A stretch of DNA of 57,037 nt from Thermodesulfovibrio sp. (GTDB taxonomy: Bacteria > Nitrospirota > Thermodesulfovibrionia > Thermodesulfovibrionales > Thermodesulfovibrionaceae), in assembly GCA_025057595.1 (NCBI GenBank), contig JANXBK010000008.1:1-57037 (forward strand). Reading direction: 5' to 3'. A program made the translations under genes and the position numbers. The notes beneath the pieces are model-generated. The model was not told the origin of the DNA and did no database searches. It saw nothing but the letters and a program-made list of their open reading frames with translations. Each line of letters opens with the position of its first letter. The first letter of the stretch is position 1. Of the stretch, positions 1 to 57,037 are shown piece after piece.

Positions 1-177
1 ACCATGGACAAGCTCATGGCATTTTTGCCCAACAATAGAATCACAATCCTTATTTATAAATTCAGCAAATCTTTGATTACAGTAAAATATTGTGCCATCG
101 GGCTTTAAAAAAACAACTAAATCTAAGATAGAGTCAAATACTTGTTGCCAATCGGGAAAACTATCTTTTTCTATCAT
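1..177 (-). CDS. PAS-domain protein, N-terminal part (cut by window edge)
   Basis: Reading the minus strand from the ATG at 177 gives 59 codons with no stop before the window edge. The translation begins MIEKDSFPDWQQVFDSI and continues through LKPDGTIFYCNQRFAEF to GQKCHELVHG, which is a typical PAS-domain start (the DGTI.YCN..F core and the GQKCHE loop). PAS domains are usually the sensory part of histidine kinases, sigma-54 activators or diguanylate cyclases, and the output domain here lies outside the window. It begins 12 bases after the trpC stop and so is probably the last visible gene of the dnaA-to-trpC transcription unit. No strong Shine-Dalgarno sequence is seen, so the start is approximate. 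Confidence 0.72.
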   Translation of the reverse strand, partial: MIEKDSFPDWQQVFDSILDLVVFLKPDGTIFYCNQRFAEFINKDCDSIVGQKCHELVHG

Positions 178-189
178 AATTTTTCATAT

Positions 190-990
190 CTATTCACTAC
201 CAAACAAAAATTTAAGTTCTCTTATCTTTTCTCCAGGATTATCACTTAAAATTATTGAAGTTCCAACTAATACAGCATCAACTCCGCATTTAAGGAGTTC
301 TATAATGTGTGATTTTTCAGAAATGCCACTTTCACTAACAACAATTTTGTTTTGAGGTATTTTTTCCTTTAATTTAAAAGTCGTATTAATATCTACTTCA
401 AGTGTTTTGAGATTTCTATTATTTATTCCTATAATATCAGCATCGACAAAGAGAGCTTTTTCTAAATCTTCCTCATCATGAATTTCAAATAAAACATCTA
501 TACCGAGAGATTTGGCAAGTTCATAAAAATTTTTACATTGATCTTTATTTAAAATATTAGCAATTAGCAGCACTGCATCGACTTTAAGCAACTTTGATTC
601 ATAAAGCTGATACTCATCAAAAATAAAATCTTTTCTTAACACAGGTAGTTCTGGATGTCTATTTTTAATTCTTATAAGAAACTCAGGACTACCAAAGAAA
701 AAATCCTCCTCAGTTATCACTGAGATTGCATCTGCACCAGAAGAGACATAAATATCTGACATAAGCTCAATGTCAAAATTCTTAAATTTACCTTTTGTTG
801 GAGATGCTCTCTTTATCTCAGCAATAAGCTTTATTGGCTCATTTGGCTGTCTTTTAATTGCCTTATATAGAGACTTTGAGCCAATCTCTATCTTTTCCAA
901 ATCTTTTCTTAGTTGACTAAAAGGTCTCTGCCTTTTTGTCTCTTCAACTGTAATCTTTTTCTTTGCCAAAATTCTTTCTAGAACTGTCAT
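190..990 (-). CDS. trpC: indole-3-glycerol-phosphate synthase
   Basis: Cytosolic TIM-barrel enzyme of tryptophan synthesis that closes the indole ring of 1-(2-carboxyphenylamino)-deoxyribulose 5-phosphate. The 266 aa length is usual for the monofunctional enzyme. Family motifs are clear: AEIKRASPTKG near residue 58 (catalytic Lys on strand 1), PVLRKDF near 117, INNRNLKTLEVD near 190, SESGI near 220 and a phosphate-binding VGTSI near 243. It overlaps the preceding FlhB-like gene by 4 bases (ATGA), so it is translationally coupled to a group with no other trp gene. It stands alone here; the rest of the pathway must be elsewhere. Confidence 0.96.
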   Translation of the reverse strand: MTVLERILAKKKITVEETKRQRPFSQLRKDLEKIEIGSKSLYKAIKRQPNEPIKLIAEIKRASPTKGKFKNFDIELMSDIYVSSGADAISVITEEDFFFGSPEFLIRIKNRHPELPVLRKDFIFDEYQLYESKLLKVDAVLLIANILNKDQCKNFYELAKSLGIDVLFEIHDEEDLEKALFVDADIIGINNRNLKTLEVDINTTFKLKEKIPQNKIVVSESGISEKSHIIELLKCGVDAVLVGTSIILSDNPGEKIRELKFLFGSE

Positions 991-1246
991 CTTCTACCTT
1001 TGATTTTATAAATAAATGCAAGAATCTCTGCAACAGCTTTATAAAGTTCAACAGGGATCTCCTCATATAAATCTAATTTCGAAAGTGTTTCTATCAGAAT
1101 CTTATCCTCTCTTATAGGAACTCCATGCTGTCTTGCTATCTCAATTATTTTCTCTGCAATCCAACCTCTTCCCTTTGCTACAACTCTCGGTGCAGAGTCT
1201 CTCTCTTCATCATATCTTAATGCCACAGCTCTTTTACTTTCTTCGT

Positions 1247-1250
<4 letters not shown>
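987..1250 (-). CDS. FlhB C-terminal-domain-like protein
   Basis: An 87 aa protein matching only the cytoplasmic C-terminal domain of the flagellar export switch protein FlhB: KRAVALRYD near the start, then RVVAKGRGWIAEKIIEIA and GVPIREDKILIETLSKLDLYEEIPVELYKAVAEIL. Full FlhB has four membrane helices and an NPTH autocleavage site before this domain; both are absent. Free-standing copies of this type are known in flagellated bacteria (for example YlqH of Bacillus) next to a FliK-like gene, which is also the arrangement here. It overlaps both neighbours by 4 bases. A role in flagellar export is inferred from family only. Confidence 0.85.
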
Positions 1251-5879
<4,629 letters not shown>

Positions 5880-6986
5880 TTAAAGCCTAAGAGGCATTAT
5901 TACGCATTCGTATTTATAAGCCTCTGTGGAGTCAGCATCAGTTAAATAGACTGCCTTGTCTGACTCATCCATTGTTATTTTTGCTAAAGAAGACTCCATC
6001 TCTTCTAACGCTTCTATTAGATATTCTGCATTGAATCCTATTTCAAAAAACTCTCCTTTATATTCTACTTCAATTTCATCTTTTGCTTCTCCTAATTCAG
6101 GATCAGATGAGGAAATTATTAAAGTATTACGGCTCCACTCAGTTTTCACTGCATTTTGATGCTCTCTACTTAAGACGGAAACTCTCTTTAAAGAAGAGAT
6201 CATTAAATCTTTTTGAACAAAGGCAATTTTCTCATTATGTCTCGGAATCACATTTTCATATTTAGGATACTCTCCCTCTATCATCCTTGTAAGAAAACTT
6301 ACTCCATCAATTTCAAACATTATATGAGTTTTACCAATATTTAATGTTACTGTTTTTGCATCTGAGAGAAATCTTCTAAGTTCATTTAAAGACTTCTTTG
6401 AAAGAATTATTCTTTTTTCTTCCTTTAGATTGATGATTTCAGGAAGCTCTGCTGTAATGAGAGCCAGTCTATGTCCATCAGTTGCAACCATTCTGAACTG
6501 ATGGGGTGGTAGCAGATGCATAAGTAATCCATTAAGTACATATCTTGCATCAGCCTCTCCTGCAGCATATAATGTTTTTTCGATAGCTGTGAGAAGAAAA
6601 TCTGAAGTTAAATTAAATTTTAAGCTCTCTCCAATATGCGGCCAAACAGGAAACTCTTGAGAATCTAATGTTGCAAGTTTAAATAGGGATTTTCCACTCT
6701 GAATTTTCAGCCAAGAATCTATAAGTTCAATATCAATATCATCCTCAAGCTCTTTTATAATTTCATAAAACTTCTTTGCAGGAACACAAACATTACCTGG
6801 TTCAAAAACTTGAGCAGAAATAGGCTGTTTTACAGCTGTCTCTAAATCTGTAGCTAAAATGAAACAGCTTTCTGTAACCTCTAAAAGAAAGTGATTTAAT
6901 ATAGGCATGATGCTTTTTTTTTCAACAATATTTTGAATCTTTGCGATACTTTCTTGTATCTCTCTTTTCTTTACCTTTATTTTCAT
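5880..6986 (-). CDS. dnaN: DNA polymerase III beta subunit (sliding clamp)
   Basis: 368 aa processivity clamp that encircles DNA and tethers DNA polymerase III. Three clamp subdomains of about 120 residues can be followed. Recognisable pieces are IMPILNHFLLEV, ILATDLETAV, the VLNGLLMHL/VATDGHRLAL segment in the middle domain, and the C-terminal YECVIMPLRL, which matches the hydrophobic cleft strand found at the end of bacterial clamps (IMP(M/L)R(L)). A GGAGG site lies 8 bases before the ATG. It is 17 bases downstream of dnaA and 9 upstream of gyrB, so it belongs to the same transcription unit. Confidence 0.97.
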   Translation of the reverse strand: MKIKVKKREIQESIAKIQNIVEKKSIMPILNHFLLEVTESCFILATDLETAVKQPISAQVFEPGNVCVPAKKFYEIIKELEDDIDIELIDSWLKIQSGKSLFKLATLDSQEFPVWPHIGESLKFNLTSDFLLTAIEKTLYAAGEADARYVLNGLLMHLLPPHQFRMVATDGHRLALITAELPEIINLKEEKRIILSKKSLNELRRFLSDAKTVTLNIGKTHIMFEIDGVSFLTRMIEGEYPKYENVIPRHNEKIAFVQKDLMISSLKRVSVLSREHQNAVKTEWSRNTLIISSSDPELGEAKDEIEVEYKGEFFEIGFNAEYLIEALEEMESSLAKITMDESDKAVYLTDADSTEAYKYECVIMPLRL

Positions 6987-7003
6987 CTCTTATACCTCCT
7001 TTT

Positions 7004-8317
7004 TTATCTTTCTTTTATTTTTTTAATTATACTTTCTATTAGATACTTAAGATTTTCATCTTTCTCCTTATCCTTTTCTATCTGTTTGCAGGCATAAATA
7101 ACTGTAGAATGATCTTTGCCTCCAAAGAAATTTCCTATTTCAGCAAGAGAAAGATTTGTTAGTTTTTTTGTAATATACATAGCAATCTTTCTTGCATTAG
7201 CTATCTCTTTTGTCCTTTTTTTAGATTTTATATCTTGAATTTTTATACCCATCGTTTCAGAAACCATCTTAAGAATAAGCTCTTGTGTTATTGGTTTGTC
7301 TTCATCTGGAAGAAGATCTTTAAGTATTTCCTTTGCTACATCAAGAGTTATGGGTGTTTTTGTAAGAGATGTATATGCACAAAGTTTTATCAATGAACCT
7401 TCAAGCTCTCTTACATTAGATTTAACTTTTGATGCAATAAAATATGCCACATCCTCAGGAAGTTTTACTCCTTCAATTTCAGCTTTTTTATAAAGAATAG
7501 CTATCCTTGTCTCAATTTCTGGAGGTTTTATATCTGCAATTAATCCCATTCCAAATCTTGAACGAAGTCTGTCAGTTATATCTGAAATATCAATTGGAGG
7601 TCTATCACTTGAGATAACAATCTGTTTTTGTTTTTCATAAAGCTCATTAAAAGTATAGAAAAACTCTTCTTGCGTTGAATCTTTACCTGCGATAAACTGA
7701 ATGTCATCTACAAGAAAGATGTCTACATTTCTATATTTATGACGAAACTCTGGCATTCTCTCATGTCTTATAGCAGCTATAAACTCAGTCGTAAACTGCT
7801 CTGAAGATACATAGAAAACATTTAACTCTGGATTTCTATCTATTATAAAATTACCAATTGCTGTAATAAGATGTGTTTTTCCAAGACCAACTCCTCCATA
7901 TATAAATAGTGGATTATAAGAGCTTCCGGGATTCTCAGCAACTCTCATTGCAGCAGCATGAGCAAACTGATTAGAGGGACCAACAACAAAACTATCAAAA
8001 GTATATTTAGGATTTAAATTTCCCTTTTTTATTAGCCTCTTTTTAGCTTCTTTTATAGAGTTTTCAATCTCCTTACCAGCTATAACGTATAAAACTTCAA
8101 TTTTTTTTTCGAGAATTTGCTCAAATCCCTCATTTATAATATTTGAATAGTTATCTTCTATCCAATCTTTAAAAAATCTATTCGGTATTTCTAAAACTAC
8201 TGTTGACTCTTTAATATCTATCAGTCTTAAAGGTAAAAACCATAACTCAAAAATCGAATCACCTACTTTTGACAAAATGTACTCTAGTACTTTATTCCAA
8301 ATATACTCTTTATTCAT
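7004..8317 (-). CDS. dnaA: chromosomal replication initiator protein DnaA
   Basis: 437 aa initiator that binds and melts the origin. Domain I (about 1-80) contains FELWFLPL. Domain III starts with YTFDSFVVGPSNQFAHAAA and has Walker A GGVGLGKTH and Walker B IFLVDDIQFIAGK. The sensor region has DRLRSRFGMGLIADI. Domain IV is the helix-turn-helix DnaA-box binder, ending with the signature LAEIGNFFGGKDHSTVIYAC. No Shine-Dalgarno is visible: the ATG directly follows a run of TTGTTAAAAA repeats, so the leader overlaps the proposed origin repeats. It is the first gene of the operon that runs to trpC. Confidence 0.98.
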   Translation of the reverse strand: MNKEYIWNKVLEYILSKVGDSIFELWFLPLRLIDIKESTVVLEIPNRFFKDWIEDNYSNIINEGFEQILEKKIEVLYVIAGKEIENSIKEAKKRLIKKGNLNPKYTFDSFVVGPSNQFAHAAAMRVAENPGSSYNPLFIYGGVGLGKTHLITAIGNFIIDRNPELNVFYVSSEQFTTEFIAAIRHERMPEFRHKYRNVDIFLVDDIQFIAGKDSTQEEFFYTFNELYEKQKQIVISSDRPPIDISDITDRLRSRFGMGLIADIKPPEIETRIAILYKKAEIEGVKLPEDVAYFIASKVKSNVRELEGSLIKLCAYTSLTKTPITLDVAKEILKDLLPDEDKPITQELILKMVSETMGIKIQDIKSKKRTKEIANARKIAMYITKKLTNLSLAEIGNFFGGKDHSTVIYACKQIEKDKEKDENLKYLIESIIKKIKER

Positions 8318-8629
8318 TTTTTAACAACTTTTTAACAATTGTTAAAAACTCAAAGTTAAATTTTTGTTAAAAATAAAAAACTCTTAAATTTCAATAAGTT
8401 AAACTTTTGCCAATTTTTAACCTACTCATTATATCCTATCAAAGTTAAAATGAGCAAGAAAATGTTAAATGTAGGTTAAAAAAAAGAAAAAAATTAACAT
8501 TTTAAACTTAAAATAAAACAGAAATATTAAAAAATGTTTAAAAAAACAAATTTCTAAACATTTGAAAATTTTTTAACCCTTAAAACAAAAGGTAAATTTT
8601 TAACAAATATAAAACTTCTAAAACTACTA
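8318..8629. other. candidate oriC: AT-rich repeat region between dnaA and prfB
   Basis: This 312-base gap has no gene. It is extremely AT-rich and carries many copies of TTTTTAAC(A/C) in both orientations: 8317-8327, 8329-8338, inverted 8339-8348, inverted 8364-8373, 8414-8425 (TTTTTAACCTAC), inverted 8471-8482 (GTAGGTTAAAAA), 8569-8579 and 8597-8606. Positions 8329-8348 form a perfect 20-base palindrome. The paired AACCTAC/GTAGGTT sites resemble the AACCTACC core of known Thermotoga DnaA boxes. No perfect TTATCCACA box is seen. Position next to dnaA, AT bias and repeats support an origin and/or dnaA control region; this is inferred. Confidence 0.55.
8329..8348. repeat. perfect 20-base palindrome in dnaA leader
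   Basis: Each half is TTTTTAACAA and its exact complement, so two of the TTTTTAAC repeats meet head to head. It ends 12 bases upstream of the dnaA start codon and is preceded by another copy at 8317-8327 that touches the start codon. It is a likely protein-binding site for DnaA autoregulation or origin function rather than a terminator, since there are only two G/C pairs. Confidence 0.6.
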
Positions 8630-9743
8630 TTAAGAAATTAAAATAAATTTTTTAAGATATGCCTTTATAAAAACATCAATATCTCCATCTAATACTTCAT
8701 CAACATTATAAACTTCAACACCAGTTCTATGATCTTTAACAAGTCTATAAGGATGAAGAACATAAGATCTGATTTGATTTCCCCAAGATATATCTTTTTT
8801 GTCGCCGGTTATAGATTTTATTTTTTCTTCCTTTTGTTTTTTTAATAAGTCATAAAGTCTAGATTTTAAAATTCTCATTGCAATCTCTTTGTTTCTATGT
8901 TGAGATCTTTCACTTTGACAGCTAACTGTTATACCTGTAGGAATATGAACAATTCTTACAGCAGAGGAAACTTTATTTACATGCTGTCCCCCTGCTCCTG
9001 AAGCTCTAAAAGTATCAACTCTTAATTCATCTTCTTTAATATCAATTTGAATATCTTCTTCAATTTCAGGACATACGTAAACTGCTGCAAAAGATGTATG
9101 TCTTCTTCTGTTAGCATCAAATGGAGAAATTCTTATAAGTCTGTGAACTCCTACTTCACTTTTAAGATATCCATAAGCATACTTTCCCTCAACCATAAAA
9201 GTTACATCTTTTATTCCAGCCTCTTCACCAAGTTGTAAATCTATAATTTCAACTTTAAAGCCTCTTCTTTCAGACCATCTTAAATACATTCTCATCAGCA
9301 TATGAGCCCAATCTTGACTTTCTGTTCCACCAGCTCCGGGATGAATAGAAACTATTGCATTGTTTTTGTCATGTTCACCTCTAAGTAAAAACTCAATTTC
9401 AAATTTCTCAATTTGTTTTTTTAATGACTCTATCTCCTCTGAAAGCTCTTCTAAAAATAAATATCCTTCTTCTTCTGTCTCTACTATATTAATTGAGTCT
9501 TCTATATAATTAGCTTTATTAAATAAATTTTCAACTGGTTCAATAATTTCAATAAGCTCATTTTTTTGTTTTTGTAGTTTTTTAAAATTCTCTAAATTAC
9601 TCCAATTTTCCTCCTTTTGTAACTCCTTATCTAAATCAGAAACTTTCTGCTTAAGTTTATCAATTTCAAAGAAAACCTCTTAAAGAATTAATTTTTTCTT
9701 TAAGCTCTCTCACAGAAAGCTTTAAAGTTTCAGATGTAATCAT
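8630..9743 (-). CDS. prfB: peptide chain release factor 2 (programmed +1 frameshift)
   Basis: The gene starts at the ATG at 9743 behind AGGAGG. Frame one gives 25 residues ending SLRGFL and then an in-frame UGA at 9668-9666. The slippery CTT-TGA (9671-9666), with a Shine-Dalgarno-like AAGAGG just before it, is the classic RF2 autoregulatory site. Slipping +1 continues as GAA ATT GAT AAA (E-I-D-K) to the stop at 8630, for 370 aa in all. The body has SPFDANRRRHTSF (the SPF stop-codon reader of RF2) and ASGAGGQHVNKV (catalytic GGQ). RF2 reads UGA/UAA, so low RF2 favours frameshifting. Taking only the longest open frame from 9301 would lose the N-terminal domain. Confidence 0.95.
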
Positions 9744-9874
9744 TTTTCCTCCTTATAAATGATTTTAGTTAGAAGCATCTTAGTAGAGTTTAAAAGTAGT
9801 TTTTATTTTTAATTATATCATTTATACTTAAAAATCTTAAAGAAAGAATGTGAAATATTTTATAAAATTATAGT

Positions 9875-10651
9875 ATGGAAGAGTTTTTTAAAGCAGCTAT
9901 TCTTGGAGTTATTCAGGGCATTACTGAGTTTTTACCTATAAGTAGCACTGCTCATCTTATTGTTACCCCGTGGGTCTTTGGTTGGGAAGGGACAGTTAAT
10001 TCTCTTAGTTTTGATATAGCTGTTCACTTAGGAACTCTTTTTTCACTTTTTTATTGTTTTTGGAAGGACTGGGTTTATATTCTTTTCAAAAACAGAAAAA
10101 TGTTAGTATATCTCACTGTAGGGACTATTCCTGCAGGATTAGCAGGAGTTTGTTTATATGATTTCATAGATGATAAACTTAGAGATCCTTTAATTATCGT
10201 TTTCAGTCTTATTTTTGTTGGTATACTTATGCTTGTTGCAGAGAAATTTGGTAAAAAACAAAGAGATCATGTAAGTTTTTCAGATGTATTAGTAATTGGA
10301 ACTGCTCAAGCAATAGCTCTTATTCCTGGTGTTTCCCGTTCAGGAATAACAATAACAGCTGGGTTACTTAAAGGACTTAAAAGAGCTTCTGCAGCAAAGT
10401 TTTCTTTTCTTCTTTCCACACCTGCAATAGCAGGAGCCGCAGTAGTTGATTTTTATAAATCTTTAAAAACAGATTATTCTCATGATTACACTCTTTTCTT
10501 AGTCGGAGTGTTTTCAGCAGCTTTAACTGGAGTTTTGGCAATTAAATTTCTTCTTAATTTTCTTAAAAAATATCCCCTCAATCTTTTTATCTACTATAGA
10601 TGGGTTTTAGCAGTAGTGATTTTTTTGTTATATTTTTTTAAAGACAAATGA
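9875..10651 (+). CDS. uppP: undecaprenyl-diphosphatase
   Basis: 258 aa polytopic inner-membrane enzyme that removes a phosphate from undecaprenyl diphosphate, recycling the lipid carrier of peptidoglycan and O-antigen synthesis and giving bacitracin resistance. Family motifs are clear: GVIQGITEFLPISSTAHLI near residue 11 (catalytic Glu/Ser/His region) and LIPGVSRSGITITAGLLKG near 148. About seven or eight hydrophobic helices follow. No Shine-Dalgarno is visible; TATAAA at 9861-9866 lies only 9 bases before the ATG, so a leaderless message is possible. Its end overlaps ftsK by 4 bases. Confidence 0.96.
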   Translation: MEEFFKAAILGVIQGITEFLPISSTAHLIVTPWVFGWEGTVNSLSFDIAVHLGTLFSLFYCFWKDWVYILFKNRKMLVYLTVGTIPAGLAGVCLYDFIDDKLRDPLIIVFSLIFVGILMLVAEKFGKKQRDHVSFSDVLVIGTAQAIALIPGVSRSGITITAGLLKGLKRASAAKFSFLLSTPAIAGAAVVDFYKSLKTDYSHDYTLFLVGVFSAALTGVLAIKFLLNFLKKYPLNLFIYYRWVLAVVIFLLYFFKDK

Positions 10652-12735
10652 TAAAAAAATATTATAAAAAATCTTTAAAAATAAAATCCTATAAAAAAAA
10701 TGGAGAAAAAAGTCAAACTCTTCATACCTCACCTTTAGATATATTTAAATCAATTTTACTCATTGCTTTTGCGGTTTATATTTCATTATCTTTTATAAGT
10801 TACAATTTTTTAGATCCTTCCTTTTTGACTTATACAAAATCAAAACCAACTAATTACGGTGGCATAGTTGGTTCTTATCTTTCAGATACTCTTCTTAGCC
10901 TATTTGGAGTTGCCTCTTTCTTAATTCCTATAATTTTTTTATATGTGGGTATAAGGAAGTTTTTTGGAAAATCTATATCTTCTATTAGACTTCCATGGAT
11001 ATTTACTTTAATTTTGTCTTTTGCTGTGATGCTTGAGCCGTTAAGAAATATTATAGAGAACTATAAAAAACTTCCAGAAGGACTCTCATGGATTTTATTT
11101 AATATCTGCAAAAACTACATATCTATATCAGGAACTTATATTCTTTGGCTTTCTATCTCTGTAGCATCTTTTATTCTTATTAAGCCTGAAATCTTAAAAA
11201 GAAGCCTAAATGCCAAAAAAAAGTTAAAGGACTCTCAAGAGGAGATAAAGATATTAAAGCTCTCCAAACCTGAGGAAATTTCTGGAAAGAGTGAGGAAAA
11301 GAAGCTAAATGAGCAGACAAAGATAAAAGCAGAATCTACTCAGCAAGGATTTACACTGCCACCACTTAGTTTGCTTAAAGTTGAAAAAACTGACAGTGCT
11401 ATCTCAAAAGATGAGATACTCTCCTCTGCTCATAGTATTGAAACAAGATTTGCAGAGTTTGGTATTTTTGGCACAATTAAAGAGGTTCATCCAGGTCCTG
11501 TTGTTACAATGTATGAGTTTGAACCAGCAAGTGGAATAAAGTTAAGCAGAATAATCAGCCTCAGTGATGAACTTGCATTATCTCTTAAAGCTCAAAGTAT
11601 AAGAATATATCCGATTCCTGGTAGATCAGCTATTGGAGTAGAAGTTCCGAATAAAAAACGGGAAATTGTAAGACTTGGAGAAATAATCTCATCAGAGAAG
11701 TTTCAAAAAAGTAACTCCTATCTTACTGTAGCACTTGGTAAAGATATTTATGGAAAACCTGTTATAACAGATCTCTCAAAAATGCCACATTTGCTTGTTG
11801 CAGGTGCAACAGGTTCAGGCAAAAGCGTATGTCTTAACACAATGATATTAAGTCTTCTTTATAAAGCGACTCCCTATGATGTAAAGCTTCTTCTTATTGA
11901 TCCAAAACTTCTTGAGCTTTCAGCTTACGAGAATATTCCTCATCTTATTTCACCAGTAATAACTGACCCTAAAGAAGCCTCTGAAGCTTTGAAAAAACTT
12001 ATAGTTGAGATGGAAAGAAGATATAAACTTTTTGCATCCTATGGTTTCAAAAACATCGAAACCTTTAATCAATCTGTAGCATTTGAGGAAAAGCTTCCCT
12101 ATATAGTTGTATTCATCGATGAGTTTGCAGATCTTATGTTTACAGCTCCTTCAGAGGTTGAACAATCTATTACTCGTATTGCTCAGATGGCAAGAGCCTC
12201 TGGAATTCACCTTATTGTAGCAACACAGCGACCAAGTGTTGATGTGATAACAGGAATAATTAAAGCAAATTTCCCTGCAAGAATAGCTTTTCAGGTAAGC
12301 TCTCGTATTGACTCCCGCACCATACTTGACACACAGGGTGCTGAAAAACTTCTTGGAATGGGAGATATGCTTTTTATGATTTCTGGTGTAAAGATAGTAA
12401 GAGTTCATGGTGCCTATGTAAGTGAAGAAGAAGTAAAAGCAGTTACTGATTATTTACGCAGTCAAGGTAGCCCAGATTATAGTGTTTTTGAGTCAATTCA
12501 GATTCCTACTGAAAAAAAGGAAGACAATATAAATTATGAAAAAGATGAGCTTTTTGACCAGGTAGTTCAGTATGCTTCACAGATTGGTGAAATTTCCATA
12601 TCTCTTATTCAGAGAAAGTTTAGAATAGGCTACAACCGGGCTGCGAGAATTATGGATTTACTGGAACAGAAAGGAATGGTAGGACCCTCTCAAGGTGCCG
12701 GAAAACCAAGAAAATTCTTAAGAAAAAATATTTGA
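10648..12735 (+). CDS. ftsK: DNA translocase FtsK/SpoIIIE
   Basis: 695 aa septal DNA pump that clears the chromosome terminus during division. After a basic start there are about four membrane helices between residues 30 and 175, then a short charged linker. The motor (about 250-610) has Walker A LVAGATGSGKSVCLNT, Walker B YIVVFIDEFADL and the ATQRPSVDVITGIIKANFP segment typical of FtsK. The last 65 residues (ELFDQVVQYA..., RKFRIGYNRAARIMDLLE) are the winged-helix gamma domain that reads polar KOPS sequences. The linker is short compared with E. coli FtsK. It is coupled to uppP by a 4-base overlap. Confidence 0.97.
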   Translation: MIKKYYKKSLKIKSYKKNGEKSQTLHTSPLDIFKSILLIAFAVYISLSFISYNFLDPSFLTYTKSKPTNYGGIVGSYLSDTLLSLFGVASFLIPIIFLYVGIRKFFGKSISSIRLPWIFTLILSFAVMLEPLRNIIENYKKLPEGLSWILFNICKNYISISGTYILWLSISVASFILIKPEILKRSLNAKKKLKDSQEEIKILKLSKPEEISGKSEEKKLNEQTKIKAESTQQGFTLPPLSLLKVEKTDSAISKDEILSSAHSIETRFAEFGIFGTIKEVHPGPVVTMYEFEPASGIKLSRIISLSDELALSLKAQSIRIYPIPGRSAIGVEVPNKKREIVRLGEIISSEKFQKSNSYLTVALGKDIYGKPVITDLSKMPHLLVAGATGSGKSVCLNTMILSLLYKATPYDVKLLLIDPKLLELSAYENIPHLISPVITDPKEASEALKKLIVEMERRYKLFASYGFKNIETFNQSVAFEEKLPYIVVFIDEFADLMFTAPSEVEQSITRIAQMARASGIHLIVATQRPSVDVITGIIKANFPARIAFQVSSRIDSRTILDTQGAEKLLGMGDMLFMISGVKIVRVHGAYVSEEEVKAVTDYLRSQGSPDYSVFESIQIPTEKKEDNINYEKDELFDQVVQYASQIGEISISLIQRKFRIGYNRAARIMDLLEQKGMVGPSQGAGKPRKFLRKNI

Positions 12736-12795
12736 TTACTTCCTAATTAATAATTTAAAATTAAAAATTATTCTCTAAAAAAGGAGTAGCTTTTT

Positions 12796-13293
12796 ATGAA
12801 AATAAGAGGAAGAGTTTGGAAGTTTGGCGATAATATTGACACTGATGTTATTATTCCAGCAAGATATTTGAATACATCAGACCCAAAAGAGCTAGCAAAA
12901 CATGTTATGGAAGATGCGGATCCTGAGTTTCCATCAAAAGTCAGACCAGGAGATATTATAGTTGCAGGTAAAAACTTTGGATGTGGTTCCTCCCGTGAAC
13001 ATGCACCATTGGCAATAAAAGCAGCAGGGGTGCAAGCTGTTGTAGCGAAAAGTTTTGCAAGAATATTTTTTAGAAATGCCTTCAACATAGGTTTACCTAT
13101 ATTTGAAGTTCCAGATTTAGTTGATGAATCTCAAGATAGAGACGAAATAGAGATTGATATGAGCACAGGTGATATTATTAACCTGACTAACTCAAAAAGA
13201 TATAAAACCAAACCAATTCCTGATTTTATGCAAGAGTTAATAAAATCTGGCGGATTAATTGAGTGGGTGAAAAAAAGACTGAAGGAGGTTTAA
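12796..13293 (+). CDS. leuD: 3-isopropylmalate dehydratase small subunit
   Basis: 165 aa swivelling subunit of the leucine-pathway isomerase that converts 2- to 3-isopropylmalate together with the Fe-S large subunit LeuC. The short archaeal/thermophile-type protein starts with GRVWKFGDNIDTDVIIPARYL and has the substrate-specifying VAGKNFGCGSSREHAPLAIK loop and SFARIFFRNAFNIGLP. An AAGGAG site precedes the ATG. leuB follows at once, but no leuC lies in the window, so LeuC is encoded elsewhere. A homoaconitase small subunit is a weaker alternative because the two share this fold and loop. Confidence 0.93.
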   Translation: MKIRGRVWKFGDNIDTDVIIPARYLNTSDPKELAKHVMEDADPEFPSKVRPGDIIVAGKNFGCGSSREHAPLAIKAAGVQAVVAKSFARIFFRNAFNIGLPIFEVPDLVDESQDRDEIEIDMSTGDIINLTNSKRYKTKPIPDFMQELIKSGGLIEWVKKRLKEV

Positions 13294-13294
13294 T

Positions 13295-14371
13295 ATGAAG
13301 ACTTATAAAATTGCTGTTATTCCAGGTGATGGTACAGGCCCTGAAGTTATTCGTGAAGGTGTTAAAGTTCTTGATGCAGTAAGTAATAGACTTAACTTTA
13401 AGATAGATTACACTTACTATGACTTTGGCGGTGAGAGATATTTAAGAACTGGTGAAACTTTACCAGACAGTGCTGTTGAGGAGCTTAAACAGTTTGATGC
13501 AATATATCTTGGAGCAATAGGTCATCCAGATGTAAAGCCAGGAATTCTTGAAAAGGGAATTCTTTTAAGAATAAGATTTGAGCTTGACCAATATATAAAT
13601 CTTCGCCCAGTAAAGCTTTATGAGGGGGTTGAATGTCCTCTTAAAGATAAAAAACCTGAGGATATAGATTTTGTTGTCATAAGAGAAAACACGGAAGGAT
13701 TATATGTTGGTGCAGGAGGATTTTTTAAAAAAGGCACTCCAGATGAGATAGCAATACAGATTTCTGTGAATACTCGTAAAGGTGTTGAAAGGTGTATTAG
13801 ATACGCCTTTGAGTACTGTAGAAGAAGAAATAAAAGGAAAAAGCTTACACTTTGTGGAAAGACAAATGTTTTAACTTTTGCTTTTGACTTATGGGAAAGA
13901 ACTTTTTATGAGGTTGCAAGGGAGTATCCAGACATAACAACTGATTATGCTCATGTAGATGCAATTACAATGTGGTTTGTAAAAAATCCTGAGTGGTTTG
14001 ATGTGGTAGTTACTGATAATATGTTTGGAGACATAATTACAGATCTTGGAGCAATTATACAAGGAGGAATGGGAATTGCTGCAGGTGGCAACATTAATCC
14101 CGAAGGTGTATCAATGTTTGAACCAATTGGTGGTTCTGCGCCAAAGTATACAGGTAAAAATATTATAAATCCCTTAGCTGCAATATGTGCTGGTGGAATG
14201 ATGCTTGAGCATTTAGGTGAAACAGTAGCAGCCTCTTTATTGGAAAGAGCAGTTCAAGAAGTAACAAAGAGACATCTGAAAAGTCTTGCAGCAGGTAAGA
14301 TGGGATATACAACTCAAGAAGTTGGAGATTTAGTTGCAAAGTATGTAACAGAACTTCCATTGGAGGTATAA
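13295..14371 (+). CDS. leuB: 3-isopropylmalate dehydrogenase
   Basis: 358 aa NAD-dependent beta-decarboxylating dehydrogenase of leucine synthesis. Seen: [16 protein letters not shown] at the N-terminus, [18 protein letters not shown] (substrate loop with the paired Arg), [15 protein letters not shown], the metal site [15 protein letters not shown] and the NAD-binding [15 protein letters not shown]. It starts 1 base after leuD (GGAGG site inside the leuD end). The [10 protein letters not shown] version differs from the ELDLFANLRP of E. coli-type LeuB, so a related isocitrate- or homoisocitrate-type activity cannot be excluded from sequence alone. The pairing with leuD favours leucine synthesis. 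Confidence 0.88.
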
Positions 14372-14373
14372 AT

Positions 14374-15393
14374 ATGCTAAAGAAAAAAGAAAAATATAAT
14401 GTAGCGGTAGTTGGAGCTACTGGTGCAGTTGGTAATGAGATGCTCACTATACTTGAAGAAAGAGAGTTCCCTGTGGATACCTTAAGACTTTTTGCATCTG
14501 AAAGAAGCGAAGGCAAAGTACTACACTTCAAAGGAAAAGAAATAGCTGTTGAGACCCTAAAGGAAGACAGTTTCAATGGGGTAGATATAGCACTTTTTTC
14601 AGCAGGTGCTGAAAGATCAAAGATTTGGGCACCAATAGCAGTGAGAAGTGGTTGTGTTGTTATTGACAACTCTAGTCAATGGAGGATGGATCCAGAAGTT
14701 CCTCTTGTTGTGCCTGAAGTTAATGCGTATGATCTTAAATGGCATAAGGGAATTATAGCAAATCCTAACTGCTCAACTATTCAAATGGTAGTAGTGCTTA
14801 AGCCAATTCATGATGTGGCAAAGATTAAAAGAGTTGTTGTAACTACTTTTCAATCTGTTTCAGGAACAGGTAAAAGAGCTATGGATGAACTTCTTCAGCA
14901 AACAGTAGATTTGCTCAACTTTAGAGATATAAAGATTCAGGTTTATCCTCATCAGATTGCCTTCAATGTATTGCCTCATATAGATAAGTTTCTTGACAAC
15001 GGATACACAAAGGAAGAGATGAAGATGGTTAACGAAACAAAAAAGATTATGGGTGACTACTCAATAAAAGTTACAGCAACAACTGTTAGAGTTCCTGTAT
15101 TTAGAGGCCACTCAGAGAGTGTAAATATAGAAACAGAAAGAAAAATTACCGCAGATGAAGTAAGAGAGATTCTTAAAAAAGCACCTGGTGTTGTTGTGAT
15201 AGATAATCCTGAAAAAAATGAGTATCCCTTGCCAATTTATGCATCTGGCAAAGATGAGGTTTTTGTAGGAAGAATCCGCGAAGATGAATCAATAGAAAAG
15301 GGAATTAATATGTGGATTGTAGCAGACAATTTAAGAAAAGGTGCTGCATTGAATGCTATCCAGATAGCTGAAGAGTTAATAAAGATGCTTTAG
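14374..15393 (+). CDS. asd: aspartate-semialdehyde dehydrogenase
   Basis: 339 aa NADPH enzyme reducing aspartyl phosphate to the semialdehyde, the branch point to lysine/diaminopimelate, threonine and methionine. The Rossmann start is VAVVGATGAVGNEMLTILEE. The catalytic cysteine lies in IIANPNCSTIQMVV near residue 130. The substrate segment FQSVSGTGKRAMDEL and the later RVPVFRGHSESVNIE (catalytic His) are intact. It begins 2 bases after leuB and is 9 bases before metK. The order leuB-asd-metK-ahcY makes the operon a supply line toward methionine and SAM as well as leucine. Confidence 0.97.
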   Translation: MLKKKEKYNVAVVGATGAVGNEMLTILEEREFPVDTLRLFASERSEGKVLHFKGKEIAVETLKEDSFNGVDIALFSAGAERSKIWAPIAVRSGCVVIDNSSQWRMDPEVPLVVPEVNAYDLKWHKGIIANPNCSTIQMVVVLKPIHDVAKIKRVVVTTFQSVSGTGKRAMDELLQQTVDLLNFRDIKIQVYPHQIAFNVLPHIDKFLDNGYTKEEMKMVNETKKIMGDYSIKVTATTVRVPVFRGHSESVNIETERKITADEVREILKKAPGVVVIDNPEKNEYPLPIYASGKDEVFVGRIREDESIEKGINMWIVADNLRKGAALNAIQIAEELIKML

Positions 15394-15402
15394 GAGGTTA
15401 AG

Positions 15403-17816
<2,414 letters not shown>

Positions 17817-17822
17817 AAAAAT

Positions 17823-17942
<120 letters not shown>

Positions 17943-17981
17943 AATTTAATAATATCACAACTCTTAATAAAAAAGCAAGAA

Positions 17982-18070
17982 CGGAGAGGGAGGGATTCGA
18001 ACCCCCGGTAGGGATTAAACCCTACAGCGGTTTTCAAGACCGCCGCCTTAAACCACTCGGCCACCTCTCC
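17982..18070 (-). tRNA. tRNA-Ser (UGA anticodon)
   Basis: The minus strand folds into a long-variable-arm tRNA. The acceptor stem is GGAGAGG pairing with CCTCTCC, the anticodon stem-loop CGGTCTTGAAAACCG holds TGA, and a variable arm lies around GCTGTAGGG...CCCTACC. The T-arm has GGGTTCGAATCCC. The discriminator is G, as in bacterial tRNA-Ser, and CCA is not encoded. It starts about five bases after the likely transcription start and is followed by 5S rRNA. Confidence 0.95.
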
Positions 18071-18110
18071 GAATCTTATTTATTATAGCAAAACTTCTAC
18101 TCATATCTTA
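18070..18110 (-). promoter_or_regulatory. promoter for tRNA-Ser/5S unit
   Basis: A perfect TATAAT -10 box lies at 18087-18082 on the minus strand, 11 bases before the tRNA 5' end. The -35 region falls inside the last codons of the upstream ABC permease gene and only loosely matches the consensus. A start near 18075 would give an almost leaderless tRNA precursor that continues through the 5S gene. Inferred from box position. Confidence 0.5.
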
Positions 18111-19323
18111 AAGCATCTATTGGATTTAAAGTAGAAGCCTTGTAGGCTGGATAGAAGCCAAAGAATACTCCTACAACTCCTGAAAATCCAAAGGCTAAGA
18201 AGGCGGAAAAGATAGATATCTTTACTGGCCAATCCATCACAGAGGATATAATAAATGATGCTAAAACTCCGACAGCTAAGCCTAATGTGCCTCCAACCAT
18301 TGTAAGAAATGTTGATTCAATTAGAAATTGAAGTCTAATATCCTTTGGTTTTGCTCCTACTGCCATTCTTATACCAATCTCACGAGTTCTTTCAGTAACA
18401 GATACAAGCATTATATTCATGATTCCTATCCCACCAACTACAAGAGATACTGAAGCAATTGTCCCAAGAAGTATAGATAGAGTTTTTGCTGCCTCTTCAG
18501 CAGTTTTTAACATCTGGGTTAGATCCATAACTGTGAAGTCATCTTCCTGTCCGGGTTGAATTCTATGTCTTTGTCGTAGGAGAGCCTTTATCTGTTCTAC
18601 TGCTTCTGGAAGACTCTCAAGAGATTCAGCTTTAGCATAAATTACTCTTACTCTGCCAGGTAAGATGTGTCCAAAAAGATTTCTTTGAGCAGTACTAATA
18701 GGTATATAGATTATATCGTCTTGATCATGTCCTGTTAAAGACTGTCCCTTTTTGTCAAGAAGACCAACTACTTCAAAAGGAATCTTTTTAATCCTTATAA
18801 TTTTACCAATTGGATCAAGCTCTCCGAATAGTTTTTCAGAAACTGTTTGTCCAATCACTGCTACTTTTGTTCCATTCTTTATGTCTTGTTCGCTAAGAAA
18901 TCTTCCTGAGACAAGCTCCCACTCTCTTACTACTAACATCTCTGAAGTAGTTCCATATATTGCAGTAGACCAGTTTTGATTTCCAAAGACAACTTGAGCA
19001 GTTCCGAATATAGCAGGAGCTACAGCAACAATATTTGTACATTCCTTCTGAATCGCTTCAGCGTCCAACATTGTTAAAGTTTGTTGTCCTGCACCTATTC
19101 TAATTCCACCTTGAGTGGTTGCACCTGGAAGAACAACGATTAAGTTACTGCCTAAGCTACTTATTTGAGAAGATATTTTTTCTCTGGCACCTGAGCCAAT
19201 TGCTACCATTGTTACAACAGCACCTACACCAATAATGATTCCAAGAGTCGCAAGAAAAGAACGCATAAAGTTAGCTTTTATTGCTCTAAATGCTATATTT
19301 ATTATGGAGGTTACTAAAATCAT
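18097..19323 (-). CDS. MacB-type ABC transporter permease (FtsX family)
   Basis: 408 aa. One N-terminal membrane helix (about 20-45, FLATLGIIIGVGAVVTMVAI) is followed by a periplasmic MacB-type domain (about 50-280) and three C-terminal helices with the FtsX signature GGIGIMNIMLVSVTERTREI, then GIRMAVGA. In E. coli MacB this permease is fused to the ATPase; here the ATPase is a separate gene overlapping by 4 bases. With the MacA-like and TolC-like genes it should form a tripartite pump driven from the periplasm (macrolides, peptides, lipids or siderophores in relatives). The substrate cannot be told from the sequence. It is last in the operon. Confidence 0.93.
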   Translation of the reverse strand: MILVTSIINIAFRAIKANFMRSFLATLGIIIGVGAVVTMVAIGSGAREKISSQISSLGSNLIVVLPGATTQGGIRIGAGQQTLTMLDAEAIQKECTNIVAVAPAIFGTAQVVFGNQNWSTAIYGTTSEMLVVREWELVSGRFLSEQDIKNGTKVAVIGQTVSEKLFGELDPIGKIIRIKKIPFEVVGLLDKKGQSLTGHDQDDIIYIPISTAQRNLFGHILPGRVRVIYAKAESLESLPEAVEQIKALLRQRHRIQPGQEDDFTVMDLTQMLKTAEEAAKTLSILLGTIASVSLVVGGIGIMNIMLVSVTERTREIGIRMAVGAKPKDIRLQFLIESTFLTMVGGTLGLAVGVLASFIISSVMDWPVKISIFSAFLAFGFSGVVGVFFGFYPAYKASTLNPIDALRYE

Positions 19324-20000
19324 CCAGTATCACTTATAATTTTACCATCAAGAAATCTTATTTGTCTTTTACCAAAAGCAGCTATATCTGGCTCATGAGT
19401 AACAACTATTGTAGTAAGCCCCTCTTCTTCATTTAGTTTTTTAAAAATTTGCATAATTTCTATACTTGATTTAGAATCAAGATTTCCTGTAGGTTCATCT
19501 GCAAGAAGTATTGAAGGATTGTTAACTAAAGCTCTTGCAATGGCAACTCTTTGTTGTTCTCCACCACTTAGTTGTCGCGGGAAATACTCAGCTCTTTCTA
19601 AAAGCCCAACTTTATTTAGCATCTCCAATGCTTTATTTTTTCTTTCTTTAGAGTTTATGCCTGCATAAATTAATGGAAGTTCAACATTTTCCCATGCCTT
19701 TGCTCTTGGAAGGAGATTAAATTGTTGAAAGATAAAGCCTATCTTTTTGTTTCTAATTTCAGCAAGTTCTTCTGCATTCATTGTGGACACATCAATTCCT
19801 TCAAGATAATACTTGCCTGAGGTGGGAGTATCAAGACATCCAACAATATTCATAAATGTTGATTTTCCCGAACCAGAAGGGCCCATAACACATACAAACT
19901 CTCCTCTGTCTATCTCAACTGTGATACTATCAAGTGCTTTAACCTCATTTTCTCCAAATTTATATATTTTTACAACTTTTTCAAGTTTTATTAATTTCAC
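19320..20000 (-). CDS. MacB/LolD-type ABC transporter ATP-binding protein
   Basis: 226 aa cytosolic ATPase. Walker [17 protein letters not shown] near residue 36, Q-loop [18 protein letters not shown], signature [16 protein letters not shown], Walker [14 protein letters not shown] and H-loop TTIVVTHE are all intact. The subfamily is that of MacB/LolD/FtsE. It overlaps the permease gene by 4 bases and lies 2 bases after the MacA-like gene, so all three are made together. Confidence 0.95.
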
Positions 20001-20002
20001 AG

Positions 20003-21163
20003 CTAAAATCTCACTGGTGGACGAGGTGTTGGAGTGTGTGCCTTATCCTTTTTAATAGTATCAACAATTACCTCATCTCCCTCTTTTATCTGTCCTTCTA
20101 CAACCTCGGTCCATTCTTCATCACTTATTCCTGTTTTTATGGATACTCTTACAGGTTTCCCACCCTTTATAGTCCATACACCTAGCTGTTTTGTAGGCGC
20201 GCTGTCAGGCATCTTAAATCTTAATGAAGCATTTGGAATTTTGAGAACATTCTTTCTTGTATCAACAACAAAGGTTACATTTGCTGTCATTCCCGGTTTA
20301 AGTAAAAGATGAGAATTATCAACAGAGATTATGACATTGTAGGTTACAACATTTTGAGTTATAGTTGGTGAAAGTCTTATTTGTGTTACAGCGCCCTTAA
20401 ACTTTTTGTCAGGATAAGCATCTACTGTAAATGTAGCTTCCATGCCAACTTTAATCTTTGATATATCTGCCTCATTAACATTTGTGTCTATTTGCATCTT
20501 AGTAAGATCAGGAGCTATTGTAAAAAGAGTTGGTGTTTGAAAACTTGCTGCTACTGTTTGTCCTACCTCAACATTTTTTGCAATAACAACTCCATTTACA
20601 GGAGATATAATCTTAGTGTATCCAAGATTCGTTTGAGCTTGTCTGACTCCTGCTTCTGCTTTTTTAAGTTGGGCCAATGCAATCTCATATTGAGCTTTTG
20701 CTGTGTTGTAGGCTACTTCAGCATCATCAAGCTCACTCCGGGCAATTAGTTCTCTATTGTATAATTCTTGTTTTCTTTTCAAATTTCTTTCAGAATCTCT
20801 TAAATTAATTTCTGCTTTGAATAGATTGGCTTTTGCATTATATAAATCTGCTTCAGCTTGTCTAAGCTCATTTTCAAATGGAGTTGGATCAATCTGAGCA
20901 ATAAGCTGTCCTTTTTTTACTTGAGAGTTATAGTCAGCATAGAGAGCAACAATAGTTCCCGACACTCTTGTTCCAACAATTATTGTTGTTACAGGATTCA
21001 CATTCCCAGTTGCTGTGACTATTTGGGTTATATCACCTCTTTGAACCTTAACAGTTTTAAATTTAGCTTTTTTAGAGCTATGGAATAGGGTAAAGTAGCC
21101 TAACACAAAAAGAAGCAGTAATCCTAAAGCTATAAGAGTATAAATTTTTTTCCTTTTCTTCAT
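20003..21163 (-). CDS. macA: MacA-like periplasmic adaptor protein
   Basis: 386 aa membrane-fusion protein bridging the MacB-type permease and an outer-membrane channel. One membrane anchor at about 7-26 (LIALGLLLLFVLGYFTLFH) is followed by the first lipoyl half (GNVNPVTTIIVGTRVSGTI, YADYNSQVKKGQLIAQIDP) and an alpha-hairpin at about 85-175 rich in Ala/Glu/Lys repeats. The second lipoyl half (SPVNGVVIAKNVEVGQTV) comes next, then beta-barrel and membrane-proximal domains. The Pro-rich C-terminal tail (TPTPRPPVRF) is not a family feature. Its start follows the TolC-like stop by 1 base. Confidence 0.93.
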   Translation of the reverse strand: MKKRKKIYTLIALGLLLLFVLGYFTLFHSSKKAKFKTVKVQRGDITQIVTATGNVNPVTTIIVGTRVSGTIVALYADYNSQVKKGQLIAQIDPTPFENELRQAEADLYNAKANLFKAEINLRDSERNLKRKQELYNRELIARSELDDAEVAYNTAKAQYEIALAQLKKAEAGVRQAQTNLGYTKIISPVNGVVIAKNVEVGQTVAASFQTPTLFTIAPDLTKMQIDTNVNEADISKIKVGMEATFTVDAYPDKKFKGAVTQIRLSPTITQNVVTYNVIISVDNSHLLLKPGMTANVTFVVDTRKNVLKIPNASLRFKMPDSAPTKQLGVWTIKGGKPVRVSIKTGISDEEWTEVVEGQIKEGDEVIVDTIKKDKAHTPTPRPPVRF

Positions 21164-21164
21164 A

Positions 21165-22397
21165 TTACATCCCCATGACTTTTTCTATTGAAGCATAAGT
21201 TACACTGTAGTCATAAACTGCTTGCCAATACTGAGTATTTGTTTGTTCATAAAGGACTATAGCATCAACAACTTCTATAGAACTACCAACCCCTACTTCA
21301 TATCTTGCCATAGCAAGGTCAAGATTTTCTTTTGCTTGCCTTAAAGCAGTCTTAAGCGTGTCAATCTTCTGGGAGGCTTCTTTAAGTTGAACAAAAAGAT
21401 TTTTTATTTGCAGGATAATTTGTTGTTTTAGGGATTCTTCCTTAAAGGAGTAGTAAGCAACCTCTGCTTTTGCCTGCTTTAATTTATATGTGGTTGACCA
21501 TCCACTGAAAAGAGGAAAATTAAGTTGTAAAAGCAAACTCCAGCCTTTCTGAAGAGGAAAATCTTCCCCAACATAACTATATTTGCCAATACCTGAAACT
21601 GTAGGTAAGAACTCCTTTTTAACTAAACTTTCAGAAAAGATAGCAGCTTGTTTGTTTAATTTAATAGATTGAAGCTCAGGATTTTTTTCTAAGGCAGACT
21701 GTAAGGCTTCCTTTTCATCAATTTTTCTTATACCATATTCTTCTTCCTTTATGTCAAAATCTGGTATATCAATAACTCCCATTGCTATCTTTAAATTTAA
21801 AAAAGCCTGTTTCAGAAGTTTTTCAGCTGAAATTAAATTAAGCTTTGCATTGCTTACTTCAACTTCTGCTTTTGTGACTTCTATTTTTGGTTTTAGTCCT
21901 ACTTCGTAAAAACCTTTTGCGAGCTCAAGATGTTTTTGGGCTTGTTTTAAAATCTCCTCAGCTGTCTGTTTTTGTTTTTTTGCCTTTAAAACATTAAAAT
22001 AAGCCTCTTTAACATTGTATACTATTTGAAGTTTTATCTGTTTGTCTTGCCACCCTGTGGCATGATATAGTTCCTTTTGAAGTCTTACTTGAGTGGAAGT
22101 TTTACCAAAATCAAAGAGATTTTGATTAAGAACAATTTGAGCTGTATAATTTTTCGAGTAATAGATGTCTTGGTAGTTTCTCTGATAACTAAAGTTAAGA
22201 CTTATTTCTGGAAAGTAACCTGAACGAGCCTGACCAATTTTAAAAAAACTTTCTCTAACCTTTTCCCCGGAGGCAAGGAGATTGGGATTATTTTTTAAAG
22301 CTATATCAATACATTCTTGAAGTGAATAAATTTTTATCTGTTCTGCTGAAACATCGTTAATAAAAAAAAGAAGTAGTAGCAATATTACTCTTTTCAT
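21165..22397 (-). CDS. TolC-family outer-membrane factor (second of two)
   Basis: 410 aa outer-membrane efflux protein. The signal peptide is MKRVILLLLLFFINDVSA, with cleavage probably before EQ. The mature protein shows the two internal repeats of TolC proteins, each opening with a conserved helix (YSLQECIDIALKNNPNL near 25 and EKEALQSALEKNPELQ near 230), long coiled coils with Ala/Glu/Lys/Gln spacing and the short strands of the barrel (SFQYQRNY, GKYSYVGED regions). It overlaps the EmrA-like gene by 4 bases and is 1 base before the MacA-like gene. It probably serves the MacA/MacB set, while the other TolC copy may serve the EmrA-like protein. Confidence 0.92.
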   Translation of the reverse strand: MKRVILLLLLFFINDVSAEQIKIYSLQECIDIALKNNPNLLASGEKVRESFFKIGQARSGYFPEISLNFSYQRNYQDIYYSKNYTAQIVLNQNLFDFGKTSTQVRLQKELYHATGWQDKQIKLQIVYNVKEAYFNVLKAKKQKQTAEEILKQAQKHLELAKGFYEVGLKPKIEVTKAEVEVSNAKLNLISAEKLLKQAFLNLKIAMGVIDIPDFDIKEEEYGIRKIDEKEALQSALEKNPELQSIKLNKQAAIFSESLVKKEFLPTVSGIGKYSYVGEDFPLQKGWSLLLQLNFPLFSGWSTTYKLKQAKAEVAYYSFKEESLKQQIILQIKNLFVQLKEASQKIDTLKTALRQAKENLDLAMARYEVGVGSSIEVVDAIVLYEQTNTQYWQAVYDYSVTYASIEKVMGM

Positions 22398-23488
22398 CTT
22401 TTTTCAATTTCTTCTTTTAGTTTTTTCCCCGTTTTAACTGTTATATCAACATAGGGTATTACCGACATTCCGGGCCAAAGAGGATACTCTGGATCATAAG
22501 GAGACTCAATAGCTATTCTAACAGGAATTCTTTGAACAACCTTAACAAAGTTTCCAGTGGCGTTTTCAGGAGGGAAAAGACTAAAAACAGCTCCAGTGCC
22601 CGGCTGAAAACTATCCACCCGTCCTTTAAATACTTTCCCTGGATAAGCATCTACTTTTATTTTTACTGGCTGTCCCACTCTCATTTTTTCTATCTGTGTT
22701 TCTTTAAAATTTGCACCAATCCATATACTTTTTTCATCTACCACTGCCATAAGAAGTTGACCTTGTCTAACAAATTGTCCAAATTCAACAGATTTTTTAG
22801 CAACTCTTCCATCAATTGGGGAAACTATTAAAGTTCTCTTTAAGTTTAACTTAGAAATCTTTAACTCCTGTTGAGATTTATTCATTTGATGAGTTAAGGT
22901 TCTTAACTTCATATTTAGAGTTTGAATTGCAAACTTAATCTCTCTAATCTGATTTTCTGCTGCTCTTTGTTGAGCTATTGCTACTTTTAGAGCTGCTTCA
23001 GCAGAATCAAATTTGCTCTTAGATATAAGCTCTTCTTGATAGAGAGTTTTAATCCTTTCATACTCCTTTTCAGCAAATACTTTCTGTGCCTGAGCTGCTT
23101 CAAAATTTGATTCGGCAACTTTAAGCTTTGACTCAGCTTCATTGATTGAAGAAATAATTTCTTTTATTTGATTTTCAATTGCTCTTATATTTTCTTCTTT
23201 GGCACTTACATCTGCTAAATAGTCGTCGGGCTCAATCTCTACAAGTGGGTCTCCTTTTTTTACTTTTTGGTTATGGTCAACATAAACTTTTATAACTTTT
23301 CCAGATACCTGAGGGCTTATTGGTATAATTATTCCTTCTACATATGCGTTATCAGTACTTTCATACCTTATGTAGTAGTAAATTTCCTTTGCCATAACTA
23401 TTAAGACTACTACTGTAATTAAAATTAGAAGAGAAATTTTAATTTTCTTTGAATTTTTAATCTTTTCCCTAATGTTGTTTAGAATCAT
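22394..23488 (-). CDS. EmrA/HlyD-family membrane fusion protein
   Basis: 364 aa adaptor with one N-terminal membrane helix (about 18-37, ISLLILITVVVLIVMAKEIY). The EmrA hallmark STDNAYVEG is followed by SPQVSGKVIKVYVDHNQKVK (lipoyl half one), a long coiled coil at about 85-205, SPIDGRVAKKSVEFGQFV (lipoyl half two) and a C-terminal barrel ending in YPLWPGMSVIPYVDI. EmrA proteins normally pair with an MFS exporter (EmrB) encoded next door. None is present; the neighbours are TolC-like proteins on both sides. It overlaps the upstream TolC gene by 20 bases and the downstream one by 4. Confidence 0.92.
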   Translation of the reverse strand: MILNNIREKIKNSKKIKISLLILITVVVLIVMAKEIYYYIRYESTDNAYVEGIIIPISPQVSGKVIKVYVDHNQKVKKGDPLVEIEPDDYLADVSAKEENIRAIENQIKEIISSINEAESKLKVAESNFEAAQAQKVFAEKEYERIKTLYQEELISKSKFDSAEAALKVAIAQQRAAENQIREIKFAIQTLNMKLRTLTHQMNKSQQELKISKLNLKRTLIVSPIDGRVAKKSVEFGQFVRQGQLLMAVVDEKSIWIGANFKETQIEKMRVGQPVKIKVDAYPGKVFKGRVDSFQPGTGAVFSLFPPENATGNFVKVVQRIPVRIAIESPYDPEYPLWPGMSVIPYVDITVKTGKKLKEEIEKR

Positions 23489-24800
23489 TTTTTAGGAGAA
23501 TTTCATTATTTAGAAAAGCCTTAAGAAGAGTGCCTGTTGCTTGTCTCAATCTTAAAATTGCAAGTTGATAATTATATTGAGCTTCCATAAGCCTTCTTTC
23601 AGCAGTAAGTAGAAAGGTGTTAGCATCTGTTACATCTATACTATTTGCAAGTCCGTGTTGATACTGTTTAAATACAGAGTTAAAGTTTTCCTTAGCGTAG
23701 GCCACCTCATCCTCTAATGATTTTATCGTATCTTTAAAAGTGACATATAATAGATAAGCAGACTCCACATCGACTAGGACCTCTTTTAAAATATCTTCAT
23801 ACATAAGTTCAGCTTGTCTTAATTTTGCCTTTGCTTCTCCAACTTCTGCTTTACGTAATCCTCCCTCAAAAATAGGGAAATTTAAAGCAGCTACTAAATA
23901 ACTTGACTCTTTATTTGTGAATTGGTTTGAAGGATTTTGATCTAATCTCTGATAAGTTACAGATATGCTTACATAAGGAAAGAAAGAACTTATAGCATGA
24001 TTTACATTTTTTTTAGCAATCTCTTTTTCAGCTTGAACTACCTTTATTTCTGCTCTATGTTGTTTAGCTATATCTTTTATGTTCTCAACTGTTAGATCTA
24101 TATAGGGATCTATAAGCTTTGTTTCAATAACCTCAAAGTCTTCAGAAATACCAGCAACTTTAGTTAGATTTAATTTAGCTATTTTCAAATTATTAATAGT
24201 AGAGATTAAATCTGCCTCAGCTCCACTGAGTTCTGCTTCAGCTCTTAAAAGATCAGTTTTTGTTACTTCTCCAACTTTTAGCCTTATTTTTGCAGCATCT
24301 CTGTGCTTTTTTAATCTCTCTACATTTGCCTGAGCAATTTCTACCGCTCTTTTAGCTTTAAGATAACTGTAAAGCTCTTGTGCTACCTTGAGTAAATATT
24401 GCTCTTTAAAAGAGATTACATTAAATTCAGTCTTATTTATATTTTCTTTTGCAATAGACAAGGCTATGAATTCTTTTCCTCCTAAAGAGATTCGTTCTTC
24501 AACAGTTATACCCCATAGAGTAGTTCTACTAGGCTGGATAATTTGAATAGCAGTTGGAGTTGTAACAAGTTTTTCTTTACTGTATTCGGTGTACTTACTG
24601 AAAGCAGTTATTGTTGGAAGAAGGTGAGATAAAGCTTTGTATCTTCCTTCTTCAGCTATTTTTATATTTTCTTCAGCTATTTTTACTTTTTCAGCTTTTT
24701 TAAGAGCAACTGAAAATATATCCTGAATAGTATAGTTTTTTTGAGCAAAGCCTGTTTGAATTAGAAAAAATATAACGACAATGACGATCAAAAACTTCAC
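23469..24800 (-). CDS. TolC-family outer-membrane factor (first of two)
   Basis: 443 aa. The signal peptide is MKFLIVIVVIFFLIQTGFA before QKNYT. The two-repeat TolC architecture is seen as TIQDIFSVALKKAEKVKIAEE and, later, TVENIKDIAKQHRAEIKVVQAE, with heptad-rich helices KRAVEIAQANVERLKKH and LRLRQATGTL near the end. It overlaps the TetR gene by 4 bases, so it is the first structural gene of the efflux operon. It shares the fold but not close sequence with the TolC-like protein two genes on, so the two are not a recent duplication. Confidence 0.92.
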   Translation of the reverse strand: MKFLIVIVVIFFLIQTGFAQKNYTIQDIFSVALKKAEKVKIAEENIKIAEEGRYKALSHLLPTITAFSKYTEYSKEKLVTTPTAIQIIQPSRTTLWGITVEERISLGGKEFIALSIAKENINKTEFNVISFKEQYLLKVAQELYSYLKAKRAVEIAQANVERLKKHRDAAKIRLKVGEVTKTDLLRAEAELSGAEADLISTINNLKIAKLNLTKVAGISEDFEVIETKLIDPYIDLTVENIKDIAKQHRAEIKVVQAEKEIAKKNVNHAISSFFPYVSISVTYQRLDQNPSNQFTNKESSYLVAALNFPIFEGGLRKAEVGEAKAKLRQAELMYEDILKEVLVDVESAYLLYVTFKDTIKSLEDEVAYAKENFNSVFKQYQHGLANSIDVTDANTFLLTAERRLMEAQYNYQLAILRLRQATGTLLKAFLNNEILLKNDSKQH

Positions 24801-25372
24801 GCTCGCCTCCTTGTTCCTTCATAGAAGATTTCTATATAGGTTTCAAGAGCTTTTTTAACATCAAATTTTCTTCTAAGCAACTCCTTTTTCATAAAGAGAT
24901 TGAAAAGAAGACCAAAAAATGCAATAGCAGCATATTTTGTGTTAATCTCCTTTAAGACTCCTTTTCTTTTTTCTCCTTCAAGATAGATAGCAAAAGTTTG
25001 AGCAACATCGTGAATTAATTTACTATGAATTGATTTAATCTCCATTGGATACTGAAACAGCTCCATATGCATTATGCGAATAAGATCCTTTTTTCTTTTA
25101 AGTAACTCTAAATAGTATTTAGCAACAGTTTTAAGAGCTTCTTTATAGTTTAGTTTCTCAATTTTTGGAATAAGCTCCTTAAGAGTTGGTAAAAAGGATT
25201 GATTTTTTAATACTTCAATAAAAAGCTTCTCTTTAGAGGAGAAATATCTAAATAATGTTACTTCGGCTACCTGAGCTTCCTTTGCAATCTCTTTTGTTGT
25301 GGTAGCCAGATAACCCTTTTGAGAGAAAAGTTTAAGAGCAGATTTAAGTATTTTGTCTTTTGTATTGGTCAT
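24797..25372 (-). CDS. TetR-family transcriptional regulator of the efflux operon
   Basis: About 191 aa. The N-terminal helix-turn-helix is textbook TetR: ILKSALKLFSQKGYLATTTK, then EIAKEAQVAEVTLFRYFSSKEKLF. The remaining 140 residues are the helical ligand/dimer domain with many Lys and hydrophobic residues. I prefer the ATG at 25372 (MTNTKDKI) over an in-frame ATG at 25390, because the upstream one would fall before the likely transcription start and inside the -10 box. Being first in the operon and overlapping the TolC gene by 4 bases, it most likely represses its own operon through the 25375-25386 palindrome. The inducing ligand is unknown. Confidence 0.9.
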   Translation of the reverse strand: MTNTKDKILKSALKLFSQKGYLATTTKEIAKEAQVAEVTLFRYFSSKEKLFIEVLKNQSFLPTLKELIPKIEKLNYKEALKTVAKYYLELLKRKKDLIRIMHMELFQYPMEIKSIHSKLIHDVAQTFAIYLEGEKRKGVLKEINTKYAAIAFFGLLFNLFMKKELLRRKFDVKKALETYIEIFYEGTRRRA

Positions 25373-25415
25373 GGTAGTAATTACTAACATACACTAATAA
25401 AATAAAAGAAGTCAA
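25373..25415 (-). promoter_or_regulatory. efflux-operon promoter with TetR-type operator
   Basis: On the minus strand a TTGACT -35 (25415-25410) is followed after 18 bases by TATGTT (25391-25386) as a -10. The perfect 12-base palindrome TAGTAATTACTA at 25375-25386 overlaps the end of the -10 and the expected start point, just before the ATG at 25372. This is where a TetR repressor would block initiation. The leader would be only a few bases long. Boxes and palindrome are seen; the operator role is inferred. Confidence 0.5.
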
Positions 25416-25490
25416 GTTAGTTATAAAAAATTGACAAAATATTGTATAAAGATTTATTTTAAAAATATTTAAAATCTTAGGAGGGAATAA

Positions 25491-25823
25491 ATGGCGGAAG
25501 GAATATTAGAACTTTCAAGTGCTACATGGGAAAAAGAGGTTTTAAACTCAAAGGGAGTTATAATGGTTGATTTTTGGGCTCCCTGGTGTGGTCCTTGTAG
25601 AATAATCGCACCAACGATTGAGGAGCTTGCAAAGGAGTATGCAGGAAAGATTCGGGTAGGAAAGCTTAATACAGATGAAAATCCTGACATAGCTACAAAA
25701 TATGGAATTATGGGAATTCCGACAATTATGTTTTTTAAGGATGGTAAAAGAGTAGATCAAGTTGTTGGTGTTGTTCCAAAGTCTACATTAAAAAACAAAA
25801 TTGAAAGTATTTTGGGTGCCTAA
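25491..25823 (+). CDS. trxA: thioredoxin
   Basis: 110 aa protein-disulfide reductase, a classic thioredoxin: VDFWAPWCGPCRIIAPTIEEL with the WCGPC active site near residues 30-34, NTDENPDIATKYGIMGIPT with the cis-Pro loop, and MFFKDGKRVDQVVGV. A strong TAGGAGGG site precedes the ATG; a TTGACA at 25431-25436 with TATTTT 18 bases later may be its promoter. It is divergent from the efflux operon. Its stop overlaps the ffh start in TAATG, which ties redox protein and SRP synthesis together. Confidence 0.98.
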   Translation: MAEGILELSSATWEKEVLNSKGVIMVDFWAPWCGPCRIIAPTIEELAKEYAGKIRVGKLNTDENPDIATKYGIMGIPTIMFFKDGKRVDQVVGVVPKSTLKNKIESILGA

Positions 25824-27139
25824 TGTTTGAATCTCTTACAGAGAAACTTGAATCAATATTTAGGAAACTTAGAGGAAAAGGACTTCTTAAAGAGGAGGAT
25901 GTTGATACGGCATTAAAAGAAATAAGAATTGCACTTTTAGAGGCAGATGTAAACTTTAAAGTGGTAAAATCGTTCATTGAGAGAGTTAGACAGAAGGCGA
26001 TAGGTAAAGAGATTCTTGAAAGTCTATCTCCAGCTCAGCAAGTAATAAAGATAGTTTATGATGAGCTATGTGAACTACTTGGAAAAGATAGTGCAAAAAT
26101 AACACTTAGTCCTAACCCTCCTACAGTTTTTATGATAGTTGGGCTTCATGGTTCAGGAAAAACAACAACAGCAGCTAAGCTTGCAAGAATATTTAAAAAA
26201 GAAGGAAGGCGTCCCCTACTTGTTGCAGCAGACTTGCAAAGAGCTGCAGCTGTTGAACAACTTGTCACCCTTGGCAAACAGATAGATGTTCCAGTTTTTT
26301 ACTCTTATGAAATAAAAGATCCAAGACAACTATGCAAAGAAGCTATAAGTAAGGCTTTAGTTGACAGAAGAGATCCTGTTATTGTTGATACTGCTGGAAG
26401 AATGCACATAGATGAAGAACTAATGAGGGAGTTACAGGATTTAAAGGATATTCTCAAGCCAAAGGAAGTGCTTTTGGTGGCTGATGCCATGACAGGGCAA
26501 GATGCTGTAAATATTGCAAAAAGTTTCAACGAAAAAGTTGGAATAGATGGAGTCATTCTTACCAAAATGGACGGAGATGCTCGTGGAGGAGCAGCGCTTT
26601 CAATAAAAGAGGTTACAGGTAAGCCAATAAAGTTAATAGGAGTTGGAGAAAAGATAGATGCTATAGAAGAGTTTCATCCTGAAAGAGTTGCAAGGAGAAT
26701 TCTTGGGATGGGTGATGTTTTGACTCTCATTGAAAAAGCTCAAAAAGCATTTGATGAAAAAGAAGCTGAAAAGCTTAAACAGAAGATTGAGAAGGAAGAT
26801 TTTACTTTTGACGATTTAAAAGAACAGATAAGAAAAATGAGAAAAATGGGACCACTTGAAAGTATTCTCTCTCTAATTCCAGGTGCAAACAGAATTTTGA
26901 AAGATATAAAAATTGATGAAAAAGAGTTTATAAAAGTAGAGGCTATTATTAACTCTATGACTCCTGAAGAAAGAAGAAATCCAAAAATATTGAATGCAAG
27001 TAGAAGACTTCGTATTGCTAAAGGAAGCGGAACTACAGTTACAGATGTAAATAGGCTTATAAAACAGTTTCACGAGATGAAAAGGTTAATGAAACAGATG
27101 AAACAGGGTAAAAAACTTAAAATTCCTTTTTTTCATTAA
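25823..27139 (+). CDS. ffh: signal recognition particle protein Ffh
   Basis: 438 aa SRP54 GTPase that binds signal peptides and the SRP RNA and targets ribosomes to the membrane. The N domain (1-90) has LESIFRKLRGKGLLKEEDV and ALLEADVNF. The G domain has VGLHGSGKTTTAAKLARIF (P-loop), DTAGRMHIDEELM, TKMDGDARGGAALS and GVGEKIDAIEEFHPERVA. The Met-rich M domain follows (FDDLKEQIRKMRKMGPLESI, then NSMTPEERRNPKILNASRRL, RIAKGSG), with a basic Met-rich tail. It has the usual length and order. It is coupled to trxA by a TAATG overlap. Confidence 0.98.
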   Translation: MFESLTEKLESIFRKLRGKGLLKEEDVDTALKEIRIALLEADVNFKVVKSFIERVRQKAIGKEILESLSPAQQVIKIVYDELCELLGKDSAKITLSPNPPTVFMIVGLHGSGKTTTAAKLARIFKKEGRRPLLVAADLQRAAAVEQLVTLGKQIDVPVFYSYEIKDPRQLCKEAISKALVDRRDPVIVDTAGRMHIDEELMRELQDLKDILKPKEVLLVADAMTGQDAVNIAKSFNEKVGIDGVILTKMDGDARGGAALSIKEVTGKPIKLIGVGEKIDAIEEFHPERVARRILGMGDVLTLIEKAQKAFDEKEAEKLKQKIEKEDFTFDDLKEQIRKMRKMGPLESILSLIPGANRILKDIKIDEKEFIKVEAIINSMTPEERRNPKILNASRRLRIAKGSGTTVTDVNRLIKQFHEMKRLMKQMKQGKKLKIPFFH

Positions 27140-27169
27140 TTTTACCCTTTTAAATTCAAAAATTTTTTA

Positions 27170-28231
27170 TCAAATTGCATCTTTCGCAACTTGTAAAAGG
27201 ATTTCATAGTCTTTCTCACTATTAATAAAATGCCCAATATTTCCTAATCTGACATTTTTTAAACCTGCGTCTTTTGCTGCTCTATAAGCATCAAGCATTT
27301 GGTAAAGATTTGGACTGTTAAGATCTTTTAATTTATATTCTCCAAAGAAAGCCAAAATTGTGAAAGGAATTTCTGGCTCTATTTGAGCTAAATGTTTAGC
27401 AATTTTTTTAATTTGATCAGTTTCTACCCAAGTTGGAATATAAAGAGATAAGACTTCTAAAGTAAAATCTCTTTTTAAAATCTCTTCTGGTAACTTCAAA
27501 ATCCAAGTATTTTCACATCCTGTAAGTTTTTTATGAGTTTCGTTGTCCCAAGCTTTTATATCAAGCCAAAAAGCATCAATTCCAGATTTTTTAAATAAAT
27601 CCAGATTTTTTAATGTTAATCCATATCCGTTAGTTTCAAATAAAACCCAAAGACATAAATTTAACTCTTTTATTTTTTCAGCAGCTAAGCAATACCACTC
27701 AGGATTACATGCTAAGTCTCCTCCAGTAAAAGCTATAATATTTCTCGCTGGTCCATAACCTTGAGAGGAAATTAAAATTTGTTCAGGTTTTAATCTATTT
27801 GGACATATTTCTGATCTTTCCCCAAACTTAACACAGTATCCACAATGTTTGCATAGGTCTTGAGCATGATAGGAAGTTGCTCTATTTTTTGGTTCAACAA
27901 CTGTTACTAATTTAGCATACTCCTTTGCAACTAAAGAGATTTCATATGGTGAGACCCATTTGCCACTTTTGTACTGGCTGAACTCCCACGAATGACATTT
28001 TAAACAGGAAAAATTGCAACCCGATTGATAAACTGATAAATAATCCTCTGGACGAGAAAGTTGAATTGATTTTATTAATCTATAGGGTGTATTTTCCTCC
28101 CATTTTAAAGTGACCTGGCATGCAGTATCTTTTAGATAACCGTCAATGTGCAGTTTATCTGGTTTATAAAAAGTCAAACAACTTCCTTGCCTGAAACCTT
28201 GAATTATCATTTTACATTTATTTGTATTCAT
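27170..28231 (-). CDS. radical SAM protein with extra Cys cluster (PFL-activase-like)
   Basis: 353 aa. The radical SAM site is SGCNFSCLKCHSWE (CX3CX2C) near residue 71, so it binds a 4Fe-4S cluster and SAM. Between this and the next core strand is an insertion with DLCKHCGYCVKFGERSEICPN, a four-Cys pattern like a ferredoxin site, as in glycyl-radical-enzyme activases. The usual GGEP motif is replaced by FTGGDLACNPEWY. Later strands carry LFETNGYG, FWLDIKAWDNETHKKLTG and VLSLYIPTWVETDQ, all typical of the PFL-activase subgroup. No glycyl radical enzyme is nearby. It lies 42 bases downstream of tRNA-Asp on the same strand and may be read from the tRNA promoter. Substrate unknown. Confidence 0.8.
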   Translation of the reverse strand: MNTNKCKMIIQGFRQGSCLTFYKPDKLHIDGYLKDTACQVTLKWEENTPYRLIKSIQLSRPEDYLSVYQSGCNFSCLKCHSWEFSQYKSGKWVSPYEISLVAKEYAKLVTVVEPKNRATSYHAQDLCKHCGYCVKFGERSEICPNRLKPEQILISSQGYGPARNIIAFTGGDLACNPEWYCLAAEKIKELNLCLWVLFETNGYGLTLKNLDLFKKSGIDAFWLDIKAWDNETHKKLTGCENTWILKLPEEILKRDFTLEVLSLYIPTWVETDQIKKIAKHLAQIEPEIPFTILAFFGEYKLKDLNSPNLYQMLDAYRAAKDAGLKNVRLGNIGHFINSEKDYEILLQVAKDAI

Positions 28232-28273
28232 TTGAGATATTTTTTGGCTGATTTATTGATCTGAAAGTACTTA

Positions 28274-28348
28274 CGGGGTGGACGGGACTTGAACCCGCGG
28301 CCTCTTGCGTGACAGGCAAGCGTTCTGACCGTGCTGAACTACCACCCC
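28274..28348 (-). tRNA. tRNA-Asp (GUC anticodon)
   Basis: The minus strand folds as a tRNA: acceptor GGGGTGG with CCACCCC, anticodon arm CTTGCCTGTCACGCAAG with GTC, T-arm GCGGGTTCAAGTCCCGT. The discriminator is G, as expected for Asp, and CCA is not encoded. It lies 5 bases after tRNA-Val and probably shares its transcript. Confidence 0.95.
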
Positions 28349-28353
28349 AGTAA

Positions 28354-28426
28354 TGGGCGGAACAGGACTTGAACCTGTGACCTCAGCCTTGTAAGGGCTG
28401 CGCTCTCCCATCTGAGCTATCCGCCC
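28354..28426 (-). tRNA. tRNA-Val (UAC anticodon)
   Basis: Acceptor GGGCGGA with TCCGCCC, D-arm TAGCTCAGATGGGAGAGC, anticodon arm CAGCCCTTACAAGGCTG with TAC and T-arm ACAGGTTCAAGTCCTGT are all paired on the minus strand; CCA is not encoded. A TTGACA lies at 28468-28463, between the copA stop and the tRNA, with AT-rich TATTATATTAG after it, which is a plausible promoter for the tRNA pair. Confidence 0.95.
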
Positions 28427-28477
28427 AAATATAATTTTAAACTAATATAATACTTAAGTTTTTGTCAAATCTAAGAC

Positions 28478-30862
28478 TTAAATTTCTTTTGTTTTTAATC
28501 TTAAAGAATTGCTTACAACTGATACTGAACTTAAGGACATAGCTAATGAGGCAATCATAGGATTAAGAAGAGGACCACCAAAAAGATATAATACTCCAGC
28601 AGCAATAGGTATTCCAATTATGTTGTAAATAAAAGCCCAAAAAAGATTTTCTTTTATTATTCTAACAGTAATTTTGCTTAACTTAATAAGAGCTGGTACT
28701 CCTTTAAGTCCTCCTTTCATGAGTGTTATATCTGCTGTGTGAATCGCTATGTCTGTTCCGCTTCCCATCGCAATACCTACTGTTGCTTCTGAAAGAGCTG
28801 GTGCATCATTTATACCATCGCCAATCATAGCAACATTTTTTCTTTCTACAACTCTAAATTTTCTTATAATTTTTGCTTTTTCATCTGGAAGCACTCCAGC
28901 AAAAACTCTCTTAATTCCTAACTCCTCTGCTACTGCCTTTGCTACACTCTCACTGTCTCCTGTAATTAGGATTACCTCTATTCCCATTTTCTGCAACTCT
29001 TTTATTACTTCATAAGACTCCTCTCTTACAGGATCAGCTATAAAAAACACTGCTTTTATTTCTTCATCAACAGCAGCATAAACTGTTGTTGAAGGTTTTG
29101 AAGAGAGAGTCTCAGGCAAAGCTATATTTTTCTTCTGCATAAATTTACTGCTTCCTACTAAAATTTTTCTTTTAACTCCCTTTGAATCATAAACCCAAGC
29201 TAAAACCCCTCCACCAGCAGTTATTTCAAATTCCTCAGGCTCATTAGAGTTTATTTCTTCTTTCATGCAGTACTTTAGTATAGCTTTTGCAAGAGGATGT
29301 TCCGAGTATTTTTCAGCTGTTGCAACGAGTTTTAATATTTCACTTTTATCCATCTTAAAGTATTGAGTGTTTTTTACTTCTGGTTTCCCCTCTGTCAGAG
29401 TGCCTGTTTTATCTGAAAATAAAATTTCTATCCTACCAAGTTCTTCAAGCTTTTCTATATTTCTTATAAGAATTCCCTCTTTTGCAGCTCTACCTGTAGC
29501 AACCATGATTGCTGTTGGTGTAGCAAGTCCAAGTGCGCATGGACAGGCAATTATTAAGACTGCTATGCTATTGCTTAAAGCTATAGAAAATTCACCCTTA
29601 AAGAGTATCCATAAAATAAAAGTTAAAACTGCTACTGCTAATACAGCAGGAACAAATATGGCTGAAATTTTATCTGCAAGTCTTTGAACAGGTGGTTTTC
29701 TTGTTTGAGCATCCTGTATAAGTTTTATTATCTGACCTAAAAAAGCCTCTTTACCTACCGCCTTTGCTTCAACCTTTAGAATGCCGCTAAGCAAGATTGT
29801 GCCTCCAACTACTTTTTCACCCACAGATTTATCAACAGGGACCGACTCCCCAGTTATCATAGATTCATCAATGCTTGCTGAGCCTTCTACAATTAATCCA
29901 TCAACAGGAATTTTCTCTGATTGTTTTACCACCACAATATCTCCAGGTAAAACTTCATCGATGTTTATTTCTTGCTCTTTTCCATCTCTTACCACAACTG
30001 CTCGCTTCGGTTGCATCTGAACTAATTTATATATTGCTTCTGAAGTTTTAGCTTTTGCTTTCTCTTCAAGAGTTCTACCAAAAAGTATTAAAGTGATTAT
30101 TACCGTTGAGGTTTCAAAATAAAAATGTCTTTCCTCAGGACCAAATAAAAGCATCATAAAACTATAAAAATAAGCTGCATTTGTTCCAAGACTTATAAGG
30201 CTATTCATATTTGCTGTGCCGTGTCTTAGGGCAACAAAAGCAAGTTTGTGAAATCTTGCTCCTATAATAAACTGAACAGGTGTAGCAAATAGAAGTTGAG
30301 TATATCCTTCACTTAAAAAGGGAATATAAAACATGCTTCCAACAAAGACAGGTAAAGTTAAAAGAAGGCTAATAGTCAGATCTCTTTTTAGTTTTTTAAA
30401 CTCTTTTTTTTTCTCTTCCTCTACAAATGTATCAGTTTGTTTTTGACTTTTTATCCCACCTTTTTTGAGTATTGAGAGAATTTTTTCTTCATCAATTATC
30501 GTAGGAATATAAGAAACAATAACATTCTTGTTTATGATATCCGTCTTTACTTCAATAACTCCCTGAGTTTCTTTATAATTTTCTGGATTCAATATCTCCT
30601 GAAGTAGTTTTGCAATCTCTGGATCAAGATCTGGGATTTGAAGATAAAGTTCTTTTATTCCTATATCATATCCTGTAGCACGAACTATACTTATAACTCT
30701 CTGGATATTAATATTCTCTTCTGCTTCAACTGTTGCTATACCTGTAAGCAGATTAACTGAAGCCTCCACAACTCCATCTACTCTACTTAAAGCTCTTTGA
30801 ACAGCTGCTGCACAGCCTGCACAAGTCATTCCTTTTATTGGTATTTCAATCGTTTTTTTCAT
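28478..30862 (-). CDS. copA: copper-translocating P1B-type ATPase
   Basis: 794 aa inner-membrane Cu(I) export pump. The first heavy-metal-binding domain has GMTCAGCAAAV (CxxC) near residue 13. A second N-terminal fold of the same size (about 75-140) has lost the CxxC. Eight membrane helices include the ion-binding CPC in IACPCALGLATPTA. The actuator has GESVPVDKS, the phosphorylation site is DKTGTLTEG, the nucleotide site SEHPLAKAI and GGGVLA, and the hinge MIGDGINDAPALSEA. YNIIG and MSLSSVSVVSNSLRL near the end fit the Cu subgroup. No Shine-Dalgarno is seen; three tandem 9-base repeats precede the ATG. Confidence 0.96.
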   Translation of the reverse strand: MKKTIEIPIKGMTCAGCAAAVQRALSRVDGVVEASVNLLTGIATVEAEENINIQRVISIVRATGYDIGIKELYLQIPDLDPEIAKLLQEILNPENYKETQGVIEVKTDIINKNVIVSYIPTIIDEEKILSILKKGGIKSQKQTDTFVEEEKKKEFKKLKRDLTISLLLTLPVFVGSMFYIPFLSEGYTQLLFATPVQFIIGARFHKLAFVALRHGTANMNSLISLGTNAAYFYSFMMLLFGPEERHFYFETSTVIITLILFGRTLEEKAKAKTSEAIYKLVQMQPKRAVVVRDGKEQEINIDEVLPGDIVVVKQSEKIPVDGLIVEGSASIDESMITGESVPVDKSVGEKVVGGTILLSGILKVEAKAVGKEAFLGQIIKLIQDAQTRKPPVQRLADKISAIFVPAVLAVAVLTFILWILFKGEFSIALSNSIAVLIIACPCALGLATPTAIMVATGRAAKEGILIRNIEKLEELGRIEILFSDKTGTLTEGKPEVKNTQYFKMDKSEILKLVATAEKYSEHPLAKAILKYCMKEEINSNEPEEFEITAGGGVLAWVYDSKGVKRKILVGSSKFMQKKNIALPETLSSKPSTTVYAAVDEEIKAVFFIADPVREESYEVIKELQKMGIEVILITGDSESVAKAVAEELGIKRVFAGVLPDEKAKIIRKFRVVERKNVAMIGDGINDAPALSEATVGIAMGSGTDIAIHTADITLMKGGLKGVPALIKLSKITVRIIKENLFWAFIYNIIGIPIAAGVLYLFGGPLLNPMIASLAMSLSSVSVVSNSLRLKTKEI

Positions 30863-30889
30863 TTTTAAGTATTTTAAGTATTTTATTTA
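30863..30889. repeat. tandem 9-base repeats before copA
   Basis: TTTTAAGTA at 30863-30871 and 30872-30880 is followed by a third, degenerate unit TTTTATTTA at 30881-30889. They fill most of the leader between the divergent copA and SapC-like genes. They could be a regulator site or a chance AT-rich repeat. Confidence 0.5.
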
Positions 30890-30928
30890 GAAATGTTAAA
30901 ATTTATCAAATTATATTGGAGGATTTTT

Positions 30929-31624
30929 ATGAAAGCAATAATTAGAGCTTTCAAGAAAGCTATAGAACTTGATAGTTTAACTCATAAGCATTTGATTACT
31001 AAGATGCCTGAAAACTACTTATTTATGAAAGATGTTGAAATAGTTCCCCTTACTTACTCAGAAATACTGTCTGCTACAATGTATTATCCTGTTATGTTTG
31101 GAGTTCAAGAAAATGTGGTGTTTCCCTTTGCAGTGATCGGAATAAATGGTAGAAATTTATTTCTTAATGATGACGGAAGTTGGAAAGTTGAGGTTATACC
31201 AAATGTATGCAAACACTATCCATTTGGAGTGCTTAAGAAAAATGGAGAGTATTCAATAATATACGATGAAAGCTATATCATCTCTGAAGGAGTAAGAATT
31301 TTTGATGATGAGGGAAGAGAGACAGAATTTTTCTCTAAGATTAAATTAAATCTTATAGAGTTAGCAAGAGATTTTAACGATGCTCTGGAGTGTAGCAAAG
31401 AGCTTTTAGAGAAAGGCTGTCTTAAACTTTTAAATCTTGAAGTTGATACAAAAGCTGGAAAAATGCAGTTTCGAAATATGCTTATAGCAAATATTGAAAA
31501 TATTACAAAACTTCAACCTGAAAAGCTATACTCTCTGAATGCGAAGGGTTATTTGCTAATTTTACATGCCCAATACTTAAGTTTAAGAAACTTTAAACTT
31601 TTTGATATTTTTGTCAACTACTAG
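30929..31624 (+). CDS. SapC-family protein
   Basis: About 231 aa from the ATG at 30929, which has GGAGG six bases upstream; an in-frame ATG 36 bases earlier has no ribosome site. Features match the SapC family: VPLTYSEILSATMYYPVMF, FAVIGINGRNLFLNDDGSWK, VIPNVCKHYPFGVLK, and late in the protein LYSLNAKGYLLILHAQYLS. SapC was first named beside S-layer or secretion genes, but its biochemical role is not established. No signal peptide or membrane helix is seen, so it is probably cytoplasmic. It is divergent from copA and 23 bases before the LpxL-like gene. Confidence 0.78.
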   Translation: MKAIIRAFKKAIELDSLTHKHLITKMPENYLFMKDVEIVPLTYSEILSATMYYPVMFGVQENVVFPFAVIGINGRNLFLNDDGSWKVEVIPNVCKHYPFGVLKKNGEYSIIYDESYIISEGVRIFDDEGRETEFFSKIKLNLIELARDFNDALECSKELLEKGCLKLLNLEVDTKAGKMQFRNMLIANIENITKLQPEKLYSLNAKGYLLILHAQYLSLRNFKLFDIFVNY

Positions 31625-31647
31625 TTTATAATTATTTTTTGGTACTC

Positions 31648-32532
31648 ATGAAAAAGCTGATAAAATATCTTTTTTTCAGAATTGCCATAAAAATTTTTTT
31701 ATTTTTTGGTGGTATCTTAAAAAAACAGCAGCTTCCAGTAGCCTCAAAACTACTCAGTTTTATCTTCTATATTCTTCCCTTTCCCCGAAAAAAAGTTGCT
31801 TATAGTAATCTCAAAATCGCCTTTAGTAAATATGACAAAAATCAAATAAAAGACATACTTAAAAGATTTATTCAACAATCTATATTAACTGCTCTGGAAG
31901 TAGCTTTTGCAGTAAAAAGAAGAGTTGAACTCCACCGATGGGCTGAAGCTAAAGGATTAGAGTATCTTGAAAATGCTCTAAAAAAAGGAAAAGGTGTTAT
32001 TGCATTAAGTGCTCACTTAGGTAATTTCCCTCTGCTGATAGCATGGCTTGCAGAGAAAGGATATCCAGTAGCTGTATTATACAAAGAAGGAAAATATTTA
32101 TCAGAAGGTTTTTTGCATAATTTAATTAGCTCCTTCAATATTTATCCTTTGGCATTTAAGTCTGATGAGGATATAACAAAGGAGATAATTAAGGCTCTTA
32201 ACAAAAATATGATAGTATTTTTATTAGCTGATCAGGCAAGAAAGGGAGTTTATGCAAAATTTTTTGGAAAATTAGTTCAATGTCAAAAGGGAGCCTTTGT
32301 AATTGCTCAAAGAAAGGGCTCGCCTTTAATTCCAGCATTTATTGTAAGAGATAATGATATCCATAAAATAATTATTTATCCCGAGATGAAAGTAAATGAC
32401 GATAAAAAAACAGAGGAAAAAATTATTGAATTAATTGAGAAATATAACTTAACTCTTGAAAATCTAATAAAACTCTATCCAACTCAGTATTATTGGTTTC
32501 ATAGAAGGTTTAAGAGAATGTTGCCTCATTGA
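31648..32532 (+). CDS. lipid A acyltransferase-family protein (LpxL/HtrB-like, altered active site)
   Basis: About 294 aa from the ATG at 31648 (an upstream in-frame TTG is possible). One N-terminal membrane helix (about 10-28) is followed by the lysophospholipid acyltransferase fold of LpxL/LpxM: KVAYSNLKIAFS, IALSAHLGNFPLL, then FLLADQARKGVYAKFFGK and GAFVIAQRKGSPLIPAFI. The family's catalytic HX4(D/E) box reads HLGNFP here, so the acidic residue is proline; the nucleotides (CAC TTA GGT AAT TTC CCT) leave no doubt. Other core residues are kept. It may use another acid or a different donor, or be inactive. Its 3' end overlaps the convergent MsbA-like gene by 23 bases. Confidence 0.8.
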   Translation: MKKLIKYLFFRIAIKIFLFFGGILKKQQLPVASKLLSFIFYILPFPRKKVAYSNLKIAFSKYDKNQIKDILKRFIQQSILTALEVAFAVKRRVELHRWAEAKGLEYLENALKKGKGVIALSAHLGNFPLLIAWLAEKGYPVAVLYKEGKYLSEGFLHNLISSFNIYPLAFKSDEDITKEIIKALNKNMIVFLLADQARKGVYAKFFGKLVQCQKGAFVIAQRKGSPLIPAFIVRDNDIHKIIIYPEMKVNDDKKTEEKIIELIEKYNLTLENLIKLYPTQYYWFHRRFKRMLPH

Positions 32533-34291
32533 ATTGCATCTGCCAAAGCTCACTGTAAAGTCCTCTCTTAGCTAAAAGTTCTTCATGACTTCCTTCTTCT
32601 ATCACACTTCCTTTATCCATGACTATAATCTTGTCTGCTCTTTTTATAGTTGAAAGTCTATGAGCTATAATTAAAGTGGTTTTATCTTTTGATATTCTCT
32701 CAAGAGCCTTCTGAATTTTTTCTTCAGATTCTGTATCTAAGGAAGCTGTGGCTTCATCAAAGATTAAAATTTTTGGTTGTCTTAGTATTGCTCTTGCTAT
32801 AGTAATTCTTTGTTTTTGCCCTCCTGAAAGTAAAACTCCTTTTTCTCCCACTATTGAGCCATAACCTTGAGGAAGATTCATTATAAAATCATGTGCATCA
32901 GCGATTTTAGCAGCTTCTTCAACTTCTCTCTTTGAAGAAAAAAGATTCCCCAACTTAATATTATTCTCCACAGAGTCATTAAATAGAATTATATCTTGTG
33001 TAACAACCGCAATTTGTGAACGGAGAGATTTAAGAGAATATTCCTTTATGTTTATTCCATCAATTAAAATTTCTCCTTCAGTTGGAGTCCAAAAACCTGC
33101 TATAAGATCAACAATCGTACTTTTACCCGCTCCAGATGGTCCTACAATCGCAACTGTCTGACCAGGTTTTACATCAAAATTAACTTCTCTTAATGCATAA
33201 TCTTTAGAAAGAGGATATTTGAAAGAGACATTTTTGAAGGCAATATATCCTTGAATCTCTTTTTCTAATCCACCAGTTTTCTCTTCACTAACAAAAATTA
33301 TATCCCTTAGTCTTTCTACCACATTTCTTCCCCTCTGAAAGGAAGCATTAATACGACTAAGTCTCTTCAAAGGTGTGTACATAAGAATAACAGAGGCTGC
33401 AAAGGAGAAAAAATCTCCAGAAGAAATTTTGTTTTCTACCACAAGCCAACCACCATAAAAAACAATTACCGCTACTCCAACACCCGCAATTGCCTCTATT
33501 AAAAAATTCGTAAACTCCTCTGTTCTTACTTCTCTCATTATATTTCTGTAATGTTCCTGTAAAGCTTTTCTGTATCTATTTGTCATATTTTTTTCCATTG
33601 TGAATACTTTAATTATTTTTATTCCATGTAAAGTTTCATGAAGTAGAGTTGTTACTTTTGCTATTTTTAGTCTTGTTTTCATCCCAATTTCTTTCATTCT
33701 TTTACCAAGCTTTGTTATTGTATAGACCATCAATGGAATTACTACAATAGCAAGTAAAGCCAAATCCCATTTTCTATAGAAAGCAACTGTGGCCAAAGCA
33801 ACTACTGTTAGTCCTTCTACAATAAAATCTTTGATAGTATGGGAAACTGTACTTCTTAAAATTTCTACATCATTAAGTAGCTTTGATATAACATTGCCAG
33901 AGGAGTCTTTGCAGAAAAAGGAAAAAGGAAGTTTAAGAAGTTTTTCATATAAAGCATCTCTTAGATTTTTTACAATTTTGGCACCTATTGAATTCATAAG
34001 ATAGTTATTTAGAAAAGTAAAGATACCTCTTAGACAAAAGAGAAAAACAATAGCTACAGGTATAATATAGAGATATTCAGAGGATCTCTTAATAAAAATT
34101 TGATCCATAGCAGGTTTTACTGACCAAGCAATTAAACCATTCGTTCCAGAGATAAGAAGACCACAAAGAAAAGCTAAAAAAAGTTTTACTCTATGCACTT
34201 TAATGAGGCGCCAGAATACAGCTAAATCGTCTATCCAGCTTTTCTTAAACTTTATTTTAAAAACTTTCTCTATCTGCATAATCTTTCCCAA
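32510..34291 (-). CDS. msbA: MsbA-like lipid ABC transporter (half-transporter)
   Basis: 593 aa with six membrane helices (about 30-320) fused to an ABC ATPase, acting as a homodimer. ATPase motifs: Walker A AIVGPSGAGKSTIVDLI near 385, Q-loop VTQDIILFNDSVENNI, signature LLSGGQKQRITIARAIL, Walker B ILIFDEATASLDTESE and H-loop TTLIIAHRLSTIK. The size and sequence fit the lipid A-core flippase MsbA. LPS-type genes next door (GT2, LpxL-like, kdsB further on) support lipid export, though multidrug export is possible for the family. Its start overlaps the GT2 gene by 22 bases. Confidence 0.85.
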   Translation of the reverse strand: MGKIMQIEKVFKIKFKKSWIDDLAVFWRLIKVHRVKLFLAFLCGLLISGTNGLIAWSVKPAMDQIFIKRSSEYLYIIPVAIVFLFCLRGIFTFLNNYLMNSIGAKIVKNLRDALYEKLLKLPFSFFCKDSSGNVISKLLNDVEILRSTVSHTIKDFIVEGLTVVALATVAFYRKWDLALLAIVVIPLMVYTITKLGKRMKEIGMKTRLKIAKVTTLLHETLHGIKIIKVFTMEKNMTNRYRKALQEHYRNIMREVRTEEFTNFLIEAIAGVGVAVIVFYGGWLVVENKISSGDFFSFAASVILMYTPLKRLSRINASFQRGRNVVERLRDIIFVSEEKTGGLEKEIQGYIAFKNVSFKYPLSKDYALREVNFDVKPGQTVAIVGPSGAGKSTIVDLIAGFWTPTEGEILIDGINIKEYSLKSLRSQIAVVTQDIILFNDSVENNIKLGNLFSSKREVEEAAKIADAHDFIMNLPQGYGSIVGEKGVLLSGGQKQRITIARAILRQPKILIFDEATASLDTESEEKIQKALERISKDKTTLIIAHRLSTIKRADKIIVMDKGSVIEEGSHEELLAKRGLYSELWQMQFNEATFS

Positions 34292-35022
34292 GCTTTTGCA
34301 TATTTAAGAAAAGTGTAATAACTGTATAAAACTGCCAGAAGAAAACCTTTTGTTCCGTCAAGAAAACCAAATCTAAGAATAAACATTTTAATAAAAGTAA
34401 AAATAGGAGAAAAAATCATTTTTAAAACTATTTTATAATTTTTAGAGTTACTTTTAATAATTTCTTCTGCTGACAAAGTAGAGTAGTTTTGCATTTTAGT
34501 TATAAACTCACTAACGCTGCTGTAAGTATAATGCAGAAGAGAGTTTTTTAGATACCCTACCTTTCCCTCAACAATAATTTTCTCATGTACTTGACGCATT
34601 TGTAGTCTGCCTTTTTGTCTTCTAAAAAGTCTTAAGGTATAATCAGGCCACCAACCACTATATTTAATCCATTTTCCAAGAAAAAAGTTTTTTCTTGGGA
34701 TATAGTATCCATCAAAATTTTCATTGCTTATTTTTTCAAATATCTCCTTCTTTAACTCTTCTGTAACTCTTTCATCTGCATCAACTACTAATATCCAATT
34801 AAGTGTTGTTTTTTCAATTGCAAACTGTTTTTGTCTGGCGAAACCTTCCCAATCTTTTTGATATACTTTGTTAGTGTATTTTTTACATATCTCCACAGTA
34901 TTGTCAGTACTAAAGGAGTCTACTACCACTATCTCTTGAAAATCTCTTACTGATTCAAGTAGTTTTTCAATATTTTTTTCTTCATTCTTTGTAATTATTG
35001 CAACTGATACAGGGATTTTCAA
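34270..35022 (-). CDS. family 2 glycosyltransferase, LPS-core type
   Basis: 250 aa. GT-A fold: VSVAIITKNEEKNIEKLLES at the start, EIVVVDSFSTDNTVEICKKY, then the metal-binding ILVVDADERVTEELKKEI (DxD type) and YYIPRKNFFLGKWIKYSGWWP followed by TLRLFRRQKGR. These pieces resemble WaaE/KdtX-type beta-1,4-glucosyltransferases that modify the LPS inner core. The last 60 residues carry one hydrophobic stretch, as in these enzymes. It overlaps the MsbA-like gene and starts 5 bases after moaA. Sugar and acceptor are inferred. Confidence 0.85.
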   Translation of the reverse strand: MKIPVSVAIITKNEEKNIEKLLESVRDFQEIVVVDSFSTDNTVEICKKYTNKVYQKDWEGFARQKQFAIEKTTLNWILVVDADERVTEELKKEIFEKISNENFDGYYIPRKNFFLGKWIKYSGWWPDYTLRLFRRQKGRLQMRQVHEKIIVEGKVGYLKNSLLHYTYSSVSEFITKMQNYSTLSAEEIIKSNSKNYKIVLKMIFSPIFTFIKMFILRFGFLDGTKGFLLAVLYSYYTFLKYAKAWERLCR

Positions 35023-35027
35023 AAATA

Positions 35028-35993
35028 TCAGCCTCCAATCATTGACATCGCTTTAAGAGGATGGGCATTTTGAGAGATTCCTGAAGGTTTTAAATATACT
35101 GCATTAACTAACATTTCTCTTATTAAACTATCGTTAGCGCCAGCTCTTATTAGTGATTTTAAATCTATCTCTCTATCAGAAAAAAGGCAGGGTCTTAGTT
35201 TACCATCTGCAGTAAGTCTTAATCTATTGCATCTTTGACATATATGAGTTGTAAGAGGAGTTATAAATCCGATTAAACCCTTTGAGTTTTCCACAGTGAA
35301 GTATTCTGCTGGCCCAGATTTATCAATTTTAACGGATGTAAGCTTACTTATCCTTTCTATTTTTTTCTTTATCTCCTCTCTACTCATGAATAAATCTCTA
35401 CTCCATTTAGAGTTTTCTCCTATTGGCATAAACTCTATAAATCTTATCTGATAAGGCACTTTTTTACTCCATTTAACAAAATCAACTATTTCATCATCAT
35501 TAATTCCCTTCATTACAACAATGTTTATCTTTATTGGATCAAATCCTAATCTTTCTGCTTCTTTTATTCCTTCTAACACTTCTTTTAAAGCGTCTACTCC
35601 TGTGATAGTTTCGTATTTATCTCTGTTTAAGGAGTCAAGGCTTATATTGAGTCTTTTTAAACCTGCGGACTTTAAATCTTTAGCATATTTTTTAAGAAGT
35701 ACCCCATTTGTTGTAAGGCCTATATCTTTTATTTCTCTAATTTTAGAGGCTCTCTCAATAAAGCTAACTACATCTTTTCTAATTAAAGGCTCTCCTCCAG
35801 TTATTCTTATTTTATTAATTCCTATTTTCGTTGCTAAACTAATTATTCTTAGTATTTCCTCGTAACTTAATATTTCCTTCTGGGGAAGAAATTTTTTAGT
35901 ACTTTTAGGCATACAGTAAATACACCGAAGATTACATCTATCTGTTACCGAGACTCTTAGATAATTTATCTGACGGTTATATCTGTCTATCAT
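35028..35993 (-). CDS. moaA: GTP 3',8-cyclase
   Basis: 321 aa radical SAM enzyme that starts molybdopterin synthesis by rearranging GTP. The N-terminal cluster is SVTDRCNLRCIYCMPKS (CX3CX2C) and the C-terminal substrate cluster HICQRCNRLRLTADGKLRPC (CX2C...C). It also has TGGEPLIRKD, LTTNGVLL and the essential C-terminal Gly-Gly (SMIGG). Molybdenum or tungsten cofactor is needed for formate and other dehydrogenases that can feed sulfate reduction. It overlaps the CpoB-like gene by 4 bases; the functional link between them is not evident. Confidence 0.97.
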   Translation of the reverse strand: MIDRYNRQINYLRVSVTDRCNLRCIYCMPKSTKKFLPQKEILSYEEILRIISLATKIGINKIRITGGEPLIRKDVVSFIERASKIREIKDIGLTTNGVLLKKYAKDLKSAGLKRLNISLDSLNRDKYETITGVDALKEVLEGIKEAERLGFDPIKINIVVMKGINDDEIVDFVKWSKKVPYQIRFIEFMPIGENSKWSRDLFMSREEIKKKIERISKLTSVKIDKSGPAEYFTVENSKGLIGFITPLTTHICQRCNRLRLTADGKLRPCLFSDREIDLKSLIRAGANDSLIREMLVNAVYLKPSGISQNAHPLKAMSMIGG

Positions 35994-36820
35994 CTTCTTT
36001 TAGTTTTTGTAGATGTGGATTTATTATTCTTTAAAATTTCTGCAATTTTCTTTTGGGCGACCTCTGCCTCCTTTGATTTTGGGTATCTTTCAATAACTCT
36101 CTCAAATACCACTTTAGCAGTTTTTCTATCTTTTAACTCTAAGAAGGCCATACCTTCCTTAAGAAGTGCAGTTGGAGCTTTTTCATGTTTTGGATATTTT
36201 CTTAAAAACTCTTCATATCCTAAAATTGCATCTTCATATTTTTTATCGCTGTAGTAAGTTTCAGCAATCCAAAAGTAAACATTTGGAAGAAGTTCAAAAT
36301 CTGGGTAATTTTTTATAATCTCCTGAAGTTTTTCTCTTGCAGATGTATATTCTTTATTTTTTAAATCTATATGAGCAGAGTCATAAAGCTCCTTAGGGCT
36401 TTTCTTTTTCTGTTGAATCATAGCTGTATCTAACGAGAAAGTAGGCTTTTCTGATGGGGTACTTAAAGTGGCAAATCTTTTTTCAAGCTCCATAAGCTTT
36501 TCATTTAACTCCTTGAATCTTTTTTCATTTGTGTAGGAGTTTTCTTCAAATCTTCCTTTAAGAAGTTGTAAATCCTTAATATAATCTTGTGTTTGAGCAA
36601 TAAGTGTGAGTTGTCCCTCTTTTAAAGCTACTGCGGTAACTAAATCTGAAGACATTCTATCGAGTCTACTTTTTAACTCTGAAATTTCCTTTCTTAATTC
36701 GGTATTCTCAATATAAAGTCTTGCAATATCTGCTTTCATCTGGTCTACTTCACCTGTAGTAACACAACCTGAAATAAGTAATGCTAAAAGTATTAAAAAT
36801 ATTTTGATTTTTTTCTTCAT
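35990..36820 (-). CDS. cpoB: Tol-Pal system lipoprotein YbgF/CpoB-like
   Basis: About 276 aa from the ATG at 36820, which has GAGGAGGG five bases upstream; an in-frame ATG 75 bases earlier would bury the signal. The lipobox is LLALLISGC, so this version is a lipoprotein. A coiled coil at about 25-115 (leucine/glutamate heptads) is the trimerising region. Three TPR units follow: SAHIDLKNKEYTSAREKLQE, IAETYYSDKKYEDAILGYEE and GMAFLELKDRKTAKVVFERV. YbgF/CpoB coordinates outer-membrane constriction with cell-wall synthesis. It overlaps pal by 4 bases. tolQRAB are not adjacent. Confidence 0.9.
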   Translation of the reverse strand: MKKKIKIFLILLALLISGCVTTGEVDQMKADIARLYIENTELRKEISELKSRLDRMSSDLVTAVALKEGQLTLIAQTQDYIKDLQLLKGRFEENSYTNEKRFKELNEKLMELEKRFATLSTPSEKPTFSLDTAMIQQKKKSPKELYDSAHIDLKNKEYTSAREKLQEIIKNYPDFELLPNVYFWIAETYYSDKKYEDAILGYEEFLRKYPKHEKAPTALLKEGMAFLELKDRKTAKVVFERVIERYPKSKEAEVAQKKIAEILKNNKSTSTKTKRR

Positions 36821-37359
36821 TTTCCCTCCTCTATTATAAATATAAAGTGTGCTCTTCTGTTTTTCTGCCAACAGCTTTCGTTTTGCTCTGTACATAAAGG
36901 CTTTTCCTCCCCATAACTTATTATTTCTATTCTTGATGAGGAAACACCTAAACTTATCAAAAACTGTTTAGCCGAATTTGCTCTCTTTTGTCCTAGGACG
37001 AAGTTGTACTCGTTTGTTCCTCTTTCATCACAGTGACCCTCAATTAAAAGTTTAAGATTGGGATACTTATGTAAGACAGAAGCAACTTTTTTAAGTGTTG
37101 GAATATCTTCTTGTTTTATATCATATTTATCAAAATCAAAGTGAATATCCTTGACTTCTTGTTGGAGTTTTTTAATTATTTCAGAAGGTGGAATAAATAC
37201 GACCTCTTCCCTTTTAGTTTCTTTAGCTATCTCTTCCTTAGGTTTTTCTTCAATTAATTGAGGTTTCTCTTTTACTGCTTGTTCAGGTATATAAATCTTT
37301 CTTTCAGCACAGCTGACAAGAGAGAGAAAAAAAAGAAAAATAAAAAAAAGTTTAAACAT
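36817..37359 (-). CDS. pal: peptidoglycan-associated lipoprotein Pal
   Basis: About 180 aa from the ATG at 37359 (GGAGG upstream); a second ATG four codons earlier is less likely. The signal MFKLFFIFLFFLSLVSC ends in a lipobox. A charged Lys/Glu/Pro linker to about residue 70 precedes the OmpA-like domain: IHFDFDKYDIKQEDIPTL, LLIEGHCDERGTNEYNFVLG, QKRANSAKQFLISLGV and EIISYGEEKP. The GHCDERGT motif contacts the peptidoglycan diaminopimelate. It anchors the outer membrane to the wall. Confidence 0.95.
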   Translation of the reverse strand: MFKLFFIFLFFLSLVSCAERKIYIPEQAVKEKPQLIEEKPKEEIAKETKREEVVFIPPSEIIKKLQQEVKDIHFDFDKYDIKQEDIPTLKKVASVLHKYPNLKLLIEGHCDERGTNEYNFVLGQKRANSAKQFLISLGVSSSRIEIISYGEEKPLCTEQNESCWQKNRRAHFIFIIEEGK

Positions 37360-37418
37360 CTTAACCTCCAAATGCGGTTTTTATAAGGTTTGCCATAATA
37401 TTTTATAATACATCAAAA

Positions 37419-39461
37419 TCAGTAAAGTTTTGAAAGATCAGTTACTGTGGTAAGAATTTTATGAACTCTTTGAAGCAAGGCAATTCTATTATTTCTCAAT
37501 TTTTCATCTTTATCCATAACAAGTACATTATCAAAAAAATCGGTTATGAAGGGATTAAGAGAGGACAGCAAATATAAGGCTTCTGTGAACTTCTTCTTTA
37601 TTATACAGTTGTCTAAATCTTCCTTTATTGAAAGTATTTTTTCATAAAGCCGTTTCTCCTCCTCTGCAATAAAACTTTCTGGTATAAGATCTATATCTTT
37701 AAATTCCCGAATTATATTTGAAACTCTTTTTACTGAAAAATAAAAAGATTGAAAGATCTCTTCTTTCATGAAACTCTGCACTGCTTGAAGTCTTTCTTCT
37801 GTTTCCCATACAGGAATCTTAGTAATTAAATCATTAATAGTTTTTATAAGATTGACTTCATAACCTTTCAATTCTAAGTAACTTTCTACTCTCTGACCTA
37901 AAAATCTTTCAATTTCTTCCTTTATTTCCTCTTTTTCAAAATCTTCTATGCTCTCTGAAAGCTCTCTTATGCTTACATCATATCTCTTTTTTAGAGATAT
38001 TATTACTATTCCGTTTCCACTTCTTCTTAATCCAAAAGGATCTTCAGTTCCAGAGGGTATATGTCCAAGAAAGAAAAAAGATGATAGATGATCAAGTCTG
38101 TCAGCGATACTTAGTAAACATCCTATATCTGTAGAGGGAATCTCATCAGATAGCCCTTTAGGAAGATAATGCTCTTTTATAGCTAAAACAACCTCTTCAG
38201 GCCATCCTTTCACTTTACAATAATATCCTCCCATTACTCCTTGAAGCTCTGGAAACTCTTTTACAACACCGCTTGCTATATCTGCTTTACAATATTTAGC
38301 TGCTACTTTAAGGGTTTCTAATTTGTCAGGTAAAAGCTTTTTACCTAAATTTATTATTATTTTTTCTATTCTTGCTGCCTTATCATACAGAGTTCCTATC
38401 TTTTCGTGATATATTATTCCCTTTGTTTCCTCTAAAAGCTTTTCAATACCTTTTTTTAAATCTTCTTCATAATAAAATTTTGCATCCTCAAATCTTGCCT
38501 TAATAACTCGCTCTGCTCCTTTTCTGATCTGCTCTGAATTTTCAACAACAGTATCACCTATAGCTATAAAGTAATTTTTAAGTTTACCATCTTTATCTTT
38601 AACTGCGAAGTATCTCTGATGGTCTTTCATAACTGTAATCAATAACTCTTCTGGTAAGGAAATATACTTTTCTGGGTAGCTACATAAAACCATCACAGGA
38701 TGCTCAACAAGATAGACAACCTCTTCAACTAAATCTTCATCTAATAAAGCTTCTCCCTCTATCATATTTGCTAAATTTTTTATTTGATTAACTATAAGCT
38801 GCCTTCTTTTTTCTGGATCTGGAATAACAAAAGCCTTCTCTAAGATTTTTTCGTATTCATCCGCTGTTTTAATATTTAGTGTTTCTTCTACAAGAAATCT
38901 ATGTCCTTGAGTTTTGCAGTCACTTTTTACTCCATTTAATTCAAACTGAATCACTTTTCCTTCATACAAAACAGTAAGCCAACGAATAGGTCTTACAAAC
39001 TTTATTGCTCCACTTCCCCATCTCATCATTTTTGGAAAGTTTAAAGAAAAAAAGAGTTTATTTAAAATTTCTGGAAGTATATTCTCGGTAGCTAATCCTT
39101 CTTCTCTAATCAAAGCACATACATAGTATCCTTTACCTTTTTGTCTTATTTGTAAATCCTTTATATTAATTAGGTTTGCTTGGGCAAAAGCTATTGCTGC
39201 CTGCTTTGGATTCCCTGTCTCATCAAAGGCAATATGTGCTGGAGGTCCCCAGATTAGTTTTTCTGTTGATGTCTGTTTTGGCGAAAGCCAACAGCTTATT
39301 GCAAGCCTTCTTGGTGTAGCGTAAGTTTTTAAATTTTTAAAATCTATCTTATATTCATTAAGTATTTTCTCAAAGTTTTCTTTTAGTTGTTTAATCCCTA
39401 ATGGAATAAATCTTGCTGGTATTTCTTCAGTGCCGATTTCAAATAGAAAATTAACTGACAT
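37419..39461 (-). CDS. glyS: glycyl-tRNA synthetase beta subunit
   Basis: 680 aa tRNA-binding subunit of the bacterial alpha2beta2 glycyl-tRNA synthetase. N-terminal [19 protein letters not shown], the TPRRLAI motif, [41 protein letters not shown] and an HD-like segment ([20 protein letters not shown]) are as in the family. The C-terminus has an anticodon-binding-like helical domain. It overlaps glyQ by 11 bases. Confidence 0.97.
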
Positions 39462-40305
39462 CTTCTCCTCTCTTTTTCAGATAGGCTTCTGCACAGGCTT
39501 TTGCAAGTGTTCTTACCCTTGCTATATAGTTTGTTCTTTCAGCCACTGAAAGTATACCCTTCGCATCAAGAAGATTAAACATATGAGAACATTTTAAACA
39601 AAACTCATAGGCTGGTAAAATCAATCCTACAGTTAGCATTCTTTGAGCCTCTCTTTCAAAATCATCAAAATGTTTTTTAATTACCGAAGGCTCAGAATGC
39701 TCAAAGTTAAAATAAGACAGCTCTATCTCGCTTTCTCTATGTATATCACCATAACTAAGATTTTCATTCCATTTGATATCAAATACACTTTCAACTTCTT
39801 GCAAATACATAGCAATTCTTTCAAGTCCATAGGTTATCTCAACCGATACAGGATTTAAATCAAAACCACCAACTTGTTGAAAGTAAGTAAACTGTGTTAT
39901 TTCCATTCCGTCAAGCCAAACTTCCCATCCAACTCCCCAAGCACCTAAGGTGGGAGATTCCCAATCGTCTTCTACAAATCTAATATCATGACGCTTTAGA
40001 TCTATTCCTAATGCTACTAAACTGTCTAAGTAAAGCTTTTGGGCATCATCTGGAGAAGGTTTAAGAATTACTTGATATTGATAGTAGTAGGAAAGTCTGT
40101 TAGGATTTTGTCCATATCTACCATCGGTAGGTCTTCTACAAGGTTGTACATAAGCTGTCTTCCAAGGCTCTTTTCCTAATACTTTGAAAAAAGTTGCTGT
40201 GTGAAATGTGCCTGCTCCAACTTCTAAATCATAAGGCTGTAGTATTACACAGCCTTTCTGAGCCCAATATCTATTTAATGTAAAAATAATTTCTTGAAAA
40301 TACAT
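39451..40305 (-). CDS. glyQ: glycyl-tRNA synthetase alpha subunit
   Basis: 284 aa class II catalytic subunit. The near-invariant pieces [84 protein letters not shown] and [19 protein letters not shown] are present. It pairs with glyS directly downstream. It is divergent from the CbiA-family gene with only 38 bases between, so the promoters must overlap or be very compact; no riboswitch is seen there. Confidence 0.98.
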
Positions 40306-40343
40306 AGATTTTCATGATACTTTAGGGTAGGAGCTTTTGTCAA

Positions 40344-41771
40344 ATGTATCCAAGAGTTTTAGTATCTGGAGTTAAAGGCGGAGTAGGAAAAACTACAGTA
40401 ACACTTGCGATAATCTCAATTCTAAAAGAAAGAGGCTACAGAATAACACCTTTTAAAAAAGGACCAGACTATATTGACAGTGGCTGGCTATCTTTCTTTG
40501 CAGAGCGACCTTGTTATAATCTTGACAGCTTTATGATGTCTTCCACAGCTATAATAGAATCTTTTAAAGTTAGAGCTCAAAACTCCATAGCAATCATAGA
40601 GGGTAACAGAGCGCTTTTTGATGGATTTGATGCTAAAGGTTCTGTAAGTAGTGCAGAGCTTGCAAAACTGCTTTTATGTCCTGTGATTCTCGTTGTTGAC
40701 TGCACAAAGACTACACGCTCAATTGCAGCAGTGATTAATGGATTTGTCTCATTTGACAGTCATGTCCAGATAAAGGGAGTTGTTCTAAATCAAATTGCAA
40801 ACACAAGACATGAAGGAATTATTAAAGACTCGATTAAACAGTACTGCAGTATAGAGGTTGTTGGAGCAATTCCAAGGTTTTCTCATACAAAAATGCCCGA
40901 AAGACACATGGGGCTACTTCCCTATCAAGAGCATGAAATGACAGAAGAAACAATAAATTTCATCAAAAAAGTATCTGATTACTTAGATTATGAAAAAATT
41001 TTAAGTATTGCTATAGAGGCTCCTCCTTTACCAGAGATAAACCTTAAAGAGCATGAGAGTTTTGCTACAGAAGAGTTTAAAGTAGGTGTAATAAGAGACA
41101 GAGTATTTCAGTTTTACTATGAGGAAAATCTTGAAGAAATAAGAAAGTATGGAGCAAAGGTTATTCTAATTAACTCTCTTGAGGATAAGACTCTTCCAGA
41201 AGTTGATGTTTTATATATCGGAGGGGGATTTCCTGAGACGAATTTAAACTATCTAATCAAAAACACTTCATTAATGGAAGACATAAAGCAAAAAGCTCAT
41301 ATGGGATTACCAATTTATGCCGAATGTGGCGGATTGATGTATCTTTGTGAAAGCATTATTAGTGAGGAAGGCTCATATCCGATGGTGGGTTTATTTCCCT
41401 TAAAAGTGAAGATGTTTAAAAAGCCTCAAGCACACGGATATGTATTAGCTCAAGCAGAAAAGGGAAATCCTTTTTTTGAAGAAGGAGTTGAAGTAAGAGG
41501 TCATGAGTTTCACTACTCAAAAGTAGTTGACTACAAAGATGGTATTAAAACAGGTTTTAAACTCAAAAGAGGAGAGGGAATATTAGAAGGCAGGGACGGC
41601 ATCATCTTTAACAATACTTTGGCTACATATATTCATATTCATGCACTTGGTTGTAGAGATTGGTTAAGAGGTATTTTTAAAAAGGCAAAACAATACAGGG
41701 AGTTAAAAAATGAGAAAGCAAGCAACAACATGCCTTTTTTGTGGAAGATTGATTCTTCCACCAGAAAATAG
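40344..41771 (+). CDS. cbiA: CbiA/CobB-family cobyrinate a,c-diamide synthase; candidate DsrN
   Basis: 475 aa ATP- and glutamine-dependent amidase. N-terminal P-loop SGVKGGVGKTTVTLAI (deviant KGG type), FKKGPDYIDSGWL, LVVDCTKTTRSIAAVINGF; C-terminal type 1 glutaminase half with YAECGGLMYLCESI (nucleophile Cys) and the late His in HGYVLAQAE and HEFHYSK. The family amidates corrin side chains. In sulfur-oxidising bacteria and many sulfate reducers the homologue DsrN sits in dsr loci and amidates sirohaem to siro(haem)amide for DsrAB. With dsrC three genes on and no other cobalamin genes, the DsrN role is attractive but inferred. It overlaps the next gene by 62 bases out of frame. Confidence 0.88.
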   Translation: MYPRVLVSGVKGGVGKTTVTLAIISILKERGYRITPFKKGPDYIDSGWLSFFAERPCYNLDSFMMSSTAIIESFKVRAQNSIAIIEGNRALFDGFDAKGSVSSAELAKLLLCPVILVVDCTKTTRSIAAVINGFVSFDSHVQIKGVVLNQIANTRHEGIIKDSIKQYCSIEVVGAIPRFSHTKMPERHMGLLPYQEHEMTEETINFIKKVSDYLDYEKILSIAIEAPPLPEINLKEHESFATEEFKVGVIRDRVFQFYYEENLEEIRKYGAKVILINSLEDKTLPEVDVLYIGGGFPETNLNYLIKNTSLMEDIKQKAHMGLPIYAECGGLMYLCESIISEEGSYPMVGLFPLKVKMFKKPQAHGYVLAQAEKGNPFFEEGVEVRGHEFHYSKVVDYKDGIKTGFKLKRGEGILEGRDGIIFNNTLATYIHIHALGCRDWLRGIFKKAKQYRELKNEKASNNMPFLWKIDSSTRK

Positions 41772-42678
41772 AATTACTGAAATAGGCGAAGTAATTTATG
41801 GAAGATGTGAATGTGGCGCAATATATGTATGTGATCCTACAGGACACAGCCAAGGTGAGACTTTACTGGAGGCTATGCTGTTACTTTCTCCAGAAGGAAT
41901 AGAAGATATAGATTTAGGAGTAAATGTCCAGATGAAGGAGCATGATTATGATTGGAAAACTCATCAATATCTTTATGGAAAAGGTCTACTTTTCAGTGGA
42001 AAACTAATCTTTTTAAGGTATTCTTTAAATAAAGAAGATGGAAAGAAGAAAACTCTAATAAGAAAAGTTAACAAAAAAGAGTTTTTAGAGATGGTTAAAG
42101 AAAGGCAGTTTGAGATAATTAGGGAGATATGCAAAGACAATAAAAATGTTGTTGGATGGATTATCTCTTTTTCCTATGACAAAGAGGATATTCTTTCTTG
42201 GAAGGCTATTGAAACAATGGGACATGTAGCAGAAGAATATGTTAAGGCAGACTACTTAGAAGATTTAAGAAATACAATAAGAAAGTTGCTTTGGTCTATG
42301 AGTGAAGAATCAGGAGGAGTTGGATGGAGAGCAGCGGAGCTTATTGCAGAGATAATTTATGCAGAACCAGAGCTTTTTAAGGACATTATACCGATTCTTT
42401 GGTCTCAAAGAGAAGAAAAAAGCTTTTTAGAAAGTGTACTTAGAGGAGTTATAAAACTTTCAAAGAAAGTGAAACTTTCGGAATATATTAATTTTGATTG
42501 TGAAGAGTTAAATTCTTTGCTGAAAAATGAAGAGGATCAGATAAAAGCATTAGTAGGTATATTAGCAGAAAGGGTTGGCTGTGAAATACCTGAAAATATA
42601 AGAAAATTGAATCTGTTAGTTTATAAAAATGGTAGATTATTGCAGATGGAAGCTGTAAAAGCTGAAAAATTTTTATAA
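41710..42678 (+). CDS. Zn-ribbon/HEAT-like protein of the dsr region, function unknown
   Basis: 322 aa starting in the end of the CbiA gene (GGAG upstream of the ATG). N-terminal Cys pairs CLFCGRLILP and RCECGAIYVC, about 22 residues apart, form a probable zinc ribbon, followed by DPTGHSQGETLLEAMLLL. After about residue 110 the protein is helical with paired helices such as IREICKDNKNVVGWIISFSY, WKAIETMGHVAEEYV and SGGVGWRAAELIAEIIYAEP, the WKA/WRA pattern of HEAT-like repeats. No signal or membrane helix is seen, so it is cytosolic. I do not recognise a named function; a chaperone or assembly factor for Dsr proteins would fit the place but has no direct support. Confidence 0.75.
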   Translation: MRKQATTCLFCGRLILPPENRITEIGEVIYGRCECGAIYVCDPTGHSQGETLLEAMLLLSPEGIEDIDLGVNVQMKEHDYDWKTHQYLYGKGLLFSGKLIFLRYSLNKEDGKKKTLIRKVNKKEFLEMVKERQFEIIREICKDNKNVVGWIISFSYDKEDILSWKAIETMGHVAEEYVKADYLEDLRNTIRKLLWSMSEESGGVGWRAAELIAEIIYAEPELFKDIIPILWSQREEKSFLESVLRGVIKLSKKVKLSEYINFDCEELNSLLKNEEDQIKALVGILAERVGCEIPENIRKLNLLVYKNGRLLQMEAVKAEKFL

Positions 42679-42685
42679 TTTTATA

Positions 42686-42749
42686 AGCTAAATTTATTTG
42701 ACTTAAAATAATGCTTTACTATAAAGTGGATTTACTCTGAGCTAAATTT
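42686..42749 (+). promoter_or_regulatory. dsrC promoter flanked by direct repeats
   Basis: TTGACT at 42698-42703 and TATAAA at 42720-42725 are separated by 16 bases, which is a good vegetative-type promoter. The same decamer AGCTAAATTT occurs at 42686-42695, just before the -35, and again at 42740-42749, just past the expected start point. The 54-base distance is close to five helical turns, so a regulator could bind both copies on one face of the DNA. The leader then carries AGGAGGGAG before the dsrC start. Confidence 0.55.
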
Positions 42750-42791
42750 GTTAATTAAAATTTAACAAAAACAAAAAAGGAGGGAGAAAAA

Positions 42792-43127
42792 ATGCCTTAT
42801 ATTGAGTTTAAGGGCAAACAAATTGAGGTTGATGAAGATGGTTATATTCAGAATCTTGATGATTGGTCACCTGAGCTTGCAGAATTTATGGCAGCAAAGG
42901 ATGGAATAACTCTTACTGAATTACATTGGGAGGTTATTAACTTTTTAAGAGACTATTATGCGAAATATCAAATTGCTCCTATGATTAAGATTCTGGTTAA
43001 AGAGATGGCTAAAATGTTTGGGCCTGATAAAGGAAATACAAAATATCTTTATAGTCTCTTTCCAGACGGTCCAGCAAAACAGGCGTGTAGATACGCAGGT
43101 CTTCCAAAACCAACAGGATGCGTATAA
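42792..43127 (+). CDS. dsrC: sulfur carrier protein DsrC
   Basis: 111 aa cytosolic partner of dissimilatory sulfite reductase. DsrAB transfers sulfur to its two C-terminal Cys to make the trisulfide later reduced by DsrMKJOP. The start MPYIEFKGKQIEVDEDGYI, the GITLTEL.WEVINFLRDYY helix and the flexible C-terminal arm KQACRYAGLPKPTGCV are canonical; both redox cysteines are present (C-x10-C, the last one penultimate). It has its own promoter and a strong terminator, which fits the very high expression of DsrC in sulfate reducers. dsrAB are not in the window. Confidence 0.98.
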   Translation: MPYIEFKGKQIEVDEDGYIQNLDDWSPELAEFMAAKDGITLTELHWEVINFLRDYYAKYQIAPMIKILVKEMAKMFGPDKGNTKYLYSLFPDGPAKQACRYAGLPKPTGCV

Positions 43128-43134
43128 TCTATAC

Positions 43135-43167
43135 AAGGGGCAGAATATTCTGCCCCTTTATTTTTTT
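43135..43167 (+). terminator. intrinsic terminator after dsrC
   Basis: A perfect 24-base palindrome at 43135-43158 (half AAGGGGCAGAAT) begins 8 bases after the dsrC stop and is followed by TATTTTTTTG. The stem is GC-rich at its base and AT at the tip, with a T run, so it is a convincing rho-independent terminator. It should separate the abundant dsrC mRNA from the downstream genes, or allow partial read-through. Confidence 0.9.
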
Positions 43168-43211
43168 GAAAGGGGTCAAAACATTAATAAAAATACAAAA
43201 GGGAGAAAAAA

Positions 43212-43727
43212 TTGGAAATTTATGACCTCCTTTCAAAAAAGAGAAATAGTATAATTGATAAATGTTTCGATCTAACGATTTCAACCTACCCAGAGCAATC
43301 CCGTATATTTCTAAGAGAGAGGAAAAGACAGTTTACAAATCCTGTTGGATACACCCTTTATCATGGTATTGAAAGGATCATTGATAAAATAATTGCTCAG
43401 GAGTCTTTAGAAAATTTTATTCCTCCCCTTGAGGAAATTATAAGAGTAAGAGCTGTGCAGGATTTTATTCCTTCAGAGGCAGTAGGATTTATATTTCTAA
43501 TTAAGGAAGCTATCTATAGCTTAATTTACAAAGAGGCAAAATATAATGAATTAATGGATCTGCTATCAAGAATAGACTCATTGGCTTTGTTAGCCTTTGA
43601 TATTTTTATGAAGTACAGAGAGAAAATTTATGATATGAAGGCAAGGGAACTAAGAGATAGAACATGGTGGATTTTGAAGAAGTATAACATTATATCAGAG
43701 ATTGATGACTCAATATTAGAAAAATAA
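43212..43727 (+). CDS. RsbRD N-terminal-domain protein beside dsrMKJOP
   Basis: 171 aa, start TTG with GGGAG six bases upstream; no ATG start would give the same N-terminus. It is all-helical: MEIYDLLSKKRNSIIDKCFD, RERKRQFTNPVGYTLYHGI, RVRAVQDFIPSEAVGFIFLI. This matches the N-terminal domain of RsbR-type co-antagonists, which have a globin-like fold, without the STAS domain of stressosome proteins. Such stand-alone domains occur just ahead of dsrM in other sulfate reducers (recalled, not checked). It lies 28 bases before dsrM and is probably cotranscribed. A sensory or regulatory role for Dsr electron transfer is possible but unproven. Confidence 0.8.
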   Translation: MEIYDLLSKKRNSIIDKCFDLTISTYPEQSRIFLRERKRQFTNPVGYTLYHGIERIIDKIIAQESLENFIPPLEEIIRVRAVQDFIPSEAVGFIFLIKEAIYSLIYKEAKYNELMDLLSRIDSLALLAFDIFMKYREKIYDMKARELRDRTWWILKKYNIISEIDDSILEK

Positions 43728-43755
43728 ATAAAAAATTTCAAAGAGGGGTAAGGAG

Positions 43756-44754
43756 ATGGGAATAGTTAGAGCTTTATTAGTAGTTTTAGGTTTAATATTT
43801 TTGGCTTATGTTGGAACAGGTATTCTAGGATTAGAAAGTATTTTTGGTGTGGTATTTCCCTATACTGCTTTTGTGATTTTTGTAGTGGGTTTCATTTACA
43901 AAGTCATTAAATGGGGACGTTCCCCAGTGCCTTACAGAATTCCTACAACTGCTGGACAACACTACTCTTCACTTTGGTTTAAACAAAACAAAATTGATAA
44001 TCCCTCAACAGGGTGGGGAGTTGCATTAAGAATGTTCTTTGAGGTTTTTACATTCAGAAGTCTTTTCAGAAACACAAAAGCTGAGTTTCTTAAAGGAAGA
44101 CTTTATATTGGTTCAAGTAAATGGCTTTGGTTTGGGGCAATAGCATTTCATTACTCCTTTTTAATCATATTTTTAAGGCATATGAGATTTTTTACACCTG
44201 AGACTCCCTGGTTAATCTCAGGAATTGAGTCAATTGATAGTTTTCTGCAAATTCATATTCTTGGCTCTCCTCTTTTTTATATTACAAATCTTGTTATAGT
44301 TGGTGCTCTTCTTTATCTTCTTGGAAGAAGAGTATTTGATGCAAAATTAAGATATATTTCTTTACCATCAGATTACTTTCCTCTTTTTCTAATATTAGGG
44401 ATAGTTATAACAGGCATACTGATGAGATATTTCTTTAAAGTTGATGTGACAAAGGTAAAAGAGCTTACACTTAGTCTTACATTTCTTAAGCCTACAGTTC
44501 CTGAAGGAATTGGCTCTCTCTTTTATATTCATTTCTTCCTTATAAGTGTTCTTTTTGCTTACTTTCCATTCAGTAAGCTAATGCATATGGCTGGAGTATT
44601 TCTGTCTCCAACAAGAAATCTTGCAAATAACAATAGGATGAAAAGACATGTTAATCCTTGGGAGTATCCTGTCAAGCATCGTCATTATGAAGAGTATGAA
44701 GATGAATTTAGAGATAAAATGAAAAAAGCAGGAATACCTGTAGAAAAGGAGTGA
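43756..44754 (+). CDS. dsrM: DsrM, membrane cytochrome b subunit
   Basis: 332 aa NarI-like dihaem cytochrome b of the DsrMKJOP complex that exchanges electrons with menaquinone and passes them to DsrK. About six membrane helices: residues 3-24, 33-52, 118-137, 166-184, 204-222 and 250-270. Candidate haem-ligating His are seen in AFHYSFLIIFLRHMRFF, QIHILG and YIHFFLISVLFAYFPFSKLMH. A cytoplasmic C-terminal tail with RHVNPWEYPVKHRHYEEYE follows. GGGGTAAGGAG lies just before the ATG. It is the first of five contiguous dsr genes. Confidence 0.96.
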   Translation: MGIVRALLVVLGLIFLAYVGTGILGLESIFGVVFPYTAFVIFVVGFIYKVIKWGRSPVPYRIPTTAGQHYSSLWFKQNKIDNPSTGWGVALRMFFEVFTFRSLFRNTKAEFLKGRLYIGSSKWLWFGAIAFHYSFLIIFLRHMRFFTPETPWLISGIESIDSFLQIHILGSPLFYITNLVIVGALLYLLGRRVFDAKLRYISLPSDYFPLFLILGIVITGILMRYFFKVDVTKVKELTLSLTFLKPTVPEGIGSLFYIHFFLISVLFAYFPFSKLMHMAGVFLSPTRNLANNNRMKRHVNPWEYPVKHRHYEEYEDEFRDKMKKAGIPVEKE

Positions 44755-44758
44755 AACT

Positions 44759-46369
44759 ATGAGACTACCAAGGCCTGAAGAATTAATTTCAACAGTGAAT
44801 CTAAAGAAGACTCCACCTAAATGGTGGATGGATCTGAAAGCAGAGTTTAAACCTGGTTTTTACTGTTATGGCGCAAAAGGAAAGAATCTCGCTTATGTTG
44901 ATTTTCCAAATGCCAGAGATTGGTCCCCAACAGAAGAGGATTGGAAACTTCCTGAGGACTGGAAACGAATAGTTATTGAAGGAATCCGACAAAGAATTGA
45001 AAGATTTAGAACATTTCATATTTTTATGGACATCTGTGTGAGATGCGGTGCATGTGCAGATAAGTGTCATTTCTTCCTTGGCACAGGAGACCCCAAAAAT
45101 ATGCCTGTCCTTAGAGCAGAGCTTTTAAGATCCGTTTACAGAAGATATTTTACCAGTGGTGGGAAAATATTTGGAAGATTTGGAGGAGCAAGGGATCTTG
45201 AGCTTGATGTTCTTAAAGAGCTTTGGTACTACTTTTATCAATGCACTGAATGTAGACGTTGTTCTCTTTTCTGTCCTTATGGGATTGATACTGCCGAGAT
45301 TACAATAATGGGAAGAGAGCTTATGAATCTTTTAGGTTTAAACACTGATTGGATATCAGGTCCTGTTGCAAACTGTTACAGAACAGGGAATCATCTTGGA
45401 ATAGAGCCTCATACTATGAAGTCTACTCTTGAGTTTCTTTGTGATGATATTGAGACTATAACAGGAATAAGAATCGATCCACCAATTAATAAAAAAGGAG
45501 CAGAAATTCTATGGGTAGAGCCCTCTGGAGACCTTTTTGCAGTTCCAGGTGTTTATGTTGCTATGGGAACTTTGATGCTTTTCCATGAAATAGGGCTTGA
45601 TTATACATGGAGTACTTATGCCTCTGAAGGTGGAAACTTTGGATATTTTACATCCTTAGAGATGGCAAAAAGACTACACTCAAAAATATATGAAGAGGCA
45701 AAGAGACTCAAGGTTAAATGGATACTTGGTGGAGAGTGTGGACATATGTGGAGGGTTTGGCATCAGTATCATGATACATGGTTTGGTCCGATAGATTTCC
45801 TTGAAGAGCCAGTTTCTCCAATAACTGGAACGAAGTTTGAGCATGCAAAATCAACAAAAATTGTTCATATATCAGAATTTACTGCAGATCTTATAAGACA
45901 CGGTGTACTTAAATTTGACAAAAGCAGAAACGATAATTTTATTGTAACATTCCATGACTCTTGTAATGTTTCAAGAGGAATGGGTATGTTTGAAGAGCCA
46001 AGATATATAATCAAAAGCGTATGTAATCACTTCTACGAGATGCCAGATGAGACTATAAGAGAGCAGACATTCTGTTGCGGTGGAGGTTCTGGACTTAATG
46101 CTGGTGAGATAATGGAGCTTAGAATGAGAGGAGGCTTCCCTAGAGCAAATGCTGTAAGATATGTTCATGAGAAATTTGGTGTAAATATGCTTGCTTGTAT
46201 TTGTGCAATAGACAGAGCTCAGCTTCCTCCACTTATGGAGTATTGGGTTCCTCAAGTAAGAGTTTGTGGAGTTACAGAGCTTGTTGCAAATGCCTTAATA
46301 ATGAAGGGTGAGAAAGAAAGAACAATGAATTTAAGGATGGAACCACTGCCTGGAAAGGAGGGACAGTAA
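44759..46369 (+). CDS. dsrK: DsrK, HdrD-like catalytic iron-sulfur subunit
   Basis: 536 aa cytoplasmic subunit that reduces the DsrC trisulfide using electrons from DsrM. Two 4Fe-4S sites: DICVRCGACADKCHFF near 96 and YQCTECRRCSLFCPYG near 160. The C-terminal half has the CCG-type Cys sets of heterodisulfide reductase: ILGGECGHMWRVWH, TFHDSCNVSRGMG and EQTFCCGGGSGLNAGEI, which hold a special 4Fe-4S centre that binds substrate sulfur. Start ATG with GGAG upstream, 4 bases after dsrM; ends 1 base before dsrJ. Confidence 0.98.
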   Translation: MRLPRPEELISTVNLKKTPPKWWMDLKAEFKPGFYCYGAKGKNLAYVDFPNARDWSPTEEDWKLPEDWKRIVIEGIRQRIERFRTFHIFMDICVRCGACADKCHFFLGTGDPKNMPVLRAELLRSVYRRYFTSGGKIFGRFGGARDLELDVLKELWYYFYQCTECRRCSLFCPYGIDTAEITIMGRELMNLLGLNTDWISGPVANCYRTGNHLGIEPHTMKSTLEFLCDDIETITGIRIDPPINKKGAEILWVEPSGDLFAVPGVYVAMGTLMLFHEIGLDYTWSTYASEGGNFGYFTSLEMAKRLHSKIYEEAKRLKVKWILGGECGHMWRVWHQYHDTWFGPIDFLEEPVSPITGTKFEHAKSTKIVHISEFTADLIRHGVLKFDKSRNDNFIVTFHDSCNVSRGMGMFEEPRYIIKSVCNHFYEMPDETIREQTFCCGGGSGLNAGEIMELRMRGGFPRANAVRYVHEKFGVNMLACICAIDRAQLPPLMEYWVPQVRVCGVTELVANALIMKGEKERTMNLRMEPLPGKEGQ

Positions 46370-46370
46370 G

Positions 46371-46787
46371 ATGTACGATGGATGGAAGATAATTATTGGA
46401 TTACTTGTTTTTGTTGGTTTTGTTACCTTGCCATTTACTTTAAGTATAGGTAAAGACTATATAAAAGTGGACCCGAAAATTGACACACCTGAGATACAGA
46501 AGCTTCCTTCAGCTGAAAGAAAATGTGTTGAGTCTAAGGAGTTTATGAGAAAAGAGCATATGAAAATGCTTATTGATTGGAGAGATGCTGTTGTAAGAGA
46601 GGGGAAAACACTCTATGTAAACAGTGAGGGTAAAAGCTTTAATATGAGTCTTCAGAATACCTGTATGCAGTGTCATTCTAATAAATCAAAGTTCTGTGAC
46701 GAATGTCATAACTATTTAGCAGTGAAACCCTATTGTTGGGATTGTCATCTTGAACCTAAGGAAGACAAAAAGGAGGCAAGACGATGA
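46371..46787 (+). CDS. dsrJ: DsrJ, triheme cytochrome c
   Basis: 138 aa periplasmic cytochrome held by an uncleaved N-terminal helix (about 6-25). Three haem-binding CxxCH sites are in NTCMQCHSNK, KFCDECHNYL and PYCWDCHLEP, within 35 residues. In known DsrJ one haem has an unusual cysteine ligand; an extra Cys is visible in AERKCVESKEF near residue 45, which could fill that role. It overlaps dsrO by 4 bases. It connects the complex to periplasmic electron carriers. Confidence 0.97.
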   Translation: MYDGWKIIIGLLVFVGFVTLPFTLSIGKDYIKVDPKIDTPEIQKLPSAERKCVESKEFMRKEHMKMLIDWRDAVVREGKTLYVNSEGKSFNMSLQNTCMQCHSNKSKFCDECHNYLAVKPYCWDCHLEPKEDKKEARR

Positions 46788-47566
46788 GAATTGACAGAAG
46801 ACAGTTTCTAAAAATATTAGGTATAGGTGCTTTTATAGGAGTTGGTGGCTGGTCTATGTTTGAAGTAGTAAGTAAGAGAGAGATTGAGGCATTTGTTGAA
46901 AGATATAAAAAGGTACCAGAGGCATTACAGGCAAAAAGATGGGCAATGGTTATAGATTTGAAGAAACTTGATGAAAAAATAATGAATGACTGCATAGAGA
47001 TATGTCATCGTATACACAATGTGCCTGCTCTATTGAATCCTAAGGAAGAGATAAAATGGATATGGAAAGAAAAATTTAAGTATGTCTTTCCGGAGATGAA
47101 GGATGAATATATGCCAGAGGAAATTAAAAATAAGTACGTTTTAGTATTATGCAATCACTGTGAAAATCCTCCATGTGTAAGAGTTTGTCCAACAAAAGCA
47201 ACTTTCAAAAGAAAAGATGGAATTGTAATGATGGATATGCATAGATGTATTGGTTGTAGATTCTGTATGGCTGGATGCCCCTATGGAGCAAGAAGCTTTA
47301 ACTGGAGAGATCCAAGACAATATGTAAAGGAAGAAAATAAAGAATTTCCACTAAGAATGAAAGGTGTTGTTGAGAAATGCACTTTCTGCTATGAAAGAAT
47401 AGACAGAGGGCTTCCACCAGCCTGTGTAGAGGTTTCCAAGGGTGCTATTGTATTTGGTGACATAACTGATCCTAATTCAGAGGTAAGAAAGATCCTTGCC
47501 TCTAATTTTGCTATTAGAAGAAAACCCAAACTCGGAACAAAACCGAGCATATATTATTTACTGTAG
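46784..47566 (+). CDS. dsrO: DsrO, periplasmic iron-sulfur protein
   Basis: 260 aa ferredoxin-like electron-transfer subunit. The twin-arginine start IDRRQFLKILGIGAFIGV predicts Tat export of the folded protein. Clusters: CIEICHRIHN near 67, LCNHCENPPCVRVCPTKA near 122, HRCIGCRFCMAGCPYGAR near 154 and EKCTFCYERIDRG...PACVEV near 197, consistent with up to four 4Fe-4S centres as in DmsB/HybA relatives. It sits between DsrJ and the quinone-binding DsrP and is translated in overlap with dsrJ. Confidence 0.97.
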   Translation: MRIDRRQFLKILGIGAFIGVGGWSMFEVVSKREIEAFVERYKKVPEALQAKRWAMVIDLKKLDEKIMNDCIEICHRIHNVPALLNPKEEIKWIWKEKFKYVFPEMKDEYMPEEIKNKYVLVLCNHCENPPCVRVCPTKATFKRKDGIVMMDMHRCIGCRFCMAGCPYGARSFNWRDPRQYVKEENKEFPLRMKGVVEKCTFCYERIDRGLPPACVEVSKGAIVFGDITDPNSEVRKILASNFAIRRKPKLGTKPSIYYLL

Positions 47567-47577
47567 GAGGATAAAAA

Positions 47578-48765
47578 ATGCTTGAACTTGTGCTAAAAGG
47601 AAGTCAAAGATACTGGGCTTGGGTAATATTTTTAATGGCTCTAATAGGAGTTGGCTTTATAGCTTATTTATATCAATTAAAAGTGGGTTTAGGAATCACC
47701 GGAATGAGTAGAGATGTATCATGGGGTTTATATATTGGTCAGTTTACTTTTCTTGTTGGAGTTGCTGCTTCTGCTGTTACTGTGGTGCTACCTTATTATC
47801 TTCATAACTATAAAAAATATGGAAGAATCGCAGTTATAGGTGAATTCCTTGCAATCGCTTCTGTTTTGATGTGTATGCTTTTTATCTTTGTTGATCTTGG
47901 ACAGCCAATGAGAGTTTTAAATGTCCTGTTGCATCCTACACCAAACTCTATAATGTTTTATGATATGATTGTTCTGAGTGGATATTTGATTCTAAATCTC
48001 CTTTGTGGCTGGGTAATTCTCACAGCTGAAAAAAAAGGTGCTCCTCCTCCCAAATGGATTAAACCATTTTTATATATAGCTATTTGTTGGGCCCCCTCTA
48101 TCCATATTGTTACTGCCTTTTTGTATCAAGGCTTACCAGGAAGGGATTATTGGATGACTGCAATCATGGCTGCAAAATTTTTATCTTCAGCTTTTGCATC
48201 AGGTCCTGCCCTACTTGTGATTCTTTGTATGATTGTAAGAAGATTTACTAATTTTGATCCAGGGAAAGAGGCAATACAGACTCTTGCAAAAACTTCAGCC
48301 TATTTCTTATTAGTTACCATAGGTTTTTATCTATTTGAAGTATTTACAGCCTTCTATAGCGGAATCCCAAGTCATCAGTACTCTATAATATATTTATTTA
48401 AAGGTTTAGAAGGATATACGAAACTTGTACCTGTAATGAGTATATGTATACTTCTTGCAGCAATAGGTGTGATTATTTTGGTAACTCCTCCTTTAAGAAA
48501 ATGGGAAGTAACTCTCGCAATAGGAGCTGCTGCTACATTTCTATGCCTATGGCTTGAAAAAGGAATAAGCCTTGTTGTTGGTGGTTTTATTCCCAATCCA
48601 TTTGATAAAGTATTTGAATACTGGCCAACAATTCCTGAAACATTGATTACTATTGGTGTTTGGTCTGTTGGATTTTTTGTGCTTACACTACTTTATAAGA
48701 TTGCTGCAACAGTTAAAGAAAAAGCAATATTTGATAAATATGGAGAAAAACAAGTAAAAACTTAA
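47578..48765 (+). CDS. dsrP: DsrP, NrfD-like integral membrane subunit
   Basis: 395 aa with about ten membrane helices, of the NrfD/HybB family that oxidises or reduces quinol without haem. Family pieces include MSRDVSWGLYIGQFTFLVGV near 42, FVDLGQPMRVLNVLLHPTPN near 100, the CWAPSIHIVTAFLYQG turn near 168 and LEKGISLVVGGFIPNPFD near 325. An AGGAGG site precedes the ATG. It closes the dsrMKJOP series; its stop is followed after 9 bases by the G-rich motif at 48775-48791. Confidence 0.97.
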   Translation: MLELVLKGSQRYWAWVIFLMALIGVGFIAYLYQLKVGLGITGMSRDVSWGLYIGQFTFLVGVAASAVTVVLPYYLHNYKKYGRIAVIGEFLAIASVLMCMLFIFVDLGQPMRVLNVLLHPTPNSIMFYDMIVLSGYLILNLLCGWVILTAEKKGAPPPKWIKPFLYIAICWAPSIHIVTAFLYQGLPGRDYWMTAIMAAKFLSSAFASGPALLVILCMIVRRFTNFDPGKEAIQTLAKTSAYFLLVTIGFYLFEVFTAFYSGIPSHQYSIIYLFKGLEGYTKLVPVMSICILLAAIGVIILVTPPLRKWEVTLAIGAAATFLCLWLEKGISLVVGGFIPNPFDKVFEYWPTIPETLITIGVWSVGFFVLTLLYKIAATVKEKAIFDKYGEKQVKT

Positions 48766-48774
48766 AATTTTAAA

Positions 48775-48814
48775 GGGATGGGAGGGTGGGGTCTAATTTG
48801 CTTTACCAATTAGA
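48775..48814 (+). promoter_or_regulatory. G-quadruplex motif plus short hairpin after dsrP
   Basis: GGGATGGGAGGGTGGGG at 48775-48791 has four G-runs with loops of 2, 1 and 1 bases, the pattern of a very stable parallel quadruplex on the message strand. It begins 9 bases after the dsrP stop. It is followed at once by a weak hairpin (TCTAATT and AATTAGA arms, 48792-48814) with no T run. It may protect or end the dsr message; the structure is predicted from sequence only. Confidence 0.6.
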
Positions 48815-48878
48815 TCAGCCATCAAAACTATTTATTAAAAATAACTCTTCGAAAAATATTAACAAGCAATATTTTATA

Positions 48879-48903
48879 AATATGCAACATTTTGTTGCAT
48901 ATT
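48879..48903. repeat. palindrome, candidate upstream activator site
   Basis: Arms AATATGCAACA and TGTTGCATATT match perfectly across a 3-base TTT gap. Its centre lies about 108 bases before the expected sigma-54 start point, the usual distance for an enhancer bound by an NtrC-type activator. No T run follows, so a terminator is unlikely. The protein that binds it is unknown. Confidence 0.55.
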
Positions 48904-48970
48904 ACTTAAAATTTAAAGAAAAAATTTTAAAAAGATGGATACATTATAGGTTTTTATTACTGAAGTTTTA

Positions 48971-48990
48971 TTAGGCACAGATATTGCATT
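48971..48990 (+). promoter_or_regulatory. sigma-54 promoter of the usp-TauE operon
   Basis: TTAGGCACAGATATTGCATT contains GG at 48974-48975 and GC at 48986-48987 with exactly 10 bases between, and fits the sigma-54 consensus (TGGCAC-N5-TTGC) at all but one core base (A for T before GG). Transcription would begin near 48999, leaving a leader of about 70 bases. A search by eye for other GGCAC-N5-TTGC sites in the window found none as good. Confidence 0.65.
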
Positions 48991-49069
48991 ATTACTTTTG
49001 TAGAGAAGAAAGGAGGTGAAAAGAGTTATAAAAACTAAAAAGACCTAAAAACTTTTTAAGGAGGAGGTT

Positions 49070-49483
49070 ATGAAAATATTAGTACCAACGGATGGTTCAG
49101 AGTATGCGATGAAAGCTGTAAACAAAGCAGTTGAGATGGCAGAAAAAGAAAAAGCAGAAGTAACACTGATGGCTGTCTCCTATAGTTTTTCCTTAGGTGA
49201 AGACGAGTTTCCAGGTAGTATTTTAGAAAGGCTTGATGAGGAAGCTCAAAAAGCATTAGAAAAAGCAAAAGAAGTCTTTAACAAAAAGGGCATATCTGTT
49301 AAGACAGTGATTGAAAGAGGAGCAGTTCCTGCAAATAACATACTAAAGAAAGCAGAAGCAGAAAAATTTGATTTAATTATAATGGGGCACAGAGGCAAAG
49401 GTGAGTTTCCAGGTGGAGGAATAGGAAGCACTGCAGTAAAAGTAGTATCTTATGCGCCATGTAGTGTTTTAATCGTTAAATAA
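49070..49483 (+). CDS. universal stress protein (UspA family)
   Basis: 137 aa single-domain Usp. Starts MKILVPTDGSEYAMKAVNKA and ends with the nucleotide-binding IIMGHRGKGEFPGGGIGSTA, then VKVVSYAPCSVLIVK. The G-2x-G-9x-G(S/T) ATP-binding pattern (GHRGKG...GSTA) is kept, so it probably binds ATP. A strong GGAGGAGG precedes the ATG. As first gene of the sigma-54 unit, 21 bases before the small membrane protein, it may sense energy state for the permease that follows; this link is inferred. Confidence 0.92.
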   Translation: MKILVPTDGSEYAMKAVNKAVEMAEKEKAEVTLMAVSYSFSLGEDEFPGSILERLDEEAQKALEKAKEVFNKKGISVKTVIERGAVPANNILKKAEAEKFDLIIMGHRGKGEFPGGGIGSTAVKVVSYAPCSVLIVK

Positions 49484-49504
49484 ATTAAGAAAGGGGGTTA
49501 AAGT

Positions 49505-49795
49505 ATGAAAAAGCTGATTAGTTTAATGGCATCCATTGTCGGAATCATTATGATAATACCCGCTGTTGCTATGGCGAAGGAGAAAGTAGGATGGCTTGTA
49601 GTTGTTGCCTACACAAAAGATGTTAAGGGTTTAAATCTTTGGTGGGCTAATCTTTACAATGAAAATATGTTTCTTTTCACAATTCTTACAGGCTGTATAG
49701 TTCCGGTTTTAGGAATATTTCTTGGATGGGTAGGTGACTGGGCAATAAGGCTAACAGGTATTGATGTTACAAAAAGAGAGCTTGCAGAACACTAA
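49505..49795 (+). CDS. small membrane protein linked to TauE-type permease
   Basis: 96 aa, not a family I can name. A hydrophobic start (about 4-24, ISLMASIVGIIMIIPAVAMA) may be a cleaved signal. A soluble stretch KDVKGLNLWWANLYNENMF follows, then one membrane helix at about 54-76 (LFTILTGCIVPVLGIFLGWV) and a short charged tail. The GGGGG-rich ribosome site is good. It stands 15 bases before the TauE/SafE gene, which suggests a small accessory subunit. Confidence 0.75.
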   Translation: MKKLISLMASIVGIIMIIPAVAMAKEKVGWLVVVAYTKDVKGLNLWWANLYNENMFLFTILTGCIVPVLGIFLGWVGDWAIRLTGIDVTKRELAEH

Positions 49796-49810
49796 AAAGG
49801 AGGTTAGAGC

Positions 49811-50851
49811 ATGGAATGGTTATATCTTTATATGCCAATTTCAGGAGTTGATATTTTTTGGCCGGGATTAGTCATATTGGGATTAGGAGTTGGAATCTTG
49901 GGTGGTTTCTACGGAATGGGTGGAGCTTGGATGATTACACCAGGTCTTAATATTTTAGGATTCCCAATGGCTTTTGCTATCGGAACAGATATTGCGCATA
50001 TTGCAGGAAAATCTATTGTTTCAACGATGAGGCATGCAAGATTTGGAAATGTTGACTATCCATTAGGTATTGCAATGATTGTAGGAACAGTGTTAGGATT
50101 TGAATCTGGTGCGCAACTTGTTATGCTTTTTGAAAGAATCGGTAAAGTTGACCTCTACGTAAGAATAATATATCTGTTTGTTCTTGCTTTTATTGCTTGG
50201 ACAGTCTATTTAGATGTTAGAAAGCTTAAAAGAAAAAAGATGATGAAAGGTGAGGTATCTAAGCTTGAGGCAGGTGTTGAGTGGTATAAGACATTACATA
50301 AGATTAAAATTCCTCCAATCTTCCATTTTAAACAGGCACAAATAAGGGTATCTTTCTGGTTACCAGTAATGGTTGGATACGCTACAGGTTTACTAGCTGG
50401 TGTTCTTGGAATTGGTGGAGGATTAATAAGAATGCCTGCTTTAATTTATTTAGTAGGCTGTCCTACACATGTTGCTGTTGGAACAGATCTTTTTGAGGTT
50501 ATGATTTCAGGTCTTTATGGTACATTTACTTACACATGGAAAGGAAGAACAGAGCTAATAGGTGTTATTGTTATGTTAGCTGGAGCTGCTATAGGTGCAC
50601 AGTTTGGAGCGGTAGCAACAAAATACTTCAAGGGAATGGCAATAAGAGTGCTTTTTGCTTGTGCTGTTTTTATAGCTTTTCTCTCAATAGTTCAGAAGTT
50701 AATTGCAAGGCTATATGATATTGTATGGCTTGATCATGCCTCTACAGTAACAATTCTTGGTGGAGTGTTCGTAATAATGTGTATCATAGTTTATAAAGCG
50801 ATTGCAGGTATGAGAGCAGAAGTTAAGGCTAAAAAACAGGCTCAAACATAA
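49811..50851 (+). CDS. TauE/SafE (TSUP) family permease, probable sulfur oxyanion transporter
   Basis: 346 aa with about eight membrane helices in two related halves. The repeated family motif is seen as GGFYGMGGAWMITPGLNILG near 31 and GVLGIGGGLIRMPALIYLVG near 197, each followed by a (A)VGTD-type turn (FAIGTDIAHIAGKSI and VAVGTDLFEVMISG). A hydrophilic loop at about 133-175 separates the halves. TSUP proteins carry sulfite, sulfoacetate, sulfate and related anions. In a sulfate reducer, beside dsr genes, sulfate uptake or sulfite/sulfide handling is the reasonable guess; direction and substrate are not shown by sequence. Confidence 0.88.
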   Translation: MEWLYLYMPISGVDIFWPGLVILGLGVGILGGFYGMGGAWMITPGLNILGFPMAFAIGTDIAHIAGKSIVSTMRHARFGNVDYPLGIAMIVGTVLGFESGAQLVMLFERIGKVDLYVRIIYLFVLAFIAWTVYLDVRKLKRKKMMKGEVSKLEAGVEWYKTLHKIKIPPIFHFKQAQIRVSFWLPVMVGYATGLLAGVLGIGGGLIRMPALIYLVGCPTHVAVGTDLFEVMISGLYGTFTYTWKGRTELIGVIVMLAGAAIGAQFGAVATKYFKGMAIRVLFACAVFIAFLSIVQKLIARLYDIVWLDHASTVTILGGVFVIMCIIVYKAIAGMRAEVKAKKQAQT

Positions 50852-50865
50852 TAAGGAGGTGTAAT

Positions 50866-51522
50866 ATGGCTATAACTTGGAAAGATGCTACAACAACAGA
50901 AAAGTTCTTCTACATATATTTTGCTGTAACCTTTATCGGAGCTATAATACTACTTGTGGGATTTCATCCAAAGGAGTTTGGCACAGTAGTCCAAGGAAGA
51001 ACAATTGATTATGATCCAGAAAAGATGATTGTAACTGTTATCCTTGATGCAAAGCAGGATGCTAAAAAGCCAGACTACTCTATTCTCCCTCCAGCAAAAT
51101 TTAAGCTTCCTGAACAGGTATATATGAGAGGACCTGAGCCAAGAGCAGGCAAAAGGGCTAAACTTGATTTAGAGAAAAATGAGATTGTTATATTTGATGA
51201 TGCTACTCAGAATTTTCTAAAAATTCCAATTAAGGTCGTAGAAAAGAAAGAGGGAGTTAGAAGAGATGATCCTCTTGTAAAAGACAAAAAATTCCCAATA
51301 ATTGATAAAGAAAAAAGTACAATAACACTTTACTCTGCAAGACTAAGGGTTCTTTCAACTATTGAAGTTCCTCGGGAGCATATTGATCGTCCACCTAAAA
51401 CATGGGATGCAGGAGATGAGGTAAGAATATACTATCATCCTAAGGAGTGCGATGCACAAACAGGAATTTGCAAAGCCCATAAGTTCATGAATATCACGAG
51501 AACCGATATCTTCAAGAAATAA
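50866..51522 (+). CDS. membrane-anchored periplasmic protein, unknown, TauE-linked
   Basis: 218 aa, not recognised with certainty. One membrane helix near the start (about 14-34, FYIYFAVTFIGAIILLVGF) puts the rest outside the cytoplasm. The soluble part is beta-rich, with repeated strand-turn pieces such as RTIDYDPEKMIVTVILD, KLDLEKNEIVIFDDATQN and IDKEKSTITLYSARLRVL. Two Cys near the end (ECDAQTGIC) could form a disulfide or bind a ligand. AAGGAGGTG precedes the ATG, 14 bases after the permease gene. It is last before a strong hairpin, so it completes the four-gene unit. Confidence 0.75.
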   Translation: MAITWKDATTTEKFFYIYFAVTFIGAIILLVGFHPKEFGTVVQGRTIDYDPEKMIVTVILDAKQDAKKPDYSILPPAKFKLPEQVYMRGPEPRAGKRAKLDLEKNEIVIFDDATQNFLKIPIKVVEKKEGVRRDDPLVKDKKFPIIDKEKSTITLYSARLRVLSTIEVPREHIDRPPKTWDAGDEVRIYYHPKECDAQTGICKAHKFMNITRTDIFKK

Positions 51523-51525
51523 AAC

Positions 51526-51549
51526 AAAGCCCCCCATATGGGGGGCTTT
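51526..51549 (+). terminator. GC-rich hairpin ending the TauE unit
   Basis: A perfect palindrome with 10-base arms (AAAGCCCCCC and GGGGGGCTTT) around ATAT begins 3 bases after the stop of the 218-aa gene. The T run after it is short (TTTA), but the six G-C pairs in an AT-rich genome make a very stable stem. It is the strongest hairpin in the window besides the one behind dsrC. Confidence 0.8.
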
Positions 51550-51573
51550 ACAATATCAAAGGAAGTATCATAA

Positions 51574-52659
51574 GTGAATAAAAAGAACTTAGTTATTCTT
51601 ATTGTTTTTAATTCAATTCTTCTTGCGGAATTAGTATTTAGTCTTTATCAAGCAAGTAAAAATCCAGAAAATGTAACAGTAGTTTTTCTTTCATATTTTT
51701 TAATCTTGGTAATTCCTACCTTTATTATTGGTAGAGTGGTTGTGAAGAGACTTTTAACTCTTCCTAAGCCTACTAAGGGAACTTTAGACCTTCAGTTAGA
51801 AGAACAAAAGATTTTATATGAGAAGCTTTTTGAAAGCGAAAGACAAATAGAAGGAAATTTAGAAAAGCCAAAATCTGTAGTTCACATTTTAAAAAGAAGA
51901 GAGCTAATAGGCAAACTCTCAATATTATTTATGATTTTATTTATATTCTCTTTTCTTGATGGATGTGTTAATAAAATCTTACATCCGCCAAATTTATTAG
52001 ATCTTATGCCAGGACAATCTGTTAATGTTAATGCACCTTTAGAAAAGAAAGTAAGAGGAATTGATGAACTAATATATACTACAACTTCAGATAAGATAAA
52101 ACTTGCATTTAATGAAATTTATACAGGTTTTTGGCTTGGAGGAACAGAGTGGAGAGGTGTTTTAACTGTAGATTCTGATATAAAACCAGGTAATTATCAA
52201 GTAGTTGTTAATACAAAAGAAGGTCAAAAGTTTCCTTTTGTTTTTTATATAAGAATACATGATAGCAAAGAAAGCTTAAAAAGGGCTTCTATGTCATTGA
52301 CTAAAAAAATCTCTGGATTATCTCCCTGGTTAGTTTTTGCTTTTTCAGGGCTTTTAATAGCAGTCATAGCATTTTATATATTGAAGCTATCAAATAAAAT
52401 TGAAGCTATTATGCTTCAAAACGGTCAGGCAGAAGTATTTTTTGTAAAAAGAGGACAACTTGTTACAGAGATTTTATTTGGTCTTGGTAGCAAAAATAAT
52501 ATTAAATCAGGAGATATACTAAATATTTATACAGATAAAGGAAAACCCATAGGAAATGTCATTGTTCAACTCTGTACTGATAAAAACTCTGTGGGTATTG
52601 TAAAGGCAGAGTATAATGTCAAACCAGGATTTATTGTTGCTGTAAGAAAACCACAATAG
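51574..52659 (+). CDS. multi-helix membrane protein, unknown
   Basis: 361 aa, GTG start with AAGGAAG upstream. Not recognised. Membrane helices are at about 6-25, 33-53, 113-130 and 242-264. The segment between the third and fourth (about 135-235) is outside or inside as one soluble domain with GQSVNVNAPLEKKVRGIDEL, YTGFWLGGTEWRGVLTVDSD and KPGNYQVVVNT, which looks like a beta-sandwich. The C-terminal 95 residues form another beta-rich domain (NGQAEVFFVKRGQLVTEI, GDILNIYTDKGKPIGNVIV). It starts 24 bases after the strong hairpin, so it is probably a separate unit. Confidence 0.7.
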   Translation: MNKKNLVILIVFNSILLAELVFSLYQASKNPENVTVVFLSYFLILVIPTFIIGRVVVKRLLTLPKPTKGTLDLQLEEQKILYEKLFESERQIEGNLEKPKSVVHILKRRELIGKLSILFMILFIFSFLDGCVNKILHPPNLLDLMPGQSVNVNAPLEKKVRGIDELIYTTTSDKIKLAFNEIYTGFWLGGTEWRGVLTVDSDIKPGNYQVVVNTKEGQKFPFVFYIRIHDSKESLKRASMSLTKKISGLSPWLVFAFSGLLIAVIAFYILKLSNKIEAIMLQNGQAEVFFVKRGQLVTEILFGLGSKNNIKSGDILNIYTDKGKPIGNVIVQLCTDKNSVGIVKAEYNVKPGFIVAVRKPQ

Positions 52660-52731
52660 ATTATAGCTTTTCCTAAAAATCAATTCAAAAGACTTTAACA
52701 TTTTACTTAAAGATTTATGATAACATAATTT

Positions 52732-54321
52732 ATGCTTTTACCAGATTTTCTAGATGAAATAAAAGATCAGATTTCTTTATTCATTAAAAAATATTTTTTA
52801 TGTTTTGTCTCTGCAATTTTATTAATCCTTAGCTTTCCTCCCTTTGATTTATTCTTTTTTTCTTGGATTGCGCTAACTCCATTTTTTTTATTTTTGTATA
52901 ATGCTCCTAACTACAAAACAGTTTTTAGTGGTAGCCTTATTTTTGGCTTTTTTTATTTTCTTGGGAATGTGTATTGGATATATCACTCCCTTTATCATTT
53001 TGGCTCTGTTCCATTACTTTTGAGCTTTTTCATTGTAGGTTTATTGACACTATATCTTGCTATATATCCCTGTTTGTTTTCTCTCATCTATAAAAATCTA
53101 CTACAAAATAATTTTCCTACATCATTATACGCTCCATTTATATGGGTCTGCCTTGAAGTTTTAAGAAGCTATATCTTTACAGGTTTTCCCTGGGCGCTTA
53201 TTGGTTATACCCAATATAAGTTTCTTCTTATTGCTCAAATTGCTGAAATAACAGGAATTTATGGAGTCTCCTATCTTGTTGTTCTCTTTAATTCTGCTGT
53301 TTTTGATCTTTTAATTTTCAAAAAACGAAGACAGAAACATCCTCTCTTACCATACACTCCTTTGGTTTTAAGCACAACTGTGGTTTTATTAGTATTTATC
53401 TTTTGTATAGCCTATGGATTTAAAAAACTGAATGAGCCAGCAGAGGGATATACTTTCAAATCAGCGATAATACAGGGAAGCATACCTCAAGATGAAAAAT
53501 GGGATATTAGAAAAATAAATGAGATTTTAAATATTTATAAAAAACTTACTATTCAGGTTAAATCTTACAATCCTGATTTTGTTGTGTGGCCTGAAACAGC
53601 TGTTCCTTTTATATTTGAAAAGGAAAAATATTTCAGCTCAGATCTAATTGAGTTTGTTAGAGAACAAAAGATATATCTTCTTTTTGGAAGCATTATGGAA
53701 AGACAGCCAAATCAATATACAAACAGCGCAATTTTAATTGATCCAAATGGAGTTGTAGCCTATTACTATGATAAAATACATTTAGTACCTTTTGGAGAAT
53801 ATGTTCCTCTGAGAAAAATTCTCTTTTTTGTAGAGAAAATTACAGTTGGCATAGGAGATTATCAAGCAGGAAGCCACCACTCTGTTGCCATGACTCCTTT
53901 TGGAAAGTTTGCTACATTAATCTGCTATGAGATTATATTTCCTGGATTAGTAAGGAAGTTTTATCAGAAGGGTGGACAATTCATTGTTAATATAACAAAT
54001 GATGCATGGTTTGGAAAAACTTCAGGCCCCTATCAGCATTTTTCAATGGCTGTTTTTAGAGCAATTGAAAATAGAAAACCTGTAATAAGAGCAGCTAACT
54101 CAGGAGTTTCAGGTTTTATAGATAGTAAAGGAAGAATAATAAGTAAAACAAAATTATTTGAAAGAGTTTTTTTAATTGAAAACATTCAGGGAAATAATAA
54201 ACTAAGCTTTTATACAAAATATGGTGACATTTTTGCCTATCTTTGCTTTGTTTTTTCCTTAATTTTTGTTATAGGAAATATAAGTTTTAAAGGTAAAAAA
54301 TTAATACATTTGAAAGTTTAA
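52732..54321 (+). CDS. lnt: apolipoprotein N-acyltransferase
   Basis: 529 aa inner-membrane enzyme that adds the third acyl chain to lipoproteins such as Pal and the CpoB-like protein in this window. About six N-terminal helices (residues 20-230) include AILLILSFPPFDLFFFSWI and FTGFPWALIGYTQY. The nitrilase-type domain has the catalytic set: Glu in VVWPETAVPF, Lys in YYDKIHLVPFGEYVPLR and Cys in FATLICYEIIFPGLVR; also NITNDAWFGKTSGPYQH and ENRKPVIRAANSG. No Shine-Dalgarno is seen. It is convergent with pyrG, 4 bases apart. Confidence 0.95.
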   Translation: MLLPDFLDEIKDQISLFIKKYFLCFVSAILLILSFPPFDLFFFSWIALTPFFLFLYNAPNYKTVFSGSLIFGFFYFLGNVYWIYHSLYHFGSVPLLLSFFIVGLLTLYLAIYPCLFSLIYKNLLQNNFPTSLYAPFIWVCLEVLRSYIFTGFPWALIGYTQYKFLLIAQIAEITGIYGVSYLVVLFNSAVFDLLIFKKRRQKHPLLPYTPLVLSTTVVLLVFIFCIAYGFKKLNEPAEGYTFKSAIIQGSIPQDEKWDIRKINEILNIYKKLTIQVKSYNPDFVVWPETAVPFIFEKEKYFSSDLIEFVREQKIYLLFGSIMERQPNQYTNSAILIDPNGVVAYYYDKIHLVPFGEYVPLRKILFFVEKITVGIGDYQAGSHHSVAMTPFGKFATLICYEIIFPGLVRKFYQKGGQFIVNITNDAWFGKTSGPYQHFSMAVFRAIENRKPVIRAANSGVSGFIDSKGRIISKTKLFERVFLIENIQGNNKLSFYTKYGDIFAYLCFVFSLIFVIGNISFKGKKLIHLKV

Positions 54322-54325
54322 ATTC

Positions 54326-55966
54326 CTAAAAAAGCAGTCTCTTCTCCTGCAACGCAGCTGAAATAAAAGCTTTAAATAAAGGGTGGGGTTTAAAGGGTTT
54401 TGATTTAAACTCTGGATGAAACTGGCAGCCTAAAAACCAAGGATGTTCCCTTAACTCTATTATCTCAACAAGCTGTCCATCTGGTGAAGTTCCACTAAAA
54501 ACTACTCCTTTTTCCTCAAGAACTGGAATATATTTGTTATTAAACTCATATCTATGTCTATGTCTTTCAGAAATCTCTTTTGTTTTATATGCTTCATATG
54601 CTTTTGTCCCTTCTTTAATTATGCATGGATAGGCACCCAGTCTCATGGTTCCACCTTTGTGAGACTCAGGTGAACGGATTTCATATCTTCCTGTTCTCGG
54701 ATCAAACCATCTTTCCATTAGGTAAATGACTGGATTTTCTGTATCGGGATCAAACTCTGTGCTGTTGGCCTTAAGTTTTGCTAAGTTTCTACTAATCTCA
54801 ATAACAGCACATTGCATACCAAGACATATCCCAAAAAAAGGAATTTTATTCTCTCTTGCGTATCTGATTGCTTCTATTTTACCTTCAATTCCTCTTGTAC
54901 CAAAACCTCCGGGAACTAATACTCCATGAGCTTCTCTAAGATAAGGTTTTGCTCCATCTTTTTCAATATTCTCAGAATCGATCCAAAGAATATTAATTTT
55001 TGTGTCGTTAGCTATACCACCGTGGATTAATGCTTCATTAAGGCTTTTATATGAGTCTCTAAGTCCAATATATTTTCCGACAACAGCTATATTAACTTCT
55101 GATTTCGGGTTTTTAATTCTATAAACTACATCTTCCCATAAGGAAAGATCCTCTACTCTATGAGGCAGAGAAAGCTTTTTTTCTATAAGGAGATCGAGTC
55201 CTTCTTTTTTAAAATTTAGAGGAACTTCATAAACAGTGTCAACATCATGCGCTGAAATAACAGAGTCAAAATCCAAGTTACAGTGAAGAGCTATCTTTTT
55301 TTTAAGAGCAGGAGGTATGGGTCTGTCTGCTCGGCAAAGTAAAATATCTGGTTGTATTCCTATTGCTCTTAAGTTGTTTACACTATGTTGTGTTGGTTTT
55401 GTTTTAAGTTCACCAGCACTTTTTACGTAAGGAACTAAAGTTAGATGAATATATAAAACATTTTCTCTTCCCACATCGTATCTAAACTGTCGGATTGCCT
55501 CTAAAAAGGGAAGTCCTTCAATATCTCCTACAGTTCCTCCTACTTCTACTATTACTACATCATACTCACTGTTTTTAGCTGTAGATTTAATAGCATCCTT
55601 TATCTCATCTGTAATATGAGGAACTACTTGGACTGTATGTCCAAGATAGTCTCCTCTTCTTTCTTTTGAGATAACATTAAAATAAATTTTACCTGAAGTA
55701 TAGTTATTTACAGATGAAGTGACAAGATTAGTAAATCTCTCATAATGTCCAAGATCTAAATCAGTCTCACATCCGTCATCAGTTACATAAACTTCTCCAT
55801 GTTCAAAAGGGCTTAATGTACCTGGATCAACATTTATGTAAGGGTCAAGCTTTTGAAGAGTTACCTTAAATCCTTTTGCTTCAAGTAAAGCGCCTATAGA
55901 GGCTGCTGCGATACCTTTTCCTAAGGCAGAGACAACCCCTCCAGTTATAAATATATACTTAGGCAT
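54326..55966 (-). CDS. pyrG: CTP synthase
   Basis: 546 aa, glutamine-dependent amination of UTP to CTP. The N-terminal synthase has [50 protein letters not shown] and [10 protein letters not shown]. The C-terminal glutaminase has [18 protein letters not shown] (nucleophile Cys), [10 protein letters not shown] and the catalytic His-Glu in [11 protein letters not shown]. The length is typical. It overlaps the kdsB gene by 22 bases, and CTP is the second substrate of KdsB, so the pairing makes metabolic sense. Confidence 0.98.
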
Positions 55967-56721
55967 TTTTCTGCTACCTCCAAATCCTCTGGAGTATCTA
56001 TCCCAAATGAGTCATATTGAGTTTCTGTCACCTTTATTTTTATTCCGTTTTCAAGAGCTCTTAACTGCTCTAAAGACTCAATTATTTCAAGCTTTGATTG
56101 AGGTAAAGATACAAATTTTTTAAGTAAAAATAAAGGATAGCCATAAATACCAATATGTTTATACATAAAACTGAATTGAGAATTGCCTTTTAAAAATTTT
56201 TCTCTATCAAAAGGAATGGGAGATCTTGAAAAATAAAGAGCATAACCCTCACTATTAAATACTACTTTAACAATATTTGGATTTTTAAAATCATCAATAC
56301 TTTCAATTCTTTTAACTAATGTGCCGATGTAGGGCTCTGAATTTTTATATTTTTTCATTAACTCCACAAGCTGGTTTATCATTTCAACTCTTATAAAGGG
56401 CTCATCAGCTTGAAGGTTTATTATTATTGAGTCGTCATCAATGCTGTAACCAAAACTTTTTAAAATCTCAACTGCTTCAGCTATTCTGTCAGTTCCGGAG
56501 GGATGAGATTTTGAAGTCATTAAAACATTACCTCCAAAACTCTTCACTACCTGTGCAATCCGTATATCATCTGTTGCAACAAATACTTCATCAACTAAGT
56601 TAGAGTTTTTAGCCTTTTCATATGCATATTGAATTATTGGTTTACCTTGAAGACAAGCAACTACTTTACCTGGAAATCTGGTAGAAGCAAATCTTGCAGG
56701 TATAATACAGACAATAATCAT
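55945..56721 (-). CDS. kdsB: 3-deoxy-manno-octulosonate cytidylyltransferase
   Basis: About 258 aa from the ATG at 56721, giving the family start [20 protein letters not shown]; an in-frame ATG 126 bases upstream would add 42 residues not found in KdsB. Motifs: [58 protein letters not shown] and [14 protein letters not shown]. It activates Kdo with CTP for LPS inner-core synthesis, which shows an LPS-type outer membrane. No clear Shine-Dalgarno is seen before this ATG. It overlaps pyrG by 22 bases. Confidence 0.95.
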
Positions 56722-56837
56722 AACATTAAAACATAATAACATAAACTCTACAGATAAAGCATAGCGTATTTCCTCAAAATAAAATCTCTTTGAAATAAAA
56801 TTATGCTTAAGCATTTTCATATCTCCTGAGTTTTTTC

Positions 56838-56981
56838 TCATAGACAATAAATAATTTCTCCCTTACTATATCTATGGTGTTTCTTAATTTTACCAGCTTT
56901 TCTTTTGTATTTATCCATCTCATAGGTCTTAACTACCTTACCATCTTCTCTTTGCTTGTAAATGAGCTTCATCTGTGGCAT
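56838..56981 (-). CDS. small ORF of 47 codons, uncertain
   Basis: From the ATG at 56981 the minus strand reads MPQMKLIYKQREDGKVVKTY and ends KGEIIYCL. It is Lys/Tyr-rich with no known motif. Only a weak GAGG lies upstream. It ends before kdsB, with 116 bases between. It could be a real small protein, the 3' remnant of an upstream gene cut by the window edge, or chance coding. Confidence 0.22.
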   Translation of the reverse strand: MPQMKLIYKQREDGKVVKTYEMDKYKRKAGKIKKHHRYSKGEIIYCL

Positions 56982-57037
56982 AAAAAAGATTATGCCTCAG
57001 TGTCATATCTTCTCCAACCTGTATATGCCCTTACCAT

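Follow-up and report, generated by a model that had tools for sequence, protein, structure and literature searches.

Does the perfect palindrome that shares the dsrP/usp intergenic region with a sigma-54-type promoter form, together with that promoter, a real on-switch of the downstream usp-tauE operon in Thermodesulfovibrio? On sequence comparison it almost certainly does, because, in genomes across the order Thermodesulfovibrionales, the pair recurs beside the gene of one and the same sigma-54 activator. The window, by which we mean the whole 57,037-nucleotide stretch analysed, is contig C71 of a 1.17-Mb assembly (~72% complete), and the features in question are the following.

43756-48765, upstream of the palindrome: presumed dsrMKJOP operon; dsrP matches NrfD, and the other gene names are read from the sequences and presumed to apply.
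48879-48903, strand not applicable: perfect palindrome AATATGCAACA-TTT-TGTTGCATATT with 11-base arms, by direct reading.
48883-48899: predicted upstream activator site (UAS), 17-bp core TGCAACATTTTGTTGCA, from conservation in five congeners and at other-genus activator loci and from matrix rank 1.
48971-48990, + strand: sigma-54 promoter TTAGGCACAGATATTGCATT (GG-N10-GC; core 48973-48987), from direct reading, five congeners and matrix rank 1.
48999, + strand: expected transcription start, from the -12 element and sigma-54 promoter geometry.
49008-49022, + strand: Shine-Dalgarno-like block GAAAGGAGGTGAAAA of the 5' leader, ranking among the four best-conserved intergenic 15-mers.
49070-49483, + strand: usp, universal stress protein of 137 aa (Pfam PF00582), the first gene of the operon.
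49505-49795, + strand: small membrane protein of 96 aa, conserved in the operon, no Pfam match.
49811-50851, + strand: TauE/SafE (TSUP) family permease of 346 aa (Pfam PF01925, E 2.6e-40).
50866-51522, + strand: DUF4881 protein of 218 aa (Pfam PF16222, E 2.5e-61), for which a literature search found no paper.
51574-52659, + strand: protein of 361 aa, conserved last gene of the operon, no Pfam match.

The original prediction had described an exact GG-N10-GC spacing and a perfect 11-base-arm palindrome about 108 bases before the start point, and direct reading bore out both. GG (48974-48975) and GC (48986-48987) are separated by exactly 10 bases, and the palindrome centre at 48891 lies 108 bases from 48999, near which transcription would be expected to start. 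The promoter has one mismatch to TGGCAC-N5-TTGC (48974-48987); its -24 element reads AGGCAC, not TGGCAC, and the A is likewise found in the other five operons described below. rpoN, on whose presence the prediction depended, is encoded on contig C5 (PF04552, E 6.4e-60, in a 486-aa open frame).

Motif statistics alone would be weak evidence, each element being only modestly unusual; it is conservation that makes the case. GGCAY-N5-TTGC has one occurrence in the window, where 0.55 would be expected, and appears at least once in 41 of 100 shuffles. The strict core has three occurrences in the window genome, and because two of these (C22:94769 and C22:113121) fall inside genes, matches to the strict pattern are not by themselves promoters. 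TGCAA-N7-TTGCA with at most one mismatch occurs three times in the window against 3.4 expected, the site at the palindrome being the sole exact one; the whole genome holds two exact cores. Among further exact sites in the genus, several of those inspected are intragenic and probably due to chance.

We also scored the window with two matrices trained on other genera only, one for the UAS (21 activator-linked sites) and one for the promoter (19 promoters). Over the 57 kb the UAS matrix ranked the site at 48880 first with 24.4 bits, against 12.7 for the runner-up and at most 18.3 in 30 random windows, and the sigma-54 matrix ranked 48971 first with 18.4 bits (runner-up 12.95; 18.4 reached by 1 of 30 random windows). 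The training sites had been picked for likeness to the core; the window sequence is absent from the matrix, yet the matrix still depends on a core that the window had first suggested. Chance is very unlikely to have placed the two top hits in a single intergenic region with 82 bp between them.

Orthologues of usp are present in five congeners (69-75% identity), and all five of their usp-tauE operons have both elements upstream, the core as TGCAACATTT-N2-TTGC and the sigma-54 site as AGGCAY-N5-TTGCA. The inverted repeat, 82 bp upstream of the promoter in the window, is thus retained in 6/6 orthologous promoters. What is conserved is TGCAA-N7-TTGCA; the palindrome arms beyond TGCAA/TTGCA show no conservation among the congeners. 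Since the two elements are retained while the upstream neighbour varies (pyrG in three genomes, a trkA-like and a Rho-like gene in one each, dsrP in the window), they belong to the usp-tauE operon. Ranked by mismatches summed over the five genomes, the best-conserved intergenic 15-mers are the UAS (6), an adjoining AT block (8), the Shine-Dalgarno-like block (9) and the sigma-54 site (11), against 15-17 mismatches in shuffled controls.

The genome encodes six full sigma-54 activators, one of which is the candidate partner of these elements.

G000:C3:31446-32732: NtrC-family activator of 429 aa, AAA+ domain and Fis-type HTH.

Its domains are Sigma54_activat (PF00158, E 4e-69) and HTH_8 (PF02954, E 5e-13), and GAFTGA is present in the sequence. 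The protein aligns end to end with NtrC1 (PDB 4l4u) and has the same three-domain layout, but in contrast to NtrC1 its receiver-like N terminus gives a partial Response_reg match below the Pfam cut-off; Asp51 and Lys95 are invariant, and the acidic pair is incomplete, one acidic-pocket residue being replaced. mutS, and no kinase, adjoins the gene.

An orthologue of this activator occurs in 16/16 genomes of the genus, including that of the window (74-100% identity), and past its stop codon a sigma-54 site and a core with 0-1 mismatch are present in 15 of the 16, all but the window genome. In most genomes site centres lie at ~+16 and ~+80 and the promoter at ~+140 after the stop; others keep one site. 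Many exact cores at congener loci precede a promoter of the type TCTGGCAT-N4-ATTGCA, and where the operon stayed in place the genes behind that promoter are tauE (422 aa), one encoding 248 aa and a double Usp gene. The layout of activator, site and promoter recurs outside the genus in several families of Thermodesulfovibrionales, where the sites again lie directly after the activator gene, often as two ~64 bp apart. In four genomes of other families (G036, G134, G149 and G062) the activator, the site and a window-type operon (usp, the gene of the 96-aa protein, tauE) are still contiguous. The activator locus of the window genome is without its own site and promoter, and the same contig, C3, holds the second exact core, ~330 bp upstream of a double-Usp gene; after this core come the conserved microprotein and a promoter-like sequence with GT as its -12 element.

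Several side observations concern these loci. A conserved microprotein of ~43-60 aa (MKK[VI]WKKMKDLLVSITFSKPKEFDRL...) is the first gene after the activator-locus sigma-54 site (L062-L067, L133-L137; L075:4321-4494, - strand). It is retained in congeners without tauE at that locus, precedes the double Usp gene in the window genome and has weaker relatives in other families (G149, G081, G060). In other families a gene for a GntR-like regulator of ~245 aa (TVDRDSKEKLYVQIYSI...) directly follows the sigma-54 promoter, mostly before tauE (L115, L118, L119, L121, L122, L126, L129, L130, L138 and L140), and could possibly add a second layer of control. tauE is broken into several frames in L074 (G009) and L120 (G036), and the G009 activator has an in-frame TAA; these are decay or assembly errors.

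Taken with the conservation of both elements, this distribution makes it very probable that the 112-bp region is the enhancer and promoter of a sigma-54-dependent operon driven by the C3 activator. The activator would bind TGCAAC-N5-GTTGCA at 48883-48899, looping of the DNA across 82 bp would bring it to the -24/-12 element, and its AAA+ GAFTGA domain would open the sigma-54 polymerase complex, with transcription from near 48999. The genes for usp, the 96-aa membrane protein, tauE, the DUF4881 protein and the 361-aa protein would then be transcribed as one sigma-54-dependent operon. That the C3 protein is both the binder of the UAS and the activator is what we infer from the comparison, on which the cognacy of activator and site rests because the activator gene and the operon are on different contigs in this genome. 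The NtrC-type activator circuit that had been proposed thus held up as to kind, in that the pair of sites stands beside one NtrC-family activator gene, but the protein in question is an orphan whose receiver is degenerate, and is not NtrC itself.

With six activators to choose from, the sigma-54 promoter could be real and the palindrome still be used by another of them, for example the two-component regulators on contigs C66, C11 and C70, and the core does resemble the NtrC consensus TGCACC-(A/T)4-TGGTGCA (PMC4987338). On the loci compared, we consider this unlikely: in 15 congeners, and in other families too, it is the C3 orthologue that the site adjoins, and the remaining activators sit by kinases or flagellar genes. 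The enteric NtrC enhancer is likewise a 17-bp palindrome (PMC8743547), has TGCA at both ends, stands ahead of a -24/-12 promoter and is served by an AAA+ activator. In the window, however, positions 5 and 13 are A/T instead of C/G, the target is a TauE operon instead of nitrogen genes, and the activator is of the orphan, degenerate-receiver kind. The likeness of the site to that of NtrC is real and yet is no proof of an NtrC site. One of the other activators has a sigma-54-like site, GGCATATTTATTGC, just past its gene (G000:C70:2095-2108, - strand; gene at C70:2617), possibly the same layout of activator then promoter in a different regulon.

A very improbable reading is that the palindrome is an RNA element, a hairpin or terminator at the 3' end of dsrP, and that the sigma-54 match arose by chance. 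The palindrome does lie 114 bp past the dsrP stop, and the strand folds to an 11-bp hairpin (-11.8 kcal/mol, z -4.6), but no T-run follows it, no terminator-like site was found, there was no Rfam match, and it lies upstream of the expected start. The congeners, moreover, keep TGCAA/TTGCA only, with flanking arms that do not pair, and their upstream gene is divergent, which leaves no 3' end to terminate. This reading is largely refuted.

The spacing of the sites points to a history for the locus. From site centre to sigma-54 site the distances are ~124 and ~60 bp at the activator loci of most genomes and 153-159 and 59-61 bp in the five congener operons, where the nearer site is a degenerate TGCATCATTATGAAACA; in the window there is one distance, 82 bp. 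The distances differ by 22, 64 and ~96 bp, values near multiples of 10.5, which is suggestive of sites kept on one face of the helix. We read the window locus as a relocated copy of the switch that would have lost the near site and kept one perfect site. In this clade the operon lies apart from the activator gene, and in four of the six species it adjoins dsrMKJOP. As a case, it is a clean one of an enhancer-promoter unit retained despite changes in operon position, activator linkage and site spacing. It is very improbable that usp-tauE is transcribed from a sigma-70-type promoter, with the two motifs as mere vestiges: the region is AT-rich and a second UAS has been lost, but sigma-70-like matches are at chance level (6 against 4.8 expected on both strands), none lies on the + strand from 48800 to usp, and the -24/-12 element and UAS retain high matrix scores after relocation.

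The idea of sulfur-anion transport, also part of the original prediction, stands at the level of the TauE/TSUP family (by the PF01925 match) and of the dsrMKJOP neighbour, but the substrate is a family-level guess. On the same grounds, together with its presence in sulfate reducers, the operon may move a sulfur compound.

Sigma-54 control of TSUP operons is already known from Desulfovibrio. Nine of the sigma-54 operons of D. vulgaris code for TSUP or PSE transporters whose substrate is unknown (Kazakov et al. 2015, PMC4641369). One example of a TSUP operon under such control is DVU0132-DVU0133, bound by DVU0110/DVUA0057 (PMC4641369). The window shares with these a TSUP operon, a sigma-54 promoter, an activator (EBP) site and a sulfate-reducing host, but belongs to another phylum, with another activator and another site; TGCAA is absent from the text of PMC4641369. 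EBP genes in D. vulgaris are often beside their target (PMC4641369), whereas in the window genome the two are separated. Literature searches found no paper on sigma-54 control of TauE in Thermodesulfovibrio and, among searchable papers, no described sigma-54 regulon in sulfate-reducing Nitrospirota, for which the present comparison offers a named and testable triple of activator, site and operon.

The window-type tauE operon is found in many Desulfobacterota. Seventy such loci from outside Thermodesulfovibrionales had sufficient sequence ahead of tauE to be scored. In 46 of them a sigma-54 site stands on the coding strand no more than 1.2 kb before the gene, compared with 8 on the other strand and 2.1 expected. 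Many of the Desulfobacterota loci (L150-L223) have a larger, divergent activator gene (~830-900 aa), and the UAS core was not seen at them. Together with the window operon, these loci suggest that sulfate reducers in general tend to put TauE-type transporters under sigma-54, with activators that differ between lineages.

For Thermodesulfovibrionales, we give about an even chance to a so far undescribed regulon. In it, an orphan activator with a degenerate receiver would use TGCAA-N7-TTGCA sites to control TauE-type transporters, universal stress proteins and the microprotein (~45-60 aa), and the enhancer-promoter unit would have persisted as operons changed place, also where they came to lie near dsrMKJOP. 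If true, such a regulon would tie dissimilatory sulfur metabolism to a dedicated sigma-54 signal. More tentatively, and with some doubt, the signal could be a cytoplasmic sulfur-anion or envelope-stress cue, sensed via the degenerate receiver rather than a dedicated kinase.

Two minor features of the intergenic region deserve mention. A 24-bp direct repeat (92%) links the end of dsrP (48719-48742) to the left flank of the palindrome (48861-48884) and may mark a rearrangement; pyrG separates dsrP from the operon in three congeners. In the leader, the GAAAGGAGGTGAAAA block is a near-perfect anti-16S complement common to the six operons, lacks a usable start codon and is distinct from the true ribosome-binding site ahead of usp. 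It is possibly a ribosome standby or stabiliser element, and we take it to resemble the STAB-SD stabiliser.
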